IMG/VR virus record: IMGVR_UViG_3300036770_007945
Span: 64,001-128,000 of that record
Origin: a virus
Length of the DNA: 64,000 nucleotides
Reading direction: 5' to 3' (one strand)
The translations under genes and the position numbers were made by a program. The notes under the pieces were generated by a model that was given only the letters and a program-made list of their open reading frames with translations, did not search any database and was not told the DNA's origin. This document shows, one piece after another, positions 1 to 64,000 of the stretch (within the stretch, counting starts at the first letter, position 1; each line of letters starts with the position of its first letter).

Positions 1-1273
1 TGATATGGCCGAAAAAATGTAAAGGTCTAGTATTACTAGCCTCTCTTTTTAAGAACTCTAAAGAAGTCTCAAGCTCTTCCTTAATAACACTTCTTGGCTC
101 TTTCCAGTTTCTTTGTTTCTTCTTAGCATAAGGGTCTAGTTTTTCTAAATATTTCTGTTCACAAGGAGAATGAGTGCAAATAAAGTCAGGAGTTTTTACA
201 AAAACAGAACCATTGGAAGTAACTTCTATTAATAAGTCTAAAAACTCTAGATCATCCTTATACTGATCTAAGCAGGTGAAATAGGTTTCAATAATATCTC
301 TCGGAGTCTTACTAACTATCTCCGGAGTTTGAAAACCCTTTAAAATAAAGTTTTCATGGTTTCCTATTACGACAGTGATAAGATCCCTATTAGCCTTAAT
401 CAGTTTTAAAACCTCTTTAGAGTAATTTCCTTTATCTATAAAGTCTCCGCAAAGAATTATACCTTTTTGAAGGCTCTCCTCGGTTCTCTCTATAATATAG
501 TTATCTAATGTTAGGTTTGCTTGGTATATATAATTTAAAGCCTTTATCAAAGTGTGAATGCAACCATGAACATCGCCTACTATGTATAGCTGCTTGAATG
601 TTTGTAAGTGCCTTGTTGTCTTTCCAACATTGTTTAAATCTTTATATGTCTGGGGCTCGATAAGAAAATCCGTAGAAATTGAGTTTAGTTCTACATGTTG
701 AGGTATACTTATAACTCGCTGGTATAAATGTTTTTCTAAATTTGGTAATACATCTCTATAGAAAGTCTCTATACCTCTTGTAGTTACAAACTTATTTGAA
801 GCAAATTTATAAAAATCTTTTCTATCCTTGTAGTTGAAAAGAAGCAAATCCAGTGAATAGTGATTATCTTTGCAAAGACGTATTAGAGCTTCTCTCCAGT
901 CCTTTCTCAATGCTGTGGAGTCTACTAGAATAATATGCCTGTTTACAGGATAAGACATCAATACTTTTAATTGTTCTTCAATTAATTTAAAAGCTTGTTG
1001 ACTTACTTGGGACATCCTTACGTCAAACTTATCTAGAGATCCTGGAGATTCCTGTAGCAAAGCATATCGCATTTCATCGGAAGAAAGAACACTGTAAGTA
1101 AGTTTCGTATCTGTATCCTGCAGTTTCTCATTATACTCTTCAATTTTGCTAACGATGCTTTTTACTAGAAAAGATTTTCCAGCTCCGGAAGGACCGCAAG
1201 TTACTATGACAGAGTAAGGTTTGAAGTTAAACTCTATACTAACTTGTCCACCGTGTTCTTTAAAAATACTCAT
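1..1273 (-). CDS. Pnkp-like polynucleotide kinase / metallophosphatase (partial, cut by window edge)
   Basis: The frame is still open at base 1, so only about the first 424 residues are present. Residues 27-34 (GPSGAGKS) form a P-loop of the polynucleotide-kinase type. A calcineurin-like phosphatase starts near residue 230 with GDVHG, then GDFIDKG and GNHE, and a GH pair lies at the window edge. Kinase followed by metallophosphatase is the order in bacterial Pnkp of the Clostridium thermocellum type, which heals broken RNA by 5' phosphorylation and 3' phosphate removal; in that enzyme a ligase domain comes next, and whether it does here cannot be seen. T4 polynucleotide kinase uses a HAD-type phosphatase instead. 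Inferred role: healing of nicked tRNA or DNA during infection. The ATG at 1273 has only A/T-rich sequence before it. It lies 30 bp downstream of a 122-residue gene on the same strand and is probably co-transcribed with it. Confidence 0.82.
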   Translation of the reverse strand, partial: MSIFKEHGGQVSIEFNFKPYSVIVTCGPSGAGKSFLVKSIVSKIEEYNEKLQDTDTKLTYSVLSSDEMRYALLQESPGSLDKFDVRMSQVSQQAFKLIEEQLKVLMSYPVNRHIILVDSTALRKDWREALIRLCKDNHYSLDLLLFNYKDRKDFYKFASNKFVTTRGIETFYRDVLPNLEKHLYQRVISIPQHVELNSISTDFLIEPQTYKDLNNVGKTTRHLQTFKQLYIVGDVHGCIHTLIKALNYIYQANLTLDNYIIERTEESLQKGIILCGDFIDKGNYSKEVLKLIKANRDLITVVIGNHENFILKGFQTPEIVSKTPRDIIETYFTCLDQYKDDLEFLDLLIEVTSNGSVFVKTPDFICTHSPCEQKYLEKLDPYAKKKQRNWKEPRSVIKEELETSLEFLKREASNTRPLHFFGHI

Positions 1274-1303
1274 AATTTACTACTTTTATTGTTATTATTG
1301 TTG

Positions 1304-1672
1304 TTAAATTGTAACCACTGAGAGATTTAAGCTATCAAAATATTCTTTAGTGTAACCCAAAGAATCATTAAGAGATTTACTATACTCTTCTTGCTCTGCT
1401 CTATCTTTTATTCTTTTTATCATTGCATCAAAAATTTCATTCTTAAGCACCTTTCTTTTATTGATTCCAGCACCAAGTTTTTCGTAGTAGTAGCAAGACA
1501 CTCCTAAATCTAAGGTTCTTAAATGTAAATGATAAATTGTTCTATAATACAAATCATCTCTTGTAGAATGCCTTTTAAAGCCACTTAAGTGTAAGCGTGA
1601 GATTACTTCCGCATTGTTTTTAGTAGCATAGTCATTAAGACTTACGTAAAGATTAATAAATTTATTTTTCAT
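1304..1672 (-). CDS. hypothetical protein, 122 aa
   Basis: I do not recognise this protein. It is basic and mostly helical in appearance, with a Tyr-rich stretch near residues 43-63 and an acidic C-terminal third. There is no signal peptide, membrane segment or metal-binding motif. It starts with ATG after an (A/T)n leader containing AAT/AAC triplets, a leader style shared with several minus-strand genes here. It precedes the Pnkp-like gene by 30 bp on the same strand, so the two probably share a transcript. Confidence 0.6.
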   Translation of the reverse strand: MKNKFINLYVSLNDYATKNNAEVISRLHLSGFKRHSTRDDLYYRTIYHLHLRTLDLGVSCYYYEKLGAGINKRKVLKNEIFDAMIKRIKDRAEQEEYSKSLNDSLGYTKEYFDSLNLSVVTI

Positions 1673-1921
1673 ATTTTTTGTTTTTATTGTTATTATTAAT
1701 TATTGACTTTAATAATAAGAACAAAAAAACAAAAAAGCAACTACTTTTTTATAAACTTTGATTCTACATAAAAAATTCTATCTCTTTTTAGTGCTTGGTG
1801 AGGCTTATTCTTGATTGTAAGTTTCTTATATGCAACTCTTAGACTTAGAGAGGTTGTGTTGCTAACTCCTATGACTAATTTTAAAATGATAAATCTTTTA
1901 ACTATCTAAGCTTATATTACA

Positions 1922-3019
1922 GTGAGACAGAATATTACTCAAACCTACGTCGAGAATAATTTTTTACGACCAGATTTTTTACTTAATGGCGGTTTTAACA
2001 GCTGGCAGAGAGGGACTAGTCTTTCTGATTCTGAATTGACGACATTCTCTAACTATTGTGCTGATCAATGGCGATTAACTTTTCCTCCGAGCCAGCAACT
2101 GACAGTATCAAAAGCTACAGATACTTTTACGACCAATTTTAGAAGCCATAGCTGTCTGTCTTTGACCTTGAGTAACGCAACCGTATCTTTGTCAACAAAT
2201 ACACAGTTTGGCCTTTTTCAGCCGATAGAGGGGATCTACGCCCGAAATTTATTATACTCACCTCTCACCTTCGCAGGAAAGATACAGACCAATAGAGGTG
2301 GCAAGTATTCAGCTTTTATCTCTTGGGTAGATACCGCGTCCTCAAACTATTATTATTACGCAGTGCCTATTACCCTTATAGGGAATAACTCTGAAGAAAC
2401 CTTTGTTGTAAACTTTGATCCTTGTCCGACAACATTCACTCCACAAAAAGGGGAAGCTTTGTCTATGAAGGTGGGTATTATTCTAGCAGGAAACGCTTTA
2501 ACTACTTCTGGCGTATATTTAAACTGTCCTGCAGCATCAGAAACCTACTGTGTTTCGGGTCAAGAAAACTTCTTTGCTTCTTCGTCAAATACTTTTAAAA
2601 TCTCACAAGTCACTTTAAATCTTGGAAGAACTCCTAAAAATTATATATTGGATTCTGCTACCTCAGAGCTAGAGTCGTTGTATAGATATATTGAAAGAGT
2701 TAGGTTATCGTCACACTTGGTTAATCTATATAGCAATACTACTTCTCATACAGGTATGTTGAACTATACACGCAAACTAAGTTCTACCCCTAGCTTTAAT
2801 TTTTTACAAACAGATGAATCTAAGAGCTCTATCACGAACTCTTCTGCAGTCTACTACGTAGGCGGGAACACCGCTTTTACTTTAGGCAGTTTTGCCGCCG
2901 CTGCAAGAACTACTAATACCTCTACTAAGTTTAATTTCACAACTACTACAGCAACTCCTGTTGGTGTGGATACAGGAAACATTAACCTAGATGTCTTAGT
3001 GTCTTCAAACTTAGTCTAA
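1922..3019 (+). CDS. tail-fibre or other virion surface protein (putative)
   Basis: This is a 365-residue protein rich in Ser, Thr, Asn and Tyr and poor in charge, typical of beta-rich fibre or decoration proteins. Its N-terminal region has the pattern LLNGGFNSWQRGTS followed by ADQWR, which is common near the start of carbohydrate-binding or receptor-binding modules in phage tail fibres. The start is GTG at 1922; an in-frame TAA at 1907 rules out any earlier start. It is a single plus-strand gene between two minus-strand groups and ends against nrdA with a strong shared terminator. Virion assignment rests on composition and the N-terminal pattern; target specificity cannot be read from the sequence. 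Confidence 0.55.
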   Translation: MRQNITQTYVENNFLRPDFLLNGGFNSWQRGTSLSDSELTTFSNYCADQWRLTFPPSQQLTVSKATDTFTTNFRSHSCLSLTLSNATVSLSTNTQFGLFQPIEGIYARNLLYSPLTFAGKIQTNRGGKYSAFISWVDTASSNYYYYAVPITLIGNNSEETFVVNFDPCPTTFTPQKGEALSMKVGIILAGNALTTSGVYLNCPAASETYCVSGQENFFASSSNTFKISQVTLNLGRTPKNYILDSATSELESLYRYIERVRLSSHLVNLYSNTTSHTGMLNYTRKLSSTPSFNFLQTDESKSSITNSSAVYYVGGNTAFTLGSFAAAARTTNTSTKFNFTTTTATPVGVDTGNINLDVLVSSNLV

Positions 3020-3037
3020 CTTAATTTAATTAAATTT

Positions 3038-3071
3038 AGTCTTGAGTAATAGGGATTTATTACTCAAGACT
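3038..3071. terminator. bidirectional intrinsic terminator between the fibre-like gene and nrdA
   Basis: A perfect 14-bp inverted repeat (AGTCTTGAGTAATA and its complement) flanks a 6-nt loop at 3052-3057. A T-run follows on the plus strand and an A/T-rich tail on the other side. It sits between the stop codons of two convergent genes, where a terminator working in both directions is expected. Confidence 0.85.
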
Positions 3072-3084
3072 TTTAGATATGAAT

Positions 3085-5472
3085 CTATAGAGTGCAAGCT
3101 CCCCCAAAACAACCATTCATGCTAGGTGTTTTAGATTCTTCACTTGTAGAGGCTTTCTCTCCAGCGTTTGTTTTAGTAGTATCTGTTTTATCGATACTAT
3201 GTTTTTCTCCTGAACCGTCTTTAGTAGTCGAATAATAAAGAGTCTTAAGGCCCATTTTATACGCATAGAAGATATCTCCGACTAATTCTTTGTATTCGAT
3301 AGGATTATAGTATAAATCAGCACTAATACTTTGATCAATGAACTTTTGAATTACGGCTACTAGATTTATATATGCTTTGTTAGAATAATCAGTATCCCAA
3401 GTTAATTGATAGCTCTTTTTATATTTCGAATAATCTGGGACTACCATTGGGATACTTCCTGAGTTTTTATTATTCTTAATAGAGATGTAAGCTCGCGGAG
3501 CTTCAATCCCGTTTGTTGCATTACTAATAATTGAAGACTTCTCGACAGGCATGATAGCACTTAACACCGTGTGTCTTAATCCATATTCCTTGATTTTGCC
3601 CCGTAACTCTTCCCAATTCTGTCTGAAAGTCTCTTTCGGGTATAGAATGTCTACTGTCTCTTTGTATTTGTCTATAGGCAAGATTCCATCTGCATACTTC
3701 GTTGTATAGAACGCAGCGCATTTTCCTCTCTCTTGGGCTAACGAGTTTGAAGCTTTCAATAAATAGTATTGTAGAGCTTCTGCCATATTATGAACAAGAG
3801 AGATCGCCTCTGGTGAAGAATATTTCAAACCATTCTTTGCAAGATAGTAAGCTAGATTCGAGACGCCAACACCTAAAGATCTATAATCTTTGCCAAACTT
3901 CTCAGCCGCAGGTATAGGATAGTTTTGGTATATCAAAAGGTTATCTAGAGCTCTAACTAGAATTCTTGTAGCTTCCTCCATATCAGTATCTAAGTCCTTG
4001 ATTTTACCTAAGTTCACTGCCCCTAACGTGCATAATGCTATTAAACCTTCAGTATTCGTTTCATCGATTCGTTTTAAAGGTTTTGTTGGAAGTAGTATTT
4101 CCATGCAAAGATTGCTTTGATATACAGGAGCTATCTCAGTTTTGAATGAGCCATACTCATTACTATTGTCTACATTATGAATATAAAGACGTCCAGTCTC
4201 TGAACGAACACGCACAATCAAATCTAGCAAATCTTTTGCAGATATCGTGCGTTTCTTTAATGATTTTTTATTTTCATACTCAGTATAAAGCTGCATAAAT
4301 TTATCTCTATTTTGGAAGAAAGCTTCGTATAGGTCAGGAACTTCAGAAGGGCAAAAAAGAGTAATATCTTGTTTTGTTTTTACTCTTTCATAAAAGAGTC
4401 GGTGCAATTGAACTGCATAGTCTAAACCGTGAATTCTGTTAGATTCCGTTCCTCTAGAATCTTTTAAAGGAATCAAGTCCTCGACTTGTGTGTGCCAAAA
4501 AGGAAAAAATACCGTTGAAGAGCCTTTACGGATACCTCCTTGAGAGCATGAGTTTGTAGCACTCTCCATGAGTTTATAAAAAGGGATGCAACCTGTGCTG
4601 TAACCTAAACCGCTACTTGTGATACTGCCATCTCCACGAATCCTGCCTAAATTTAAGCCAATACCTGCCCCCTTAGTAATATAACGGCCTATCGCATGGG
4701 CTGTTGTAAATATAGACTCAATACTATCGCCACAATCGATTAAAGTGCATGATGCAAACTGCTTAATAGGGGTTCTACAATTAGCCATTATTGGTGTCGG
4801 TAACGAGATTTTAAAAGTTGATAGTGCGTTATATAATTCAATAATTAACTTTAAACGTTTTTCTTTTAGCGTATCTGTAGGAGTAAATAAGGATCCTCGA
4901 GTATCCTCCACAGAGAATATTGTCATTGCTATGACCATGTAAGCAATTTGAGGTGTTTCGTAGTAGAGGTTTTTTGTTTTATGTTTTACTAAGTAGGACT
5001 CTGCAAATTCTTTAAGTCCTGCATAAGCAAAATCCAAATCCCGATCGTATTTGATTGCGCTGTTTAAAGTATCTATTTCTTCTTCTGAATAATTTTTAGT
5101 GAGGTCTCCACTATATACCTTTAAAGAAATATTCTTTTTAAGAATTTCCAAAAGGTGAGGTGGGTTATAAGCTCCGTGAGCTGCTTTACGTAAGTCTGTT
5201 AATAGAAGTCTCGCGGCAACATACTGGTAATCAGGGGCATCCTCTGTGATAAGATTGGCTGCTGCTTGAATTAGAGTGTCATGAATTCTTTTTGTGGGCA
5301 TTTTGTCGTAGAATTGTAAACCTGCAGATACAGCTAATTGAGAAGCAGAAACGTTTTTTAAGTTACTGCAGGCCCAATCAATCATTGTATGTATCTTGTC
5401 GTAGTCTAAGGGCACTACATCTCCAGATCTTTTCGTCACGGTTAAAGATTTTTTATTTGTATTATTTATCAT
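3085..5472 (-). CDS. nrdA: class Ia ribonucleoside-diphosphate reductase, large (alpha) subunit
   Basis: This subunit reduces ribonucleoside diphosphates to deoxy forms with the NrdB partner (48108-49205). The 795-residue length fits the family. Visible landmarks are an N-terminal ATP-cone-like region (SGDVVPLDYDKI), the first active-site Cys in FASCTLI, NLCMEI near residue 455 (radical Cys with its Asn and Glu), the second active-site Cys in ALCTLGAVNLG, the radical-transfer tyrosine pair in KTLYYST, and a C-terminal C-x4-C thiol pair (CFGGAC). All catalytic residues appear intact. No intein is present, although phage nrdA genes often have one. nrdA and nrdB lie about 43 kb apart on opposite strands, unlike the usual nrdAB operon. 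Upstream is only an A/T-rich leader. Confidence 0.98.
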   Translation of the reverse strand: MINNTNKKSLTVTKRSGDVVPLDYDKIHTMIDWACSNLKNVSASQLAVSAGLQFYDKMPTKRIHDTLIQAAANLITEDAPDYQYVAARLLLTDLRKAAHGAYNPPHLLEILKKNISLKVYSGDLTKNYSEEEIDTLNSAIKYDRDLDFAYAGLKEFAESYLVKHKTKNLYYETPQIAYMVIAMTIFSVEDTRGSLFTPTDTLKEKRLKLIIELYNALSTFKISLPTPIMANCRTPIKQFASCTLIDCGDSIESIFTTAHAIGRYITKGAGIGLNLGRIRGDGSITSSGLGYSTGCIPFYKLMESATNSCSQGGIRKGSSTVFFPFWHTQVEDLIPLKDSRGTESNRIHGLDYAVQLHRLFYERVKTKQDITLFCPSEVPDLYEAFFQNRDKFMQLYTEYENKKSLKKRTISAKDLLDLIVRVRSETGRLYIHNVDNSNEYGSFKTEIAPVYQSNLCMEILLPTKPLKRIDETNTEGLIALCTLGAVNLGKIKDLDTDMEEATRILVRALDNLLIYQNYPIPAAEKFGKDYRSLGVGVSNLAYYLAKNGLKYSSPEAISLVHNMAEALQYYLLKASNSLAQERGKCAAFYTTKYADGILPIDKYKETVDILYPKETFRQNWEELRGKIKEYGLRHTVLSAIMPVEKSSIISNATNGIEAPRAYISIKNNKNSGSIPMVVPDYSKYKKSYQLTWDTDYSNKAYINLVAVIQKFIDQSISADLYYNPIEYKELVGDIFYAYKMGLKTLYYSTTKDGSGEKHSIDKTDTTKTNAGEKASTSEESKTPSMNGCFGGACTL

Positions 5473-5562
5473 ATTATGCTTATATTTATGTGTTAAATTG
5501 TTATAGTTATTTTAACGCTGACTCGACCTTTTGATGTCAGCTTCTAAGTCAGTGTTTTAGTA

Positions 5563-5811
5563 TTACTTCCCTTTTATTTGGTTTATCGCCCCTACCAGTT
5601 GATTAACATTAGTGTAATTTCCTGATGAGTTGCCTCCTCTATTAGAGAGTTCTTCGTTAAGAAGCTCATTGTATATATGGTAGTCTAATAAATCCACTTC
5701 ATCTATCGTTAAAGATAGATTAAAGTATCTTGCTAATGAGGCTTGCACATATAGAATCTGTCTTCTTGTTATCTCGTTATTTTGCAAGATATAGTGAGAA
5801 AATAAAGTCAT
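5563..5811 (-). CDS. hypothetical small protein overlapping the baseplate-like gene
   Basis: This reading frame is 82-83 codons, starting at ATG 5811 or the adjoining TTG 5814, inside the last 38 bp of the preceding baseplate-like gene. The two frames encode similar strings at the overlap (DFIFSLYL in the long gene, TLFSHYIL here). That suggests either translational coupling or a +1 frameshift making an extended protein, as with overlapping tail-chaperone genes. The C-terminus is Gly/Asn/Ser-rich. I recognise no domain. Being tied to a tail-region gene, it is probably an assembly factor or the end of one. Confidence 0.6.
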   Translation of the reverse strand: MTLFSHYILQNNEITRRQILYVQASLARYFNLSLTIDEVDLLDYHIYNELLNEELSNRGGNSSGNYTNVNQLVGAINQIKGK

Positions 5812-6859
5812 CAAGTCGAAATCGAAAAGGAATTAACTCCTCTAAAGCCTTTACCTCTTGGCCAGTTGTGAGAGCGTTTCGCAGTCTATCAATCTCTTTT
5901 TGGATAAAATTTTTATCTACTCCTAAAGCTTTATTGGTTTGTAGTAACAAAGATTCATAATCTGTTGTGGATAAAGTGTTCAACTCTTCAAGCCTTTTTT
6001 CAAGATAGCTTATAGCAGGATTAGGCTCAAAAAGTTTATCAGTTACGAGAATCTCGTCTTTGATGCCGTGCTTGCTATATTGAATGAAAGTTGTTAATTT
6101 TTCGTATTCTGGAGAAGCTAGCTCTAAGTCCTCAACAAACTGTAACTGTTCCTCTGGAGTTCCCTTATTGATGTAACAAGCGAATTCCGTATATAAAGCT
6201 AATTTATCTTCAGACCAAGCAGAACCTTCTTCAAGACTCTGTAAGCGTAACTGTTCTTGGATAATTTCATAACTTCTAACTGTTAAAGGTATAAAAGGAA
6301 GACTAGTTAACTCGGGTAGCTTTTCTTGCAAAGTTTTATAATCTAAATCCTCTATTATCAAGTCCGTTATCTTAATAAGATGATGGCTATTAGTGTTTCC
6401 GTAGAAGGAGGTCCAAGTTTTACTATATTCTATGTTTCCCGGATAACTGTTGATTAACAGATCTGTAGTTAGAAAAATAAAATCGTCAATAGTTAAGTCT
6501 CGAACATCTAACACTTCTCCATTAAAGTTTGGTGAAATACAATTTTGAATAGCGTCAATTAAGTAGGTAATTGATTTTTGTTCTATATATAAGCGCAACT
6601 TAACTAAATCCTTAATCTTAAGTTTTCTATAAGATACTGGTGTTTTCTTTTTATAAAAAAACCCTCTAGAAGGTAAGCTAAGTCGGTTAAATTCAGTTGC
6701 ACCTTCCTTAGCTAAACGCTCAATGAACATTGTATCTCCTGTGCCGTCTACACTTGGGGGGTTTATCGGGGGTTTTTGATTGATCAAAGGATTTGTTTTC
6801 GAAGAGGTTTTGCTAACACTCTTCTTAAATTGTTCTTCAGTTATTTGATTTATTTGCAT
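5777..6859 (-). CDS. T4-type baseplate/hub-like protein (putative)
   Basis: A 360-residue protein with a Pro/Lys-rich leader of about 40 residues. Then comes SLPSRGFFYKKKTPVSYRKL (near residue 60), matching the LPSxGxFY signature seen in T4-like baseplate hub and assembly proteins (T4_baseplate family). The rest looks helical, with a DFIFLTTDLL segment and a C-terminal PFRFRLDDFIF that overlaps the next frame. The family acts in baseplate assembly of contractile-tailed phages, which is the main hint that this phage is a myovirus. It diverges from the transglycosylase gene at 7007 across a 147-bp spacer that probably carries promoters for both. The assignment rests mostly on the N-terminal signature. 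Confidence 0.55.
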   Translation of the reverse strand: MQINQITEEQFKKSVSKTSSKTNPLINQKPPINPPSVDGTGDTMFIERLAKEGATEFNRLSLPSRGFFYKKKTPVSYRKLKIKDLVKLRLYIEQKSITYLIDAIQNCISPNFNGEVLDVRDLTIDDFIFLTTDLLINSYPGNIEYSKTWTSFYGNTNSHHLIKITDLIIEDLDYKTLQEKLPELTSLPFIPLTVRSYEIIQEQLRLQSLEEGSAWSEDKLALYTEFACYINKGTPEEQLQFVEDLELASPEYEKLTTFIQYSKHGIKDEILVTDKLFEPNPAISYLEKRLEELNTLSTTDYESLLLQTNKALGVDKNFIQKEIDRLRNALTTGQEVKALEELIPFRFRLDDFIFSLYLAK

Positions 6860-7006
6860 AGATTTATTTGCATAAGTTTAGATTAATCTTACTAGTAGAA
6901 TTAAATTCGTTGTATACGAATGTCCTCATAATTTTAGAGGTATAATTTTAATATACAATACTATTTTAGTTCTCATAATAATACTTAAAAATTACAACTA
7001 TATTTT

Positions 7007-8854
7007 GTGCGAGATTCAACTAACGAAAACAAAAAACAAAACTCTAAGGAAAAACAAAAAAAGTTTCAGTGGAAAGCTTTTCTTCTGGAGAAAGGGTTAG
7101 GTATTCCTCCGGAGTTGTTACGGAAAGAAGGCTGGAAAGATTTACTATCTAGCGACATTTTGATCCGAGCCATTAAACCTAAAGCTTTAAAAAAGATTCA
7201 AGGGACTTTTGCTGAGTGGAAAAGAGATTTCTCAAGCGAAGTTACTGTCAACAGAAGGATCCAAGAGAATATACAGAGGAAAAGAATATCTAAAAAAAAG
7301 AACCTCGATAAGTATCAAGATACTTTTTCTTCATTTAGTAATGAGAAAGCTTCACTTTTTCAAGGTAATGACAGCGATAGATTAAAGGCTTTTAAATCCA
7401 CCTTTTCAAACACTTCTTATCCGAGCGTAAGAGATATACAAATTGACTTTAAACCTTTACTTCAATCTCAACAAAGTTTATCCGATTTGGTTGGTAAAAG
7501 CTTCAAAGAAGTAAATACTAATTTAAAAGATATTCTTAAAGCGATCAATAATTTAGATTTGAGTTCTAGTGGAAGTCCTGGTTTCTTCCCCGATAACTTC
7601 TCTCCAGGTAAAAAGGGAAAAGGAACTCCTAAGAAGACAACGCTTAAAAGCAAGGTTGCTAAAGCCGCTAGCGTGCTTTTACCTTTTGCCGGTAAAGTTG
7701 CTACAGCAGGAGCTTTCATTGCACCACCGGCTATAGCCGCTGTTGATGTTTACAGAACGAGAGCCGCTCTTCAAAAGGCGGAAGATCTGGGCGTGCTTTC
7801 TAAAGAGCAAGCTGCTCTACTAAGGCAGAAAACTGCTATCGCTAAAGGCACAGCTGGCGCTGCCGGATTAGCTGGAGGTATCGCAGGAGCCTCCATGTTA
7901 GGTCCTGCAGGAGCCCTTGCAGGTGCTTTTGGTGGTCAATATCTAGGGGAGAAGGTTGGTAAAAGTTTAGGTGATTATTATACTCAGGATAAAATAGATC
8001 GTGAGTCTGCTTATTTAGCAACAGTAGCTAATATTGAAAGCGGTCTTTCAGCACAACCTAAAGCTACAGGCACAAGTAATGCGGCTGGCCTTTATCAGTT
8101 TATTCCTTCAACATGGCAAAGCTTAAATAAAAAATATAATAAGAATTGGGATATTAGTCCTGGCAATGACCCACGACTAGATCCTAAAAAGGCTCTCACG
8201 ATGATGAAGCTACTCACTAGAGAGAATCAAACAATTTTAGAAAAAAAGTTAGGTAGAAAAGTCACAGACGTTGAATTATATGCTGCACACTTCTTAGGTC
8301 CTGAAGATGCTTCTAGACTTTTGCAGGTTTCTCCCGAGGCTTCCGCTACTACCTTGCTTCCAAAAGCTGCCGGAGCCAATCCGCAAATCTTTTATACCCC
8401 TGAAGGTAGAGGTCGGACTACCGGAGAGTTAAAAAACCTCCTCTCAAGTAAATATCAGAAAAGAGCTCTTGAATTAGGGATTACCTCTGATGTTATTTTA
8501 CCTTCAACCTTACCTATCACGCCAATAACTCAGGCAACATTACCAACGGAGCAGGTTCTTAACGCTACACCGCCACCCATTGTTACTGAAAACGTTATAC
8601 AAAGTGTTGCCAAAGCGGAAGGTCAGAAACTGACTCAAGATACTATCACGCAAAACAAGATTCAAAGTTCTTTAGAAAAACTCGCTACTAATTCTAATGC
8701 AACTTTTGAGCTACAAAAAACGCAACAGGCACAAACAAGTAAAGGTGCGCGTCAAGGCGCGTTATTCTTAGGGGGTGCAAATAATCAAAGTATAATGAGC
8801 GATATCAATAGTATACACTTTACGGACGGTATGTTATTAAATATCCTTTTATAA
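7007..8854 (+). CDS. virion-associated lytic transglycosylase (SLT-like domain)
   Basis: A 615-residue protein. The first 180 residues are basic and coiled. Residues about 220-330 are Ala/Gly-rich and hydrophobic, with likely membrane-inserting helices (PFAGKVATAGAFIAPP and a longer Gly/Ala stretch). Near residue 344 begins a soluble-transglycosylase-like fold: the catalytic Glu in NIESG, then AAGLYQFIPSTWQ and a downstream AAHFLG. These are the landmarks of phage tail or internal-virion proteins that cut peptidoglycan during DNA entry. The C-terminal 120 residues are Gln/Thr-rich and low in complexity. The start is GTG at 7007 with no Shine-Dalgarno. It precedes an unknown gene by 57 bp on the same strand. 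Cell-wall hydrolysis is a firm inference; virion location is inferred from size and the hydrophobic block. Confidence 0.8.
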   Translation: MRDSTNENKKQNSKEKQKKFQWKAFLLEKGLGIPPELLRKEGWKDLLSSDILIRAIKPKALKKIQGTFAEWKRDFSSEVTVNRRIQENIQRKRISKKKNLDKYQDTFSSFSNEKASLFQGNDSDRLKAFKSTFSNTSYPSVRDIQIDFKPLLQSQQSLSDLVGKSFKEVNTNLKDILKAINNLDLSSSGSPGFFPDNFSPGKKGKGTPKKTTLKSKVAKAASVLLPFAGKVATAGAFIAPPAIAAVDVYRTRAALQKAEDLGVLSKEQAALLRQKTAIAKGTAGAAGLAGGIAGASMLGPAGALAGAFGGQYLGEKVGKSLGDYYTQDKIDRESAYLATVANIESGLSAQPKATGTSNAAGLYQFIPSTWQSLNKKYNKNWDISPGNDPRLDPKKALTMMKLLTRENQTILEKKLGRKVTDVELYAAHFLGPEDASRLLQVSPEASATTLLPKAAGANPQIFYTPEGRGRTTGELKNLLSSKYQKRALELGITSDVILPSTLPITPITQATLPTEQVLNATPPPIVTENVIQSVAKAEGQKLTQDTITQNKIQSSLEKLATNSNATFELQKTQQAQTSKGARQGALFLGGANNQSIMSDINSIHFTDGMLLNILL

Positions 8855-8911
8855 TAGGTTCTACGTTAAGCTTTTTAAAGCTATGCAATTCAAAACATTA
8901 ATTATAAATAT

Positions 8912-9451
8912 ATGTCACAAAATACCAATAACAATAATAATCATAATACTGACTGTAATTTGGTTATACCTTCTATAGAGCAACCTTCTCAGGAAGTTTT
9001 GCAGGTCTCTTCAGAACAAGAGAAAGAAAAAAATCTCTTAACTTTAGAAGAGACTTTGCAAGAAATCCGCTTGACTACCTCTCTACAGTCTGATGCAGAA
9101 ATTGAAAATTTCTCTCAGCAACTCCTAACTCTGGTCAATCAATGTATACCTAAAGCAACCTCTACGTATGAAAACAGCCCTAAGAAGAGTAATGCGGATG
9201 CTTTAAATCTATTTATATCTCAAAGTAGAGAGATAGTTAACGACCTTCGCAGTGTCAGAAATAAAAGAGTTCAGGTCAATAAGATTGTTCAAGAATGTCT
9301 TTCGCCAGCTTTTACTACTATTAGGGACCAGCTTTTATCTGCCCCTATTGCGTATCAAGATCTTGGAGAAGCTCAATATATGCAAGAGGTTGATAATATT
9401 ATGAAACTTCTTGCTAAAAGTGTTGTTGAAAAATTGAAAGAAACTCTTTAA
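8912..9451 (+). CDS. hypothetical protein, 179 aa
   Basis: I do not recognise this protein. It opens with an Asn/His-rich low-complexity stretch (residues 2-14), then acidic and Gln-rich helical segments likely to form coiled coil (residues 35-80 and 105-175). There is no membrane segment. It follows the transglycosylase gene on the same strand and may be a virion or chaperone partner. Its last 38 bp overlap the end of the convergent CheY-like gene. The start ATG follows an A/T-rich leader. Confidence 0.65.
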   Translation: MSQNTNNNNNHNTDCNLVIPSIEQPSQEVLQVSSEQEKEKNLLTLEETLQEIRLTTSLQSDAEIENFSQQLLTLVNQCIPKATSTYENSPKKSNADALNLFISQSREIVNDLRSVRNKRVQVNKIVQECLSPAFTTIRDQLLSAPIAYQDLGEAQYMQEVDNIMKLLAKSVVEKLKETL

Positions 9452-9794
9452 AACTGTGAGAGGTTAGGGGCTTTTCCATGCACCCGTCCATACCACAAGA
9501 CTTACAAGCTTCGATTACTTGTTCATATTTACTGGCGGTTAGTGCATAGATTGGAATCCTTTCTCGTTGATCTCTTTTTTCTAATAATCTTATTACTTTT
9601 GTTACTTCATAACCTGAGGAGAAGGGTAGAGATAAGTCCATCAATATTAAATCATATTCAAAATTCTGCTGAATAATCTTATGAAGAGCGGCTACTCCGT
9701 CTGTTGCAATGTCAACTGAATGTTGTTGTGCTTTCAAAGTTTTGTTTGCAACTAAGGCATTTACGTCGTTGTCTTCGCATAGAAGGATTTTCAT
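9414..9794 (-). CDS. stand-alone response-regulator receiver domain (CheY-like)
   Basis: This is a 126-residue single receiver domain with every signature residue: acidic pair E7-D8, phospho-acceptor D53 in LILMDLSLP, T86 in ALTAS and K108 in MEKPL. Receiver proteins are switched by phosphorylation from a histidine kinase; with no output domain it must act by binding a partner. No kinase gene is visible, so a host kinase would be the donor. It could interfere with a host two-component pathway or act as a decoy; neither can be shown from sequence. It lies downstream of the Pif1-like helicase gene on the same strand and converges on the 8912 gene with a 38-bp overlap. A second receiver-like gene occurs at 53628. 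Confidence 0.88.
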   Translation of the reverse strand: MKILLCEDNDVNALVANKTLKAQQHSVDIATDGVAALHKIIQQNFEYDLILMDLSLPFSSGYEVTKVIRLLEKRDQRERIPIYALTASKYEQVIEACKSCGMDGCMEKPLTSHSFKEFLSIFQQHF

Positions 9795-9916
9795 AAAAGT
9801 AATAAGTAAGTAATGTTGTGATGTAGGTTTCCTTCAGGAAAATAACTTTTAATGTTTAGTTTATAAAGCTATTTATAGTTGTTATAGAAAACTCTTTCTT
9901 TTTAGAAAAATTAGAT

Positions 9917-11155
9917 TTATAGATTAGGTTGTTTAGCTAAATTCTCAACATAATCATAGAAGGCGACAAGACGTTCGTCTGTGATGATTCTACTTGAAGA
10001 GAAAGGTTCTAAATATAAACCGTCGAGGCTTTTAACTCGACTTAAAGCAACGTAAGCTTGACCAGGAGCAAAACATCTACTTAAGTCCACATGCATACTT
10101 GAAAACGTGCACCCTTGAGATTTATGAATAGTTGTTGCCCAAGCAAGCTGCAGTGGATATTGATTAAATTCAAAAATAACTTCTTCATTATCATTCTCTA
10201 TAGACCAGCTTTTAGTTTTAATTTCAAGAACGCTAGCGTTTTCGAATTTAACTACCGGGTTTCCGTTTGCAAAACCTTCAACTACTCCTAAAAGTCCGTT
10301 GATCAAACCCTCTTTTAAGTTTAAATTAAAGTTGAGCATGACTTTAGCCCCAACTTTTAAGGATAGGTTTTCTAAATCACTGAATTGCGATTTGTAGGTT
10401 TCGATGACTTCAGCACTCTCTCCTTCATACTTACCTTTGTAGAAGATAGAGTCTCCTGGCAGTTTTTGTAAAAATTCGTCATTGATACTTTTAGCCGCTT
10501 CTCTGCTTGAAACCAATCGGATAACATCTTGTGGATATTTTACTCCTATTCGTTGAGTTAGTATATTGTAAGACTCTTCTATGTTTCTCCCTTTTCGGAT
10601 GTCTGATAAAACTTGATAGAAAGTGTTATCGTCTTTTTGCCTATAATTGGTCGTCAATAAGAGCACCTCTATTTCTGCGGCTTTCCAAACAGCACTGCCT
10701 AGACATAGTTGTTCTGTATTCTTTAAAACCGGTGGTAGTTGTAAAAAGTCTCCAAATAGAAGTAACTGTATTCCTCCGAAAGGTTTAATATTTTTTCGAA
10801 GCAAAACAAGAACTCTATGTAATAACTCAAGCATTCTATCTGATAGCATTGATATCTCATCAATGGCTAAGTATTTGCAAGTTAGAATTCTCTCGTAAGC
10901 ATTGGAATCCTTCTGTATTGCATGCACAATTCTTTCAGCAGGATAAGAACCTACGCCAAGCTTAGCCCAAGAGTGAATGGTAGATCCTCCGATATTTAAA
11001 GCACTAATTCCGGTAGTCGCAGTTAAATGTAGATCCTTACCAAAATGTTCTTTCAGTTGACGCAATAAATAACTCTTACCGCTTCCTGCATTACCGGTTA
11101 TGAATAGGTTTTTTCCTTTATCTAATCTTTGTAAGGTGTTTGCAAAATTGTCCAT
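9917..11155 (-). CDS. Pif1/Dda-like superfamily 1 DNA helicase
   Basis: A 412-residue helicase. Walker A is GNAGSGKS at residues 21-28, followed by motif Ia TATTGISA with IGGSTIHSWA, a pattern specific to Pif1-like enzymes. Motif II is IDEISML, motif III is LLLFGDFLQLPPV, and near the C-terminus come WATTIHKSQG and a YVALSRVKS motif VI. This family unwinds DNA 5' to 3' and in phages (Dda) helps start replication and clears proteins. It lies on the minus strand upstream of the CheY-like gene and diverges from the split helicase gene at 11245 across 89 bp, so both may share a regulatory region. Confidence 0.93.
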   Translation of the reverse strand: MDNFANTLQRLDKGKNLFITGNAGSGKSYLLRQLKEHFGKDLHLTATTGISALNIGGSTIHSWAKLGVGSYPAERIVHAIQKDSNAYERILTCKYLAIDEISMLSDRMLELLHRVLVLLRKNIKPFGGIQLLLFGDFLQLPPVLKNTEQLCLGSAVWKAAEIEVLLLTTNYRQKDDNTFYQVLSDIRKGRNIEESYNILTQRIGVKYPQDVIRLVSSREAAKSINDEFLQKLPGDSIFYKGKYEGESAEVIETYKSQFSDLENLSLKVGAKVMLNFNLNLKEGLINGLLGVVEGFANGNPVVKFENASVLEIKTKSWSIENDNEEVIFEFNQYPLQLAWATTIHKSQGCTFSSMHVDLSRCFAPGQAYVALSRVKSLDGLYLEPFSSSRIITDERLVAFYDYVENLAKQPNL

Positions 11156-11244
11156 ACTATATGAGTTTAAATTTAAATTTTAGTTATTGATAATCAAATT
11201 TTATTTGTTATAATAAAAAGATCAATAGAAATTTTAATAATTAT

Positions 11245-12336
11245 ATGCAAAAAATATATATCAAGGATAAATTATATATACCACAAACCCTTATTCCAGA
11301 TCTCAGCCTTTTACAAAAACATTGGGATTTACCTGTTTTTGATGAAAGTCTCTGTAAAAGGTGTGATAATCGTCCACATAGAATTAACAATCAATGTCGT
11401 ATTTGTCCAGGATTACAGCGCATTGTGCGGATGTGGGCGGTCAAGGAAGGAAATAATGGCTTGAAATACTATACATTACCTTGCGGGCAGATTAAACACA
11501 CACTTGCTCGATTGAATATAGATATTAGTAACGTTCAATTTGAAGATCTGCGAGTTGATTTACCTTTTATACATCCTCTAAAATTCACAGGGACTCTCCG
11601 CAGAGGCGAGTTTGTTAATGGAGTGCCTACTGCTAACCAAGAATATCTTGTTCAAAAATGGCTTGAAACTGGTTACGGTTTAATTGAAGCTCCTCCTAGA
11701 ACAGGTAAAACAGTCTTAGGCACTTATTTATCCTGCTTTCTTCAAAAGAAGACAATCATTACTGCACACCAAGAAGAGCTCTTAATGAACTTCTATAAAA
11801 CTTATGTCAATATGACTAACCTTAAAGAGCTTCAAGAGCAGACTGGTAAACATATTGTAAAGGTAATTCAAAAAATAGAAGATTTTGAGCGAGAGGATTA
11901 TGATGTTATTTTAGTCAACTATCAAAAGTTTATTCGTAGTAGCGGGGAAGAGCGCATCGAAAAATACTTAAAATCTAAATTCGCTTTTGTTATTGTTGAC
12001 GAGTGTCATCAGGGGGCTGCGGAATGTTTTTCAAAATTTTTACACAAGTTAGCCCCCAAGTATACACTAGGTCTGAGTGCTACTCCTAAAAGAAAGGATT
12101 GTGTTGAAGAGAGGACACAAATCTATACGGAACAGGGGGTCATGTCTATGGGGGACTTGGTAGATTTACTTAAGCAGGGGCAAAAAATTCGTGTATATTC
12201 AAAAAATCTTGAAACTAATGAAATAGAGTTAAAACCTATTCTAGAAGTGCATGAAAAATATACTAACAGAGTTAAAAAAGCGCTTTTAAGTAATCGGGTT
12301 AGTCTTCTTACGACTACTGACCACTTTCTCTACTAA
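11245..12336 (+). CDS. UvsW/XPB-like helicase, N-terminal half fused to N-terminal split intein
   Basis: 363 residues. Residues 1-285 are the front of a superfamily 2 helicase: a four-Cys putative zinc site (C37, C40, C51, C54), Walker A APPRTGKT at 149-156, DECH box at 252-255 and SAT motif at 278-280. At residue 286 the helicase stops and an intein starts: C286 opens block A (CVEERTQIYTEQG), and the protein ends in block B (TTTDHFLY) followed by TAA. This 78-residue segment (12100-12333) is an N-terminal split intein. The matching half, preceding the rest of the helicase, is at 44632-45561. T4 UvsW is a recombination and origin-remodelling helicase; trans-splicing would give a 545-residue enzyme of similar size. 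The last 51 bp overlap the convergent gene ending at 12286. Confidence 0.93.
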   Translation: MQKIYIKDKLYIPQTLIPDLSLLQKHWDLPVFDESLCKRCDNRPHRINNQCRICPGLQRIVRMWAVKEGNNGLKYYTLPCGQIKHTLARLNIDISNVQFEDLRVDLPFIHPLKFTGTLRRGEFVNGVPTANQEYLVQKWLETGYGLIEAPPRTGKTVLGTYLSCFLQKKTIITAHQEELLMNFYKTYVNMTNLKELQEQTGKHIVKVIQKIEDFEREDYDVILVNYQKFIRSSGEERIEKYLKSKFAFVIVDECHQGAAECFSKFLHKLAPKYTLGLSATPKRKDCVEERTQIYTEQGVMSMGDLVDLLKQGQKIRVYSKNLETNEIELKPILEVHEKYTNRVKKALLSNRVSLLTTTDHFLY

Positions 12337-12510
12337 CTTCTTTATTGAGAAGCAAGAGGTTTCTGATGTAAGGCTTGCTTTGTTTATTTTTAAAAGGTTT
12401 TTAGGATTGTTTATCTCTTGTATTTCTTTTCTGGCAGCGTCAATGAGTTTGATCTGCTTGTTAACATAATTTAATACAATCTGTATTCCTTCCTGATTTA
12501 TCTTAGTCAT
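12286..12510 (-). CDS. hypothetical small protein, 74 aa
   Basis: I do not recognise this small protein. It is basic and helical, with a heptad-like pattern around residues 8-45 and a Ser/Lys-rich C-terminus. It is the last gene of the minus-strand head module. Its 3' end overlaps the intein-coding end of the convergent helicase gene by 51 bp, which could constrain both sequences. It is retained as real because of its position in the operon and its normal leader. Confidence 0.5.
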   Translation of the reverse strand: MTKINQEGIQIVLNYVNKQIKLIDAARKEIQEINNPKNLLKINKASLTSETSCFSIKKLVEKVVSSRKKTNPIT

Positions 12511-12555
12511 TCCTTATCCTTATTTACGCTTTAACTAATAAAGTATTTTTCGTTA

Positions 12556-12882
12556 TTAGCTGCCAACAAAGAAAACATCTAAAGCATTCGTGACATCTAA
12601 AGATGTATTTTCTACAGCAATATTAGAATAAGTTCCTGTAAGTAGCAAGGTTTCCGTAATAGGTAACGTTTGCACTACATTATTTGTAGTAGTAATTTTT
12701 ATGACCGCGTTATTAGAACTCTTAATAAAACAAACCTTCTGAATAGCCCCTATTGTGTAAGTTTGTGTTCCAAGAACCTGAAAATTTTCTTGTCGTATCC
12801 TCGAGAGGTTACTAAAGTAGTTCGAAATATTAAAGCTACTCAACTCGAAAGTTAATTTAAGGCTTAAATCTTGTATTGACAT
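12556..12882 (-). CDS. hypothetical protein in the head/neck module, 108 aa
   Basis: I do not recognise this protein. Its 108 residues are dominated by beta-branched and polar residues (TITTTNNVVQTLPIT-like strands) with few charges, which fits a small beta-rich virion protein. It lies between the Dps-like gene and the 74-residue gene on the minus strand, in the tail end of the capsid operon. A structural role is inferred only from composition and place. Confidence 0.55.
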   Translation of the reverse strand: MSIQDLSLKLTFELSSFNISNYFSNLSRIRQENFQVLGTQTYTIGAIQKVCFIKSSNNAVIKITTTNNVVQTLPITETLLLTGTYSNIAVENTSLDVTNALDVFFVGS

Positions 12883-12929
12883 TGTTAACTTTAATCTTTA
12901 AGGTTCACGGTTTGTAATTTTTAACAAAC

Positions 12930-13361
12930 CTACGCACATTTTAAATTACGTTTTAGAAGGTAAATATTGTTTCTCGTATGAGTTTCTGCAATATTGCCTA
13001 AAAAATTAACTACTGCTATATTTGAACCGTATTGTGTGTTCAAAGCATTAACTGTTTTTAAAACATCTTCTTCTAGTAGAAGGGCGCAAGTTTTAGCTTC
13101 TGCATCGTTCTTACTACAAACACCTTTTAATAAAGGGAAAGCTGAATACGAACCTTTAATGACATCCAAAGTCTCTAAACAACAATCTTCAGTATTTAGT
13201 GCTAAAGCCATCTCTGCTACTGAATCTAATTCAGAGGAGACGTTTGAGTAAAGTTCTTTAAACAGCGCATGATCTTGACCAAAGAAGGCCCCTTTTGATA
13301 ACCAGTGTTTTGATAAATAGAATTGACTCAAGGCTGTTAATTTATATAATAAAAGATGCAT
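12930..13361 (-). CDS. Dps/ferritin-like four-helix protein (putative)
   Basis: About 143 residues from ATG 13361; an in-frame ATG at 13400 would add an odd Tyr-rich leader encoded by an ATA/ATT microsatellite, so the internal start is preferred. The first helices read YLSKHWLSKGAFFGQDH, then LFKELY and ELDSVAEMALAL. This resembles the Dps ferroxidase pattern: His/Trp helix, Gly, a downstream His, then Asp with AE. Dps-type proteins bind iron and protect DNA, and ferritin-like proteins occur in some large phages. The C-terminal half has four Cys and is less typical. It sits among head genes, so a virion or assembly role is possible. The match is by eye and only moderately secure. Confidence 0.5.
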   Translation of the reverse strand: MHLLLYKLTALSQFYLSKHWLSKGAFFGQDHALFKELYSNVSSELDSVAEMALALNTEDCCLETLDVIKGSYSAFPLLKGVCSKNDAEAKTCALLLEEDVLKTVNALNTQYGSNIAVVNFLGNIAETHTRNNIYLLKRNLKCA

Positions 13362-13444
13362 ATAATAATAATAATAATAGCGAACGTATACTATTCGCAA
13401 CTGTTTGAGATAAAATTAGATTGATTATCTATAAAACTTTTTAG

Positions 13445-14206
13445 TTATCTTTGAATAGTTAGTTTAATAACGCTTGGTGGAGATATAGTTGCGGCATCAC
13501 TAAAACCTGTTGTAGAGCTTATAGGGTTTACTGGGAGCACTTCGTCTTTTATTTGCCCTTCTAAAGTTTCCGGTTGTATTGCAGCTCTATCTATAACATT
13601 ACCTACTTGAAGATCTATAGTAGCCGAAAATTCCCCTATATAAATTTTTCCTTTTTCATCGGATAGGTCTAACTCTGGGTAACTTAAATCTTGGGTATTC
13701 GGATGAAAATGAAAAGGGAAGGGTGTTCCTGAATCATCTGCATCAACAACCCCTGAAAGTTTATTTGGGTAAAGTTCATACCAAGCAAGCAAGAATTCCT
13801 CGTATTGACTTGGTTCATTCGTAACAAACCAAAAAGTAATATTTAGGGTAAGAGGAAGTTTTATTGCTGTTTTAATTCTTGTATTGTCTAGTGCATTAGT
13901 AGCATATTCAATCTCATTCAACTGCGGGTAAGGTCTAGCAGTAATGTTGGATAAAGCTAAGCCTTTGTTTCTAGAAACTATTGAGCCAACGGTTTGTTCC
14001 TTGAGACTGGTTGATTTAATTTGATAACAAATAAAGGGGTAGTTAATCGTTGCTTCTTCTTTAAGAAAAGCTTGATTAAACATATCTTGAGGCGTATAAA
14101 CCTGAGTATAGGAATAAACATCAAAGGACATAGACCTTTTTAAAAATAGGTCTAAATTGTTTAGAATTTTTGTAAGGGTATTTCTTATGATAGAATTACT
14201 CATCAA
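13445..14206 (-). CDS. neck/tail-connector-type structural protein (putative)
   Basis: A 253-residue protein. The first 45 residues are helical with a short NNLDLFLKRS segment; the rest alternates strands and loops, including a HFHPN segment and a Pro-rich C-terminus. It lies two genes downstream of the capsid gene, a position often held by neck, tail-terminator or sheath-stabilising proteins, and its size matches those classes. No diagnostic motif is visible. Its start overlaps the end of the 116-residue gene by 11 bp, indicating translational coupling. Confidence 0.5.
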   Translation of the reverse strand: MMSNSIIRNTLTKILNNLDLFLKRSMSFDVYSYTQVYTPQDMFNQAFLKEEATINYPFICYQIKSTSLKEQTVGSIVSRNKGLALSNITARPYPQLNEIEYATNALDNTRIKTAIKLPLTLNITFWFVTNEPSQYEEFLLAWYELYPNKLSGVVDADDSGTPFPFHFHPNTQDLSYPELDLSDEKGKIYIGEFSATIDLQVGNVIDRAAIQPETLEGQIKDEVLPVNPISSTTGFSDAATISPPSVIKLTIQR

Positions 14207-14546
14207 CTTCTTGGGTTAACTCAATTGTAATATCGTCACTTCTAAAGCTTCCTCTATTGAAAGAACTTTTTACATAATCTCTACTAGGAGTTACTCTGCT
14301 GCGAACTGTAGAAGGTAATCGTAGACCTGAAGGAGAACCACTGTAGAATGTTTTTCCATTAGTGTCTAAAGTGTCTAATTCGATTTCAAAGTCACTATCA
14401 AAAGTTTTCGTCTTAAGAGAATCCTCAAAGGCTTTATCAATATCGCTTTCTAACAAGCGAATTCTCTCATCAGTGTATTGTGAAGAGGCTGTTCTATTCT
14501 TACGGACAGCAACATGTGTTTTAAACTTTGTTTCAAATCTACGCAT
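14196..14546 (-). CDS. hypothetical protein, likely head-tail region, 116 aa
   Basis: I do not recognise this protein. The N-terminal half is basic, the middle is acidic (ESDIDKAFEDS), and the C-terminus contains basic turns, giving a charge-segregated small protein. It is the first gene after the capsid gene, beyond a strong terminator, and is coupled by an 11-bp overlap to the next gene. It could be a connector or a tail-completion protein. The leader includes a TATAAATA-like octamer on the coding strand about 18 bp before the ATG, which recalls T4 late promoters but may be chance in such AT-rich DNA. Confidence 0.5.
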   Translation of the reverse strand: MRRFETKFKTHVAVRKNRTASSQYTDERIRLLESDIDKAFEDSLKTKTFDSDFEIELDTLDTNGKTFYSGSPSGLRLPSTVRSRVTPSRDYVKSSFNRGSFRSDDITIELTQEVDE

Positions 14547-14583
14547 TTCTTTGACTGGTTATTTATTTATAATTCTTATATAA

Positions 14584-14614
14584 CAAAACGGAGGTTGATG
14601 AAGCCTCCGTTTTG
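14584..14614 (-). terminator. intrinsic terminator after the major capsid gene
   Basis: A perfect 11-bp inverted repeat (CAAAACGGAGG / CCTCCGTTTTG) with a 9-nt loop, unusually GC-rich for this genome, ends in a T-rich tail on the minus strand. It begins 27 bp after the capsid stop codon and would cap the abundant capsid mRNA. Confidence 0.88.
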
Positions 14615-14640
14615 GGTAATGTGGTGATATTCTTTTAAAG

Positions 14641-15753
14641 TTAGCTAATCAAACCCTTAACAACAGAACGTCCGTTAGAGACGATCATTGAAAGGATTTC
14701 ATGATTTAACCAACCTTTACCAGTTTTGCCATTTTCAGTCATAGCTGGATTGTATTCAGTAACACTTAAACCAGATCTATCTGAATAAGCGCCATGGAAT
14801 TCAGGATTACCTATAACATAAGCTTCACCTGCATTTAAAACTTTTTGAGTTGTAACGCGAGTAGCATCAGTTATAACGGTTAAACCTGCAATCTGTCCTA
14901 ACATACCGGTTTCCAAAATTTGATAGTAGTGGAATAAGTCGATAGAAGTTGCAAGTGGGCCGTAGAAGTCTTTAACCAAGTTAGCAGCAATCAATAAATA
15001 TTGAGCTGGGATGTTGGTGTTGTCTAATACCGCACGCATATTACCGATAGCTGAAGCAGTCAAACCTGTATTATAAATTTGAAGTTCATTACCGCTATTT
15101 AATGCACCGATAGTAGCGTCAGCAAGAGCTTTCCAACGTTTGTCTTCCTGAACTAAAACAGCTTCTTTCATTTCTGCTAGTTTTCTTTCAGCAAAGTCAG
15201 GAGCAGCCTGATGAACTTCAATAGCATCCATGAAAACTTTCACGATGATTTCAAACTCTTGTAAAAAGAATTTTTTCTCGCGTGTAACAACTGGAACAAC
15301 GTTTACACCGCCAGCATCGTAAGTATAACCAATGATAGTTTTAGTATCGTTAGTTAACATAGGAAGTTGACCTTGAGTTACTGGAATTTGTTTCAAAAAC
15401 TTACGAGCAAAGCCATCGCGTTGTGCGTATTCTTGAACCATATTAGTCATAGCAGCAACAGTTGTTTCTGCACTTCTCTTGTCATTGCTTTTAATAGCAG
15501 CTAACAATTGATTGTTCAAAGCTTTCAAAGCAGCTTTTTCAGCACTACCTTGATAGTTTTTGGTTGAAGCGACAGCTTGACCAGATGATAATGCTTGTAA
15601 GAACTGTTTTTGTCCCATAGCAACATCAGCTTTATCAGTAGCATTCATTTCACCTTTTGAGTTGAATAAGTATTCAGCTGAACCTTCGCGCTTCAACTCA
15701 GATGGATGTAGGCCCGCTTGAGCTTTATATCCTTTATTAAAATCTATTTTCAT
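14641..15753 (-). CDS. major capsid protein (HK97-fold type, inferred)
   Basis: A 370-residue protein placed where a capsid gene is expected: after portal, protease, scaffold and a cement-like gene, and before connector-like genes. The N-terminal 110 residues are helical and Lys/Gln/Ala-rich, like a region removed at maturation. The remainder holds features common to HK97-type capsids, such as EKKFFLQEFEIIVKVF, a long helix (ERKLAEMKEAVLVQEDKRW) and a late GEAYVIGNPEFHGAYSDR segment. Its GC-enriched, regular codon use and its own strong terminator point to high expression. Function is inferred from gene order and this architecture; no catalytic motif can confirm it. Confidence 0.82.
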   Translation of the reverse strand: MKIDFNKGYKAQAGLHPSELKREGSAEYLFNSKGEMNATDKADVAMGQKQFLQALSSGQAVASTKNYQGSAEKAALKALNNQLLAAIKSNDKRSAETTVAAMTNMVQEYAQRDGFARKFLKQIPVTQGQLPMLTNDTKTIIGYTYDAGGVNVVPVVTREKKFFLQEFEIIVKVFMDAIEVHQAAPDFAERKLAEMKEAVLVQEDKRWKALADATIGALNSGNELQIYNTGLTASAIGNMRAVLDNTNIPAQYLLIAANLVKDFYGPLATSIDLFHYYQILETGMLGQIAGLTVITDATRVTTQKVLNAGEAYVIGNPEFHGAYSDRSGLSVTEYNPAMTENGKTGKGWLNHEILSMIVSNGRSVVKGLIS

Positions 15754-15784
15754 ATTTTATAAAAATTTGTTGAGTTGTTATTAA

Positions 15785-16513
15785 TTAGCTACGAAGTTCA
15801 ATAGTCAAGAAAGGCTTGCTTACTGTTGGGATCTCTCTAACTAAAGCGTTTGGAATAGAAGTTCCAGAACCACTCTTAGTTAAGTATCCAGTAGTAGCAA
15901 TCTTAATTGCGTTTGAATCTGACCAATCAGAAGTTGGATCATAGTTAGTAGTAACGATAATGCCTCTTGTGATGACGTTGATAACACCTAAGCTTGAAGT
16001 GTTATTCAAACCTGGGCGAATGTCGCCAAAGAAATCACGAGCTTCAAAAGCTGAAGGCGTGTAGCTGTAAACAACTTGAATTGATTTACCGCTGTGCGTG
16101 CCATCTACTGTAACGATATTACCAGAAACAGTAAATTGCGTAGCATTTACTGTATCAGCATGATAAGTCAATACAGTTGAAACTCCTAAAGCCGTAGTTA
16201 CAACAACTCTCATTTCTGAACCTGGAGCTACTGGGGTCTTCGAAAGAGTGAAAGTGTAAGGACCAGAGGCAGGAACAGTTCCTGCATCTACTTTGTTCAA
16301 TTTAGTTGGGAGAACACGGTGTTGGTAATAAGAAATACCTGCAAAAACGTCAGTGCTAGCGGTAGAGCCTTTTTTAACTTTAGCAAGACCACCCTCTAAA
16401 GGATACTTGAAAGTTAAAGCTAGACCTTCTTCGATAGCTGAGCTTAACTCGCTTTCAGCGAGATTGTAGGATCTTACTACTTCAGCACCAAACCCATAAC
16501 CTGGAAAAATCAT
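15785..16513 (-). CDS. head decoration / structural cement protein (putative)
   Basis: A 242-residue beta-rich protein. It starts with a short helical segment (SYNLAESELSSAIEEGLAL) followed by Gly/Thr/Val-rich strands. The middle, residues about 75-155, reads like an inserted immunoglobulin-like module (PYTFTLSKTPVAPGSEMRV, then VTVDGTHSG). Its position just upstream of the capsid gene, 31 bp apart, fits the cement or decoration proteins that bind the outer head. No known motif proves the function. Alternative: a tail tube protein, less likely given its place between scaffold and capsid. Confidence 0.6.
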   Translation of the reverse strand: MIFPGYGFGAEVVRSYNLAESELSSAIEEGLALTFKYPLEGGLAKVKKGSTASTDVFAGISYYQHRVLPTKLNKVDAGTVPASGPYTFTLSKTPVAPGSEMRVVVTTALGVSTVLTYHADTVNATQFTVSGNIVTVDGTHSGKSIQVVYSYTPSAFEARDFFGDIRPGLNNTSSLGVINVITRGIIVTTNYDPTSDWSDSNAIKIATTGYLTKSGSGTSIPNALVREIPTVSKPFLTIELRS

Positions 16514-16540
16514 AGTTGGAAAAATTTAAATTAAAATAAA

Positions 16541-18196
16541 TTAAAGCGTTCCTTTTCGAATCGCTTCGATAAGGGTGCTTACAACACTATCTTCTGATAC
16601 TGAAGAAGTGTTGGCTTCTACTGAATGCTCGAAAGTAGCTTCAGTTTTTTGTGCTGTATTAGAAACAAGAGCAGAGTCAGCCTTATAAGCAGCTTGATTC
16701 ACGAAGTCTCGGACTTCTTTTCTTGCATCGGGTGTCTTCTTAAATAAAGACAAAGCTTCTTCAAAGATTGTAGCATAATCTCTGAGAATGCCTTTCACAA
16801 AAGCTTCTTCAATTAAAACTTCACTATTCTGTATTCCTACAGATTTTAAAGCTTCATTTAAAATTGCTTTTGTTGAAAGAGATTTTTTATGACCTAAAGA
16901 GCTTTTCTCTTGTAGGTTTTTACAATACATGACTGCAGCAGTAGAGAAAGCTTCTCTAAAGTCATTAAACATCTGTTTTTCTTTAGCTTCATAAACATCT
17001 TGCAAGGCTTTAGTGGCTTTGACTACATTAGAAGCTACAGCCGCTTTCTTGGTAATTATAGGAGCACTAATTGCTTTAATTCCAAAATCCTTCAATCTAA
17101 AGTTTGTTTCTTGAGATTCGCAGGCTGTTAAAGCTGTGTGTAAACTTTGCATAAATAAATTTCGATCGGTAAAGATCGCTTTAACTCCATCAGACGCGCG
17201 TTGAAAAGATGCTGTTGCAATAGGAACATGCTTAACCATTAAGTAGTAGGTAGGTAACTCTTCTCTAACTGAAGAAGCAACCAACTCTATTGAATCACTA
17301 TATCTATCATCAGCTAAGAGGTTAGCAAGATTATAAGATAATTGTTTATCTTGTAGAGCTTCTTCAACGGTTTCTGGAAGTGAGTCTAGAGTTTCATGCA
17401 ACTCAGAAGGTATCTGTGAAACATCTAAATCCTCTGGTGCAATAATTACAGACTCAGGATCGTTTATTTCAATTGAAACTTGAGGATTGTCTAAAGAAGT
17501 GGAAGGCTCTGAATATTCAATGCTGTTATCTATTTCGTCTTCGCCAGGCGTTTCAATTCCTACGGGAAGAGTTTCTATATCTTCAAGAGTATCCATAACA
17601 AGCTGAATATCGTTATCTTGTAAACTATCTTCTAAATCAGAGTCATCAGAACTATTTATTGAAGTATCGTTAAAGGACTCTGCACAATGTTCTGCGCTGA
17701 TGTCTTCTAGTGTTGCTGAAGTCTCTTTTGTTACTTCTTCTTCTGAATCATTATCATTTATTTTAATAATAATGCCTTCGGATTCATCAGATTCATCCAT
17801 GTCAATAACATCTTCATCAGATTCATCCATGTCAATAACATCTTCATCAGATTCATCCATGTCAATAACATCTTCATCAGATTCATCCATGTCAATAACA
17901 TCTTCATCAGATTCATCAGATTCATCCATGTCAATAACATCTTCATCAGATTCATCCATGTCAATAACATCTTCATCAGATTCATCAGATTCATCCATGT
18001 CAATAACATCTTCATCAGATTCATCCATATCGATGTCTTTTATATTAGTTTCCATATCAATATCGATATCCTCGAGCGTATTATCAGAATTTGGAGCAAA
18101 ATCGTCTTCTTCGTCGCGAAGCTCTAGAACGATGTCATCTTCTTGAGTTTTCATATCACGGGCCCTTGTATATTTTTGGAATTTACGGTTAAGCAT
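16541..18196 (-). CDS. prohead core / scaffold protein with acidic repeats
   Basis: A 551-residue protein. Residues about 15-150 are extremely acidic and hold a tandem decapeptide repeat (DMDESDEDVI type, some units lengthened by an extra DES). Further acidic, Ser-rich sequence follows to about residue 290. The C-terminal half is helical and Lys/Ala-rich, with segments such as AFSTAAVMYCKNLQEKS, as expected for coiled-coil scaffolds. It sits between the prohead protease and the cement/capsid genes, the normal scaffold location. Scaffolds fill the prohead during assembly and are then cleaved. The acidic repeat block is unusual; it may mimic DNA charge or bind basic internal proteins. Confidence 0.72.
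   Translation of the reverse strand: MLNRKFQKYTRARDMKTQEDDIVLELRDEEDDFAPNSDNTLEDIDIDMETNIKDIDMDESDEDVIDMDESDESDEDVIDMDESDEDVIDMDESDESDEDVIDMDESDEDVIDMDESDEDVIDMDESDEDVIDMDESDESEGIIIKINDNDSEEEVTKETSATLEDISAEHCAESFNDTSINSSDDSDLEDSLQDNDIQLVMDTLEDIETLPVGIETPGEDEIDNSIEYSEPSTSLDNPQVSIEINDPESVIIAPEDLDVSQIPSELHETLDSLPETVEEALQDKQLSYNLANLLADDRYSDSIELVASSVREELPTYYLMVKHVPIATASFQRASDGVKAIFTDRNLFMQSLHTALTACESQETNFRLKDFGIKAISAPIITKKAAVASNVVKATKALQDVYEAKEKQMFNDFREAFSTAAVMYCKNLQEKSSLGHKKSLSTKAILNEALKSVGIQNSEVLIEEAFVKGILRDYATIFEEALSLFKKTPDARKEVRDFVNQAAYKADSALVSNTAQKTEATFEHSVEANTSSVSEDSVVSTLIEAIRKGTL
17790..18030 (-). repeat. in-frame 30-bp tandem repeats encoding DMDESDEDVI
   Basis: About seven near-identical 30-bp units, some extended by 9 bp, lie in the 5' part of the scaffold gene. 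All differences are in multiples of three, so the frame is kept. Such repeats expand or contract by slippage, so copy number may vary among relatives. The antisense frames here are also open for the same reason and should not be read as genes. Confidence 0.9.
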
Positions 18197-18318
18197 ATAT
18201 TTTTGTGTCTTTTACATTTAGAAACGTTAAATAAACCATTTAAACGTTTCGGTATAAAATTAATTAAGTATTTCTAATACTTAAACTGTTTGGTTTAAAA
18301 TTAGTCAGAGTCTTATCT

Positions 18319-19107
18319 TTAGCTAAGTTTGAGGAGATATTCATTTTGAGCAGACACGTAGGCGGGAGTCTCTACAGCACTAACTTCAAAACCACATACA
18401 TTGACTGTTTCATAGTAGCCTAGTTTTTTTCCATGCTTGGTATCAAAGACGGTAAAACTAGGATTATTGATATCTACGTGATTGCACCCCCCAGCTTCAA
18501 AACTAGTTCCACATATACTGCATACATAGTCGTCTACATATGCACCCATACTGTAGGTTGTTAGATCTCCTCTCAAAATCCTATTGTATAACTGGGTATC
18601 TTTGGTTCTATCAAAACCACATAAGGTAGTAAGTTTGTATAAATTTCCTACGGAATTTTTAATCGGCGACATAGAAGTTGCGAATACAACACCTTTAGCT
18701 TTTTCGTAATCTTCGTTTGCATGCTCGTAGAATGTAGGAGCACCTTCCCATGTTTGATAAGCTACTCTCTTGACATGAGGATTTGGATTAAAAGAGGTTA
18801 AAGCATGATAAGGAAAAGCTACACCATTTCTGTTCGGCAAGTCCGAAGGCATAATAATCACAGGAACGCAGATATAATCTTCTAGCTTAGGGGATATCTT
18901 GTATTGTTCTGCAGCCAAAGCTAACCAATTTCCTATAGTCGAGGCATTCATAGTCTCTGTCACTACACTAGCAGTTGATTTTTTTAAAGGTCTAGTATTA
19001 TTACCCTTACGCGTTATAGAATACATATCAATAACGTTATCCGATTGCTCTCCTGGATGACTGAAGCATGAATATTTTCCTACTGTTCTATTTTTATGTA
19101 TTTTCAT
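18319..19107 (-). CDS. prohead maturation protease
   Basis: A 262-residue protein between portal and scaffold genes. It contains FYEHAN with H129 and TYSMGAYV with S186, which fit the His and Ser of the prohead serine-protease fold. A compact metal-binding cluster follows (C196-x2-C199, C208-x-H210), a feature of this protease group in many large phages. The last 40 residues, VCGFEVSAVETPAY, match the usual end of the protease core. It would cleave scaffold and capsid N-termini during head expansion. The start is ATG 19107, with an 8-bp gap from the gene before it. Confidence comes from motif plus gene order. Confidence 0.8.
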   Translation of the reverse strand: MKIHKNRTVGKYSCFSHPGEQSDNVIDMYSITRKGNNTRPLKKSTASVVTETMNASTIGNWLALAAEQYKISPKLEDYICVPVIIMPSDLPNRNGVAFPYHALTSFNPNPHVKRVAYQTWEGAPTFYEHANEDYEKAKGVVFATSMSPIKNSVGNLYKLTTLCGFDRTKDTQLYNRILRGDLTTYSMGAYVDDYVCSICGTSFEAGGCNHVDINNPSFTVFDTKHGKKLGYYETVNVCGFEVSAVETPAYVSAQNEYLLKLS

Positions 19108-19114
19108 ATTTAGG

Positions 19115-19339
19115 TTACTTTGTTAATGAGATATCAAACTCTTTTTGAAGCTGTTTCATTAAATTTTTATATCTCGGGCTATTTAAAAACATGGCAATGT
19201 TTCTCGCTTGCTTTACCTTTGCTTGAGGACTTAAAGTTAATGCCTTCTGAATAGGTTTAGGGTCAAACACTACTCTCCTACCAGTAACAAAACTTTTACA
19301 GACTTGTTCTATATTGTTTGTAACTGTTCCTCCTAGCAT
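19115..19339 (-). CDS. hypothetical small protein in the head operon, 74 aa
   Basis: I do not recognise this protein. It is basic and helical with KVKQARNIAMFLN and KNLMKQLQKEF segments. It lies 6 bp after one head gene and 7 bp before the protease, so it is clearly part of the head operon and is translated from closely packed starts. It could be a small prohead core protein, like the short core genes next to the T4 protease, but no motif supports this. Confidence 0.6.
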   Translation of the reverse strand: MLGGTVTNNIEQVCKSFVTGRRVVFDPKPIQKALTLSPQAKVKQARNIAMFLNSPRYKNLMKQLQKEFDISLTK

Positions 19340-19345
19340 GTATGT

Positions 19346-19966
19346 CTAATCGTTATTATAAGTTAAGTCTGCGTTATTCAAAGTCTTTAAAATTCTATTT
19401 AAAGCCTCTTGGATGCCTACGTGTTCTTCAGAGTCTTTATCGATTAGATTAATAACTTTACTAGCTAAAGTTTTAGAGATGTTTTCAGATAGAGATCTAC
19501 TAATTAAGTGTTGCGCGTCATATAAATGATCGAGACATTCGTTTAATGCATTTCTCGCTTGAGTTAACATTATAACAGCTTCATCTCTTACCTCTCCTGG
19601 ATTAGAAGACTCATCTACTCTAGCTCCTACCTTAAGAGAAGCATAATTTATCGGAGCTTTCAATTCTTCTTCGGATGCGTATAAAATATAATCTTCATCA
19701 CTCTCCATATCACTTAAGATACTGTCGGTTCGGTTTTCTAGAGTCAAGTATATTTTAGGATTTCCTTGTATAGAGTGTTTATTAAAAAAATCTGAAATTA
19801 TTTCAGCAAACTCCTCTTCAAGCATTGATAACTCTTCGTCGGTAGCTTCCGCGCCAAAATCATCTATAATTTTGATTGCTAAAGCTCCGCGAGGCTTAAC
19901 ATCGATTAAAACATCTTCAACTCCTAGCAAAGTTTCTAGTTTTTGTTGTATTATTTTATAATTCAT
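19346..19966 (-). CDS. hypothetical protein in the head operon, 206 aa
   Basis: I do not recognise this protein. Residues 1-75 suggest a small alpha/beta domain (VLIDVKPRGALAIKII). The middle is acidic, and residues 120-200 form amphipathic helices with heptad spacing. There are no Cys pairs or membrane segments. It lies between portal and protease genes in the same orientation and is probably a head assembly or core component. Confidence 0.6.
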   Translation of the reverse strand: MNYKIIQQKLETLLGVEDVLIDVKPRGALAIKIIDDFGAEATDEELSMLEEEFAEIISDFFNKHSIQGNPKIYLTLENRTDSILSDMESDEDYILYASEEELKAPINYASLKVGARVDESSNPGEVRDEAVIMLTQARNALNECLDHLYDAQHLISRSLSENISKTLASKVINLIDKDSEEHVGIQEALNRILKTLNNADLTYNND

Positions 19967-20048
19967 ATATTGTCAAATTCTAAAGTGTTTATGTATATGT
20001 TAAAAGAGTAAACTTATATAAAATTAAGTAATAAAGCTCCTAGCCATT

Positions 20049-22163
20049 CTAGATAATTCTTCGACTTGTATGTTCTTTGTATTCTTTATTTTGTTTTATC
20101 ACTTCTTGTTTATCTCTTTCTGCTAATTGTGTAGCTAATATGGTATTTACTTTTTCGTCTATTCTTCTAACCTCTTCTTTTGAAGCTTTTCTACTTCCAG
20201 TGGCTGTTTGTATTAAAGGAGTAAAAGCAGATTGCACACTATCGCTATTTAAATCTCCTATCTTTTTTCTGTTCTTCAAACCAATAAGATTTAGACTTGA
20301 ACCTTGAAATAGTTGAGGGTTCTCATTAGAGCTTCCTCTTTTAAGGCTTGGTGTTTGAGGGTTAACCATTGTTGGCGTAGTTGGGGTTAAAGGCACTTCA
20401 GGAGTCTCAATAGTAGCCTCCTTACCTTCTTCTGAAATACTTAAATCTTCAGTAGGAACTTCAGGAAAGAGGTCTTCCGAGTTTTTCTCTTCTGTATTTT
20501 CTTCTCCAAAGTCAGAATCCTCGAATTGAGATTGATAATCAGAAGACTCGTCTGTTTGAAAAGTCTCTTTATATTTTTGTGCTCTTATTTCAACAGCCTC
20601 TTCGGGAGGTGTATCATACTCTCGCAATAGGTCATCGACATCAACGTTTGCTGCAGTCAACCACATTCTATACGGTATAGGTATCCCTTGCTCTTTTAAC
20701 GCCATTAAAGTTTCCATCCAGTCTTTATCTACACGAGGTTTCAAGGCCTTGTGCCACATGATGGTTGGTATTTGGTATTTATCTTTCTCTTTGCGGGGTC
20801 TTTGAGAGAGCAACGGGTCATTTCGTAAACTTTCTTCTTCTATTCCTAAAACAATGTTAGAAGCTGTTACTTTATTGTTAGAGGTAGCTGTTTTATCTTT
20901 TAGATTATTTTGCTTTGCAAGATAAGGAAAAATAGTTTTATAGAAAACTTGATCTGTAATGTAAGTTCTATCCCATAGTAATTGTTCAGAAAATACCGAT
21001 AGAGCAGATTCCATACTTGCGTAATTCATTTCACCACTTAAGAATTGCTCATTTATGCCTAAGGCAACGATTTTCCCTCTGTTAATAAAATCGGATATTT
21101 CGTCCCAGCGCCAAAAATCCGTAGGGGTTCTTATTTCGTTTGTTTGAACATAGTTGTGTGTTGCTACTATTGCATCTGTAGGATCTAAATTGGCGGTTTT
21201 AAATGCATTACTAATTTCTCCCAGCGTTTCTGAATTAGGAAGAATAGTATCGTTACCAATCATTATATGCAGAATACTTTTTAATCTCTTTTCAGCTAAA
21301 TCTAAAGTGCCTCTGAAAATTCTTTTTTCATATTCATAATACTTTAAAGCTCTTGCGAAATAAGATACTGAACGTTTAGGAGAGTAAGATAGATCATTTC
21401 TTTCAATATATAGCGTTAGCTCTGGATCTAAAGGAATTCTAAAGTCGTCTCCGCAGGTATCTATAAAAGCTTTTAATCCTTTGTTATTATCTAGATATTT
21501 TGTAACTCTTACATCACCAGATTTTACCTTAGCTATAAAGGCTTTTAAGCTATCATCTAGATTGTAGTCAATGAGCGGAGGATCATTTAACACAGGGGTA
21601 TCTGTTAAATCGCATCTATCTAATTCAAGAGGCAATAAGCCTGTGAATTCTTTATCCTCTGGGTCAAACAGTAACGACTGTATGCCATTTCCGTATACAA
21701 AGTAATCCGCTAGAAGCCTACGCAATAGGTTTAAAGGTTTTAGATTCTCTAAGGATCTTTCATACACTCTTAAAACCTCTGGATCTGAAATACCACTTAA
21801 AGTAAAATCGGAGAATGGTAATTCTGATCTCAAATCTGCGGCGGTGCCACAAATATTATCAAAATAATACATGTCCTTATACTTTGTTCTTAATATCGTT
21901 GGATTAAAAACATCAACGAAGCCGTCTAGAAAGTTTGTTGTTGCGTGTTGTGGAGATGTTGGATTTGCAAAATTGACTTGTTGTTGGTATGAGGTCGCAT
22001 TATAACTACCGCCATAAAAAGCTGTAGTCTTTAACGGTTGTTCTTCTCCCTTCTTCAAAGAAATTACTTTAGCTGTTTCTGCTTTTTCTCTATCAACTTT
22101 GAGAAAACTCTTAGTCCCGTTGGTAGTTGTGACCATCTTGTATTGACCTATTTTTTCAAACAT
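20049..22163 (-). CDS. portal protein
   Basis: A 704-residue protein located between the large terminase and the protease, where portal genes sit. Portal-like features include RRLLADYFVYGNGIQSLLF near residue 145, a long central helix region with YYEYEKRIFRGTLDLAEKR, and the downstream segment GINEQFLSGEMNYASMESAL, typical of portal cores of myoviruses. The C-terminal 170 residues are acidic, Pro/Thr-rich and probably disordered (PEVPLTPTTPTM). The portal forms the dodecameric DNA gate of the head. Identification rests on these patterns and on gene order. Confidence 0.85.
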   Translation of the reverse strand: MFEKIGQYKMVTTTNGTKSFLKVDREKAETAKVISLKKGEEQPLKTTAFYGGSYNATSYQQQVNFANPTSPQHATTNFLDGFVDVFNPTILRTKYKDMYYFDNICGTAADLRSELPFSDFTLSGISDPEVLRVYERSLENLKPLNLLRRLLADYFVYGNGIQSLLFDPEDKEFTGLLPLELDRCDLTDTPVLNDPPLIDYNLDDSLKAFIAKVKSGDVRVTKYLDNNKGLKAFIDTCGDDFRIPLDPELTLYIERNDLSYSPKRSVSYFARALKYYEYEKRIFRGTLDLAEKRLKSILHIMIGNDTILPNSETLGEISNAFKTANLDPTDAIVATHNYVQTNEIRTPTDFWRWDEISDFINRGKIVALGINEQFLSGEMNYASMESALSVFSEQLLWDRTYITDQVFYKTIFPYLAKQNNLKDKTATSNNKVTASNIVLGIEEESLRNDPLLSQRPRKEKDKYQIPTIMWHKALKPRVDKDWMETLMALKEQGIPIPYRMWLTAANVDVDDLLREYDTPPEEAVEIRAQKYKETFQTDESSDYQSQFEDSDFGEENTEEKNSEDLFPEVPTEDLSISEEGKEATIETPEVPLTPTTPTMVNPQTPSLKRGSSNENPQLFQGSSLNLIGLKNRKKIGDLNSDSVQSAFTPLIQTATGSRKASKEEVRRIDEKVNTILATQLAERDKQEVIKQNKEYKEHTSRRII

Positions 22164-22203
22164 TAAGTTTTAATCCTAGTTAAATTGTTATCTCTTATTT
22201 GTC

Positions 22204-22488
22204 TTACTCTTCCTGAATTAACGGTAGACATATTCTTTCATTTACGTCAACTAAAGCATAGAAAGGGGTCTTATTGTGTGAACCGACAAGAACCTTTTGC
22301 AAATTCAACCCTTTGATAAGAGTATCGTAAGCAGTTGTAGTTGCGGCCTTAGTAGTTTTTTTATTATTTATATTTCTATTATTTAAGCTTTTATTCAAAT
22401 AGCCAGTAGTTGTATTCCTGTCCTGAGATTTTGTTGTTGCAGTTGCAAAACTCTCTTTGAGAAGAACGTCGTAATAATGATAGTGCAT
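22204..22488 (-). CDS. hypothetical small protein between terminase and portal, 94 aa
   Basis: I do not recognise this protein. It has a His/Tyr-rich N-terminus (MHYHYYD), a low-complexity Asn/Lys/Thr-rich middle and a better-ordered C-terminal 40 residues with VLVGSHNKTPFYALVDV. It lies 40 bp from the portal gene and 66 bp from the terminase gene on the same strand. The start choice is uncertain because the first residues are low in complexity. Confidence 0.5.
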   Translation of the reverse strand: MHYHYYDVLLKESFATATTKSQDRNTTTGYLNKSLNNRNINNKKTTKAATTTAYDTLIKGLNLQKVLVGSHNKTPFYALVDVNERICLPLIQEE

Positions 22489-22554
22489 ATAATAAACTTT
22501 TTATTCTTGTTAATTAAGATATTTTAAAATTAAGAGTGTAGTAGATACAAACAC

Positions 22555-24846
22555 CTACATAACTACTACACTTGTTCCTGTATATTTGGGTGTTCCTACG
22601 GCCTGATTGCTTGTTCCTCTAACAGACTGCACATAAGCAACCGGACCTCCTTGATTCAAAACAGGAGAGTTATTCTTAAGTTTCTCTCGGTATTGAGGGT
22701 TATTTAAAATATGAGCCATTAAAACGTTAGCCCTAAAAAGATCATCTGTTGTCTTTTCTCCTTTCTGAACTGTTTTATTTATTTCATCCACCACTGTCAT
22801 ACATTGGAAGAAGAAGTGTGTTATAGGGAGGTTGTAATATATATGAGGGTAAGAGTCTTCAGGGCAGGAAAGAAGTAAGTTCATACCACTAAACTGTTTC
22901 GTATCTTCTAGGGCAGGAAAAATCATCTGACTTGATAACATATTTTGCTTGTAGACATAGAAGTCTTCATACTTCAAAGAGTATGTCAATACTTCAATAC
23001 CGCTTAGTTGCTTTAACTCTTGTAAAAGTGATACAGACTGCCATCGATCAGCAGTCACTAGTTTAATGTTTAACCGCTCAATTAAAGGTTTAATAACTTG
23101 ATCCTTAAGAGCTAAAAAGTTTACTTCTGATTCTCGTGTTGGTATAATCTCACACAATCCCTCTGTAATAACTTTGTTAGTTTGCTCATCAAAATAACCA
23201 ATGGATATTGCTGTCGAGTTATTCTTCAAACCTAAATCTAAAGCTAGAACTCTCGGTAGTTTGTTATCATATTCTGCGTGTATGTTAATCGTGTAAGGAG
23301 AACCTCTGTCACCTATAGTGTAGTCAATGGTTATTAAATTTTTTAAATGCTTATGAAAATTATCTTGTAAGAGGCTTGGATTATCGAAGAAGGGGTTCTC
23401 ACTTAGAGGAGGTCTAGCGCCAAAATCTCTTTCTGCTTCGTTTGCATTATCTTTAAACTTAGACTGAATGAAAGCGCTCTTTCTAGAGAACATAGGATTA
23501 ATATCCCACGTCGGATAGACTACAGCGTAACGCCTAAGCTGTCTAGTTTTGTTTTCTGGCTCCTCTTTCTGTTTTGTTATATTTTTCACTAAGGTGCATA
23601 TTTTATCTGTAGCATGAGAAGGGCTAGAGATATTGACGAAGAGTGGAGTTGGTAAGTCTCGGTGTCTAGAATTTAAAGTTTCGAAAGCAGTGTTAAGGGT
23701 AGCCATTCGGTTATTTAGGGCTGCATATACTTCATCCGCTGTGATTACTCTCCCTTCAGTGTCCTTTGCCTTTAGAAATCCTATCTCGTCTATTACACCT
23801 ATGAATCCAGTTCTTCCTCTGAGAGCTGAAGGTCGTGGAGCTGCCATATTTAGTTTCAAATTTTTATGAAAGAACTCTATTGTTTCGACTTTATCGATGT
23901 CTACAAGCTTTCTTCCATACTTTCTACCATAAAACTTTAACATATCACAATACGAAGTGAACCAAGGGGATGCTTTAATGATATTGACTAAGTAGCCCCA
24001 AGTGCTTTCTTGAATTTGACTTTTATCTAAGGCAACGAAGGTTCCTAGAAAAATTGTAGGCTTTGCAACACTATAAGCATCAGCTACACAAGGTAATTTT
24101 AAAAACCTGTGTAAGGTGTAGGCTGCAAAAATTGCTGCCATAAGAGATTTTCCACTTCTTTGACCACAGAGAGCTGCCAACTCTGTATTATACCAACTTT
24201 CGTGAGTCTTCACAAACTCACGTTTTTCAGTTTTACATTTCGGGCAAACTCCATGCTCAAATAAAGTTACTCTCGTTAAAATAGTCTCGATCGAGTCTAG
24301 AACTTCAAAATTGTTTGCAACATAGTTTAGATCTGAACATTTAGGGCAGTATTCAGTGAATAAATTTAAACCTATACCTAACTGCCTTGCAAAAAGACCT
24401 GTCGCTCCAAGATTTAAGAACCTTCTACTGAAAACAAACTCGTGTAAATTTTTAGCTAGAGGAAAATCATCTTCAGGAAGACTTAATCTCAAAGTATCGT
24501 CTAGTAAGTAATTACTATAATCCTCGTCGCTGTTTTCGAGATCCCCGTTTAGATCAAACAAAACCTCTTTTTTCTGCTTTGAATGTTTTTTCGACTTCTC
24601 TTTAGAATTTGTTACTTCGGGGTTAAAATTTGTGTCAAGTTTTTCATTAGATTTCTTTTGTAGGCTAGGAGAGAGTCCTTTTTCGTTGCTGCCTTCTTCT
24701 CCTTTCGTTAACAATGCTTTATCTTTATTGCTGAGAAAGTTAACACAGCCTTTTCCTGCTCGCTTCTCTTCTCTGTGGCATGTCCAGTAAGCACTGCAAG
24801 CTAAACACGATTTTGTTGAGATCTCTATCTTTTTAATACTATCCAT
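22555..24846 (-). CDS. terminase large subunit (DNA packaging ATPase-nuclease)
   Basis: A 763-residue protein that drives DNA into proheads and cuts the concatemer. Walker A is GQRSGKS near residue 227, Walker B is IGVIDEIGFL near residue 350, and the RNase-H-like nuclease starts with RVLALDLGLKNN near residue 533, with an Asp-rich follow-up (VTADRW). An N-terminal Cys cluster (C17, C20, C26, C35 region) and a second CPKC...CPKC set near residues 168-205 look like two metal sites, which is more than usual. A low-complexity acidic/Lys-rich linker occupies residues about 50-115. The start overlaps closely with the preceding gene (1-bp gap). This is the start of the head module. Confidence 0.93.
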   Translation of the reverse strand: MDSIKKIEISTKSCLACSAYWTCHREEKRAGKGCVNFLSNKDKALLTKGEEGSNEKGLSPSLQKKSNEKLDTNFNPEVTNSKEKSKKHSKQKKEVLFDLNGDLENSDEDYSNYLLDDTLRLSLPEDDFPLAKNLHEFVFSRRFLNLGATGLFARQLGIGLNLFTEYCPKCSDLNYVANNFEVLDSIETILTRVTLFEHGVCPKCKTEKREFVKTHESWYNTELAALCGQRSGKSLMAAIFAAYTLHRFLKLPCVADAYSVAKPTIFLGTFVALDKSQIQESTWGYLVNIIKASPWFTSYCDMLKFYGRKYGRKLVDIDKVETIEFFHKNLKLNMAAPRPSALRGRTGFIGVIDEIGFLKAKDTEGRVITADEVYAALNNRMATLNTAFETLNSRHRDLPTPLFVNISSPSHATDKICTLVKNITKQKEEPENKTRQLRRYAVVYPTWDINPMFSRKSAFIQSKFKDNANEAERDFGARPPLSENPFFDNPSLLQDNFHKHLKNLITIDYTIGDRGSPYTINIHAEYDNKLPRVLALDLGLKNNSTAISIGYFDEQTNKVITEGLCEIIPTRESEVNFLALKDQVIKPLIERLNIKLVTADRWQSVSLLQELKQLSGIEVLTYSLKYEDFYVYKQNMLSSQMIFPALEDTKQFSGMNLLLSCPEDSYPHIYYNLPITHFFFQCMTVVDEINKTVQKGEKTTDDLFRANVLMAHILNNPQYREKLKNNSPVLNQGGPVAYVQSVRGTSNQAVGTPKYTGTSVVVM

Positions 24847-24847
24847 A

Positions 24848-25549
24848 CTACTTTTTAATACCTTTAGTGTTATTACTCTCTCTTTTAGAAGTGTTATGAG
24901 GTTTAAAGAGATTTTGTTTAAGTAGGAGTTCCTCTAAGGTGTTCAACTTTTGAACGATGTTGCTTTTAAAACTCGTGTCCTCTGTATCTATGATACTTTT
25001 GTCGAAGCCAAAGTAGTTAAGCAGAGCCTTCCTGTAAAGTTCAAATTCTAATTCTTCTACCTGTGACTCTTTCTCTCCTTTAGTCAATAACTTCAAAAAC
25101 AATATTGATGTTTTAATGTCAGCAATTCTATCAACAACTCTCTGCAGAGCTTCTACTTTAACCTTAATATCCCCGAGGTTAAAATCGATTCTTAAAGCTT
25201 CTTCAATTTTTTCCAGTCCTCCTCGGAAGCCTAAAATGACGCTGAAAAGATCTAATACTTCCTTGAACACTCTATCTTCATTTCCACTTACTTTTGAATA
25301 AACACTCTCTAACTCAATTTTTTGGTTTTCTTGCTCTTCCGATTTTTTTCTTTTTGAGTTTTTTTGTTTCTCTGATGCTTCAGTTATTTTTTCTTCTCGC
25401 GAATCTTGTTCGTTTCCTGAGTGTGCCTCAGATTTAACTCCTACAACTCCTCTACTACGAGTGAAACCTTCATTCAGCATGTCAAGTATTTGGTTATCGA
25501 TTTTTTTTAGAGTTAATTCGGTATCTTCAGAACCATTTCTGTTATCCAT
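24848..25549 (-). CDS. hypothetical charged coiled-coil protein upstream of terminase, 233 aa
   Basis: The first 90 residues are highly charged and Glu/Lys/Ser-rich, probably disordered. Residues 95-215 look helical with heptads (ALRIDFNLGDIKVKVEALQRVV). It lies 1 bp before the terminase large subunit start, so translation is coupled. That position and the helical C-terminus would suit a terminase small subunit, but no helix-turn-helix is evident and I do not assign that function firmly. Confidence 0.6.
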   Translation of the reverse strand: MDNRNGSEDTELTLKKIDNQILDMLNEGFTRSRGVVGVKSEAHSGNEQDSREEKITEASEKQKNSKRKKSEEQENQKIELESVYSKVSGNEDRVFKEVLDLFSVILGFRGGLEKIEEALRIDFNLGDIKVKVEALQRVVDRIADIKTSILFLKLLTKGEKESQVEELEFELYRKALLNYFGFDKSIIDTEDTSFKSNIVQKLNTLEELLLKQNLFKPHNTSKRESNNTKGIKK

Positions 25550-25607
25550 ATAATATAAATTAAAGTTTTTCTTTTTCTGTTATTAATAGTAGTTTAAATA
25601 AAATTCG

Positions 25608-26984
25608 TTAATCCTTAAAGAAAGATGTTCTTCTACTAACGTATTTTGCATCTCCTTTATTTTCTCCCTCTTTTGCGTATAAATGTTGTTTTCCTTCATC
25701 ATCACTAACCTCTGAAATTGTCATTGTTGAAAAGTTCATTTTGATATAGAAGGGGAAAGCTTCCGCCATTCTTGCTTTCTTCTGCTCGATTTCAACAATT
25801 CCGGATTCCCTACCTTTCTTTGTCATGACCCAGCTAAACGCATTGTTTGCATGCTCCAGCATACCCTTACTGTAACGTAATTCTCCTTCTTTATCGACTT
25901 GAGCAAGAGCAATAACCTGGATATTATTATCTGCAGCAAACACTTTACAAAATCTGGCGGCTTCCGACATTTTTCTCCACTGGTCTTCACCACCAAAACC
26001 TTTAAGCAATCCTAAATAATCTATAATAATAACGTCGTAGTTGAAGGGTTTCAACCCGTATAAAAGCTCCTCAATAGTTAAATTATTCATCTTGCATTTA
26101 TAGTCTTCGCAACCGCCTACCTCTAATAATCTATCTTGATACTTTAAAAAAGTTTCTCTTGCTCTCTCTTTTTCCCGTTTCGTCAGGTTTAATATATTTT
26201 TTAGACTCGTTAATGTTAGCCCCGTGACAGAACTAAATCTTCTCTCCATCAACTCAAAATCATCCATTTCAAGACTAACTAAACAAACGCGAAGCCCGGC
26301 TTCTGCCTGCGTCTTAGCCATATGCAAAGCTGTCAAACTCTTACCTCCACCAGTTGAAGCGGCTACTAAGGTTAAACCTCCTCTAGGCAAACCTTTATTG
26401 ATTGCATCAAATTTAGCAAAACCTGTTGGTATATAAATGTTATCTCTACTGCTAAGAATTTTGTCGATTAATTTACCGCTTTCTTCCTTATCCGTTACCT
26501 TCAATATGGAAGATATAAAATCGTCGTTGTTTGTGTTTAAAGCACTTAACTTATCACTTAAAGATTGAACCACTGATTTCGTATCAAAAGCTCCTTTGAT
26601 TAGAGTCTCTCCTAGAGAACTATGAAATTCGTGCAGTTTACGCTTTTTTTGATAATCTACAAGCTTTTCCGTAGCCGACCTACAGCTATCTAAATCTGTA
26701 ATAACTGGCTGTTCTCCTAAATAAAAAGCGCTGGCCTTCAAAGCACTTTTTATCTCAGAAGTAATGACAGGATCATGTAAGATGTCTATATCATTGGGCA
26801 GTTTGTTTCTTTCTTTTACTAATGTTTTTATCCTAACGTATACCTCTCTCCAATGAGGAATATAAAACATATCCGTTTTGGTTGTTCCAAGCAGAAAATC
26901 TCTTACTTGTTCAGGACCTTTTAGAAGAGATAAAATCGCTAACTCCTCTAGATCCGTATCATATAATATTATTTCGCTATCCAT
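25608..26984 (-). CDS. replicative DNA helicase, DnaB/gp41 type
   Basis: A 458-residue RecA-fold helicase. The N-terminal domain (residues 1-120) opens with DLEELAILSLL, like the DnaB N-domain that binds primase. The ATPase core follows with FDAINKGLPRGGLTLVAASTGGGKS (Walker A near residues 208-216), H1a Glu in VSLEMDDFELMERR, Walker B in YDVIIIDYLGLL, and a late Gln in VIALAQVDKEGE. DnaB-type rings unwind the fork and call in primase. The C-terminus ends in a basic tail. It is translated 3 bp after the stop of an ATPase-like gene that may encode its loader. No primase is visible in the window. Confidence 0.95.
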   Translation of the reverse strand: MDSEIILYDTDLEELAILSLLKGPEQVRDFLLGTTKTDMFYIPHWREVYVRIKTLVKERNKLPNDIDILHDPVITSEIKSALKASAFYLGEQPVITDLDSCRSATEKLVDYQKKRKLHEFHSSLGETLIKGAFDTKSVVQSLSDKLSALNTNNDDFISSILKVTDKEESGKLIDKILSSRDNIYIPTGFAKFDAINKGLPRGGLTLVAASTGGGKSLTALHMAKTQAEAGLRVCLVSLEMDDFELMERRFSSVTGLTLTSLKNILNLTKREKERARETFLKYQDRLLEVGGCEDYKCKMNNLTIEELLYGLKPFNYDVIIIDYLGLLKGFGGEDQWRKMSEAARFCKVFAADNNIQVIALAQVDKEGELRYSKGMLEHANNAFSWVMTKKGRESGIVEIEQKKARMAEAFPFYIKMNFSTMTISEVSDDEGKQHLYAKEGENKGDAKYVSRRTSFFKD

Positions 26985-26987
26985 AAA

Positions 26988-27752
26988 TTACTCCATTGAA
27001 ACTATTAAACCTTCATCTAAAAATAATCCTGCCTCAAAAGTAGTGTTTAACACCTGAGAAGCTACTGCTAAAGGATCGAGACCTGCGGCTAAAACTATTA
27101 TATCTATAGGTTTTTGGGTAGCACTATATAAATTCAATATATCATTAAACTTTTCTAGTTTTAATTTAGAACTGTTCAAAGTTAAACCGTCTAGAATTAA
27201 AAGCTCACAATTACCCTTTGTTAGTCTATAATCTTCAGAGTCTCTTAGAATGTCATCAAAACCTCCTTTAACTGTATGCCATAGAGGATTTCGATATTGA
27301 AAATCTTTTTGCCCTTTTTTTGCGTTAGCTGCTACCGAGAAAAACGCAATCAATCCAGCAAGGAAACGAGCCTTCTGAAAATCTGTCACTCCTGCTATGA
27401 CATACAAATCATTATAAAGTTTCTCAGAGGAGGGCTTAACTACTTTTTCTAAAACTTGTTCTAGAAATTGTAATTGTTTCTCTGAGGAAACTGTTAATAA
27501 TCTATTATCTCTCTTTCCTCTTTTTACATACTCATATTTATACTCTAAAAGAGAGGTCCGCACGTCGAATGCAGGACATGAGGTTAAGTGCCTTATAGGA
27601 AAGTCATTAACTGCTAAAGAATCTATAAGCTTCTGAGATTTACTGTCTGAAAAGAGCTTATCTCTTGCATCTAAATCCTTACACCAATTCATAAAATGCG
27701 TTAGTTTAACACTACGAACACTCTCATTCGAGTTATTACTAGCTGTTTTCAT
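26988..27752 (-). CDS. hypothetical protein preceding the helicase, possible loader-like
   Basis: A 254-residue protein. A Walker B-like stretch CELLILDGLTL (near residue 186) followed by PIDIIVLAAGLDP resembles the back half of an AAA+ helicase-loader core, but no Walker A P-loop is visible; the expected site reads VIAGVTDFQKARFLAG. It may therefore be a degenerate ATPase. The gene ends 3 bp before the DnaB-like start, so the two are probably made together, which fits a role in helicase loading. That role is inferred from context only. Confidence 0.6.
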   Translation of the reverse strand: MKTASNNSNESVRSVKLTHFMNWCKDLDARDKLFSDSKSQKLIDSLAVNDFPIRHLTSCPAFDVRTSLLEYKYEYVKRGKRDNRLLTVSSEKQLQFLEQVLEKVVKPSSEKLYNDLYVIAGVTDFQKARFLAGLIAFFSVAANAKKGQKDFQYRNPLWHTVKGGFDDILRDSEDYRLTKGNCELLILDGLTLNSSKLKLEKFNDILNLYSATQKPIDIIVLAAGLDPLAVASQVLNTTFEAGLFLDEGLIVSME

Positions 27753-27828
27753 TTCTTTTAATTACTTTTATTCTTAATTTTACTGTAAATATAATTCTAA
27801 AGAAGTAAATTAATAAATCAATTAAAAT

Positions 27829-28251
27829 ATGCCTTTATCTACTAAAGAGCTTGTTCGCAATATTCCTAGAGAGCCCGACGCTAGAAATGCTCGATACGTT
27901 CACGTTTTTGCTCGAAAAGTTTTAGGGGTAGCCTCTTATTTATTTACTACTGTTACTAAGATTCCAGGAGACTTCACGAGAAAACACCGAATATGGATTA
28001 AAGACTTGAACGGCAAAGATGTAATGTCTACAAATAATGTTTGGGTCAGCTGTGATTGTGATAGGTTCACTTATGCTTGGGAAGTAGCTTTAACACGGAG
28101 AGGAGCTTCTTCTGTTCGTTTTAGTAATGGAGAGCCTCCTGTTAAGATTAATCCTCGTATGCATCCAGCCGCTTGCAAACACGTCTACAGGGTTCTTGCT
28201 GATATAGCACAAAATAAACGTAAGAACTCTAAAAAGAAACCTCCTCTATAA
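27829..28251 (+). CDS. SWIM-type zinc-finger protein, 140 aa
   Basis: A small basic protein containing VSCDCDRFTYAWEVAL and, about 45 residues later, PAACKHVYRVLADI. This C-x-C...C-x-H arrangement is the SWIM zinc finger, a DNA- or protein-binding module found in many proteins of mobile elements. The C-terminus is a Lys/Asn-rich tail. It is the only plus-strand gene in this part of the window; it is divergent from the 26988 gene and convergent with the tag protein at 28288. The last codons form one arm of a terminator hairpin. Role unknown; DNA binding is plausible. Confidence 0.72.
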   Translation: MPLSTKELVRNIPREPDARNARYVHVFARKVLGVASYLFTTVTKIPGDFTRKHRIWIKDLNGKDVMSTNNVWVSCDCDRFTYAWEVALTRRGASSVRFSNGEPPVKINPRMHPAACKHVYRVLADIAQNKRKNSKKKPPL

Positions 28252-28268
28252 ATAGAAAGGTTTCTTTT
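28232..28268. terminator. terminator between convergent genes
   Basis: An 11-bp perfect inverted repeat (AAAAGAAACCT / AGGTTTCTTTT) encloses a 15-nt segment that itself can pair (TCTAT/ATAGA). It overlaps the last codons of the SWIM gene and precedes the stop of the convergent gene at 28288. A/T-rich arms give U-tails in both directions. Confidence 0.7.
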
Positions 28269-28287
28269 CAAAAATAAATCGATGCTC

Positions 28288-28962
28288 TTATGTTAGAGGT
28301 TTTTGTTCTATGAAATCTTCAACAACTTCCTCGATACGAACAGGAAGCTCCTCATTTAGTTCACGGACAGTGCGTTTTACTAAGTCTTCCTGATTTTTTA
28401 AAAATTTTAAAACTTTTTTCGCAAAATCCGCACGTAGTTGTAAATCTTTCTCTGTGATATCATTTTCCTTAACATAGTCTACAGAGATATTTCTAAAGTC
28501 CTCTAGATCAAAAGGACGAAGCAAGTCAGATACATCTATACAAAACCAACCACCACTTCTACCTTCGGCTACTACGGTTAACTCTTTACCTGTTAACTTT
28601 TCCCACAAATTTTGAACTTTAGTTTTTGTAGTATTAAAAGTTTCTACTAACTGACGTTCAACTTCACTAGCAACTAACATGTCAAAATCTCTCTCTGTTA
28701 TTGAGCCTTCGTAGTCCTTAAAATCTGGTGAAGAAAATAAATATACTTTTTGGTTAAAAGCTACATAATTAGTGTGTCCATAACGTCTTTGATGTTCTTC
28801 AATATATTCGAATAACTCTTCTATCACGGTATTTGTATACTCTAGAGAAGACTTCAAGCTAGATTTAACGCTTTTAATATCTCTCTTCATTACTTCTACC
28901 TCTTTTTTGATTTTCTCTTGGAGCTTTGTTGAAAGAGAAGTTAATAATATTTCATGTGTCAT
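28288..28962 (-). CDS. tag-bearing hypothetical protein, paralogue of 54011 gene
   Basis: 224 residues. The N-terminus ILLTSLSTKLQEKIKKEV carries the short motif shared by six proteins in this window (pattern: Leu, four residues, Gln/Arg, two residues, Ile, two residues, Glu). The body holds WEKLTG, then GGWFCIDVSDLLRPF near residue 138, which matches GWFVIDAEEMLRPF in the 54011-54808 protein, so the two are paralogues over at least the middle region. The C-terminus is helical and charged. Function unknown. It lies 35 bp downstream of the lysozyme gene and converges on the SWIM gene. Confidence 0.7.
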   Translation of the reverse strand: MTHEILLTSLSTKLQEKIKKEVEVMKRDIKSVKSSLKSSLEYTNTVIEELFEYIEEHQRRYGHTNYVAFNQKVYLFSSPDFKDYEGSITERDFDMLVASEVERQLVETFNTTKTKVQNLWEKLTGKELTVVAEGRSGGWFCIDVSDLLRPFDLEDFRNISVDYVKENDITEKDLQLRADFAKKVLKFLKNQEDLVKRTVRELNEELPVRIEEVVEDFIEQKPLT

Positions 28963-28997
28963 ATTGTTTGTATTTTGAAAATTTTAATTAAATAATA

Positions 28998-29696
28998 CTA
29001 ATTTAAAATTAGAGACTTTTGTTTTATGAATAAATTCGCTTCTCTAGACCTTCGAGACTGTAAACCTGATAAGACTCTACTCTCTGGATTTCTAACTCTA
29101 ACCCAGCGACTGAACTCCGAGTATATTTTTCCCTCTAAGGTGTTTAGTCTTTGCACTTGTGTATCTCTTTGTATTTTTACCTGCAGATAAGAATCTATTA
29201 GTGCCCGTAGTTTCGAACTTTTAAAAGCGGCTTCACCTATATTATAAGTCAAAGATATTAAAGACGTTAGTTGGCTTACGTCAAGAAGTTCATAATAACT
29301 ATAATACTTGTCTTTGTTTTCCGGGCTTGTTATTCTATAACTTTTGAGGTTTTTGATAAGTTTTTCAACTCGCTCCTGGAGAAGTTTTCTTGCTTGTTCC
29401 TCTGTTATACGCCCGTGCATAAACTTTAAGTCTTTCTGGAGTTTAACTCCTACGGTTTCACCATAGCCTATAGTTAATACTCCTGCGCCGCAGTTATAGG
29501 CACGGCTTCTAAAACCTTCTTCTTTCATTAGAAAGGCTGTAGCTCTATCCAACAAAAGCTCTTGTTTAAGTCTCAAAGCTTCTAACCTTTGAGATTCCTG
29601 TTTGTAGTTTTTAACTAAAGGAAGAATTTTATAAAAAACTAACCACGAAGTTAGGAGGATCATTAACCCTGACAAAATGAGATAAACTTTATGCAT
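28998..29696 (-). CDS. membrane-anchored GH24 lysozyme (endolysin)
   Basis: A 232-residue T4-type muramidase. Residues 4-24 form a hydrophobic segment (LILSGLMILLTSWLVFY) that could be a signal-anchor-release type export signal, followed by a coiled stretch to residue 55. The catalytic region reads KEEGFRSRAYNCGAGVLTIGYGET-like in two parts: Glu59/60, then YNCGAGVLTIGYG, then T81. The position usually held by catalytic Asp is C69, a substitution known in some GH24 enzymes. The C-terminal 60 residues are basic and longer than usual. It degrades peptidoglycan at lysis or at entry. It is far (33 kb) from the holin/spanin cluster at 61.7-63.0 kb. Confidence 0.88.
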   Translation of the reverse strand: MHKVYLILSGLMILLTSWLVFYKILPLVKNYKQESQRLEALRLKQELLLDRATAFLMKEEGFRSRAYNCGAGVLTIGYGETVGVKLQKDLKFMHGRITEEQARKLLQERVEKLIKNLKSYRITSPENKDKYYSYYELLDVSQLTSLISLTYNIGEAAFKSSKLRALIDSYLQVKIQRDTQVQRLNTLEGKIYSEFSRWVRVRNPESRVLSGLQSRRSREANLFIKQKSLILN

Positions 29697-29833
29697 ACAG
29701 ATTTTATTATTTATGTTATTGTTGGTTTTATATTATTTGTTTATTTTTTAAAATCCAGAAAAAGAAGCTTGATTCGAAAAACTATAGTTTTATAATTATA
29801 TACTATCAATGATTAACCTTATTTAAATATATT

Positions 29834-30400
29834 ATGGCTATACCTTTTACTTCTACATCTACGTTGAACTCTATTCCTCAGATAGAAAATTTTGTATTCG
29901 ATAATATTGAAAATTATATTACTTCTTTGCAGAAGGAGTATCAAAAAAACCCTGCACAGAGATTCTCACGAATTTTATCTAATGTAGGACACAATGTCTA
30001 TTTCTTACCTAAAGAGACATTCTTAAGTTATTTGTTAAACACCGATATAGAGTTAACTGCTTATCTCAATAAAGGTTTTTGTCTTCTTACACCTATTAAT
30101 CTCAAAGACTTTATCGGTAGAATGTATGAAGTTAATTATTACCCTCGGGGTGTTAGGCTAGCACAAAAGAATCTTAACATCTTAGGACACATCTTCATTG
30201 TTGATAAAGAAGATTTGTATAAAGACAACACTTTTAGTTTGCTTTTGGAAAGAAGCTTACATTCGTTTGACAAAGGTTTGTTGCAGGTAAATACTACAGC
30301 GAAAAAGACTTTAGTTGAACTTTCTAAAGGACTTTTCATCTTAAGCACAACAACCACAGATAAACAGGCATTAATCATCAACAACAATATTCAAGACTAA
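29834..30400 (+). CDS. hypothetical protein, 188 aa
   Basis: I do not recognise this protein. It is a soluble alpha/beta-looking protein with an N-terminal Ser/Thr-rich leader and a hydrophobic stretch CLLTPINLKDFIG in the middle. No signal, metal site or nucleotide-binding motif is seen. It starts a two-gene plus-strand unit with the 30417 gene (16-bp gap) and diverges from the lysozyme gene across 137 bp that probably contains promoters for both sides. Confidence 0.6.
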   Translation: MAIPFTSTSTLNSIPQIENFVFDNIENYITSLQKEYQKNPAQRFSRILSNVGHNVYFLPKETFLSYLLNTDIELTAYLNKGFCLLTPINLKDFIGRMYEVNYYPRGVRLAQKNLNILGHIFIVDKEDLYKDNTFSLLLERSLHSFDKGLLQVNTTAKKTLVELSKGLFILSTTTTDKQALIINNNIQD

Positions 30401-30416
30401 CATTAATTTCTTTTTT

Positions 30417-30956
30417 ATGAGCATAGATCGCGTTTTTTCCTTCTTGTATCAAGACCCGCGTTACATCGATTTCTATAAATACTACGAAAGAATCAAAACA
30501 ACTATTAATACCGTAACCATCGAAATCGAAGTAGAGGAGAGACTCAATAAGAGGGTCCGCCTCCGAGAGTTAACTACTGGAGAGGACATAGACTACGCTC
30601 TTCTCAAAGATACTATCATAGTAAATTCTTCTGAAAGTCAAAGATTGAGATCGCGTCTTTGTCACCTACGCATAGAGGTTTTCTCTAAATTGAAAACTCT
30701 TAGAGAGAGGACAGAAACTCTTAAAAAATATCTATTTATTTCTTATAAAACCGATTTAGATAGTTTTGGTTTGAAAACACAAGCAGATAAGAATTATATT
30801 CTAGACTCTTGCTTCATTGATGTTACGCAGTTTATCTGTGAATTAGAAACGCTTGAACAGTCGTTGGTTTTCTTTATTGAAGATTTAGATAAGAATTCCT
30901 GGACTATGAAAAATCTAACAGATTTATTAGAGTTAACTTTCCGGGCGAAGATATAA
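30417..30956 (+). CDS. hypothetical protein, 179 aa
   Basis: I do not recognise this protein. It is strongly charged and helical (IEIEVEERLNKRVRLREL; SKLKTLRERTETLKKY), suggesting coiled coil and self-association. It follows the 29834 gene by 16 bp on the plus strand and converges on the 30987 gene. No enzymatic motif. Confidence 0.6.
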   Translation: MSIDRVFSFLYQDPRYIDFYKYYERIKTTINTVTIEIEVEERLNKRVRLRELTTGEDIDYALLKDTIIVNSSESQRLRSRLCHLRIEVFSKLKTLRERTETLKKYLFISYKTDLDSFGLKTQADKNYILDSCFIDVTQFICELETLEQSLVFFIEDLDKNSWTMKNLTDLLELTFRAKI

Positions 30957-30986
30957 CTAGATCTTACTTGAAGCCTTATTATATTC

Positions 30987-31649
30987 TTATCTATAAGTGT
31001 CTCTAATTCGTTTGAGGGGTTTTAGTAACTGTCTTTCAATTTCCTGTGTCGATGTTTCTAACAAATCTGTCATGAGAGTATTGAAGTAAGAATAGTTAAA
31101 CTCTTCTAAGCTTCTTGGCACCTTATACAAGTCAAGGATTCCTTTGTTGAGACTATAGAAAGTTCTGAATTCTGTCTTCTTTAACTGCCGTGCTTTAATT
31201 AGGCCTTCCTGATGAGTATCTCTGAAAAGTAAGGCTTCTTCTACTCTAACTATGAAGTCATCATAGCGGCTTCTTACCTGTCTAACTACACCACTGAAAT
31301 TATATTCGGATATAAAATTAATATCTACTCCAGAAGACAAGACACTTGTTTTAGGGTGATCTGATACTCTTACTTGAAAATATCTTCTTGAAAAACAGGA
31401 TTCATAGAATCGTTTGATTTCTATGTTACTAATAGAAGGACGCAACTCTATCTCAAAGGTAAAGTAGGAGGATTTGCCATAAGCATTTTCATAATTCTCA
31501 ATCGGTTTTACGAGAGTAATTTCGTATTTTGAACCTACGATATCTTTTAAAATTGCTTGTGCCGCTTCGTGAGAGTCTTCAAAACAGAAGTTTGTATTTT
31601 TCGCTAATGCTACTCGTAAACGTCGTTTTCTACTATAATGATTAAACAT
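30987..31649 (-). CDS. hypothetical protein, 220 aa
   Basis: I do not recognise this protein. It begins with a basic patch (SRKRRLRVALAKN) and continues as a mixed alpha/beta protein ending in helical TQEIERQLLKPLKRIRDTYR. There are two lone Cys and no known motif. It is 27 bp downstream of the 31677 gene and belongs to the minus-strand run that includes the gp46-like ATPase. Confidence 0.6.
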   Translation of the reverse strand: MFNHYSRKRRLRVALAKNTNFCFEDSHEAAQAILKDIVGSKYEITLVKPIENYENAYGKSSYFTFEIELRPSISNIEIKRFYESCFSRRYFQVRVSDHPKTSVLSSGVDINFISEYNFSGVVRQVRSRYDDFIVRVEEALLFRDTHQEGLIKARQLKKTEFRTFYSLNKGILDLYKVPRSLEEFNYSYFNTLMTDLLETSTQEIERQLLKPLKRIRDTYR

Positions 31650-31676
31650 TTTTTATAATTTTAGAATTATCTTCTC

Positions 31677-32474
31677 TTAAAAATTAACAATAGTTTGTTC
31701 AGAAGTTTCCTCCAAAGGTTTCTTCTTTTTTTGGTAATCTCTTAAATAAGCTTTTAAATAGTTTACATCGAAATAATCTAGATTACTCTCATTCAATCTT
31801 TTTGTAACTTCAACCGGATTTTGCTCTTCTACCAACTCTCTCAACACCTCTAAGTTTGTTGAATTTATAAAGGTTTTAATTGGTTTAAATCTGTCGCTGT
31901 GATTCTTGTGTAACTCTTTTTCGAGATGTTGAAACTTCTCCCTACAATCTCTTGCAGATATAGTCTTACTAAAATACAAATATAAAACTTCTTCTAGATG
32001 ACTTCTGACATTTTTTGGGGCTGAATATTTAAAAGTATTGAAATGTTCAAAAAAAGAAACTTTGTTATAAGAATGCAATACGTTTTGATAGTAGTTTTTA
32101 ATATCTATGTTGAGTTTTATACTATAATCCTTGAATGGGATTTCTTCCCAAACAGATGTTAAATTCATCGCTCTCTTAGTTGTTACATTTAAGGTTTTTA
32201 AATTAATTCTCGTATCTGCTAAGGTGATCTCCTTATGAATTTCTGCAATAATAGCATATTCAGGTAAGTCCGTAATAATTACGCCTCCTTGTAATCTTAT
32301 AAGTGTTTCATTGTCTGTAGTAGATTTTAGTTTCTGTAAAAAGTCATTATAAACTCCTACAAAGAAACAGGAATCTCTTATTTCAGGCATTTCATTTATC
32401 TTATTAAAGTTGTGTTTTTGTCCTAACCACATTATCTTCGTGTGTATATTTTTTATATTATTAAGATCTTGCAT
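31677..32474 (-). CDS. hypothetical protein next to the gp46-like gene, 265 aa
   Basis: I do not recognise this protein. It is mixed alpha/beta in the first half and helical and charged in the second, ending with a Lys/Glu-rich tail. It lies 21 bp after the gp46-like gene, where a gp47/Mre11 nuclease partner would be expected in T4-like phages. However it has none of the metallophosphoesterase motifs (no D-x-H, GDxxD or GNHE), so it is not that nuclease. Co-expression with the recombination ATPase is likely. Confidence 0.6.
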   Translation of the reverse strand: MQDLNNIKNIHTKIMWLGQKHNFNKINEMPEIRDSCFFVGVYNDFLQKLKSTTDNETLIRLQGGVIITDLPEYAIIAEIHKEITLADTRINLKTLNVTTKRAMNLTSVWEEIPFKDYSIKLNIDIKNYYQNVLHSYNKVSFFEHFNTFKYSAPKNVRSHLEEVLYLYFSKTISARDCREKFQHLEKELHKNHSDRFKPIKTFINSTNLEVLRELVEEQNPVEVTKRLNESNLDYFDVNYLKAYLRDYQKKKKPLEETSEQTIVNF

Positions 32475-32495
32475 AATATTAATTAAGGTTAAAGG

Positions 32496-35159
32496 TTATA
32501 CGTTAAATTCTTGTATAGAGGATACTCCATCCACTTTTCTCACGAAGTAGTTGTGATCCTCTTTTATATAATAGCCATTATCCTTAAGAGGTGTAATGAC
32601 TGTAATAGAAGGCACGATATTTCTTAATTCGGGTAAGAAGTGTTCGTAAAACATTCTTGTAGTATTCTCATCACAACCAGCATCCATCTCATCTAAGATA
32701 CAAATATTTGCGCGCTTGTGTTGTGGAAGTAGTGCTAATATTGAGATTAAACACAGTAGTTGAAAACATCGGGATTCAGAACCTGATAAGTATCTAACAT
32801 CGGAGGCTTTTTCAGACCGAGTAGCTATAATTTGCAAATCTCTTTTTTCTACATTGATTGTAAAGGTGAAAGGCTCCATAAACAAAAAAGGTGAAAACTT
32901 ATTCAACATAGCTTCAAAAACTTTTGTGAAATGTTTTATTTTTTCTAGTCTAAACCCTTTAGTATGAAATACATTTACTAACTTAGAAATTAAGGGGGCT
33001 TGCTCGCAATGTTTTTCTAGTTGCTTGCATTTCTCTTCTTGATGCTTTAGTAGTATAATCTCTTTTTGTAAAGAGGCTTCAGTTATACTGAAGTTGGTAA
33101 TACTGCTTTGTAGTTGTGTATTCTCTGTGGTGCAGTTTGAAATCTTTTGATCTAAAACGTTTCTAATCTTATCAAGCAGCTCTACAGAACTTTTTTCATT
33201 AACATCAGATTCTAAACCTTGTAGTTGGGGGTGTTTAATAATAAGATCGTTTATAGCTTTTAATTTCACCGTCTCCTTGTCTTTAATTGGCGTATAGTTT
33301 TTTCTCAAGTGTAAGAAAGACCTTAACGTATCAATCTTTGTCTGTATCTCTTTACTGCTTTGTTGCCGACTATCACTGTTGTTAGCTTCTCGGTGACTTT
33401 GTAGTGTTGTTAGTTTTTGCTTGAGATTCTCGACAAGAGTTTTTTGTTGTTGGTAAGCTCTCTTCTGTGGAATGAAGGAAGTAACGTTTACTAATAACTC
33501 TTTTAGTCTACTAATCTCCAAATCATTGCTTTGTAAAATTTCTAGATCTGGTATACTTTGTAGTTGTTCTTTCGAACTCTTATAGTTTGATAGTAGTGTT
33601 TGTGCTTGCGAGTAGAGTTGTTTCTCCTTCACTATAGCCTCTATATCTTGCGTTAGTGTTACTAAATACCTGTCAAGCTGGTCAGCAGGCATTACACTCA
33701 AACAAGTAGGACATTGTATATCCGGTTCAACATTAGCGTGGCTCTCATGACTAACCGCTCCTGCTACTTTAAGATTCTTTTCTTTCAGGTTCCTGATAGT
33801 TTCTTTTTGTTTTTGTTTCGCCTCGAGACTATATTGAGCTTTAATCATGCTTGTTTGACAGCTTGACGAGGCCTGCATAATACTTTCTAGACTAGGTGGA
33901 CTACTTAAAAAAGTCTTGAAGGTTTCTTGTAATGCAAAACCTTCAAGACTTCTACAAAAATCCTGAAGAGTTTTCTCTACAATAAGGATATTTTCTTGAG
34001 CCTGCTGCTGCAAGGACAACCAGGCACTTAAGGATTTATTATTAAAAGGTATTTGAAGATTTCTTACAGAACTCTCTAAGGACCGTTTATAATCTTCTAA
34101 TCCTTCAATAGGCATCTTCACAACCTCTTTATCTAAAACTTCTAAAAAGCCTTTCAAAGTGTTTTGTAAGGTATTTAATTCAGTCTCAGCTGTTTTAATA
34201 TCTTGTTCAGTATTTTGTATTAGAGCTAAACTCTTCTCTTCTTCTGTCAGCAGGTTATGTAAAGAGGAGAGCTGATTTATCTCTTCTTGCACAAGCTCCG
34301 ATGCTTCATTTTTCTTTAGGTTTAAATTAAGTTCAGGGTGTTTGTTGATCAAAGCATCTAAATCAGTTTGAACCCTCGTCAAATCCTTTCTTATATCTAA
34401 AAGAATTAAAACTTCTAAACGGAGATTTGTATACACGCTTAAATCTCCTTGTAAAACATCTCGTCTACCCTTCAATTCTAATAATGTCTGTTTTGTTTGC
34501 ATCAAATCTTGTTCCTTTCGCGGAAGTTCAAGCAATGCAGACTTCAGGGTCTGTAGCTCTAAAAGATTGTTTTCCTGAATTTTTTGTTCTTTAGAAAAGT
34601 GTTCATGTAGATAATCTAAGAAGTCAAAATTGAAAAGCTTCTCAAAAAACTCGTATCTTTGTGCGGTGGATCCATGTAGTAGAGGATGATTTCTGTAAGA
34701 GGTCAGGTAAGTGCTAGTGAAAAATATATCTTCTGGCTGCTCAAAAATACCTTCAATAAGATCCTTTGATAACGCAATAGTCCTACTCCCCAGATCAACA
34801 TTGTTTTCGCTTACTTGATAAGTTACACTATCCTTAATAGCTTTTTGTTTAATCAAGAAAAGCTTCTGTCCTGTTTCTATCTCCAGAGATATTGAAGAAC
34901 CTTCAGATTTACTCTTACTTTCTGCAGACAAGTTTTCTTTATTTTGAAGGGAATTTTGTGAAGAACTCAATAAACTTTTAACGTCTTTCTTTTCCGCTAA
35001 GGGGTGAGAAAAATATAGTAGATTCGCAATTGAAGAGAACAGAAGGGACTTGCCTGCGCGATTTTCGCCCTTCACTAAAGATAAACCAGGCTTAAATTCA
35101 AAATACTGCTCTTTGTAGGTAACAATATTTTTCAACGTAATACTTTTAAGGTTAAACAT
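32496..35159 (-). CDS. Rad50/SbcC-like recombination ATPase (T4 gp46 type)
   Basis: An 887-residue SMC-type ATPase. Walker A is GENRAGKS at residues 32-39. Long coiled coils fill residues about 200-480 and 500-740, separated by a zinc hook CPTCLSVMP near residue 483. The signature motif YLSGSESRCFQLLC lies near residue 788 and Walker B ICILDEMDAGCDEN near residue 820. With gp47/Mre11 such proteins resect DNA ends for recombination-dependent replication. The nuclease partner is not evident in the window; the metallophosphoesterase at 54885 is too short and unlike gp47. The gene heads a minus-strand unit with two unknown genes. Function is secure, the partner is not. Confidence 0.93.
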   Translation of the reverse strand: MFNLKSITLKNIVTYKEQYFEFKPGLSLVKGENRAGKSLLFSSIANLLYFSHPLAEKKDVKSLLSSSQNSLQNKENLSAESKSKSEGSSISLEIETGQKLFLIKQKAIKDSVTYQVSENNVDLGSRTIALSKDLIEGIFEQPEDIFFTSTYLTSYRNHPLLHGSTAQRYEFFEKLFNFDFLDYLHEHFSKEQKIQENNLLELQTLKSALLELPRKEQDLMQTKQTLLELKGRRDVLQGDLSVYTNLRLEVLILLDIRKDLTRVQTDLDALINKHPELNLNLKKNEASELVQEEINQLSSLHNLLTEEEKSLALIQNTEQDIKTAETELNTLQNTLKGFLEVLDKEVVKMPIEGLEDYKRSLESSVRNLQIPFNNKSLSAWLSLQQQAQENILIVEKTLQDFCRSLEGFALQETFKTFLSSPPSLESIMQASSSCQTSMIKAQYSLEAKQKQKETIRNLKEKNLKVAGAVSHESHANVEPDIQCPTCLSVMPADQLDRYLVTLTQDIEAIVKEKQLYSQAQTLLSNYKSSKEQLQSIPDLEILQSNDLEISRLKELLVNVTSFIPQKRAYQQQKTLVENLKQKLTTLQSHREANNSDSRQQSSKEIQTKIDTLRSFLHLRKNYTPIKDKETVKLKAINDLIIKHPQLQGLESDVNEKSSVELLDKIRNVLDQKISNCTTENTQLQSSITNFSITEASLQKEIILLKHQEEKCKQLEKHCEQAPLISKLVNVFHTKGFRLEKIKHFTKVFEAMLNKFSPFLFMEPFTFTINVEKRDLQIIATRSEKASDVRYLSGSESRCFQLLCLISILALLPQHKRANICILDEMDAGCDENTTRMFYEHFLPELRNIVPSITVITPLKDNGYYIKEDHNYFVRKVDGVSSIQEFNV

Positions 35160-35286
35160 AGATTCGTGAGTTAACTGTTAATATGTAACTACTATATTAA
35201 TCCTTGAGAAAATAAAAGCTATAAGAGATTCCGTAAATACTGAAGGTTTTTTATTTTTGTTTGTTTTATAAATTTTCGTAAAAATT

Positions 35287-35320
35287 TCTATCTTAATTGT
35301 CAGTTTATAGCTAAGATAGA
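35287..35320 (-). terminator. intrinsic terminator after the 99-residue gene
   Basis: Inverted repeat TCTATCTTA / TAAGATAGA with a 16-nt loop lies 11 bp after the stop codon of the 35331 gene. On the minus strand it is followed within a few bases by a run of T. It separates that gene from the gp46-like unit. Confidence 0.7.
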
Positions 35321-35330
35321 GGTTTAAACT

Positions 35331-35630
35331 TTATCTTAACTCTTTTAGAGATGCTGCTAAATCTTGTAAAACTTCAGGCAAGCTTTGAGTTATTTCCTTT
35401 ATAAAAGCTTTTTGGACATCTGATGAATATATTCCTTCATCTTCAAAGAAAGCTTCAAGATAATCTTCAAAAGAGGTGTAGTCTTCGTGTATTTCTACTA
35501 AAACATTTAAACGTTGTCTCCAGAAAGCTGTTCTCAAATCTGATAATTCTATGGTTTCTCTTGGAGAGAGGCGGCTTGCCTCGCTTCTGCGCGATAAATC
35601 TTTTTTAGAGTCTGTTCGAAGTCTATGCAT
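35331..35630 (-). CDS. hypothetical protein, 99 aa
   Basis: I do not recognise this protein. The first 35 residues are basic and Ser/Arg-rich, the rest acidic and helical (FEDYLEAFFEDEGIYSS). Such charge separation is common in small head or DNA-associated proteins. It is a single-gene unit: a hairpin ending in CTAATTTTCT lies upstream and a terminator lies downstream. The upstream sequence partly matches the conserved block before the tag genes at 35962 and 37433. Confidence 0.62.
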   Translation of the reverse strand: MHRLRTDSKKDLSRRSEASRLSPRETIELSDLRTAFWRQRLNVLVEIHEDYTSFEDYLEAFFEDEGIYSSDVQKAFIKEITQSLPEVLQDLAASLKELR

Positions 35631-35686
35631 AAGTTTGCTTGATTTTTATAATTACGAAGAATTTATAATCCTCTTGTAGTAGAAAA

Positions 35687-35717
35687 TTAGAAAGTTAAGG
35701 CTGCTTTAACTTTCTAA
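35687..35717 (-). terminator. hairpin upstream of the 99-residue gene
   Basis: A perfect 12-bp inverted repeat (TTAGAAAGTTAA / TTAACTTTCTAA) with a 7-nt loop is followed on the minus strand by TTTTCTAC. It looks like an intrinsic terminator that ends transcription from the 35962 gene before the next promoter. The gene-free stretch 35631-35961 otherwise holds a decayed repeat fragment and a 34-bp palindrome. Confidence 0.65.
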
Positions 35718-35719
35718 AA

Positions 35720-35805
35720 TACAGTTGCAATGATTTTAGATCAGAGTTTACCTCACCTTTAACTTCACCAATTCCTTCTAAAGAGGCAAGTTCGTTGTGT
35801 TTCTG
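35720..35805 (-). pseudogene. decayed fragment of the LTSLEG-repeat gene
   Basis: Read on the minus strand, this stretch encodes ELASLEGIGEVKGEVNSDL, closely matching KLTSLEGIGEVKGTIYSNL at the end of the repeat block in the neighbouring gene (35962-37275). It has no start and no coding context on either side. It is best read as a leftover of a duplicated or recombined repeat gene. Confidence 0.65.
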
Positions 35806-35880
35806 GTAAGAAGTCGTTTTTGCTTTTTTAAAGCTCCTTTGAACGAAGCGGGTTTGGTAAAGTTACAATCAAAACCTTCA

Positions 35881-35914
35881 TTAACTCTACCTAAAATATT
35901 TTAGGTAGAGTTAA
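35881..35914. terminator. 34-bp perfect palindrome, likely terminator
   Basis: A 34-bp sequence starting TTAACTCTACC is identical to its own reverse complement with no unpaired spacer. It lies 47 bp after the stop of the LTSLEG-repeat gene. It would form a stem of about 15 bp with a minimal loop in RNA. A terminator is the simplest reading; a protein-binding site is also possible. Confidence 0.6.
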
Positions 35915-35961
35915 TGTTTCTGTTAACCTTACTATCAGTCTTTTTTTTGCAGCCTGAATAT

Positions 35962-37275
35962 CTAATAACGTCTTAGTCTCTCTTTTTTTAATTCTTGTAA
36001 ACGATATTGTGCAGCTGACTGTAGGTCTGGAATAAAATCTTTCCAATTCTCATCATCAACCATACAGGTTCCTTCTATCATAGAGGCTCCATCTAGAGCA
36101 GACTGTAAGTAAGATTTTGTTTTCTCTAAGAAATAAACGAGTCCTGTAATAGAAGTAAACTCTGTAAATAACTGTTGCGTAATATAATCACGAATCTTAG
36201 CATCGTTGCGTTTACCTGTGGTTTCGTAGTTGCGGTAAGCAGGAGCTGTCTTTTTAATTAGGTTAAATAAAGCTTCTTCTAGTTCAGCAGCAGCTTCATC
36301 AGTCATTTCTTCTCTGCTTGTAGGCTTGCTTTTTAGATTAGAGTATATCGTTCCTTTTAGATTAGAGTATATCGTTCCTTTGACTTCACCAATTCCTTCT
36401 AAAGAAGTTAGTTTTTCATTATCTTTGCACCAAAAATCCCCTCCTACATACTCAGATGCTCCTTCAAGTGAGGTGAGGTTGTTACTGCTACAGTTAAAAT
36501 TTCCTCCTACATACTTAGGACAACCTTCAAGGGAAGTAAGATTGTTTTCTTGACACCAAAAACCTCCTTTTATTTTTTTGGGTGCTCCTTCGAGTGAGGT
36601 GAGGTTGTTTCTAGAACAAATAAAATCCCTTTCTACATACTCAGGACATCCTTCAAGTGAGGTGAGGTTGTTTTCAGAGCAATAAAAAACACCTTCTACT
36701 TCTTTCGGTGCTCCTTCAAGTGAGGTGAGGTTGTTTTTAGAGCAGTAAAAACCTCCTTTTACTTCTTTCGGTGCCCCTTCGAGTGAAGTAAGGTTGTTTT
36801 CAGAACAATTAAAACCTCCTCCTACATATTCTGGACAGCCTTCTAGAGAGGTGAGTCTATTACCATCACAATTAAAATCCTTTCCTACATATTCTGGACA
36901 GCCTTCTAGAGAGGTGAGTCTATTACCATCACAATTAAAATCCCCTCCTACATATTCTGGACAGCCTTCTAGAGAGGTGAGTTCTTTATTAGCACAATTA
37001 AAATCTCTACTAACTTTACCAAAGAAAATTTCTTTACCTAATACTCTCTCTACAAGAAGACTCTTCTTAAGCTTTACAAAACCTTTTACATCAATCTTAC
37101 CATCTGCTCTTTGAGTCCAACTTCCTTTTACGACAGTTTCTAAAAAGGCTTCAGCTAAATCTGACAGAGGTTTCTTCTGAGCTTGAGTTTTCAAATTAGA
37201 GTTTCTTAATTTAGAAACTTCTTTTCTAATTTCTCTTTGAAGTTCTGGTGATAACTGTTTTGTTTTTATTTTCAT
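35962..37275 (-). CDS. tag-bearing protein with ten LTSLEG leucine-rich-type repeats
   Basis: About 437 residues from ATG 37275. An ATG at 37329 adds 18 Asn-rich residues encoded by the AAT/AAC leader and is less likely. The N-terminus QLSPELQREIRKEV carries the shared tag. After a spacer come ten copies of a 21-residue repeat with core N-L-T-S-L-E-G and a trailing F-x-C, a leucine-rich-type solenoid that usually binds proteins or sugars. The C-terminal 115 residues are helical. A conserved block (37346-37398) lies about 70 bp upstream and closely matches the block before the 37433 gene. A decayed piece of the repeat lies at 35720-35805. The ligand is unknown. Confidence 0.8.
   Translation of the reverse strand: MKIKTKQLSPELQREIRKEVSKLRNSNLKTQAQKKPLSDLAEAFLETVVKGSWTQRADGKIDVKGFVKLKKSLLVERVLGKEIFFGKVSRDFNCANKELTSLEGCPEYVGGDFNCDGNRLTSLEGCPEYVGKDFNCDGNRLTSLEGCPEYVGGGFNCSENNLTSLEGAPKEVKGGFYCSKNNLTSLEGAPKEVEGVFYCSENNLTSLEGCPEYVERDFICSRNNLTSLEGAPKKIKGGFWCQENNLTSLEGCPKYVGGNFNCSSNNLTSLEGASEYVGGDFWCKDNEKLTSLEGIGEVKGTIYSNLKGTIYSNLKSKPTSREEMTDEAAAELEEALFNLIKKTAPAYRNYETTGKRNDAKIRDYITQQLFTEFTSITGLVYFLEKTKSYLQSALDGASMIEGTCMVDDENWKDFIPDLQSAAQYRLQELKKERLRRY
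36330..37015 (-). repeat. 63-bp tandem repeats encoding the LTSLEG solenoid
   Basis: About ten 63-bp units (21 codons) in frame, with the invariant core LTSLEG. Units differ most in the CPEYVGG/APKEVKG part, which alternates along the array. The final unit is followed by a duplicated short segment encoding KGTIYSNL twice. Units are similar enough to recombine, which could explain the fragment downstream of the gene. Confidence 0.88.
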
Positions 37276-37345
37276 ATTATTATATTTATTATTGTTATTA
37301 AGAGTTGTATTTACAACTTCTATTTTCATTAAGAATTTTTATAAT

Positions 37346-37398
37346 GCAACTAGTATTTTAATCTATAGATTTTTTGCATTTAATATACAGAAAATTAG
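37346..37398 (-). promoter_or_regulatory. conserved 53-bp upstream block (copy 1)
   Basis: On the minus strand it begins CTAATTTTCT, contains ATTAAAATA and ends TAGTTGC. About 43 of 54 aligned positions match the block at 38208-38261. Both end 65-71 bp before the preferred start codon of a tag-bearing gene. A promoter or shared 5' leader element is inferred. Confidence 0.55.
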
Positions 37399-37432
37399 GT
37401 AATTAAAAACCTCTTAGGTTTAGGTGCTTATT

Positions 37433-38143
37433 CTAATCTTCATAATCTTCATAATCTTCATCATCAGTTTCATCATCGTGTGTAGGATCAGACCACTTCA
37501 TTCCATTTATAGTTAATATTCCTCGGATTTTATCAGAGGTTACGACTTCATACCACGAAAAGTCCAGGCATGTAGAGCCAATCGTCGACGGTTTTTCAAT
37601 TATGCCCTTCTTTAAAAAAGTCTCTTTTAAGTATTTAGTCTCCTCCTCTGTTATAAGTCTGTTCAATTTTAAATCAATAATCGCTTCATTATCTCCATGT
37701 TGTTTTCCCCCTGCATCATACTCAGAACCTAGAGCCTCCCCGTAATTTTCGAACTTATAGTCAACATCTACTATTTCAATACTTTTACTCTTCAGGAATT
37801 CAAAAAGAGGTTTGTTGTATTCTGGTAATTTAGAAAGAACTTGTTTTTGCTCTAGTAATGCCACTTTAGAATAACCAATAGTGTTAAAAGAAAGATCTTG
37901 GTCGTCGAGGCTAGACTCCACGTCTTTATAGTTCTCTTCAATACCCGCTTTAATATACTTTTCAATCTTAGCGTTAACAGCAGAGTCACTCAAACTAGCT
38001 TTAGTTTTAAGAGTTCTAGATTTAAAGCTTTTAGACTTAAAGCTTTTTTGCGGTTGAGAACTATACTCTTGAAAAGCAACCTCCTTTTTAATAGCTGCTT
38101 GAATTTTTAGAGGTAAATCTGATAATTTAATATATTTAGTCAT
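37433..38143 (-). CDS. tag-bearing hypothetical protein with acidic tail, 236 aa
   Basis: The N-terminus IKLSDLPLKIQAAIKKEV is a clear copy of the shared tag. It is followed by a Lys/Ser-rich linker with a doubled FKSKSFKSR-type segment. Residues 55-215 appear as a folded alpha/beta domain (DVDYKFENYG; CLDFSWYEVVTSDK) that I do not recognise. The last 20 residues are almost all Asp, Glu and Tyr. The upstream region holds copy 2 of the conserved block. It is the first of the two neighbouring tag genes. Confidence 0.7.
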   Translation of the reverse strand: MTKYIKLSDLPLKIQAAIKKEVAFQEYSSQPQKSFKSKSFKSRTLKTKASLSDSAVNAKIEKYIKAGIEENYKDVESSLDDQDLSFNTIGYSKVALLEQKQVLSKLPEYNKPLFEFLKSKSIEIVDVDYKFENYGEALGSEYDAGGKQHGDNEAIIDLKLNRLITEEETKYLKETFLKKGIIEKPSTIGSTCLDFSWYEVVTSDKIRGILTINGMKWSDPTHDDETDDEDYEDYED

Positions 38144-38207
38144 AAGTTGTTTACTGTTATTTGTCAGTGTTAGTTAGTAAGTAGTTACTCATAAATTAAA
38201 ATAAGAG

Positions 38208-38261
38208 GCTAACTATTATTTTAATTTATAAAATTTTTACTCTTAGTATGTAGAAAATTAG
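38208..38261 (-). promoter_or_regulatory. conserved 54-bp upstream block (copy 2)
   Basis: Begins CTAATTTTCT on the minus strand, has ATTAAAATA and ends TAGTTAGC, aligning with 37346-37398 with only a single-base gap. It stops 65 bp before the ATG of the 37433-38143 gene. A shorter match (CTAATTTTCTAC) lies before the 35331-35630 gene. Confidence 0.55.
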
Positions 38262-38295
38262 AAAACATTTATTATATTTTTCGTCTAGACTTCTC

Positions 38296-38919
38296 TTACT
38301 TAGTTTTTAAAATTTCTCCTACAAACAAGCTACAAAATCTATCAGTATCAAAGAATATCGGTTTTGCAAAGTCTACGTAGTAATCTGCTCCAATCTTCTC
38401 AGCAATTGCAAAGTAACCGATAAAATCGTGGGTGACCTCTTTAGGGTTCACATTGATACATATCGAACCTAAAGAATTTACGGCGTTCGGCTGATATATT
38501 TTAATGTTTTTACTATCGGTTTTTTTTTCGGATGCAAGATGTGAGAGTTTGCGACGACTCATTATGCGGATCTTCATTACTTCCTGAGAGTAAAGTTTTC
38601 CTGGATTTATGATAATATAATAATCTGCTTTAGAACTTGTAATCCCGCTAGGATCTCCGTTAGCCCGAGAGATCTCTATACTATATAATAAAGAGGACAT
38701 AATTTTTAACTCGAAAAGCAAGTCTTTTAATCTGAAATCAAAGCTTGCATCACACCCTTGAGAGAATTCCACATCCTTTTCTTCTAAGTTATAAAGTATC
38801 TTAAAATTCTCAACAAGAACTTGTTCAACCTGCTTTGAGATAGAGTAATCTTTATTGATATATAAATCTTTTAAACAAAATATCAAATTCATAAAATCCT
38901 TAATTTCGGTAATTCTCAA
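38296..38919 (-). CDS. PD-(D/E)XK nuclease-like protein (putative)
   Basis: 207 residues. The central part reads DASFDFRLKDLLFELKIM: an Asp on one strand and a Glu-x-Lys on the next, as in PD-(D/E)XK nucleases. It is followed by IEISRANGDPSGITSSKADYYIII, a pattern typical of small phage and restriction-type members (here given in two parts: IEISRANGDPSG and SSKADYYII). Such nucleases cleave DNA. It is the last gene of the minus-strand run containing the DNA-modification genes, 14 bp after the phosphoribosyltransferase gene. A nuclease that attacks unmodified host or rival DNA is an attractive but unproven idea. No methyl-specific domain is seen. Confidence 0.62.
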   Translation of the reverse strand: MRITEIKDFMNLIFCLKDLYINKDYSISKQVEQVLVENFKILYNLEEKDVEFSQGCDASFDFRLKDLLFELKIMSSLLYSIEISRANGDPSGITSSKADYYIIINPGKLYSQEVMKIRIMSRRKLSHLASEKKTDSKNIKIYQPNAVNSLGSICINVNPKEVTHDFIGYFAIAEKIGADYYVDFAKPIFFDTDRFCSLFVGEILKTK

Positions 38920-38933
38920 AGTTTTCTAAAGTA

Positions 38934-39704
38934 TTAGTCATACCAAAAGGCAAGCCATTTTTTCGTGTTTAAGACTTTCCCAATTATAATATTATAATTG
39001 TGTGTAACACTATTAAGCTTCTTCTTTACCTCGTTTAGCCTTTTTAAATCTTTAATGAATAAAAAAACATACTGAACTGGATTCTCAAAATAAATACAAG
39101 AGGATAAACTTTTATGTATTTTTCTCAAAGTTCTTCCAGTGTCTACTAAGTCATCTATTACAAACACCATATCTAAAGATTTTCTTCTAATCTTTTTTGT
39201 TAAGTTATTTAACTCGCGTTTAAGTTTCAGTAAGCTTTCTTTATCCTCAACATCCTTGTCTTTGTAAGTATTCATATTTACATACAATGTGTGAATTTTT
39301 ATCTCACCTGTTGCTAAAGATTTATTCTTTGAAATCCACTTACTTATCTGGTAATCTATCAAAGTTGTAGGAATAGTTCCTCCTCGCACTACCGCGATTA
39401 AACATATATGGAATGTCTTAGACGAGTTTACTCTTCTGTGTGGGAAAAAGGCAGCATAAGAAGAAGAAGGAAAGCATTCAAGAAGGTCTCCAGAAACTTT
39501 AGAAAGTCCCGACCAATCTCTGAGTATTTGTATTTCTTCCTTAATACCATCTAAGACTTTATCTACAGCTTCTAAATAAAGTTCTAAACTGACTTTATAA
39601 GGAAAAGTTTTTCTATAGAGTAAAGATAGTTTTCTCTTTCCTATCTTATAATACAAAACTATTTTTTCTGAAACAGATTTAACTCTCTTTTTTTGAAATA
39701 ACAT
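38934..39704 (-). CDS. type I phosphoribosyltransferase-family protein
   Basis: 256 residues. The PRPP-binding motif is MVFVIDDLVDTGRT near residue 175, preceded by the AVVRGGTIPTTLI strand-loop near residue 110, the two hallmarks of type I phosphoribosyltransferases. The N-terminal 75 residues are basic and the C-terminus is not typical of a named enzyme, so the substrate base is unknown. The gene lies between queC and a nuclease-like gene on the same strand, which suggests salvage or recycling of purine-like bases, possibly deazaguanines. It may instead serve ordinary nucleotide salvage. Confidence 0.8.
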   Translation of the reverse strand: MLFQKKRVKSVSEKIVLYYKIGKRKLSLLYRKTFPYKVSLELYLEAVDKVLDGIKEEIQILRDWSGLSKVSGDLLECFPSSSYAAFFPHRRVNSSKTFHICLIAVVRGGTIPTTLIDYQISKWISKNKSLATGEIKIHTLYVNMNTYKDKDVEDKESLLKLKRELNNLTKKIRRKSLDMVFVIDDLVDTGRTLRKIHKSLSSCIYFENPVQYVFLFIKDLKRLNEVKKKLNSVTHNYNIIIGKVLNTKKWLAFWYD

Positions 39705-39717
39705 AAATCTCCTATTA

Positions 39718-40728
39718 TTAAAATGTGTTTTTGATAGTTATATAATCTTCGTAACCTTTCTTACGAAGTTTGCAAGAAGGACACTCTCCACAACCATAAC
39801 CCCAAGGATGTCTAAACTCACGATTCCCTATATAACAAGTATGACTATCTTCTAAAACTGTATTTAGGATACCAACTTTTTCTGCTAGATAGAATGTTTG
39901 AGCTTTAGTTAAATACATTAACGGCGTATGTATTTTAATAAAGCCTTCTAAGAAAAGTGTAGGTAATTCATTGCTTAAATTTGCAAAAATTCTCCGTAGA
40001 AAGTTTCCCTCGTAGACATTACTTAATAATTTAGGTTCATAGGAGGTTCCTTGTAAGATATAATAAGGAATCTTTCTATCGTCTCCTTGAATCTTATATG
40101 CGGATCTATCGGTTTTAACCCAACTATCTCTTACAATCTCTCCTACACCACCAAAGAAATTTTTGATTTCCTCTATAGCTGGGTGTCTTATTAGTATGAA
40201 GTCCTCATTGTGTATTGTGCAAGTATTATCTACTAAGATAGCTCGAATTTCGTTGAGGCTTAGGCGAGAAATATTTGTTGCAGCAAACAAAGAACTCTCT
40301 AACTCATCTATAAAAAGTCTTCTACAATCAGGATAGCCTGCGTCATCAGTTTGGCAAGTTCCTGTCACGAGGTTTTCTAAACCTGCTTTCTGTGCATAAG
40401 TGTTTGCTAAGGATAATAAGATTAGATTTCTATTAGGAACAAAGCTTGCAGGCAGCGTTTTCAGCCGTGAGTGTTTTACAGTTACATCTCCTCCTACTGA
40501 GGTTAGTGCACTATCACAGATATCTTTTAAGAAAGAAATATCTACTACTGTTCGCTTAATACCTAAATCCTTACAGATTTTCGCTCCTTGTTCTAACTCT
40601 ATTGAGTGTTGTTGTCCGTAATTAAAACTTATAGCCTCTACGTAATTAAATTGTTGTTTAGCCCAACCAAGACAGGTTGTAGAATCTTGTCCTCCTGAGA
40701 AGGTCACTAAAGCTGAAGAATTTTTCAT
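39718..40728 (-). CDS. queC: 7-cyano-7-deazaguanine (preQ0) synthase QueC, with internal insertion
   Basis: QueC turns 7-carboxy-7-deazaguanine into preQ0 using ATP and ammonia. The PP-loop SGGQDSTTC is at residues 11-19, the ISFNYGQQH motif follows, and the C-terminal zinc site is CYIGN...CGECPSCKLRKKGY. At 336 residues it is about 100 longer than typical QueC: roughly 85-90 extra residues (about 155-245) lie between PDCRRLFIDELE and the standard IHTPLMYLTKAQ segment. All catalytic landmarks are retained. It is not fused to an amidotransferase domain as in Gat-QueC. It follows dpdA by 43 bp in the modification operon. Confidence 0.93.
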   Translation of the reverse strand: MKNSSALVTFSGGQDSTTCLGWAKQQFNYVEAISFNYGQQHSIELEQGAKICKDLGIKRTVVDISFLKDICDSALTSVGGDVTVKHSRLKTLPASFVPNRNLILLSLANTYAQKAGLENLVTGTCQTDDAGYPDCRRLFIDELESSLFAATNISRLSLNEIRAILVDNTCTIHNEDFILIRHPAIEEIKNFFGGVGEIVRDSWVKTDRSAYKIQGDDRKIPYYILQGTSYEPKLLSNVYEGNFLRRIFANLSNELPTLFLEGFIKIHTPLMYLTKAQTFYLAEKVGILNTVLEDSHTCYIGNREFRHPWGYGCGECPSCKLRKKGYEDYITIKNTF

Positions 40729-40771
40729 AATTTTTATTAATTATAGTTATTATTATTACTTACTAAGCGTT

Positions 40772-41698
40772 TCAAAAATTTTTATTTACAATACTTCTAA
40801 AAGCTGCAATATTATACTTTATAAAAGTTTCCTGTGTTATATCTTGTTTTTGGATTAAGGTTTTCATCTTTTGTTTATCTTTATAAAGCAATCCGAACTG
40901 CTTACTATAAGGAATCTCTTTCAACCCATGCAGAACTGGAGAGCTTGTATCTATAGTATCTACAATCTTTTCTAAACTTATATTATCTTTTTGATATTGT
41001 AGAAACTCAAAAAGTAAATCTACGCCTAAAAAATGATGTTTACGATCTTCTCGTAGCTCTCCGGTTTGCACGAGGAATTTAATGAAATCTACTCTTCCAT
41101 TTCGCGGCACCACGATCTTGGTTAAGTCTATACCACTATAATATAACACTCCTTGCTGCATTATTAAGTTACTCCACTCTTGAGCTTCTACGCGCTCACT
41201 TTCTGTATAATTCTCAGTGATAAAATCTGACAAGTATTCCGATCTCACTAACTCTCTATCTACAGATAAATCTACAGGAAGATCGTAAGGAATTGCAACT
41301 TTCTCAAACATAGAGGTTAATTCTCGATAACATAAAAATTGCTCTTCAAGAGTTCTACCTTGAACGACTCCTATTGGAGTTGCTTCTATTTTCTCTACCT
41401 CTATAAGCTTCAACCAAGACTTAGCTGCTTGTAGAGTCTTATCTTTCTCAAAGAGATGGTCTGGCACTACGAATTCAGTCGGTCTTATGGCCTTGATGTA
41501 TTTTAAATAATCTTCATCTGCCATAGGAAAACCTTCCTCGAAGGTTCCGCAATCAAGTATTTTAAATTTAGTATCTACACAAGCATGTTTAAAATACTTT
41601 TCGTCTTGTGCAGCGATAGTAGAAATATAGTAGTTATAATCTGTTAGACTCTCAACAAGTCCTGCTATACTGAGAGGGTGTTCGTGCGCTATTTTCAT
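40772..41698 (-). CDS. dpdA: DpdA-type guanine transglycosylase for 7-deazaguanine insertion into DNA
   Basis: 308 residues of TGT-like fold. Visible landmarks are ILDCGTFEEG with the likely catalytic D49 (counterpart of DSGGFQ in tRNA-guanine transglycosylase), EFVVPD at 75-80, and PIGVVQGRT at 108-116 (counterpart of the TGT GIVQGG loop). There is no C-terminal zinc-binding CxCxxC cluster as in bacterial Tgt, which fits the phage DNA-specific DpdA group. It would swap guanine in phage DNA for a preQ base. It starts 4 bp inside the preceding kinase gene (ATGA overlap), so they are coupled. Subfamily assignment needs a phylogeny. The neighbours folE, queF and queC support the role strongly. 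Confidence 0.86.
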   Translation of the reverse strand: MKIAHEHPLSIAGLVESLTDYNYYISTIAAQDEKYFKHACVDTKFKILDCGTFEEGFPMADEDYLKYIKAIRPTEFVVPDHLFEKDKTLQAAKSWLKLIEVEKIEATPIGVVQGRTLEEQFLCYRELTSMFEKVAIPYDLPVDLSVDRELVRSEYLSDFITENYTESERVEAQEWSNLIMQQGVLYYSGIDLTKIVVPRNGRVDFIKFLVQTGELREDRKHHFLGVDLLFEFLQYQKDNISLEKIVDTIDTSSPVLHGLKEIPYSKQFGLLYKDKQKMKTLIQKQDITQETFIKYNIAAFRSIVNKNF

Positions 41699-42297
41699 AA
41701 GGTCTTTAAGTTTAAATTATTGTAAATGTAAGTCACTCGTTCTTCTAAATCTTCCATACACAGTAGTTTTATATTATATTTTTCTTTATATTCCTCATAA
41801 AATTCTAAGAATAAAGTATTTATTCGTTCTCTACTAGTCTCATCCATTGCAAACTTATCTCTATCTATAAAACTAATCGAAGGAAGTGTAGGAAGTATGT
41901 ATATAATACTATAAGGTTTTAAATCTAAAAGATTTAAAACTTGTCTTTCTATACCTTGATAATCTTGGAGACTCAAACTCTCTTGCTCGTAAAAATACTT
42001 ACTATAGATTAAAGTATCTACAAAACCTCTATCTTTCAGTATCAAACTATTTCGGCAACTGTCATAACTATTTAGTATTGCTTGTTCTCTTTGTATTAGA
42101 AGGCTCTGTTTCTCTAAAAGATCGATATTCGCAAGCTTAATATCATTAAAAGCCGAAGGTGTTAAAACTAACTCTTTATCTAAAGATTTAAACTCTCCAT
42201 ACTTAACAAGTAATCTATTTATTAAAGTAGTTTTTCCAGTGCAGTGACTTCCAGAGAAGACTATAATATCGTTGTTATTATTACGTTCTAGACACAT
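41695..42297 (-). CDS. P-loop nucleoside/nucleotide-kinase-like protein
   Basis: 200 residues. The P-loop is GSHCTGKT at residues 16-23, followed by a kinase-like region with KDRGFVDTLIYSKYF (a DRG/DR-like motif of deoxynucleoside and thymidylate kinases) and a lid-like segment FIDRDKFAMDETSRERI. It belongs to the small P-loop kinase/AAA_28 group; the substrate is not evident. Placed between the formyltransferase and dpdA, and overlapping dpdA by 4 bp, it may act in the modification pathway or on deoxynucleotides. It is not one of the known preQ pathway enzymes. Confidence 0.75.
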   Translation of the reverse strand: MCLERNNNNDIIVFSGSHCTGKTTLINRLLVKYGEFKSLDKELVLTPSAFNDIKLANIDLLEKQSLLIQREQAILNSYDSCRNSLILKDRGFVDTLIYSKYFYEQESLSLQDYQGIERQVLNLLDLKPYSIIYILPTLPSISFIDRDKFAMDETSRERINTLFLEFYEEYKEKYNIKLLCMEDLEERVTYIYNNLNLKTL

Positions 42298-42347
42298 ATT
42301 ATTTTTTAATGTATTATATTTTTAATCATACTCTCTCTTTACTATTC

Positions 42348-42941
42348 TCAATTAAAGAGATCCGGGTAATTACCCTTAAAGAAAGATATCCAGGCTTCTA
42401 TAGAAGTCTCTTTCAAAGTATTATAGTAAGTCTCTCTTAGAGTGCTACTAGAATTTATACTTTTCGATATCGCTGTATAAACTGGACCATTATCCAATTC
42501 AGCTGTGCATCTATGGACAATACTACCAACAACTTTTAAACTTTTTGAAAAAGCTTTCTCTTGTGGATCCTTACCTTTCAAGTCTGGATACATAGTTATT
42601 AAGCCTGGATGTCCATTATAGATCTCAAATCTCTGACAAATACTCGCTGGTATAATTCTTAAATAACCATGTAAAGTGATTAAGTCGCTTTCTTGAAAAA
42701 CCTTTTCATAGTCAAATTCGTTTTGTTTAAACTCAGGTAATTTCCTAACTAAAGGAGTATTCGTATCTTTATCTAGTAAACTTACTAACTCTTCTACTGT
42801 TTTAGTAGAAGAGTCTTCTTTTTTATTAGTAAAAATGTAGTCAGGGTAGCGATTAAGAACTTTACTTATTGCCACTATCTCTGAACCTGTTTGAGAGAAT
42901 AAAGCAACCCACCTCTGTTTTCTTTGTTTAGAGTTAGTCAT
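42348..42941 (-). CDS. dpdN: formyltransferase-fold enzyme, candidate dPreQ1 formyltransferase (DpdN)
   Basis: 197 residues with the folate-dependent formyltransferase core. Asn109 and His111 lie in IYNGHPGLITMYP, and Asp150 in AELDNGPVY. In E. coli glycinamide ribonucleotide formyltransferase the triad is N106, H108, D144, so the spacing is nearly the same. The substrate side differs from PurN and methionyl-tRNA formyltransferase and it lacks their extra domains. Phage 7-deazaguanine studies predicted DpdN to convert preQ1 in DNA to the formylaminomethyl form. Lying 6 bp from queF and two genes from dpdA, this is a strong candidate. An ordinary PurN role is the alternative, but no other purine-synthesis genes are nearby. 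Confidence 0.78.
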   Translation of the reverse strand: MTNSKQRKQRWVALFSQTGSEIVAISKVLNRYPDYIFTNKKEDSSTKTVEELVSLLDKDTNTPLVRKLPEFKQNEFDYEKVFQESDLITLHGYLRIIPASICQRFEIYNGHPGLITMYPDLKGKDPQEKAFSKSLKVVGSIVHRCTAELDNGPVYTAISKSINSSSTLRETYYNTLKETSIEAWISFFKGNYPDLFN

Positions 42942-42947
42942 GTATGC

Positions 42948-43877
42948 TTATTGTTGAGCTGTTCTTTCAAACAGATAATCTACATTGTTGTAATTATTAA
43001 CTACTTTATCTAAAACCTCCTGCGATGATGCTCGGATACTATGTATATCTAGCCCTCCTCGTCGATTGTAGATATTCGCTACTAATAACTCTTGACAATT
43101 GTAACGGTTCATTAAAGTATCAAACAACAGTTCTGTAATATTTTCGTGGAAGTGTTGAGCATCTCTCATCGAAAACACGTATTTAGCTAAACCTTCTAAA
43201 GAAGGTAGAGTTTTACCCTTCATGTATATATAACTGTTACCTGTATCTTTTTGACGTGTAATCTCACAAAGACTTCTTAGATTTGTTGTATGAAAAGTTA
43301 ATGTATCTTCATTTCCGGACGCTTCATCTAATAAGGAGGTATCTTCTTTAAAAGTGTCGATTTTAAAATTTTTTTTGTCTATATTTGTGAAAGGTATTTT
43401 AAAAATAGGATTTAACTTAACTAAACCACAGTTATCTTCAGCAAGATGTAACTTTACTTGCACGTCTGTCTGTAAGCTTGTAGATAAAGCTTCTTTAATA
43501 ACTCTCTCTACTTCCTCTACACTTGCAAATCGCTCTAAATCGAAAGAGTTTAAGAATAGTTTGTGAGATTTAGATTCTACCATTGCATAAGAAGTGTGTG
43601 GATACGTAACTTTAAGAATTCCTGTAACTGGTTGCCCAGAACTGCTTAAGAAAGACATCTCGTAAGCATGCCAGACTTCATAACCAACAAACTTTCTAAC
43701 GTCAATCTTATTCTCTTCTCTACCTAGAACTCTTGGGATAGCAACCAGTAAAGAAGTATCGTGTTTATCAGGTGTTAAGTAAGGAGCCATAAAGCCTCCG
43801 TCTGAAGTTCGACCTAAATGTTTCCCTGCTATATCTTTAACACTTTGTTTTTTAATCTCGTTTATATTTGTTTTCAT
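42948..43877 (-). CDS. queF: NADPH-dependent preQ0 reductase QueF
   Basis: 309 residues, of the long (bimodular) QueF type. The substrate-binding signature is ESKSHKLFLNSF at 101-112. The catalytic region is LRSLCEITRQKD at 200-211, keeping Cys204 and Asp211 with the same spacing as Cys190 and Asp197 of E. coli QueF. HFHE at 242-245 supplies the conserved His and Glu. QueF reduces the nitrile of preQ0 to the aminomethyl of preQ1. The usual PDW after the catalytic loop is changed to KDT, so it is diverged but probably active. Its presence says that preQ1 rather than preQ0 is made, which fits the downstream formyltransferase. Confidence 0.9.
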   Translation of the reverse strand: MKTNINEIKKQSVKDIAGKHLGRTSDGGFMAPYLTPDKHDTSLLVAIPRVLGREENKIDVRKFVGYEVWHAYEMSFLSSSGQPVTGILKVTYPHTSYAMVESKSHKLFLNSFDLERFASVEEVERVIKEALSTSLQTDVQVKLHLAEDNCGLVKLNPIFKIPFTNIDKKNFKIDTFKEDTSLLDEASGNEDTLTFHTTNLRSLCEITRQKDTGNSYIYMKGKTLPSLEGLAKYVFSMRDAQHFHENITELLFDTLMNRYNCQELLVANIYNRRGGLDIHSIRASSQEVLDKVVNNYNNVDYLFERTAQQ

Positions 43878-43894
43878 ATGAACTTTTTTTGAAA

Positions 43895-44560
43895 TTATTT
43901 GTTTTTAATTAAGTTTAGAAATTCAGCTCTCAAAGAAGATTCTGTTTTGAATCTCCCTCCTAACTTACTTGTAGTTGTTGTTGAATTCGTATCGTTTACT
44001 CCTCGCATAGCAACACAATAATGTTTGCCGTTCAAGACTACTGCTACGTCTTCTGTGCCCAGAATAAAAACTAAAGCGTGAAAAATTTGTTCTGCTAATC
44101 TTTCTTGCACTTGTGGACGTTTGCAAAAGAACTCTACAATTCTATTTATTTTTGACAATCCTAATACCTTGTCTTTAGGAATATAGCCGACATTAGCTAA
44201 ACCATCTATCACTACAAAGTGGTGTTCACAGTTAGAAATAGCAGTGATATTTTTCTCAACAACAACCTCATCGTAACGCATTTTATTTTCTATGACGGTG
44301 CATTTTGGAAAATTCTTATAATCTAACCCGGAGAATATCTCTCGAACAAACATCTTTGAAACCCTCTTTGGCGTATCCATTAGAGAATCGTCTTTTAAAT
44401 CTAAACCTAAAATCTCCATAATCTGTTTAAAGTTTTCAGTGATCTTTTCGATCTTTTCTTCTTCAGTATAATTACTTGCAACAGTCGGGGTTTCTACTCC
44501 ACAAGCTTTTAAATAATCTTGCACTTTTTTTCCTAAATCGAAATCGGTTTTATCTTTCAT
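43895..44560 (-). CDS. folE: GTP cyclohydrolase I
   Basis: 221 residues with the whole type I signature: zinc ligands in SNCEHHF, GLSKINRIVEFFCKRPQVQERL, and GKHYCVAMRGV carrying the second Cys ligand. It converts GTP to dihydroneopterin triphosphate, the first step toward 7-deazaguanines. Next would come QueD and QueE, which are not seen in this window. The gene starts the run folE-queF-dpdN-kinase-dpdA-queC, with 17 bp to queF. The N-terminal 45 residues are charged and not conserved. Activity is expected to be intact. Confidence 0.95.
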   Translation of the reverse strand: MKDKTDFDLGKKVQDYLKACGVETPTVASNYTEEEKIEKITENFKQIMEILGLDLKDDSLMDTPKRVSKMFVREIFSGLDYKNFPKCTVIENKMRYDEVVVEKNITAISNCEHHFVVIDGLANVGYIPKDKVLGLSKINRIVEFFCKRPQVQERLAEQIFHALVFILGTEDVAVVLNGKHYCVAMRGVNDTNSTTTTSKLGGRFKTESSLRAEFLNLIKNK

Positions 44561-44631
44561 ATGTATAATAATTTAAGTTAGTAATAATTCTTATTTTAAA
44601 TCTTTTTATTTCGAGAAGCCACTAGTTTAAG

Positions 44632-45561
44632 TTAAAAAACTTCAGAAGCATTAAACTTTGTAAAGTAATCTATTGCACTCTCACTCTTAGCTTTTAACAA
44701 CTCATAAGCGATTTTTAAGCTCTCTTCGTTTAATTTATAACGCACAGTATAGTTGTTTGCCACGTTAGCTACTAAATTCGGTTTAATTTCTTTTAAAAAT
44801 AAAGATTTGAAACAAGCATGTGATAAATTTGTATTGTCAACGAAAATCTTCACTACTGGTTGCTTCTTATTCAAGTGTGGGGTGCAAGGTCTATTAGATA
44901 GTTGCAAGAACATCGGACTTCCTGCCTCTACTGTTGCAGTTTCCGGTATTATTGAATATAACATTGTTGGTATTTTAAGATCTATGCCTTGTTTAATCAT
45001 CGACCTCATAGAAACTAATACTTTGCAAGAACCTTCGTCTACTCGCTTCAACACCTCACTCTTCTCTTTAGAAAGCATTGCCCCATAAAAGCCTGAAGCG
45101 ATTGCATTTTCTGGAGTAGTTAAATTTCTTTTAACCGCCTCTTTATTTATTAAATCTAATAAAGTTCGAAGATGTTCTACTCTGTCTGTAGGTATAATTA
45201 TGCAAGGATGTTCTTTTAAATCTATAAATAAATGCTCAAGGAGTAAATTATTTTTTGCTTCAGATTTCAACATATTTGATATACTGTGCGCCCACAATTT
45301 AGACTCTTTCCAAGATACTCCTGTATTTACCACTTGTATTTCAGGCACCAGAGAAGTTGTTCGACTAACAACAACAACCGGCCCTAAGATCTCCTGGATT
45401 ACAAATTCAAGGCAGTTGTGAGATAATATATCTACGTTTCCAGCCTTAATAAAATAATTGTGGTTATCCTGAACGGTTATGTCTAAAACTCTTACAGGTA
45501 TATTCACTACTGTTTCATTAAGCAGCACTTCATGTATTTTTGTTTCGTTTACAGGTTTCAT
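44632..45561 (-). CDS. C-terminal split intein fused to C-terminal half of UvsW/XPB-like helicase
   Basis: 309 residues. Residues 1-49 are a C-terminal split intein: block F VRVLDITVQDNHNYF and block G DILSHN, followed at residue 50 by the +1 Cys (HN/C junction). From there the helicase resumes with CLEFVIQEILGPVV, which continues the SATPKRKD end of the 11245-12336 protein exactly as in unbroken helicases (SATPxRxD...GP). Later motifs are PCIIIPTDRVEHL (IV), SMRSMIKQGIDLKIP (V) and a weak motif VI QLSNRP. The gene alone has no Walker A and cannot be a working helicase. It is the first gene leftward from the gene-free hub and precedes folE by 71 bp. Confidence 0.92.
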   Translation of the reverse strand: MKPVNETKIHEVLLNETVVNIPVRVLDITVQDNHNYFIKAGNVDILSHNCLEFVIQEILGPVVVVSRTTSLVPEIQVVNTGVSWKESKLWAHSISNMLKSEAKNNLLLEHLFIDLKEHPCIIIPTDRVEHLRTLLDLINKEAVKRNLTTPENAIASGFYGAMLSKEKSEVLKRVDEGSCKVLVSMRSMIKQGIDLKIPTMLYSIIPETATVEAGSPMFLQLSNRPCTPHLNKKQPVVKIFVDNTNLSHACFKSLFLKEIKPNLVANVANNYTVRYKLNEESLKIAYELLKAKSESAIDYFTKFNASEVF

Positions 45562-45714
45562 ACTAGATTAAAGTTATTACGGTTTTTAATTTTAATGTAT
45601 ATAAAAAAGAAAACTACAGTTTTTTGAATAAAAATATTTATATTTACCTGTTGCACTTTAAATTTATATACCTATATTTTAGCTTATAAAGGACGGAACC
45701 TACGTTCCTAGTAA

Positions 45715-45850
45715 ATTTTTTAGACATTTTATTTCAATTTTTTAGACATTTTATTTCAATTTTTTAGACATTTTATTTCAATTTTTTAGACATTTTATTT
45801 CAATTTTTTAGACATTTTATTTCAATTTTTTAGACATTTTATTTCAATTT
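45715..45850. repeat. six 22-bp tandem repeats (iteron-like)
   Basis: Six identical copies of TTTTTTAGACATTTTATTTC plus AA, spaced exactly 22 bp apart (AGACATT at 45722, 45744, 45766, 45788, 45810 and 45832). Two helical turns per unit would place bound proteins on one face of the DNA. Related single sequences occur near 48040 (GGACATTTTATTTTATT) and in the inverted repeat at 63044-63113. There are no spacers, so it is not a CRISPR array. Confidence 0.93.
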
Positions 45851-45856
45851 TTTTAA

Positions 45857-46160
45857 ATATTCAGGCCCTAATAGAAGGAATGCTACCTCAATAAACAAGA
45901 GCATGTCCCCGTCAAGTGGTGCGGTAAGCACGAAAAACTTCGGACATCCTTCGCACGCCAAAAGTGTATTTATTATATACCTATATCTTTCAACATAGAG
46001 GTGTATAATAGAGAAACTTCATAAGAGGATAGAATGTGATACAACCCTTATTGTCGTCTGTTTGGCTTTAAGGATTAAGTGGGTGAGATTCCCGACCGTT
46101 GCATATTACAGTAGTGAAAAGGGAGACCGAGTAACCAGCCCGCATCTACATATTTAAGAA
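45857..46160 (+). ncRNA. candidate structured non-coding RNA or cis-regulatory RNA
   Basis: This segment is clearly richer in G and C than its surroundings and has no convincing reading frame. Visible pairings include ATGTCC/GGACAT (45903-45908 with 45942-45947) enclosing GTGC-loop-GCAC and AAGT/ACTT. Further on, GGGTGAGATTCCCGACCG (46081-46098) differs at only one position from a core string of FMN riboswitches (GGGUGAAAUUCCCGACCG). The rest of the riboswitch fold could not be traced, and similar GGGUGA..UUCCC hairpins also occur in group II intron domain I. A strong terminator follows at 46470. Strand is inferred from the terminator and from the GGGTGA string. Confidence 0.5.
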
Positions 46161-46274
46161 ATTAAAAAGTTTTAAATAACTTCGTGATTCAGAAAGAAAC
46201 ACGCAGAGAGAGATGTCTACTAAACAGATTTCCTCCTTTACGACACTATAACTTGCTATACCAAGAAACTTTGA

Positions 46275-46351
46275 GTAGCTTGAATAGAAGAGTAAGACTA
46301 AATAGTCCTTTTGATGGGATTATTTCAGCCTTACTCCTCTATTCAAGCTAC
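46275..46351. repeat. long near-perfect hairpin (about 33 bp stem)
   Basis: GTAGCTTGAATAGAAGAGTA at 46275 and its complement ending at 46351 pair over 22 bp with one mismatch. The stem continues inward over 11 more pairs with one bulged C, leaving an 8-nt loop. The hairpin is flanked by direct repeats of CCAAGAAAC (46261 and 46352). It could be a processed RNA stem, a replication structure or the remnant of a small mobile element. Confidence 0.85.
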
Positions 46352-46469
46352 CCAAGAAACCTACAACAATCTCATTTCTTTTAAAAAATTTTGAAAAATT
46401 TAAAAAAACTAAAATTTAAAATAAAAGGAATTAAAAAAAAAAAGAAATTTTCTAATTGTCAATATCTAC

Positions 46470-46500
46470 TTAGATAAGAAAGCTCTTATCTAATTTTTTA
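46470..46500 (+). terminator. intrinsic terminator ending the hub transcript
   Basis: TTAGATAAGA / TCTTATCTAA form a perfect 10-bp stem with a 4-nt loop, followed directly by six T on the plus strand. It lies 50 bp before the ATG at 46551. It would stop a plus-strand RNA made from the hub, or act as an attenuator for the 46551 gene. Confidence 0.8.
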
Positions 46501-46550
46501 GTAAAAGTTTAATTTTATAAAAGTAACTTCTTATTAACTATCTTATTATT

Positions 46551-46946
46551 ATGTCAAGATTCACTATTTCAAAATTCTCTCCGAGATTACAAAAACGCAT
46601 TAAAGAAGAGCTTTCTAATATCAAGGAAATGAAAACTGCAACTTCGTCTTCTGCAGAAATTCTCACTAATATGAAAAATATTAAAAAAACCGTGCTTGAT
46701 TTACAAGTTGCTGCAAATAACAAATTAACCGAAGCATTACATCCTATTATTATAGAATTAATGAACTTGCAGGATAACATTACTCTTGATCCAGAAGAAG
46801 CCACTAGCTATGAAATAACTCTTCACGGAGAAATTGAAGATGTTATAACACAACTCAGAAAAATTCCTGCAGAAATTGCAAACGGAACTTTAGGAGGTCT
46901 AAAAGTAACTCTTCGTAGATTAATCAACAGAATAGAGACTGACTAA
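46551..46946 (+). CDS. tag-bearing hypothetical protein, 131 aa
   Basis: The N-terminus ISKFSPRLQKRIKEELSNIK is one of the clearest copies of the shared tag. The remainder is all-helical with heptad spacing (LDLQVAANNKLTEALHP; DVITQLRKIPAEI), like a small bundle. No enzymatic motif. It is the first plus-strand gene right of the gene-free hub, just after a terminator, so it must have its own promoter between 46500 and 46550 or be controlled by read-through. Confidence 0.72.
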   Translation: MSRFTISKFSPRLQKRIKEELSNIKEMKTATSSSAEILTNMKNIKKTVLDLQVAANNKLTEALHPIIIELMNLQDNITLDPEEATSYEITLHGEIEDVITQLRKIPAEIANGTLGGLKVTLRRLINRIETD

Positions 46947-47070
46947 AACATTCAAATTTTTTCTCTTTCTAGATAAAAAGGCTAATTGCGCAGAATTATT
47001 ATCGTTGCCTTTTAAAAAATATGAGATAAATTCATAGTTACTAAATAATAACTATAATATATTTACCGCT

Positions 47071-47433
47071 ATGAAAAAAATTACATACACTGTTCGGGGA
47101 ACGGAGTCAAATTCTAGATACTTAGTTAACTTTCGAATAAATCAGAACATTTCAAAAGAACATTTTAAAGAACTCGTTAAACGGGCTGCTTACAACAATC
47201 AACGTAAAAAAGGTTTAGTCATTCTTCATAAGTTAGAAGACTTGAAACCTTTTACGGATTTTCTAGACACTATAAATGAGGAAGTTACCCCTTATAGAGT
47301 TGAAGTTATAAAAGAAGAAAAACAATACAAAACTAAACAAGGTATTTCTTGCAATTTTCACGATTATTGCGTAGATCTCTTAAATTTAAAACCACACTTA
47401 CACTCAACACTAGAATTAAAAACATCTCGTTAA
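47071..47433 (+). CDS. hypothetical protein, 120 aa
   Basis: I do not recognise this protein. It is basic, with alternating strand-like segments (KKITYTVRGTESNSRYLVNF) and a central helix. It carries no membrane segment or tag motif. It lies between two tag-bearing genes on the plus strand, 124 bp after the first and 96 bp before the second. Confidence 0.6.
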   Translation: MKKITYTVRGTESNSRYLVNFRINQNISKEHFKELVKRAAYNNQRKKGLVILHKLEDLKPFTDFLDTINEEVTPYRVEVIKEEKQYKTKQGISCNFHDYCVDLLNLKPHLHSTLELKTSR

Positions 47434-47529
47434 CGTAAAGGTGTAGGAACTTTTGTTTAATATCTTTAATTTTGTTTTAAAAGGATATTCAATACCTTTT
47501 TTTCTTTTTATCTATAAAACTCATTGTGT

Positions 47530-47859
47530 ATGACTACTATAAAACTTTCTGAATTATCTCCACGCTTGAGATTAAAAATCGAAGAAGCTTATCATAAAAA
47601 TAAACGCAAACAAATCGCTTCTCCTACTGTGCCTTTTTATCTTAAATGGGTAGAGGCTTTAAAAGATCTACCTACAGAGGAACTAGTAGATTTGGTAAAA
47701 GACTTTGAAATCACTGCTGGTGCCGGGGAACTTGATTATATTCGTAAAGCCTTAGAATCCTCCGATAACAATCAACGCGATATAGCTATAAGAGCTCTAA
47801 AAACTCATAAAAATTATATAGATGCTTTAGAAAAAATTGGCATGACTCATCTACGCTAA
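47530..47859 (+). CDS. tag-bearing hypothetical protein, 109 aa
   Basis: From ATG 47530 the protein opens TIKLSELSPRLRLKIEEAYH, another copy of the shared tag; the TTG at 47524 is a less likely start. The rest is helical, with DLPTEELVDLVKDFEI and repeats of charged residues. A 19-bp-stem terminator follows at 47931. No known domain. Confidence 0.68.
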   Translation: MTTIKLSELSPRLRLKIEEAYHKNKRKQIASPTVPFYLKWVEALKDLPTEELVDLVKDFEITAGAGELDYIRKALESSDNNQRDIAIRALKTHKNYIDALEKIGMTHLR

Positions 47860-47930
47860 CCACACTTAAAAACTTTTTTATTTCAAGAGCACCAAAGTAA
47901 TTAACCTTTAGTATTCTTTACCTAATAAAA

Positions 47931-47980
47931 ATTCTATTAAATCGAAAAAAAATATTAATACTTTTTCGATTTAATAGAAT
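47931..47980. terminator. strong intrinsic terminator
   Basis: A perfect 19-bp inverted repeat (ATTCTATTAAATCGAAAAA and its complement) with a 12-nt loop lies between the 47530 gene and nrdB. The A-run and T-run inside the arms allow it to work in either direction. It insulates nrdB from upstream transcription. Confidence 0.85.
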
Positions 47981-48107
47981 CTTAAAATTTACACAGAACC
48001 TTTAGTTACAACTCTTTTTTAGCGCATTTAATAAACTTCTGGACATTTTATTTTATTATTAAATAATTAAGTAACTTAATTTAATTTAATTTAATTTAAT
48101 TAAAAAT

Positions 48108-49205
48108 ATGTTCGACATTAAAAATAATCAAAGTTCAGGTCTCTTCCTCAAAGGCGATTTAGGTCTGAGTCGGTTTGATAACCCGCGATATAAATGGTTA
48201 AAAAAGCTTTGGGGAGATCAAGTTGCATACTTTTGGAAACCTGAAGAGATTAATTTAACAAAAGACTCTACCGATTTTAAAAATCTTTTTGAACACGAAA
48301 AAAGAATTTTTTTAAGCAATATCAAATATCAAGTATTATTAGACAGTGTTCAGAGTGTTTCTCCTGGACAGGCGTTGAAGCCTTTCGTTTCTGACGCTAT
48401 GCTTGGTCAGTGGATTACCGCTTGGGAGTTCTTCGAATCTATACATTCTTACTCCTATTCTTATATCATTCAGCAGGTTTTCGGAGATCCTACTCCTGTG
48501 TTTGACAGCATTAACTTAGATGAAGAGATTGTAGCTAGAGCCAACCCTTTAATTAGTTACTATGAAAAGCTAGTGAAATGCTCTTTTGAAATTAAATACG
48601 ATAAGCAGAACAACTTATTATTGACACAAGAGAGAAAGGAAGAGATCATGAAGATTTTATACCTAACCTTGATTAGTGTATATTGTTTAGAAGGAATAAG
48701 ATTTTATTTGAGCTTTGCTTGCTCCTTTATTTTCGCTGAGAATAAAAAAATGGAAGGTAACGCTAAGATTATTACGTTAATTGCAAAAGATGAAGCATTA
48801 CACTTTAATGTGGTTAAACATATAATCAATCTTCTACAAGAAGGTAAAGAAGGAGAGGAGTGGGTTAAAGTAACACAAGCTTGCGCCCAAGAGGTTAAGG
48901 ACTTGTTTAATGCTGTAGAAGAACAGGAGACTAGATGGGCACAATATCTATTCAAAGATGGACCTCTACTTGGCTTTAATCTTGAGGTAGCAAAAGACTA
49001 TTTGAAATATCTGGTTCATGATAGAGCTAGAGAAATAGGGGTCTCTCTTAGTAACAGTAAACCAAAAAACCCGCTGACTTGGATGAGAAGCTATCTAGAC
49101 AGCAGCGTGCGTCAAGTATCTCCTCAGGAAACCGAAATAACTTCTTATCGAGTAGGAGAGATCAATGTCTCTGTGCCTATAGATGATTTAGATCTCGACA
49201 TTTAA
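48108..49205 (+). CDS. nrdB: class Ia ribonucleoside-diphosphate reductase, small (beta) subunit
   Basis: 365 residues. The di-iron ligands are all visible: Asp in VLLDSVQ, Glu and His in FFESIHS, a later Glu in the LTLISVYCLEGIRFY helix, and Glu and His in KDEALHFNVVKH. The radical Tyr is in HSYSYSY, two residues after the helix partner, as Tyr122 in E. coli. The C-terminus ends in acidic DDLDLDI, which would dock on NrdA. It makes the tyrosyl radical used by NrdA (3085-5472). Just upstream is a run of five TTTAA units and a single sequence resembling the 22-bp repeat of the hub. Its own terminator-bounded promoter suggests separate control from nrdA. Confidence 0.97.
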   Translation: MFDIKNNQSSGLFLKGDLGLSRFDNPRYKWLKKLWGDQVAYFWKPEEINLTKDSTDFKNLFEHEKRIFLSNIKYQVLLDSVQSVSPGQALKPFVSDAMLGQWITAWEFFESIHSYSYSYIIQQVFGDPTPVFDSINLDEEIVARANPLISYYEKLVKCSFEIKYDKQNNLLLTQERKEEIMKILYLTLISVYCLEGIRFYLSFACSFIFAENKKMEGNAKIITLIAKDEALHFNVVKHIINLLQEGKEGEEWVKVTQACAQEVKDLFNAVEEQETRWAQYLFKDGPLLGFNLEVAKDYLKYLVHDRAREIGVSLSNSKPKNPLTWMRSYLDSSVRQVSPQETEITSYRVGEINVSVPIDDLDLDI

Positions 49206-49230
49206 ACTCTTTAACTCCAATATGTAATTT

Positions 49231-49758
49231 ATGTTAAAAATAAATAAAAGCTTTTCTGGTAAAAATACAATTAACACAGAATCCTTATCTTTATTACTAA
49301 GTGGGGCCTTAGCTCGTCAATTAGAGAGAGATAAGTTACTAACCTTAGCTTTAAAATGTCATCTTACTCAACACATCCTCCAGAGCTTTGAATGTTCCGT
49401 AGATCCTTTAATTACTGAATTCAATTCTACAGATCTACAAAAACCTCAAGGCTTACAATCCTTAAAAGTAGAAAGACGAATAACCTATAAATATAAGAAT
49501 AGCTACGATTTAGATTATAAAAGGTTGTCCGAAGTGATTTCATCAGGTTTAGATTCAGGTTTAAAAGAGTGGAGTCAGAATTTCAGGCTCGAAGAAAGAC
49601 TTCAAGAAGGACTTCAAGAGAAATCCTTAAAACCCTTTAAAAAGCTCAGCAGAATCTTAGTGTTTCCCCTTTTAGTATCTAAACTTATTAGAGTTGCTAG
49701 AAACTCATTTAAACGTGAGCTTAAACATCCTAACCTTACACCTAACAACTCCCTTTAA
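49231..49758 (+). CDS. hypothetical protein, 175 aa
   Basis: I do not recognise this protein. It is helical and basic toward the C-terminus, with LSLLLSGALARQLERDKL near residue 20 and a late stretch KKLSRILVFPLLVSKLIRVA that is hydrophobic but interrupted by Lys. It follows nrdB by 25 bp and is probably co-transcribed. Confidence 0.6.
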   Translation: MLKINKSFSGKNTINTESLSLLLSGALARQLERDKLLTLALKCHLTQHILQSFECSVDPLITEFNSTDLQKPQGLQSLKVERRITYKYKNSYDLDYKRLSEVISSGLDSGLKEWSQNFRLEERLQEGLQEKSLKPFKKLSRILVFPLLVSKLIRVARNSFKRELKHPNLTPNNSL

Positions 49759-49793
49759 TTTTAATATAATTAATAAAGAACTTACTAGAGAAC

Positions 49794-50369
49794 ATGACTA
49801 TACCAAATCAATATTTTGAAGCAATTTTTTCTTCCTCTTTGGGAGAAATAAGTTCAAGCAAGAAAGAACTTTTTTATAAAAAATATGATGAATTTAAAAG
49901 CACAACTCCTTTTGACATAGCGCGATTTGCAAGAGAGTTGGGTATTAATCTTTTTGGATCAAAAGATTTTAAGGATTCTCAAAGTGGTAAGATAGAATAT
50001 GATGCGGTCACAAAGAACTACAGTATATACATAAACGCCAATCATTCTATGAATAGAATTATTTTTACTTTAGCTCACGAAATAGGGCATTTTTTCTGTG
50101 ACCAAGACTATTTAGAAAAAAATTCATTTATCTTAGAAGATCAGAAAATAATTAATTCTCTTGGGCGAGACTCTGCGGTAGTCGATGAAGATATTATTAG
50201 AAGGGAGGTAAGGGCAAATAAATTTGCAGCGGAACTTTTGGTGCCTACAGAAAAATTTAAAGAAGGTTGGAAAAGTGGAAAAACAATCGAAGAGATTGCA
50301 AAAACATATGGAGTCTCGCAAGAAACAATAAAATATAGAGCGGCTAATGTGCTAGGAGTTATTCTATGA
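49794..50369 (+). CDS. ImmA/IrrE-family metallopeptidase
   Basis: 191 residues. The zinc-peptidase motif FTLAHEIGHFF places HEIGH at residues 95-99, and the third ligand region REVRANKFAAELLVP follows, exactly as in ImmA/IrrE proteins. The last 35 residues (EEIAKTYGVSQETIKYR) resemble a helix-turn-helix. ImmA cleaves a phage-type repressor in ICEBs1, and IrrE-like proteins trigger stress responses; here no partner repressor is seen. It may act on a host regulator or belong to a small defence or toxin-antitoxin unit with the membrane protein that starts 4 bp before its stop (ATGA overlap). Confidence 0.87.
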   Translation: MTIPNQYFEAIFSSSLGEISSSKKELFYKKYDEFKSTTPFDIARFARELGINLFGSKDFKDSQSGKIEYDAVTKNYSIYINANHSMNRIIFTLAHEIGHFFCDQDYLEKNSFILEDQKIINSLGRDSAVVDEDIIRREVRANKFAAELLVPTEKFKEGWKSGKTIEEIAKTYGVSQETIKYRAANVLGVIL

Positions 50370-50677
50370 ACACTAGTCTAAATAGCTTTAAAGTAGATAC
50401 GCTAGATGATCTAAAAAAACATAAAGATATATCGAATCATCAGCTTTTAGAAAAAGTCAAAAATTGCGCTGTAAATGTTTTAAGATTTGGTATGTGGACG
50501 ATTTCTATCGCTTTCACAATTTATATTGTTCGGTTTTTATATCTAACATCCTTCACAGATAACGAGGCAATGATAACAAGAATGCAGGATATAATTGTTA
50601 AAGTGTCTGGTTGGGCACTTTTTGTATTAAGCCAAGCAGGTCTTATAAAGAGAGATGGTAAAAATGAAGAAAAATAG
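50366..50677 (+). CDS. small membrane protein coupled to the ImmA-like gene
   Basis: 103 residues. Two hydrophobic segments are visible: about residues 38-60 (RFGMWTISIAFTIYIVRFLY) and 79-97 (VSGWALFVLSQAGLI). The N-terminal 35 residues are soluble and charged. The start overlaps the metallopeptidase stop by 4 bp, implying that the two are made together. The function is not known; partner or target of the peptidase is possible. Confidence 0.65.
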   Translation: MNTSLNSFKVDTLDDLKKHKDISNHQLLEKVKNCAVNVLRFGMWTISIAFTIYIVRFLYLTSFTDNEAMITRMQDIIVKVSGWALFVLSQAGLIKRDGKNEEK

Positions 50678-50813
50678 CAAAACCAAACAGCCTAAAAAAT
50701 CTCAACACGATCTCTTTAAAGAGACAACTAAAGAGCATGGCTGCAACGAAAATTTCGACCTAAAAAAAGCTATTAAAAAAATCTCAAAAGTCGAAATGAT
50801 TTTTAATTTTTAG
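50664..50813 (+). CDS. small basic protein, 49 aa
   Basis: The frame MKKNSKTKQPKKSQHDLF and onward is Lys-rich with no hydrophobic segment. It starts 14 bp inside the preceding gene and ends before the 50857 gene. It is kept because the genes here are tightly packed and the start is well placed, but at this size it is uncertain. Confidence 0.4.
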   Translation: MKKNSKTKQPKKSQHDLFKETTKEHGCNENFDLKKAIKKISKVEMIFNF

Positions 50814-50856
50814 TAATGTCAAGTATATAAACGCGATTAATTTTAGTTTCCCCTTT

Positions 50857-51324
50857 ATGAACAAGAAACATATAAAACTTCAAAGCAATCAGAAAAAAGC
50901 GTCTTCTAAAGAAAAGACCTCTAAAGCTAAGACTCGGAAAAAGTTTGTAGTTAGCGAAAAAGAAAACTCTTTATCTAAAACACCTCTTAAGACATCTCAA
51001 CTACCTGATAATGTTATACAATTCCCTACAGACCGGATCAAACCTTTAGTGACTATTTCGCCTGAAAAAAGTAAAGTTGCTCTTGAAGATGAAGAGTTAG
51101 AATTTTGTATTAAGCAATTAGTGTTAACAGAGAATCTTGCTAATCATATAAGAAATTTGATAGAGGAATTGACTTACGCTTATGAAAACTCGCTGTTAAG
51201 GGACTCATTGATTCTAACAAAGGAATTTCCGGTAGTTAAGGTTAAAGAAGGAAGAAAACCAGAGAAAATCGAAGATTTTGACGTCAAACCTTTTATTTTA
51301 TCTCTGCGAGTAGAACGCAAATAA
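50857..51324 (+). CDS. hypothetical protein with basic disordered N-terminus, 155 aa
   Basis: I do not recognise this protein. Residues 1-45 are Lys/Ser/Thr-rich and probably disordered. Residues 80-155 form a small helical/strand domain (LEFCIKQLVLTENLANHIRN). It is a plus-strand gene among small genes. A nucleic-acid-binding tail is plausible from charge alone. Confidence 0.6.
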   Translation: MNKKHIKLQSNQKKASSKEKTSKAKTRKKFVVSEKENSLSKTPLKTSQLPDNVIQFPTDRIKPLVTISPEKSKVALEDEELEFCIKQLVLTENLANHIRNLIEELTYAYENSLLRDSLILTKEFPVVKVKEGRKPEKIEDFDVKPFILSLRVERK

Positions 51325-51369
51325 CTTTATTTATTTACTTATTTATTACTAACAATTAAAAAAAATAAT

Positions 51370-51690
51370 ATGTCATCTGAAATAAACTATACTACTATCA
51401 AAACTGCAGCCATCACAACCTTGAAAAGGGCTATTACTATACAAGATAAAATAAACAGTCTTCTGATGTCTTTTTGGGTCAAGCTTTTAGATCAGCAGAA
51501 AGATAATCGCATCACTAGAGGTTTAAAAATTTTAATTAAGAATTCCGCAACAGCCCTCTTTCTAAATACCTTACTTTTTGCTGCTATCGGCCATATCTTT
51601 GGAGGTTTAATAAACAATATATTATTCTATGCTAGCGCGTTGAATATTATAGTTTTCCTAGCTCGTATCTTGAAATGGGAGGATAAGTAA
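51370..51690 (+). CDS. small membrane protein, 106 aa
   Basis: Residues about 55-75 (SATALFLNTLLFAAIGHIF) and 80-98 (NNILFYASALNIIVFLARIL) are two membrane helices with a short turn, after a soluble basic N-terminal half. This hairpin layout is seen in small phage holins and antiholins, but no direct match is claimed. Its stop overlaps the next start by one base (TAATG), so the two are translated together. Confidence 0.6.
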   Translation: MSSEINYTTIKTAAITTLKRAITIQDKINSLLMSFWVKLLDQQKDNRITRGLKILIKNSATALFLNTLLFAAIGHIFGGLINNILFYASALNIIVFLARILKWEDK

Positions 51691-51854
51691 TGAAGTTTAT
51701 TCTTATAGGCGGCATAATAGTAATAACTTTAGTTTCTATTGGAGTTAAGAAAGAGTTGGAGAGTTTTTCAGCCTCCTCTAGTCGTGAAAACTTGAAAGCG
51801 AAAAGAGTTCTCGAAGAGCTACAAAAAGATCTCAAGAAAAACCTCAATAATTAG
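51690..51854 (+). CDS. small single-helix membrane protein, 54 aa
   Basis: MKFILIGGIIVITLVSIGV is one N-terminal membrane segment, followed by a charged helix with KAKRVLEELQKDLKK. It is read from a start that overlaps the previous stop (TAATG). The topology resembles an inner-membrane anchor with a coiled tail. Function unknown. Confidence 0.58.
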   Translation: MKFILIGGIIVITLVSIGVKKELESFSASSSRENLKAKRVLEELQKDLKKNLNN

Positions 51855-51919
51855 TTGACTTTTAAAATTACCGCTTCATAATAAGAGATAATTTATTTTT
51901 TAAATCAATCTACTAAATT

Positions 51920-52177
51920 ATGAACAAAAGTCAAAGAATATCATTTATAATAAAAGTTGTCTTACTGTTACTATCTCTAATAGTTTCGTCAATCATTTAT
52001 AAACAGCAAACAGAGATCTCTCGCTTAAATATCTTGCTCGATGGATGCCCTGCAGTAAAAGAGTTACGAGACTTTGATGTAGAATTCGTAGACGACTCTG
52101 CCGACGCTGAAGTAGACTATCTTTATCAGAATTATGATACAAAGTCTGATAAAGATTTCGGAAGTAATGAAAATTAA
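51920..52177 (+). CDS. small membrane-anchored acidic protein, 85 aa
   Basis: Residues 9-28 (FIIKVVLLLLSLIVSSIIY) are one membrane helix. The rest is acidic, with FVDDSADAEVDYLYQNYD, and would face either the periplasm or the cytoplasm. A single Cys follows the helix at a distance that does not form a lipobox. No known family recognised. Confidence 0.6.
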   Translation: MNKSQRISFIIKVVLLLLSLIVSSIIYKQQTEISRLNILLDGCPAVKELRDFDVEFVDDSADAEVDYLYQNYDTKSDKDFGSNEN

Positions 52178-52189
52178 AAGTAACAAATA

Positions 52190-52333
52190 ATGACTAAAGA
52201 ACTATTAAAATTTATTCTGTTAATAATTATGTTTAGTTATCTTCTACATATGTTGTATTTTAAAAATAGATATATAGAAGAGCCTTACACTATTAGATAT
52301 CCAGCGGAATTTAAAAAGAACCTTACTAATTAA
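52190..52333 (+). CDS. small membrane protein, 47 aa
   Basis: MTKELLKFILLIIMFSYLLH is an N-terminal membrane segment, followed by a short basic and polar tail. The start is 12 bp after the preceding stop. It is part of a run of six closely packed small genes, five with membrane helices. Confidence 0.5.
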   Translation: MTKELLKFILLIIMFSYLLHMLYFKNRYIEEPYTIRYPAEFKKNLTN

Positions 52334-52344
52334 TATTTATATTT

Positions 52345-52515
52345 ATGAAAGAGACGTTGATACTATATTTATTTGCCTTATGCTGTTTCGGTTTTATCTT
52401 GTATTGGGCTCCCCTTCTAAGTTATATCTTTTTAACTTTAGGGATTTTACTGGTTTCCGGGATACTTGTAAATGCGTTGCGAGAGCTTTATACTTACTTC
52501 AAAGAGTCCGATTAA
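52345..52515 (+). CDS. small two-helix membrane protein, 56 aa
   Basis: Two hydrophobic segments (LILYLFALCCFGFILYW and SYIFLTLGILLVSGILV) separated by a short loop, then a charged C-terminus. The size and hairpin topology are holin-like, but a different holin candidate sits with the spanins at 62293. A 180-bp spacer with no visible gene follows before the exported nuclease. Confidence 0.52.
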   Translation: MKETLILYLFALCCFGFILYWAPLLSYIFLTLGILLVSGILVNALRELYTYFKESD

Positions 52516-52696
52516 TTTTAAAATAGTGGTAGCTTTACTTACAGTAGTATAGATTTATTTATTACCTATTAGATAAAATACCTAATTAAACTAGGATATA
52601 AAATATTGTTGATTAATTTATTAAAATTTTTAAATATCATAGGATTTTTCAACGATATTACTATTAATATTATTTATAACGTAAAGCTCTTCTCCC

Positions 52697-53566
52697 ATGT
52701 TAAATAAAATACTTTCTTTCTTAGTAGCTTCTGTTTTTGTTAGTCACCTCTTTTTAACGGATAATGCCTTAGCATTTAAACTTAGTGGGGTGTCTCCCTC
52801 ACAACCCGCAAGTTATTGTCTGTATGAGATTTATAATCTACGTCTAAATAGTGGCCAAAAAAGATTTCAAGATAAAGTCATTTCGGATTGTAGAAAAGCT
52901 TATATGAGTTACTTCGATACGGAAGCGAGGATTCCTTTAGTAGTCTATTACAAGGTAGATAAAAACAAAGTATTAGGTTGTGCAAAAAGGGCTGAAAGTT
53001 TTCGAGCAAATCCTTACATTAATTCATCAGTAGACCCTTCAATCTATAAGAAATCTGGCTTTGATAAAGGTCATATGGCTCCCAGCAGTGATATGGCTTG
53101 GAGTTTGGAAATAGAGGAAGAGTCATACTTAACAACAAACATTGTTCCGCAGCTTCCGAACTTCAATAGAGGTTTATGGAGAAGCTTGGAAAGTGCCATT
53201 AGAAACCACATAATAACTTCTAACGAAGACTTTATAGTCATCGTTGGAAGCTTATACAATAAAGAATCTAAGCTCCTGAAAAATAAAGTAGTAATCCCTG
53301 ATGCTTTTTTCAAAATACTGATTAACGAAGACAAAAAAACTATACGTGCGTGGAAAATACAGCACAAAGCCTTTCTAGAAGAAGTTGTCGAAGAACACTC
53401 GCTAAATAACTATAGAGTAACTATCAACGACCTACAGCGAAATATCTACGAACTTCAAGGCTACAGACTAGCAATACCTCCTACTTATCAGGAGGAAGGT
53501 TTAATGGTAGGTTTACAGGGAAGCACCTCTTTTTATAATAAAACGAAGCAGCAGAAATGCCATTAA
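52697..53566 (+). CDS. exported DNA/RNA non-specific endonuclease (Serratia nuclease family)
   Basis: 289 residues. Residues 1-26 are a signal peptide (Lys, hydrophobic core, LTDNALA cleavage site). The catalytic motif is GFDKGHMAPSSDM with His126, the counterpart of DRGH in Serratia nuclease. The magnesium-binding Asn lies in TNIVPQLPNFNRGLW. It would cut DNA and RNA in the periplasm or outside the cell. Pairs of Cys (41, 65, 95) could form a disulfide, fitting export. A phage gene for a secreted nuclease is uncommon. Possible roles include destroying rival phage DNA during entry, degrading extracellular DNA, or recycling nucleotides. No membrane anchor or immunity gene is evident. Confidence 0.9.
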   Translation: MLNKILSFLVASVFVSHLFLTDNALAFKLSGVSPSQPASYCLYEIYNLRLNSGQKRFQDKVISDCRKAYMSYFDTEARIPLVVYYKVDKNKVLGCAKRAESFRANPYINSSVDPSIYKKSGFDKGHMAPSSDMAWSLEIEEESYLTTNIVPQLPNFNRGLWRSLESAIRNHIITSNEDFIVIVGSLYNKESKLLKNKVVIPDAFFKILINEDKKTIRAWKIQHKAFLEEVVEEHSLNNYRVTINDLQRNIYELQGYRLAIPPTYQEEGLMVGLQGSTSFYNKTKQQKCH

Positions 53567-53627
53567 TGTTTAGTAGATAGAAAGCCAGAAATTTAAAATT
53601 TAAACTTTATTTATAGTATTTTAGTTT

Positions 53628-54014
53628 ATGATTCTAATCTTAGAAGATTCCATAGTTAATTTAATGACCTTTATAAGAGCCTTTACCTTGAGATATAAGG
53701 ATCTAGTAGTGTTAGGAGTGAGAACTCCTACTGATGCAATAAAAGCAGTAGAGGAAAACGCTGATAAACTAAGAGGTGTATTGATAGACTACCACCTTAA
53801 TATGCCTGATTATAGAGGGAGTGATTTTGCATCTTATCTAGACAACAATTATCCTGAGTTGCCTTACGTCTTCGCCTCATCGCATAGTGATTTACCTCTT
53901 GCAGGGGTCAAACATACTTTAAACATAGGGAAAACTTTGAATGATAGCTTTTTTTCTCACGTTGAATCTTGGCTTGTTGTGAAAGAAACACAAGAAAATT
54001 CTGAGAAGAGTTAA
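53628..54014 (+). CDS. receiver-domain-like protein (second CheY-like)
   Basis: 128 residues. E6-D7, D54 in VLIDYHLNMP, S84/S85 in FASSH and K102 in NIGKT correspond to the acidic pair, phosphate acceptor, Ser/Thr and Lys of receiver domains, so it is probably phosphorylatable. It diverges more from classic CheY than the 9414 protein does. No output domain follows. The two receivers are on opposite strands and far apart, so they are not a recent tandem copy. Its last 4 bp overlap the convergent 54011 gene. Confidence 0.78.
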   Translation: MILILEDSIVNLMTFIRAFTLRYKDLVVLGVRTPTDAIKAVEENADKLRGVLIDYHLNMPDYRGSDFASYLDNNYPELPYVFASSHSDLPLAGVKHTLNIGKTLNDSFFSHVESWLVVKETQENSEKS

Positions 54015-54808
54015 TCAGCCTTTTTCTGAGCCCCGAATAGCTTTTTTCTTTTAGGGTAATATCGTGTCGGATTCGCTCCAGAGTTTAAAACTCCTGGTGA
54101 AGTTAGATAGTCTAGGTTATCTTTAAAGAAAGGAATCACTTCTTGTTTAATTTGTTGAACACGCGATTGTAAACGTTTAAGGTAAGCAAGTAAGGTTTGA
54201 GCGTAGATTGCAAGATATCGGACATTACCTTCGTAAATATCGAAACCATAATACATCAAGATTTCTAAAGATTTAAGAGTATTTTTTTCAACAATAGTTA
54301 AATGTTCAGGGTGATGAATTAAATCTACTAATTCCTCAAAAGGTCTTAACATTTCTTCGGCATCAATAACAAACCACCCAAATTTATCACCTTTATTAGT
54401 AATTTTAGGATTGCTTGCACTAAATAGATTTCTTGAGGTTTCCCAAATTGAAGTAGCTTCTTGTAAGAAGTCTGAAGCCTTAAGGTTGATGAATGCCTGC
54501 CAAGCTTTCTCTAGAGTATCGGCGTCGAATTCAATAGAATCTACCTGCCTCGGATTAAAATTTTTAATTTTTTGGTCAATAGCAAACCAACGCTTACCGT
54601 CGTAAGACTTACAATTACTTTCTATAAATAAAACAGCTTCTTTTATACATTTAAAATCCTTAATCCAGTTAGGAGCCTTGAGTGAGTATAAGGAGATTGA
54701 TTCAGGATCATTCTGCAATGCGTTAGGAGATAAATCTCTAGCCAGTTCTTTTAAGATGGCTTGACGTGTTGACGCTTTGAGGTCAGAAATTTTTATAATC
54801 TTGGACAT
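54011..54808 (-). CDS. tag-bearing hypothetical protein, paralogue of 28288 gene
   Basis: About 265 residues from ATG 54808; ATG 54823 would add five residues. The N-terminus IIKISDLKASTRQAILKEL carries the shared tag. A middle segment with FAIDQKI, SIWETSR and later FGWFVIDAEEMLRPF (near residue 165) aligns with the 28288 protein, identifying a two-member family. The C-terminus is basic (RYYPKRKKLFGAQKK). Function unknown. It is a lone minus-strand gene between plus-strand genes, downstream of a metallophosphoesterase gene. Confidence 0.7.
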   Translation of the reverse strand: MSKIIKISDLKASTRQAILKELARDLSPNALQNDPESISLYSLKAPNWIKDFKCIKEAVLFIESNCKSYDGKRWFAIDQKIKNFNPRQVDSIEFDADTLEKAWQAFINLKASDFLQEATSIWETSRNLFSASNPKITNKGDKFGWFVIDAEEMLRPFEELVDLIHHPEHLTIVEKNTLKSLEILMYYGFDIYEGNVRYLAIYAQTLLAYLKRLQSRVQQIKQEVIPFFKDNLDYLTSPGVLNSGANPTRYYPKRKKLFGAQKKAD

Positions 54809-54884
54809 GGATTTATTTGGCATTAGTTTAGCAAAAACTTGTTTAAAAATTAGAAAGCTTAGACAATATCTAATTTATGTGGTA

Positions 54885-55664
54885 TTAAATAGTAATTAAA
54901 ACTCCTTTAGGATCAAAACCCTTATTTACTTGGTGTAGGTGATAACCATAAGGATTGGAAACGATTATAAGTTGATCTCCTAAAGACCTATAATCAGATT
55001 CGTGGGTGTGTCCATAAAACCACAAGGAGTTAGTAGGCAATTCGTAGAACAAATCCTGTATTCCTGTTGCACAAAAGGCAGATGTGAAATCCGAGACAGG
55101 AAAAATGGAATCTGGATTGATTATCGGTGAGTAGTGCGTGATAACAACTACAGGTTTGTTTTTATCAGAAGATTGGAGGAAAGAGGAGAGTTTATCTCGA
55201 AAAACCCAATATAGGTTATATTGATCATGCACAGACATCTTATATGTAGCGGAAGCTTGTATCTTTTTAAAATCATTAATACTACCTTGAATACGTTGCA
55301 TTATTACAGGGTTGCCTTTTTGAAAATCTGTCCACATAGTGCCCCCAAAAAACGTAACCCCTTCAATAGTAATGCTTTCGTTATCAAGAAAATAGATTTG
55401 AGGTAAATGTTTATAGATAAAATCTCGGAATTTTTGATTACTATCCGCGATTGACTCTCTATTATTATAATATTCATGATTTCCTGCAACAAACAAGATA
55501 GGTTTATCCCAAGTTTTAACAAGATTTAAGAGGGCTTCTGGATACTCAAAAGAGATAATATCTCCCGCAAGTATTAAAATATCAGCAGCCTTTTGAGTAT
55601 CCTTCGGAATCGCGAAAGGGTTGTTAAACTCTAAATGTAGATCACTGTATAGTGCACAAATCAT
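54885..55664 (-). CDS. metallophosphoesterase
   Basis: 259 residues with all calcineurin-family motifs: YSDLHLE (D-x-H), ILAGDI, VAGNHEYY (GNHE), VITHYSP and WFYGHTHES (GHxH). The fold cleaves phosphoester bonds in nucleotides, proteins or nucleic acid ends. It is too short and lacks the extra domains of Mre11/gp47, so it is unlikely to be the partner of the gp46-like ATPase. It starts near the divergent 55800 gene and precedes the 54011 gene on the minus strand. The substrate is not predictable. Confidence 0.88.
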   Translation of the reverse strand: MICALYSDLHLEFNNPFAIPKDTQKAADILILAGDIISFEYPEALLNLVKTWDKPILFVAGNHEYYNNRESIADSNQKFRDFIYKHLPQIYFLDNESITIEGVTFFGGTMWTDFQKGNPVIMQRIQGSINDFKKIQASATYKMSVHDQYNLYWVFRDKLSSFLQSSDKNKPVVVITHYSPIINPDSIFPVSDFTSAFCATGIQDLFYELPTNSLWFYGHTHESDYRSLGDQLIIVSNPYGYHLHQVNKGFDPKGVLITI

Positions 55665-55799
55665 AAACGATGCTTAAAATATTTAAAAGTAAAACAATTA
55701 TTTTAGTTTTTCTTTCTCTAAAAAGCAATAAGAAGTTGCTTTCAATTTTCATATACTTTATTATAAAAACATTATATAAATCTTAATAAGCGAACGTTT

Positions 55800-56228
55800 A
55801 TGCCTCTTGAGAATCAACTCAACTCGTGGTTACATAAAAATAAGAATACCTGTAGATACAGAGTCTGTTATGCGCAAGGCTGTTTCTTATTCTTTACCGA
55901 TATAGGAGAACTACAGAATTTATCTGGAGATTTTTGGGAAGAATCAGACTGGAACTTTTACGCAACACAACCTTTAAGATATTGTGAAGGACTTCAAATA
56001 AAATTATTACAGGATACCGATTTTTTAATAGTAGCCGTGAAAAACCAAAATTTTCAAGTTAACCTTCGACCTGATATCACTTTCAAAGATATTCTTAAGA
56101 AAGATCACCCTTTATTCTTTTATCAGGGTCAAGGTATATACGTAGGAGAGTGTCTAGAAAGTATTCTTTCTCTCCCAGAGATAAGTATTTATATAAATAT
56201 GTGGGATTTAAAAGCTATTAATAATTAA
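55800..56228 (+). CDS. hypothetical protein upstream of groEL, 142 aa
   Basis: I do not recognise this protein. It is aromatic-rich (many Phe, Tyr, Trp), with a central YCEGLQIKLLQDTDFLIVAV strand segment, and looks like a small beta-rich domain. It is not GroES: it is longer and lacks the mobile-loop pattern. It ends a few bases before groEL, so the two are co-transcribed, which hints at a link to folding. Confidence 0.62.
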   Translation: MPLENQLNSWLHKNKNTCRYRVCYAQGCFLFFTDIGELQNLSGDFWEESDWNFYATQPLRYCEGLQIKLLQDTDFLIVAVKNQNFQVNLRPDITFKDILKKDHPLFFYQGQGIYVGECLESILSLPEISIYINMWDLKAINN

Positions 56229-56245
56229 CTAAAGTGGTAATAACT

Positions 56246-57862
56246 ATGTCAAATACAATTAATGAAGTTTTATTCGCAGAACAGGTGCGAGAAAAGATTA
56301 AGCAGGGAGCTAACGTAGTTGCAGACGCAGTAAAAGTAACCTTAGGGCCCAAAGGACGCAACGTAGTCTTAGAAAGAATTTATGGAGTCCCAAGAATTAC
56401 AAAAGACGGCGTAAGTGTAGCTCAGGCCATCGAAACCTTAGAAGATAAGTATAGAAATCTCGGAGCCCAACTCATAAAAGAGGTGGCTATAAAAACTAAC
56501 GAGGTTGCCGGAGACGGAACTACAACTTCGATAGTGATTGCTCAAGCTATTTTGAATTCAGGCCTGAAGATGATTACCGCAGGAGTAAACCCTGTAGATA
56601 TCAAGAAAGGATTAGATCTTGCTGTTGCAGATGCTGTAATCAAACTAAAAGACTTTGCAAAACCAGTTAAAGATATTGAGGTTATAAAGCAAGTAGCAAC
56701 TATTTCTGCAAACGGCGATTTAGAGGTAGGAGAAAAAATCGCTAAAGCTATAGAAGAAGTAGGAGCAACGGCGCCAATAACGGTGGAAGAGAATACTAAA
56801 CCAGAGTTAGAACTGAAGATTATTCAAGGTTTTCAATTCAACAAGGGTTATTTATTACCTCATTTCATAACAAATACTAATAAATTAACAGTAGATTTTG
56901 AGAACCCTTTACTATTTCTTTGTGATCGCAGAATACACTCTCTACAACTCTTAGTTCCTGCATTAGAGATAGCGATAAAACAACAAAGGCCTTTAGTAAT
57001 CATAGCAGAAGAGGTATTAGGAGAAGCTTTAAAAGGTTTATTGGTTAATAAAATGCAGAATGGTTTGATGGTATGTGTTGTGAAATGTCCAGGACAAGGT
57101 CATAGACGGTTAGAGTTATTAGAAGATCTGGCTACAGCGACAGGAGGCAAAGCCTTTACTAATTTGAGTTTAAAGGATTTATCCGCAATTTCTCTAGAGG
57201 ACTTTGGAACTTGTAGAAAGATTATAATTAGCAAAGAAGAAACTCTTATTATCGAAGGAGGAGCAAACCTCGAGACGCTAGCTCCCTATTGTCAACAATT
57301 AACAAGCCAGTTAGAGGAGTCGGTTTCCGAATATGAAAAAGACAGATTAAAAGAGCGATTAGCTAGGTTATTAAGTGGCGCTGCAACCTTAAAAGTTGGT
57401 GGAGTAACTGAAGCAGAAATAAAAGAAAAGAAAGATAGAGTTGAAGATGCCTTATATGCAACTAAATGTGCAATGCAAGAAGGGGTGGTTGCCGGAGGAG
57501 GAGTAGCCTTACTCAAAGTATCTCTCTACCTTGAAAATCTACTAAATACTTTGAAAAACAAAGATCAAAAAGTAGGGGTTGAGATTTTAAAAGAAGCTTT
57601 GCAGAAACCTTTAAAGCAGATTGTTGATAACGCAGGTAAGTATGGGCAGGGCGTTCTTGAGAAAATAATAACGGACAAGGAGTATACCTCAAGCATAAAC
57701 TATGGTTACGATGTCGCAGAGGACCAGTATGGAGATATGGCAGAGTTAGGGATCTTAGATCCTGTTAAAGTAACAAGGACTGCTTTAGAGACCGCTGTAT
57801 CGATTGCAGGTTTGTTGTTGACTACTGAAGCTGCCGTTATAAATAAAATAGAAAACAAATAA
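56246..57862 (+). CDS. groEL: GroEL-like chaperonin
   Basis: 538 residues from ATG 56246; a GTG at 56234 would add four residues. The family motifs are in place: DAVKVTLGPKGRNVVL, ITKDGVSVA with the ATP-coordinating Asp, AGDGTTT, and RVEDALYATK with the hydrolytic Asp, then GVVAGGGVAL. The C-terminal Gly-Gly-Met tail of bacterial GroEL is absent. The apical domain is diverged, as in other phage chaperonins. No GroES gene is visible, so it would work with host GroES or without a lid, as reported for some phage chaperonins. A likely client is the phage's own capsid or another large protein. Confidence 0.96.
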   Translation: MSNTINEVLFAEQVREKIKQGANVVADAVKVTLGPKGRNVVLERIYGVPRITKDGVSVAQAIETLEDKYRNLGAQLIKEVAIKTNEVAGDGTTTSIVIAQAILNSGLKMITAGVNPVDIKKGLDLAVADAVIKLKDFAKPVKDIEVIKQVATISANGDLEVGEKIAKAIEEVGATAPITVEENTKPELELKIIQGFQFNKGYLLPHFITNTNKLTVDFENPLLFLCDRRIHSLQLLVPALEIAIKQQRPLVIIAEEVLGEALKGLLVNKMQNGLMVCVVKCPGQGHRRLELLEDLATATGGKAFTNLSLKDLSAISLEDFGTCRKIIISKEETLIIEGGANLETLAPYCQQLTSQLEESVSEYEKDRLKERLARLLSGAATLKVGGVTEAEIKEKKDRVEDALYATKCAMQEGVVAGGGVALLKVSLYLENLLNTLKNKDQKVGVEILKEALQKPLKQIVDNAGKYGQGVLEKIITDKEYTSSINYGYDVAEDQYGDMAELGILDPVKVTRTALETAVSIAGLLLTTEAAVINKIENK

Positions 57863-57894
57863 ACAACTTTAATTAACTTTAACTAACTTTACCT

Positions 57895-58173
57895 ATGTTT
57901 TTAGAAAAACTTATTACTAATATTTACAGAAGTTTTCCTTTCGAGGAAGCTCAAAGATTTGAAAAATTCTTACGAAGTCTAAATCAAGAAAGCCTATTAC
58001 TTGCTTTCGGAAAAGAAACTCTAGAAGCCTCCTTAAAAGCCTCCGTAGACGATTTAGAAGATTTGTTAGAATTAGCTCGAGATATTAGAAATAATTTAGA
58101 AAGTAGTGTAGGAGATGTAGAATCTGGAATTGAGGATTTAATTAAGACTTTAAAACGAACAAGGCTTGATTAA
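57895..58173 (+). CDS. hypothetical helical protein after groEL, 92 aa
   Basis: I do not recognise this protein. It is almost entirely helical and acidic (VDDLEDLLELARDIRNNLE) with coiled-coil spacing. It lies 32 bp after groEL on the same strand. It is not GroES. It could be a cofactor or an unrelated small protein. Confidence 0.6.
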   Translation: MFLEKLITNIYRSFPFEEAQRFEKFLRSLNQESLLLAFGKETLEASLKASVDDLEDLLELARDIRNNLESSVGDVESGIEDLIKTLKRTRLD

Positions 58174-58230
58174 AAAATTTAATGTTATAATATATTAAAA
58201 ACCTATTAATAATCTTAATTCCTTATAAGT

Positions 58231-58611
58231 ATGAAAAAAAATAAATATACAATATCAGCGGCTGAAAGACACGCGTTAAACACTTTAAAGATTTTAGTAA
58301 CTAAAGATAAAAAATATGAAAGTTTAAACGAAAAGATAGCAAAGATACAAGGTAGAGATTTTCAAACTTACCTTCGACCTGCTGATGTCGAAATTCTTTC
58401 ATCTACTTTAGAGTTACTAGATTTAATTCTAGGACACTCAATCGCTACCTATTTCTTCTACGAATGTCAGAATAAGGACGGAGGATCCGTGACTATAAAT
58501 AATTTATCGTTCCGAATAAAGACGTTAGAGGATGTTGAGAGTTTTATTGTATGTGTCAAAGAGTTGAACGATAAAAGCCAAAGAAAGAGAAAAAATAAGA
58601 AAAGAAGTTAA
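58231..58611 (+). CDS. hypothetical protein, 126 aa
   Basis: I do not recognise this protein. It is basic at both ends with a helical middle (VEILSSTLELLDLILGH) and a Lys/Arg-rich C-terminal tail. No signal or metal site. It ends 2 bp before the next gene, so the two are translated in tandem. Confidence 0.6.
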   Translation: MKKNKYTISAAERHALNTLKILVTKDKKYESLNEKIAKIQGRDFQTYLRPADVEILSSTLELLDLILGHSIATYFFYECQNKDGGSVTINNLSFRIKTLEDVESFIVCVKELNDKSQRKRKNKKRS

Positions 58612-58613
58612 TT

Positions 58614-58928
58614 ATGAATATATTTAAAGATTTACTGAGTTACTATAGAATTAAGTATTATATAAAAAAGAATATAAGTTCTCAAAACCTCAGATACAGA
58701 GAATACTATCCTCTTCAAGAAGGAGATCAGCACTTCATTGTTAAAAGCTACATTGTTGGAGACTTCGAAGTAGAGCGCAGAGTAAACACACCTTTATCTA
58801 TGTGGAATTATATAGATACCTATACTTGTTATTGTAAGAATACTAAAGTTAAAATAAAGCAGAAATATCTCAGAAAATTGTTTAATTATTTACTTGAAAA
58901 ATTTAAAACACAGAATTATGCAAAGTAA
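58614..58928 (+). CDS. hypothetical protein, 104 aa
   Basis: I do not recognise this protein. It is very Tyr- and Lys-rich (YYRIKYYIKKN; YLRKLFNYLLEKF), with a predicted beta-rich middle. Its last 11 bp overlap the start of the DNA ligase gene at 58918. Confidence 0.58.
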   Translation: MNIFKDLLSYYRIKYYIKKNISSQNLRYREYYPLQEGDQHFIVKSYIVGDFEVERRVNTPLSMWNYIDTYTCYCKNTKVKIKQKYLRKLFNYLLEKFKTQNYAK

Positions 58929-60288
58929 CAACACATCTCTTTTAAGATCTATAAAACTTATTCAGAGTTTAGAACAAACTTCCTCAAGAAATCAAAAGAT
59001 TGCTTTATTAAAACAGGAAGCCGCGTATCCAGATACTGTTTTCTTTCACGGAGCAGGATTAGCTTTAAACTCTCTTATAACTTTCGGTATAAAGCAGATC
59101 CCTACGGTCTCTGAGGAAGAGTCTATAGAGTTATCAAAGGACTCTTGGCAAGACTTTTTACACCTAACAGACAACTTGCGCACGCGACAGTTAACAGGAA
59201 GCGCCGCGAAAACAGCGGTAGAGAGTTTGATTAAAGTTACGCCTATAGCTGTTTGGAATTACTGGTATAGAAGAATTTTAATGAAAGATTTAGCCTGCGG
59301 TGTTGATGTTTCTACTATAAATAAAGCATTAGTTGAGATAAAACCAGAAAGCTTAATTCCAGTTTTTGAATGTCAGTTAGCACAAGATGGTGCAAAACAT
59401 GAAGCTAAGATGAAAGGAAAGAAGTATGTAGAAACGAAATTAGACGGTGTAAGAGTTTTGACTATACTATATCCCGATGGTCAAGTAATACAGTATAGTC
59501 GCAATGGAAAAGAGTTATTAAATTTTACGAATATTATAAATCAATTTAAAGACTTATTGAAGTATGACGACTTCTTAAAAGATATAGGAAACGAACCTAT
59601 AGTATTAGATGGGGAGATCACTTCAGGATCTTTTCGGGATTTAATGAAACAGGTTCATAGAAAGGAACAAGTAGAGACTAGTGATGCTATTTTACATCTA
59701 TTCGACATTTTTCCTTTAAAACAGTTTTTGAAAGGTGTTTGTGCAAACACTCAGGAGGTTCGAAGCAATACTATTTACTACTTACATAAGAAATACAAAG
59801 ACTGTTTACCGAACGTTTTGGTAGTAGGGCACGAATTAGTAGACTTAGATACCGTTGACGGAAAAAGACGTTTTTCAGAGTTAAACAGGCTTGCTCTCGC
59901 AGGAGGTTATGAAGGATTGATGTTAAAAGATCCTGCAGCTCTTTACGAGTGTAAAAGAAGTGTTAACTGGCTTAAAATAAAACCTTATATAGAAGTATCT
60001 CTTAAAGTTGTGGGTTTCGAAGAAGGAACTGGAAAGAATAAGCAAAAGTTAGGTGCATTACTTTGTCAGGGTTATGACGAGGATAGAGAAATTATAGTCA
60101 GTGTAGGAGGCGGTTTCACTGATGAGCAACGAGAGCTATTTTGGAAACAAAAAGAAAGTTTATTAGAACAAATCGTTGAGATTCGCGCAGACACAGTAAC
60201 ACAGAATCAACAAGAGCTTAATAGTTATTCATTAAGGTTTCCGAGGTTTCTACATTTCAGAGGATTCAAACCTGGAGAGAAATTATAA
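58918..60288 (+). CDS. ATP-dependent DNA ligase
   Basis: 456 residues from ATG 58918 (a TTG at 58894 is less likely). The adenylation motif is VETKLDGVR with the nucleotidyl Lys at residue 174, close to K159 of T4 ligase. Later motifs include VLDGEITSGSFRDL (motif III/IIIa region), GYEGLMLKDP (motif IV) and NWLKIKPY (motif V). The N-terminal 150 residues match the DNA-binding region of T4-type ligases. It seals nicks in replication and repair and may act with the Pnkp-like enzyme. It overlaps the previous small gene by 11 bp and converges with the membrane-protein gene ending at 60292. Confidence 0.95.
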   Translation: MQSNNTSLLRSIKLIQSLEQTSSRNQKIALLKQEAAYPDTVFFHGAGLALNSLITFGIKQIPTVSEEESIELSKDSWQDFLHLTDNLRTRQLTGSAAKTAVESLIKVTPIAVWNYWYRRILMKDLACGVDVSTINKALVEIKPESLIPVFECQLAQDGAKHEAKMKGKKYVETKLDGVRVLTILYPDGQVIQYSRNGKELLNFTNIINQFKDLLKYDDFLKDIGNEPIVLDGEITSGSFRDLMKQVHRKEQVETSDAILHLFDIFPLKQFLKGVCANTQEVRSNTIYYLHKKYKDCLPNVLVVGHELVDLDTVDGKRRFSELNRLALAGGYEGLMLKDPAALYECKRSVNWLKIKPYIEVSLKVVGFEEGTGKNKQKLGALLCQGYDEDREIIVSVGGGFTDEQRELFWKQKESLLEQIVEIRADTVTQNQQELNSYSLRFPRFLHFRGFKPGEKL

Positions 60289-60291
60289 GGA

Positions 60292-60903
60292 TTAGCCTAT
60301 AGCTAACAAATAGTAATAAGAGCCCCACAGGACTGCACCAAAAAATATTTCGCCCCATTGCCAGCCAGATTGACGATTTCCGAAATGTTCACAGATAATA
60401 GCAGGAATTAAATAACAAGAGCCCATTGTAAGACCTACAAGGCCCATAAGGAACCAAAATTTTGTATAGAATATAAAGGGAACTGCTAAAACAGCGGTTA
60501 ACATTAATCCTCTTAAAGATAAAGCGGCCCAACCATTAAAGACTGGAAACTTCTCTCCTCTAAACCACTTATCTAAGATTAAAATGTCTCGACGGTCTTT
60601 GTATATTTTACGGTCAAGAATAGCGCCAATATAACCGCCCCATCCAGGAGCGAAGGCTAAACGAAGGACTAAAGCGTGTATAGGAATAAGATAGGGGTTT
60701 GTAAGAAGTCCGAAAACAATACCAAAGACAGCAGCGTTAAGCATTTTAACACCTACCATTTCTCCTTCCTTCATGAGTTTAAATCTTTCAAGAAGCTTGA
60801 TACGTTCTGGATAAGGGTAGATGAAATCGGCTAACCATCCTCCACGAATACGATTCATGACAGCACCCAAAAGAGTAATAAGTATTAATAATGTAAAAGA
60901 CAT
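60292..60903 (-). CDS. polytopic membrane protein, 203 aa
   Basis: Several hydrophobic segments are visible: residues 3-16, 51-67, 70-95, 129-148 and 150-170, with a final hydrophobic stretch near 185-200. Charged loops include RIRGGW and RKIYKDRRD. I do not recognise the family with certainty; such Gly-rich multi-helix proteins recur in large phages with unknown role. It is a single minus-strand gene facing the ligase gene, with only 3 bp between the stops. Confidence 0.68.
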   Translation of the reverse strand: MSFTLLILITLLGAVMNRIRGGWLADFIYPYPERIKLLERFKLMKEGEMVGVKMLNAAVFGIVFGLLTNPYLIPIHALVLRLAFAPGWGGYIGAILDRKIYKDRRDILILDKWFRGEKFPVFNGWAALSLRGLMLTAVLAVPFIFYTKFWFLMGLVGLTMGSCYLIPAIICEHFGNRQSGWQWGEIFFGAVLWGSYYYLLAIG

Positions 60904-61037
60904 AGATATTAAAAAAAAAAGATTTTAGATGTTTATTGTGGTGGTTTAAAAAAATTAAGAATACGCTAAATTGAGGTAGATTTTAAAAGTATTCAAAGTT
61001 ACACTACTATTTTCTTTAATAATAAAACTAAAAAATT

Positions 61038-61745
61038 ATGACAACTACCCAAGAACGTCTAATAGTTAAAGCTGTAGTAGGTTCCCAATTATATGGAACT
61101 GCGAGTGAATCTTCAGATTTAGATTATAGAGGGGTTTACCTGCCAACACTTAAGGATTGTATTACAAATAGCATTGAAGGGAGTATTGTGTGTAATACTA
61201 AAGTTACAGCGGGCGAGCGAAACAGCAAAGGCGATGTGGATTACACTATTTTTTCTTTACAGCATTTCTTAAAAAACCTCGAAAGAGATACCTTAGGTAT
61301 TGAAATGTTACATGCAAGTGACATACATTTAAAAATTTCAAGTCCTCTCTGGGAAGAGTTAAGACGTAACAGACATAGATTTTATACCAGAGACTTTAAA
61401 TGTTTCTTTGGTTTTATCCTAAAGAGAAGAGCATTACTAATAAAAGAGTTGGAAACTGATAATATTCTACATCCAAAAGGTATTAGTCATGCTTTTAGAA
61501 TGGGTATGCAATTAAAACAAATTTATAAGTCAGGAGATCTCTCCTTCCCTTTTAATAAAGAGGAAAGTTTATTCCTAAAGGAGTTGAAAGTAGCTTCAAA
61601 TATAACAAGAGATACTTTAGATTTACTAAATAGCTTAATCTCAGAGTTAGAGGTGTATAGAGATAAGAGTTCCTACCCCGAAAGAGTTTCTCCTGAGTGG
61701 ATCGATAGCTTTATTTACCAGAGTTATTCGAAGTATCTTTTATAG
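61038..61745 (+). CDS. predicted nucleotidyltransferase (DNA polymerase beta superfamily, COG3541-type)
   Basis: 235 residues. The N-terminus has the signature VVGSQLYGTASESSDLDYRGVY, given here in parts: GSQLYGT (GS motif) and SDLDYRG with two metal-binding Asp. DVDYTIFSL later supplies a third Asp. This group is common in T4-like phages; its substrate, perhaps tRNA or a nucleotide, is not established. The C-terminal helical half is typical. It overlaps the convergent o-spanin gene by 35 bp. It might act with the Pnkp-like enzyme and ligase in RNA repair, but this is speculative. Confidence 0.83.
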   Translation: MTTTQERLIVKAVVGSQLYGTASESSDLDYRGVYLPTLKDCITNSIEGSIVCNTKVTAGERNSKGDVDYTIFSLQHFLKNLERDTLGIEMLHASDIHLKISSPLWEELRRNRHRFYTRDFKCFFGFILKRRALLIKELETDNILHPKGISHAFRMGMQLKQIYKSGDLSFPFNKEESLFLKELKVASNITRDTLDLLNSLISELEVYRDKSSYPERVSPEWIDSFIYQSYSKYLL

Positions 61746-62067
61746 TGTCTGTGGTTATACCAACAGAGGTTTCTTCAGAGAGAGCTTTAGGATTTTCTTG
61801 AATATTGCTAGAAGAACAAACACTATCCCAAATATCGTTATGATCTACAAGCTGACGAATAAAAGTTTTAGAAATATTAGAAGAGCGTAAAGATTTCTTA
61901 TCTTCGTTACTTGTTATGAATTTTGTAGACAATAAGCATAAATCTCTCCCACAATTTTGTATTACCGGTTTAGAAGCTTTACAACTTGTCAATAAGAGCG
62001 TCACGCTCAAGGCTAGAGTTTTTACGAATGATACTTTTTGTTGTTTGAAGGTGCTGAATGTTTTCAT
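61711..62067 (-). CDS. o-spanin-like outer-membrane lipoprotein (Rz1-type)
   Basis: About 118 residues from ATG 62067; upstream in-frame starts add a Lys-rich leader that does not fit. Residues 13-29 form a lipoprotein signal ending LLLTSC, with Cys29 as the lipidation site. The mature part is Ser/Asn/Thr-rich. Its 5' end lies inside the i-spanin gene in another frame (61979-62067 shared), the classic nested Rz/Rz1 layout. Together they would bridge the envelope and fuse the membranes at lysis. The mature part is longer than lambda Rz1, which is normal outside lambda relatives. Confidence 0.78.
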   Translation of the reverse strand: MKTFSTFKQQKVSFVKTLALSVTLLLTSCKASKPVIQNCGRDLCLLSTKFITSNEDKKSLRSSNISKTFIRQLVDHNDIWDSVCSSSNIQENPKALSEETSVGITTDTIKDTSNNSGK

Positions 62068-62251
62068 TTTGAATAATAATTTGGTTTTCTGATTTTTCTT
62101 TTTCACAGGCTTCACGAACAGAAGCTTCTCCTTTGATTCTACCGATATAGAAAGCAACGCCTACAGAAGCGAATAAGGAGGATGCAAGAAACAGATATAT
62201 ATAAACTTTAGGAGGTATTTTAGAAGTTATAGATACTAAGAAGCTAGACAT
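61979..62251 (-). CDS. i-spanin-like inner-membrane protein (Rz-type)
   Basis: 90 residues. One membrane helix at residues 17-37 (YIYLFLASSLFASVGVAFYI) is followed by a charged coiled-coil periplasmic part (ENQIIIQNENIQHLQ). The type II membrane topology and the overlap with a lipoprotein gene define an i-spanin. It lies 41 bp after the holin-like gene on the same strand. Confidence 0.78.
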   Translation of the reverse strand: MSSFLVSITSKIPPKVYIYLFLASSLFASVGVAFYIGRIKGEASVREACEKEKSENQIIIQNENIQHLQTTKSIIRKNSSLERDALIDKL

Positions 62252-62292
62252 ATCGAGTTAAAATTATTAAAAGATTATCAACATATTTTAAG

Positions 62293-62574
62293 TTACTTTG
62301 TTGAAGTATCCAAAGGCTTTTCTACATTTTTAAGAGGAGTGTTCCTAGTAACCCTCTCAATAGTAGACATACCGAGTAAACTACCTCCAAAGGCCACCAT
62401 TACCCACAAAATTTCAAGTAAACTATCAAAATCTCTATTGACTATTGCAAAAACACCACCAACCCAGCAGAGTAAATCAAAACTAAGACCAATTTTAACT
62501 CCTATAAGGCGTTTGCTTGATTTTTCGTTATCAATACCAGTCAAGTATTCAGCTACCCAAGTAGAAAGGAACAT
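62293..62574 (-). CDS. holin-like membrane protein, 93 aa
   Basis: Two hydrophobic segments (about residues 26-46, IGLSFDLLCWVGGVFAIV, and 53-72, LLEILWVMVAFGGSLLGM) are joined by a short charged loop with an Asn-Arg-Asp turn, and both termini are soluble. The topology and the place next to the spanins suggest the holin that times lysis. The endolysin is elsewhere (28998). It is separated from the next minus-strand gene by one base. Confidence 0.65.
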   Translation of the reverse strand: MFLSTWVAEYLTGIDNEKSSKRLIGVKIGLSFDLLCWVGGVFAIVNRDFDSLLEILWVMVAFGGSLLGMSTIERVTRNTPLKNVEKPLDTSTK

Positions 62575-62575
62575 A

Positions 62576-63010
62576 TTAAAAATCCTTAGAATTATGTTGT
62601 GAATCTTGTTGTGGAAGTTTTCCCAACGTATTCAAAATCTCTTGTAGAACACTGTCTTCTTTAGCGTGATAAGCTTTCGTATTTTTATTTGTTTCTGCCT
62701 GCTCTCTAACAACAGTATCTAAACGTAAGTTAATCTCTTTAGCGTGAGTTTCGAGTCTTTTTTCGAGACTATGCTCTAAATCCGCTTTATGAACGCGTAA
62801 TTGCTCTTCAACTCTTTCTGTTAATCTTTTGTGAACATCAGTGAGAAACCTGTCGATTTCGCGCAAGGCAAACCATTTAAGGAATCTAACTACTCCATAA
62901 AGGATACCTACTAAACCAGCCCAAAGACCTAAAGTCAAATCATGCCACGTGATGGCAGCGCGAACTTTAGATGAATCAATAAGCGGTTGCAATTTATCGA
63001 TGGAATCCAT
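62576..63010 (-). CDS. membrane-anchored coiled-coil protein in the lysis cluster, 144 aa
   Basis: One membrane helix at residues 27-45 (LGLWAGLVGILYGVVRFL), then a long charged coiled coil with heptads (HKRLTERVEEQLRVHKADLE). It heads the minus-strand lysis cluster and lies one base before the holin-like gene. It may be an antiholin, a second spanin-like protein or an accessory lysis factor; nothing in it decides between these. Confidence 0.62.
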   Translation of the reverse strand: MDSIDKLQPLIDSSKVRAAITWHDLTLGLWAGLVGILYGVVRFLKWFALREIDRFLTDVHKRLTERVEEQLRVHKADLEHSLEKRLETHAKEINLRLDTVVREQAETNKNTKAYHAKEDSVLQEILNTLGKLPQQDSQHNSKDF

Positions 63011-63043
63011 AGGATAATGTTTTGTTAAAAACCTTGTAATTTA

Positions 63044-63113
63044 AAATAATTGAAATAAAATTAGTAAAGAGTAAAGAGTTTCAAACTTTGCTTTGACTTT
63101 ATTTCAATTATTT
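63044..63113. promoter_or_regulatory. inverted repeat in the divergent promoter region
   Basis: AAATAATTGAAATAAA and TTTATTTCAATTATTT form a 16-bp inverted repeat enclosing 38 bp, which itself contains AGTTTCAAACT. It lies between the start codons of two divergent genes. TTTATTTCAATT is also part of the 22-bp repeat unit in the hub at 45715-45850. An operator or regulatory site for both genes is possible. Confidence 0.5.
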
Positions 63114-63144
63114 CAATTTCATTTAAACTTTAACCTTTAATATT

Positions 63145-63639
63145 ATGTTTATAAATCCAAAAGAAATCCTTGACAAAGGTATATTAGAATTACCTTCTAG
63201 CATAGACGTAGAGAAAGTATTACAGCCAAACGGTATAGATCTAAGTATTTCCGAAATTTTTAAAATTGTTAAAAGTTCTTTGATTTTAGGAGATGAGATT
63301 GGAACTAAACATAGCACTTTAGAAAAACTAAAAGGGGTAGGAATGAGAGAACAGCATTTTGAATTAGAGGCAGGAACCGCCTATAAAGTAGAAACAGATT
63401 ACTACTTGACTCTACCTCATGATGTAGCCGCTTACGTTTTCACCCGTTCTACGCTAAACCGAAACGGAATTTTGGTTGGTAGTGGACTCTGGGATTCTGG
63501 TTATTCCGGCGGTGTAGGAACTACGATTTACCCATTTCAAAACTTACTTTTAGACCTTCCTTGTAGAGTAGCACAAATAGTGTTTATCAAAGCAGAAAGC
63601 TCTCATCTTTATAAAGGCACGTATAACAAACCTTATTAA
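63145..63639 (+). CDS. dcd: dCTP deaminase / dUTPase-family enzyme
   Basis: 164 residues. The family motifs are QPNGIDLSI near residue 28, TRSTLNRNGI near residue 95 (substrate-binding Arg and Ser), and GLWDSGYSGGVGTTIYP near residue 115. The Asn in QPNGIDL and the spacing favour dCTP deaminase over dUTPase, though bifunctional or dUTPase activity is possible. It produces dUTP from dCTP, or removes dUTP, shaping dTTP pools. It fits with NrdA/NrdB. It diverges from the lysis cluster across a 134-bp region with an inverted repeat. Confidence 0.87.
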   Translation: MFINPKEILDKGILELPSSIDVEKVLQPNGIDLSISEIFKIVKSSLILGDEIGTKHSTLEKLKGVGMREQHFELEAGTAYKVETDYYLTLPHDVAAYVFTRSTLNRNGILVGSGLWDSGYSGGVGTTIYPFQNLLLDLPCRVAQIVFIKAESSHLYKGTYNKPY

Positions 63640-63645
63640 ATTAAT

Positions 63646-64000
63646 ATGCAAATACTAAATACAGTAGTGATTGATTCTACTCAAGAATTGTCTAGGTTTT
63701 GCACAGATCTGGGATTTAATTCCTGGGGGCTGAGACTGCCGCAAGTAGAGTATGATATTGAAGAAGGTGAGAGGTTACTAGTCATTTTATCTCACGCAAT
63801 GGAAGAGGACGTAGTTAGTAGAAGTCTGGGTAAGTCCCCTCAAGGTTTACTTGTAAAGAATCTAATTGAGCAACTTGCAAGAGACTTAAAAGAAGGTAGA
63901 AGAAAAGATTTCCCTTTGCCAAAACATGTTTCTTTAATTAACTACCGAGATAGAAGCGGTGAGAGGTTAGTAGGAAAAGCCGCTGATTTTGAGACCGATT
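63646..64000 (+). CDS. hypothetical protein, partial at right edge
   Basis: The first 118 residues are visible and the frame runs off the window. It starts with MQILNTVVIDSTQELSRF and continues with GERLLVILSHAMEEDVVSR, then KHVSLINYRDRSGER. It reads like the N-terminal part of a larger soluble enzyme, but I cannot assign it; a replication protein is one possibility given the neighbours. It starts 6 bp after the dCTP deaminase gene, so they form one unit. Confidence 0.6.
   Translation, partial: MQILNTVVIDSTQELSRFCTDLGFNSWGLRLPQVEYDIEEGERLLVILSHAMEEDVVSRSLGKSPQGLLVKNLIEQLARDLKEGRRKDFPLPKHVSLINYRDRSGERLVGKAADFETD

What the first reader, a model, noticed from the sequence alone, without database searches (positions are those of the whole stretch)
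11245..12336. Helicase gene broken in two and joined by a split intein, N half
The UvsW/XPB-like helicase stops right after its SAT motif (SATPKRKD) and runs into a 78-residue intein N-fragment starting with Cys286 and ending at block B (TTTDHFLY). The rest of the helicase is found behind an intein C-fragment at 44632-45561, about 33 kb away on the opposite strand. Neither half alone holds all helicase motifs. Fractured genes with split inteins are known, mostly from metagenomic phage DNA, but a UvsW-type case inserted at the SAT motif with halves on opposite strands looks unusual. The split lies immediately after block B, slightly earlier than in common split inteins, and the C-fragment is correspondingly long (49 residues).
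Basis: partly seen in the sequence, partly recalled or inferred. Interest (0 to 1): 0.93.

Follow-up and report, generated by a model that had tools for sequence, protein, structure and literature searches.

The report
Phage helicase split by scattered intein halves
A virus of bacteria encodes one DNA-repair-type helicase as two separate genes 32 kb apart on opposite DNA strands, each ending in half of a self-splicing element (split intein) that should weld the two proteins into one; related phages carry the same break with the halves still side by side, so this looks like a further rearranged, slimmed-down case of a known trick.

Summary
The window (part of a 140.4 kb phage record) encodes the N part of an XPB/UvsW-type SF2 helicase plus an intein N-fragment at 11245-12336(+), and an intein C-fragment plus the rest of the helicase at 44632-45561(-). 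These are the only helicase-family and only intein matches among 5,405 six-frame ORFs, and the two exteins join without gap or overlap against intact relatives. It is a new variant of a known kind: the "fractured gene" with a split intein. Dickeya phages JA11/JA33 carry the same break at the same residue (TPKRKD|C), halves adjacent, with an antisense endonuclease gene between; their sister JA13 (98-99% identical) has the gene intact. Yersinia fHe-Yen9-02 and Vibrio GR11A have the same design at the DEAH motif. New here: the halves are dispersed on opposite strands, the endonuclease is gone, and the intein core is unusually short (27 residues between block B and block F, against 41-52 in complete comparators). 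Trans-splicing is the best explanation but untested; the short core is the main reason for doubt. The helicase is closer to XPB than to T4 UvsW.

The parts
11245..12099 (+). N-extein: residues 1-285 of an XPB/UvsW-type SF2 helicase, with motifs I (APPRTGKT), II (DECH) and III (SATPKRKD)
   Evidence: Pfam ResIII 8e-17; PHROG 16 DNA helicase 1.9e-20; AF2 pLDDT mostly above 90, Foldseek to XPB 6e-11; about 30-35% identity over residues 1-285 to intact homologues
12100..12336 (+). Intein N-fragment, 78 aa plus stop: Cys1 to block B (TTTDHFLY); block N4 absent
   Evidence: TIGR01445; profile without this sequence, E 1.3e-7; alignments
45415..45561 (-). Intein C-fragment, 49 aa: blocks F (VLDITVQDNHNYFI) and G (ILSHN)
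   Evidence: TIGR01443 over its cut-off; profile without this sequence, E 8.7e-6
44632..45414 (-). C-extein: Cys+1 and the second RecA domain of the helicase, with motifs V and VI
   Evidence: Helicase profile E 8e-37; AF2 pLDDT above 90 for most of residues 71-190 with the intein part at low confidence; Foldseek to SF2 second domains
12286..12510 (-). 74-aa antisense ORF overlapping the last 51 bp of the N-half; sits where relatives have the antisense endonuclease, but without detectable similarity to it
43895..44560 (-). GTP cyclohydrolase I directly downstream of the C-half; helicase followed closely by this gene is the order in NCTB and IMG/VR 3300020471_000004, which suggests the C-half kept the ancestral place
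45562..46550 (.). About 1 kb without a recognisable gene upstream of the C-half, with a perfect 22-bp tandem array (45714-45853, 6.4 copies) and a 32-nt hairpin (46271-46355); no remnant of endonuclease or block N4

Best explanation
The two ORFs make two precursors, N-helicase-IntN and IntC-C-helicase, which associate through the intein halves. The intein reconstitutes, and by the standard class 1 pathway (Cys1 thioester, transfer to Cys+1, Asn cyclisation after the HN pair) releases itself and joins ...SATPKRKD to CLEF... to give one 545-residue XPB/UvsW-type helicase. The arrangement descends from an adjacent fractured gene like that of Dickeya phages JA11/JA33 (split intein plus antisense homing endonuclease inserted at the same codon). 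In this lineage the endonuclease was lost and one half, probably the N-half, was moved and inverted. Shown: the two halves, the intein blocks, the exact complementarity, and the same-site relative with its empty-site sister. Inferred: association, splicing, and the order of events.
For: Only two helicase matches and only two intein matches in the record, exactly complementary. Catalytic residues are present despite only 23-27% identity to the related inteins: Cys1, the TxxH of block B, His-Asn and Cys+1. Gapless junction against intact homologues. Residue +1 is Cys only in the two alleles with an intein at this site (this one and JA33); in 52 parsed non-redundant intact homologues it is G 35, K 7, Q 3, L 2, N 2, S, E, M and never C, and JA13 has Ala. 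JA33 against JA13: 98-99% identical flanks with about 1.5 kb replacing 10 bp at this site. GC content and GC3 of the intein parts match the exteins. A 78-codon stretch staying open by chance has p of about 0.003 at this composition. AF2: the exteins fold confidently while the isolated intein halves are low-confidence, as expected of fragments that order on pairing, although the alignments held no intein relatives.
Against: The intein core is shorter than every comparator: 27 residues between the block B His and block F, against 41-52 (37 in one whose C-fragment start I chose), with block N4 not recognisable in either half or nearby. No splicing data; no close relative to measure selection; no co-fold of the two halves could be run here.
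Confidence: 0.7

Rival explanations
1. Decayed intein: the rearrangement cut off the tail of IntN (the 74-aa antisense gene now overlaps its end), the intein no longer splices, and the two helicase parts either work as a non-covalent two-chain enzyme or are on the way out.
For: About 14 residues missing from the core including block N4; the N-fragment ends three residues after the block B His, inside an overlap with an antisense ORF.
Against: All catalytic residues and junction residues kept at only 23-27% overall identity; both exteins are intact and keep the helicase motifs; Cys+1 kept although intact homologues show no Cys there.
Confidence: 0.22
2. Assembly artefact: the real phage has the two halves adjacent (as in JA33), or an intact gene, and the contig is misjoined.
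For: Metagenomic contig, reads not available; every other split case seen in this clade has adjacent halves on one strand.
Against: Comparison of the two loci found no strong shared repeat that would explain a misjoin, only short AT-rich matches; the N-half has its own start and stop; the replication-gene neighbourhood is scattered throughout this record relative to relatives, not only at this gene; a simple misjoin does not explain the missing endonuclease and block N4.
Confidence: 0.06
3. Chance: two unrelated truncated helicase genes with intein-like ends by coincidence.
For: Individual intein-model scores are modest.
Against: Exact complementarity, unique hits, and the same insertion codon as JA11/JA33.
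Confidence: 0.01

Closest known systems
Dickeya phages vB_DsoM_JA11 / JA33 (Salmondvirus) fractured helicase, JA33_156 + JA33_155
   Same: Same helicase family, same insertion codon (TPKRKD|C), class 1 split intein with Cys1 and Cys+1
   Different: Halves adjacent on one strand with an antisense endonuclease gene between; IntN 95 aa with block N4. Sister phage JA13 has the gene intact.
Yersinia phage fHe-Yen9-02 and Vibrio phage vB_VcorM_GR11A fractured helicases
   Same: Same helicase family, split intein, antisense endonuclease between adjacent halves
   Different: Break at the DEAH motif (VDE|C), not at SAT; GR11A also has a cis intein in motif I of the same gene.
Fractured genes with split inteins of Dassa et al. 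2009 (gp41, NrdJ, IMPDH; from memory and via citations in PMC6892783) and split PolB of jumbo phage MIJ3 (PMC6892783)
   Same: Phage replication gene broken by a split intein, endonuclease associated
   Different: In MIJ3, and from memory in the Dassa cases, the halves are next to each other; the target genes differ.
Dispersed split inteins: cyanobacterial DnaE and Nanoarchaeum Pol (from memory)
   Same: Halves far apart; in Synechocystis on opposite strands; no endonuclease
   Different: Cellular genomes, DNA polymerases; N-fragments of the usual length of about 100 aa.

Membership tests
Split intein (class 1) | Cys/Ser at intein position 1 | tested here: met
   Cys286 of the N ORF
Split intein (class 1) | Block B TxxH | tested here: met
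   TTDH
Split intein (class 1) | Terminal Asn preceded by His, with C/S/T at +1 | tested here: met
   ILSHN|C
Split intein (class 1) | Complete Hint core including block N4 between B and F (usual, not strictly defining) | tested here: inconclusive
   27 residues between the block B His and block F against 41-52 in complete comparators; no N4 confidently found in or near either half, though the start of IntC could replace it
Split intein (class 1) | Trans-splicing activity | not testable with these tools
   needs co-expression
Fractured gene (Dassa et al. 2009) | One conserved gene encoded as two ORFs that each carry an intein half | tested here: met
Fractured gene (Dassa et al. 2009) | Homing endonuclease gene in the break (common, not universal) | tested here: not met
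   none near either half and none in the record; present in JA33, fHe-Yen9-02 and GR11A
XPB/UvsW SF2 helicase | SF2 motifs and profile or fold match to the family | tested here: met
   PDB profile search: XPBII 4e-30, UvsW 2e-13; Foldseek of the N-half: XPB 6e-11, UvsW 4e-8
XPB/UvsW SF2 helicase | Helicase activity | not testable with these tools
   needs biochemistry

The most novel reading that the evidence does not exclude
A working phage split intein with a break at a position not among the two described for natural ones (between block B and block N4, rather than at the endonuclease site or after about 15-25 residues), with a core trimmed by about 14 residues and the two extein genes dispersed on opposite strands.
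Probability: 0.35. Interest if true: 0.68.

Novelty: new variant of a known kind. Interest (0 to 1): 0.56.

Why it matters
Dispersed split-intein halves are, as far as I know, described from cyanobacterial DnaE and Nanoarchaeum Pol; a phage case with an adjacent, endonuclease-bearing relative at the same codon and a near-identical empty-site sister offers ordered stages (empty, fractured with endonuclease, dispersed without it) of how such genes arise. If the shortened intein splices, it would be among the smallest cores (127 aa), with a new natural split point, useful for protein-ligation tools.

Tried and rejected
Missing block N4 or endonuclease remnants in other frames around both halves: none; the +1 frame after the N stop contains EVSDVRL but lies antisense to the 74-aa ORF and does not score. 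Free-standing endonuclease of the JA33 type in the record: none; L013 9183-9995 looked zinc-ribbon-like but matched nothing in PHROGs or above cut-off in Pfam. Single inversion of 12.3-45.6 kb as the whole story: it fits the geometry (it would put C directly behind N), but neighbours of the helicase in relatives are scattered over the record, so one event is not shown. Scans of IMG/VR with the C-half alone and with TerL found no relatives; an alignment of C-exteins was too diverse to scan with. A Rfam scan of the window was empty. A full-text search for "split intein" with "UvsW" found nothing; Dassa et al. 2009 is not held.

Full report
What is there. The window is bases 64001-128000 of a 140.4 kb IMG/VR virus record. 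TerL places the phage far from, but within reach of, the PaBG / NCTB / Salmondvirus group of jumbo phages (33-34% identity); major head protein, portal and prohead protease genes are present. ORF 11245-12336 (+) encodes 285 residues of helicase followed by 78 residues of intein; ORF 44632-45561 (-) encodes 49 residues of intein followed by 260 residues of helicase. NCBIfam's intein models hit both, the C model over its cut-off and the N model just under. Profiles built here without the window's own sequences find exactly these two ORFs and no others among 5,405 six-frame ORFs of the whole record, both for the helicase family and for the intein, and the helicase parts cover complementary stretches of the model. 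ResIII occurs once and the intein C-terminus once in the record.

What the protein is. A profile of 31 family members matches XPBII and Rad25/XPB structures first (E 4e-30 to 5e-25) and T4 UvsW later (2e-13); the predicted N-half matches XPB and then UvsW. I therefore call it an XPB/UvsW-type SF2 helicase. In 67 IMG/VR loci the gene is nearly always one ORF of about 500-570 codons; the interruptions seen are the JA11 record at the SAT motif and inteins at motif I in three loci (two of them on one contig).

The same break elsewhere. In Dickeya phage JA33 the gene is split at the same codon: TATPKRKD|C, IntN 95 aa, an antisense 375-aa endonuclease (PHROG endonuclease families, three treble-clef zinc-finger repeats), IntC 44 aa, rest of the helicase. 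Relatives of that endonuclease are annotated as group I intron-associated VSR homing endonucleases and as MutH/Vsr-like. JA13, the same species at 98-99% nucleotide identity, has the gene uninterrupted, with about 10 bp where JA33 has about 1.5 kb and Ala where JA33 has Cys+1. Yersinia fHe-Yen9-02 and Vibrio GR11A have the same layout (split intein, antisense endonuclease) at the DEAH motif. Cys at +1 occurs only in the two alleles with an intein at this site; 52 parsed intact homologues have other residues. The fractured helicase is thus a recurring architecture in this group of phages, apparently not discussed in the literature I could search.

What differs here. First, dispersal: 32.3 kb and opposite strands, whereas the halves of other split cases seen in this clade lie about 60 bp to 1.1 kb apart on one strand. 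The C-half sits directly upstream of GTP cyclohydrolase I, and helicase followed closely by that gene is the order in NCTB and in IMG/VR 3300020471_000004, so the C-half probably marks the old place; other neighbours of the helicase are scattered over the record. Second, no endonuclease of the JA33 type is left near the halves or anywhere in the record. Third, the intein core is short. IntN ends three residues after the block B His. IntC is 49 aa, against 44-46 in relatives. A nearest-structure alignment of the concatenated halves runs ungapped from block B into the first residues of IntC, so the start of IntC might replace block N4, but a profile alignment places those residues with low confidence. 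Natural split inteins are described as broken at the endonuclease site, giving about 100 and 40 aa, or atypically with an N-fragment of 15-25 aa (PMC11923092); 78 aa ending at block B is neither.

How it most likely works. Both precursors would be made from separate transcription units, pair through the intein halves and be joined by class 1 protein splicing to a 545-aa helicase. Shown here: the anatomy, complementarity, catalytic residues and the same-site relative. Inferred: pairing, splicing, and the path from an adjacent fractured gene through loss of the endonuclease and relocation of one half. The serious rival is a decayed intein, because of the missing core segment; conservation of the catalytic and junction residues at low overall identity argues against old decay, not against recent decay. 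AlphaFold models of the single halves show well-folded exteins and low-confidence intein parts, which fits both readings.

Verdict. Observation confirmed; interpretation largely right, with the corrections above. New variant of a known kind. Interest moderate to good: it is not a new kind of system, but the dispersed phage case, the shortened split core and the occupied/empty pair JA33/JA13 make the origin of dispersed split genes testable.

Noticed in passing
window 45714-45853 and 46271-46355: Perfect 22-bp tandem array (6.4 copies) and a 32-nt hairpin in a gene-poor stretch of about 1 kb between oppositely transcribed gene blocks, directly upstream of the C-half; possibly an origin or regulatory region.
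   Followed up: partly
L016 1257-5436 (Vibrio phage GR11A): One helicase gene carries a cis intein in motif I and a split intein with antisense endonuclease at the DEAH motif, so two splicing events would be needed for one product; annotated only as hypothetical protein and helicase domain protein.
   Followed up: partly
L014 against L018 (Dickeya phages JA33 and JA13): Occupied/empty pair within one phage species for a split intein plus endonuclease insertion of about 1.5 kb; a ready system to test homing of a fractured gene.
   Followed up: yes
G007 (IMGVR_UViG_3300025288_000012, loci L097, L107, L110, L113, L115-L118): A 191 kb phage record with 13 intein C-terminal matches, including at least two split inteins with the halves 62 and 174 bp apart, one in a clamp-loader-like gene.
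   Followed up: partly
L020 (Klebsiella phage KP13-7, 956-6486): nrdA is broken into several ORFs with intein-like fragments between two annotated nrdA pieces.
   Followed up: no
window 25.6-31 kb and 44 kb, and record positions outside the window: The replication-gene neighbourhood of the helicase in relatives (polA, DnaB, GTP cyclohydrolase I, RecA-like and others) is scattered over the whole record here, which points to extensive rearrangement.
   Followed up: partly
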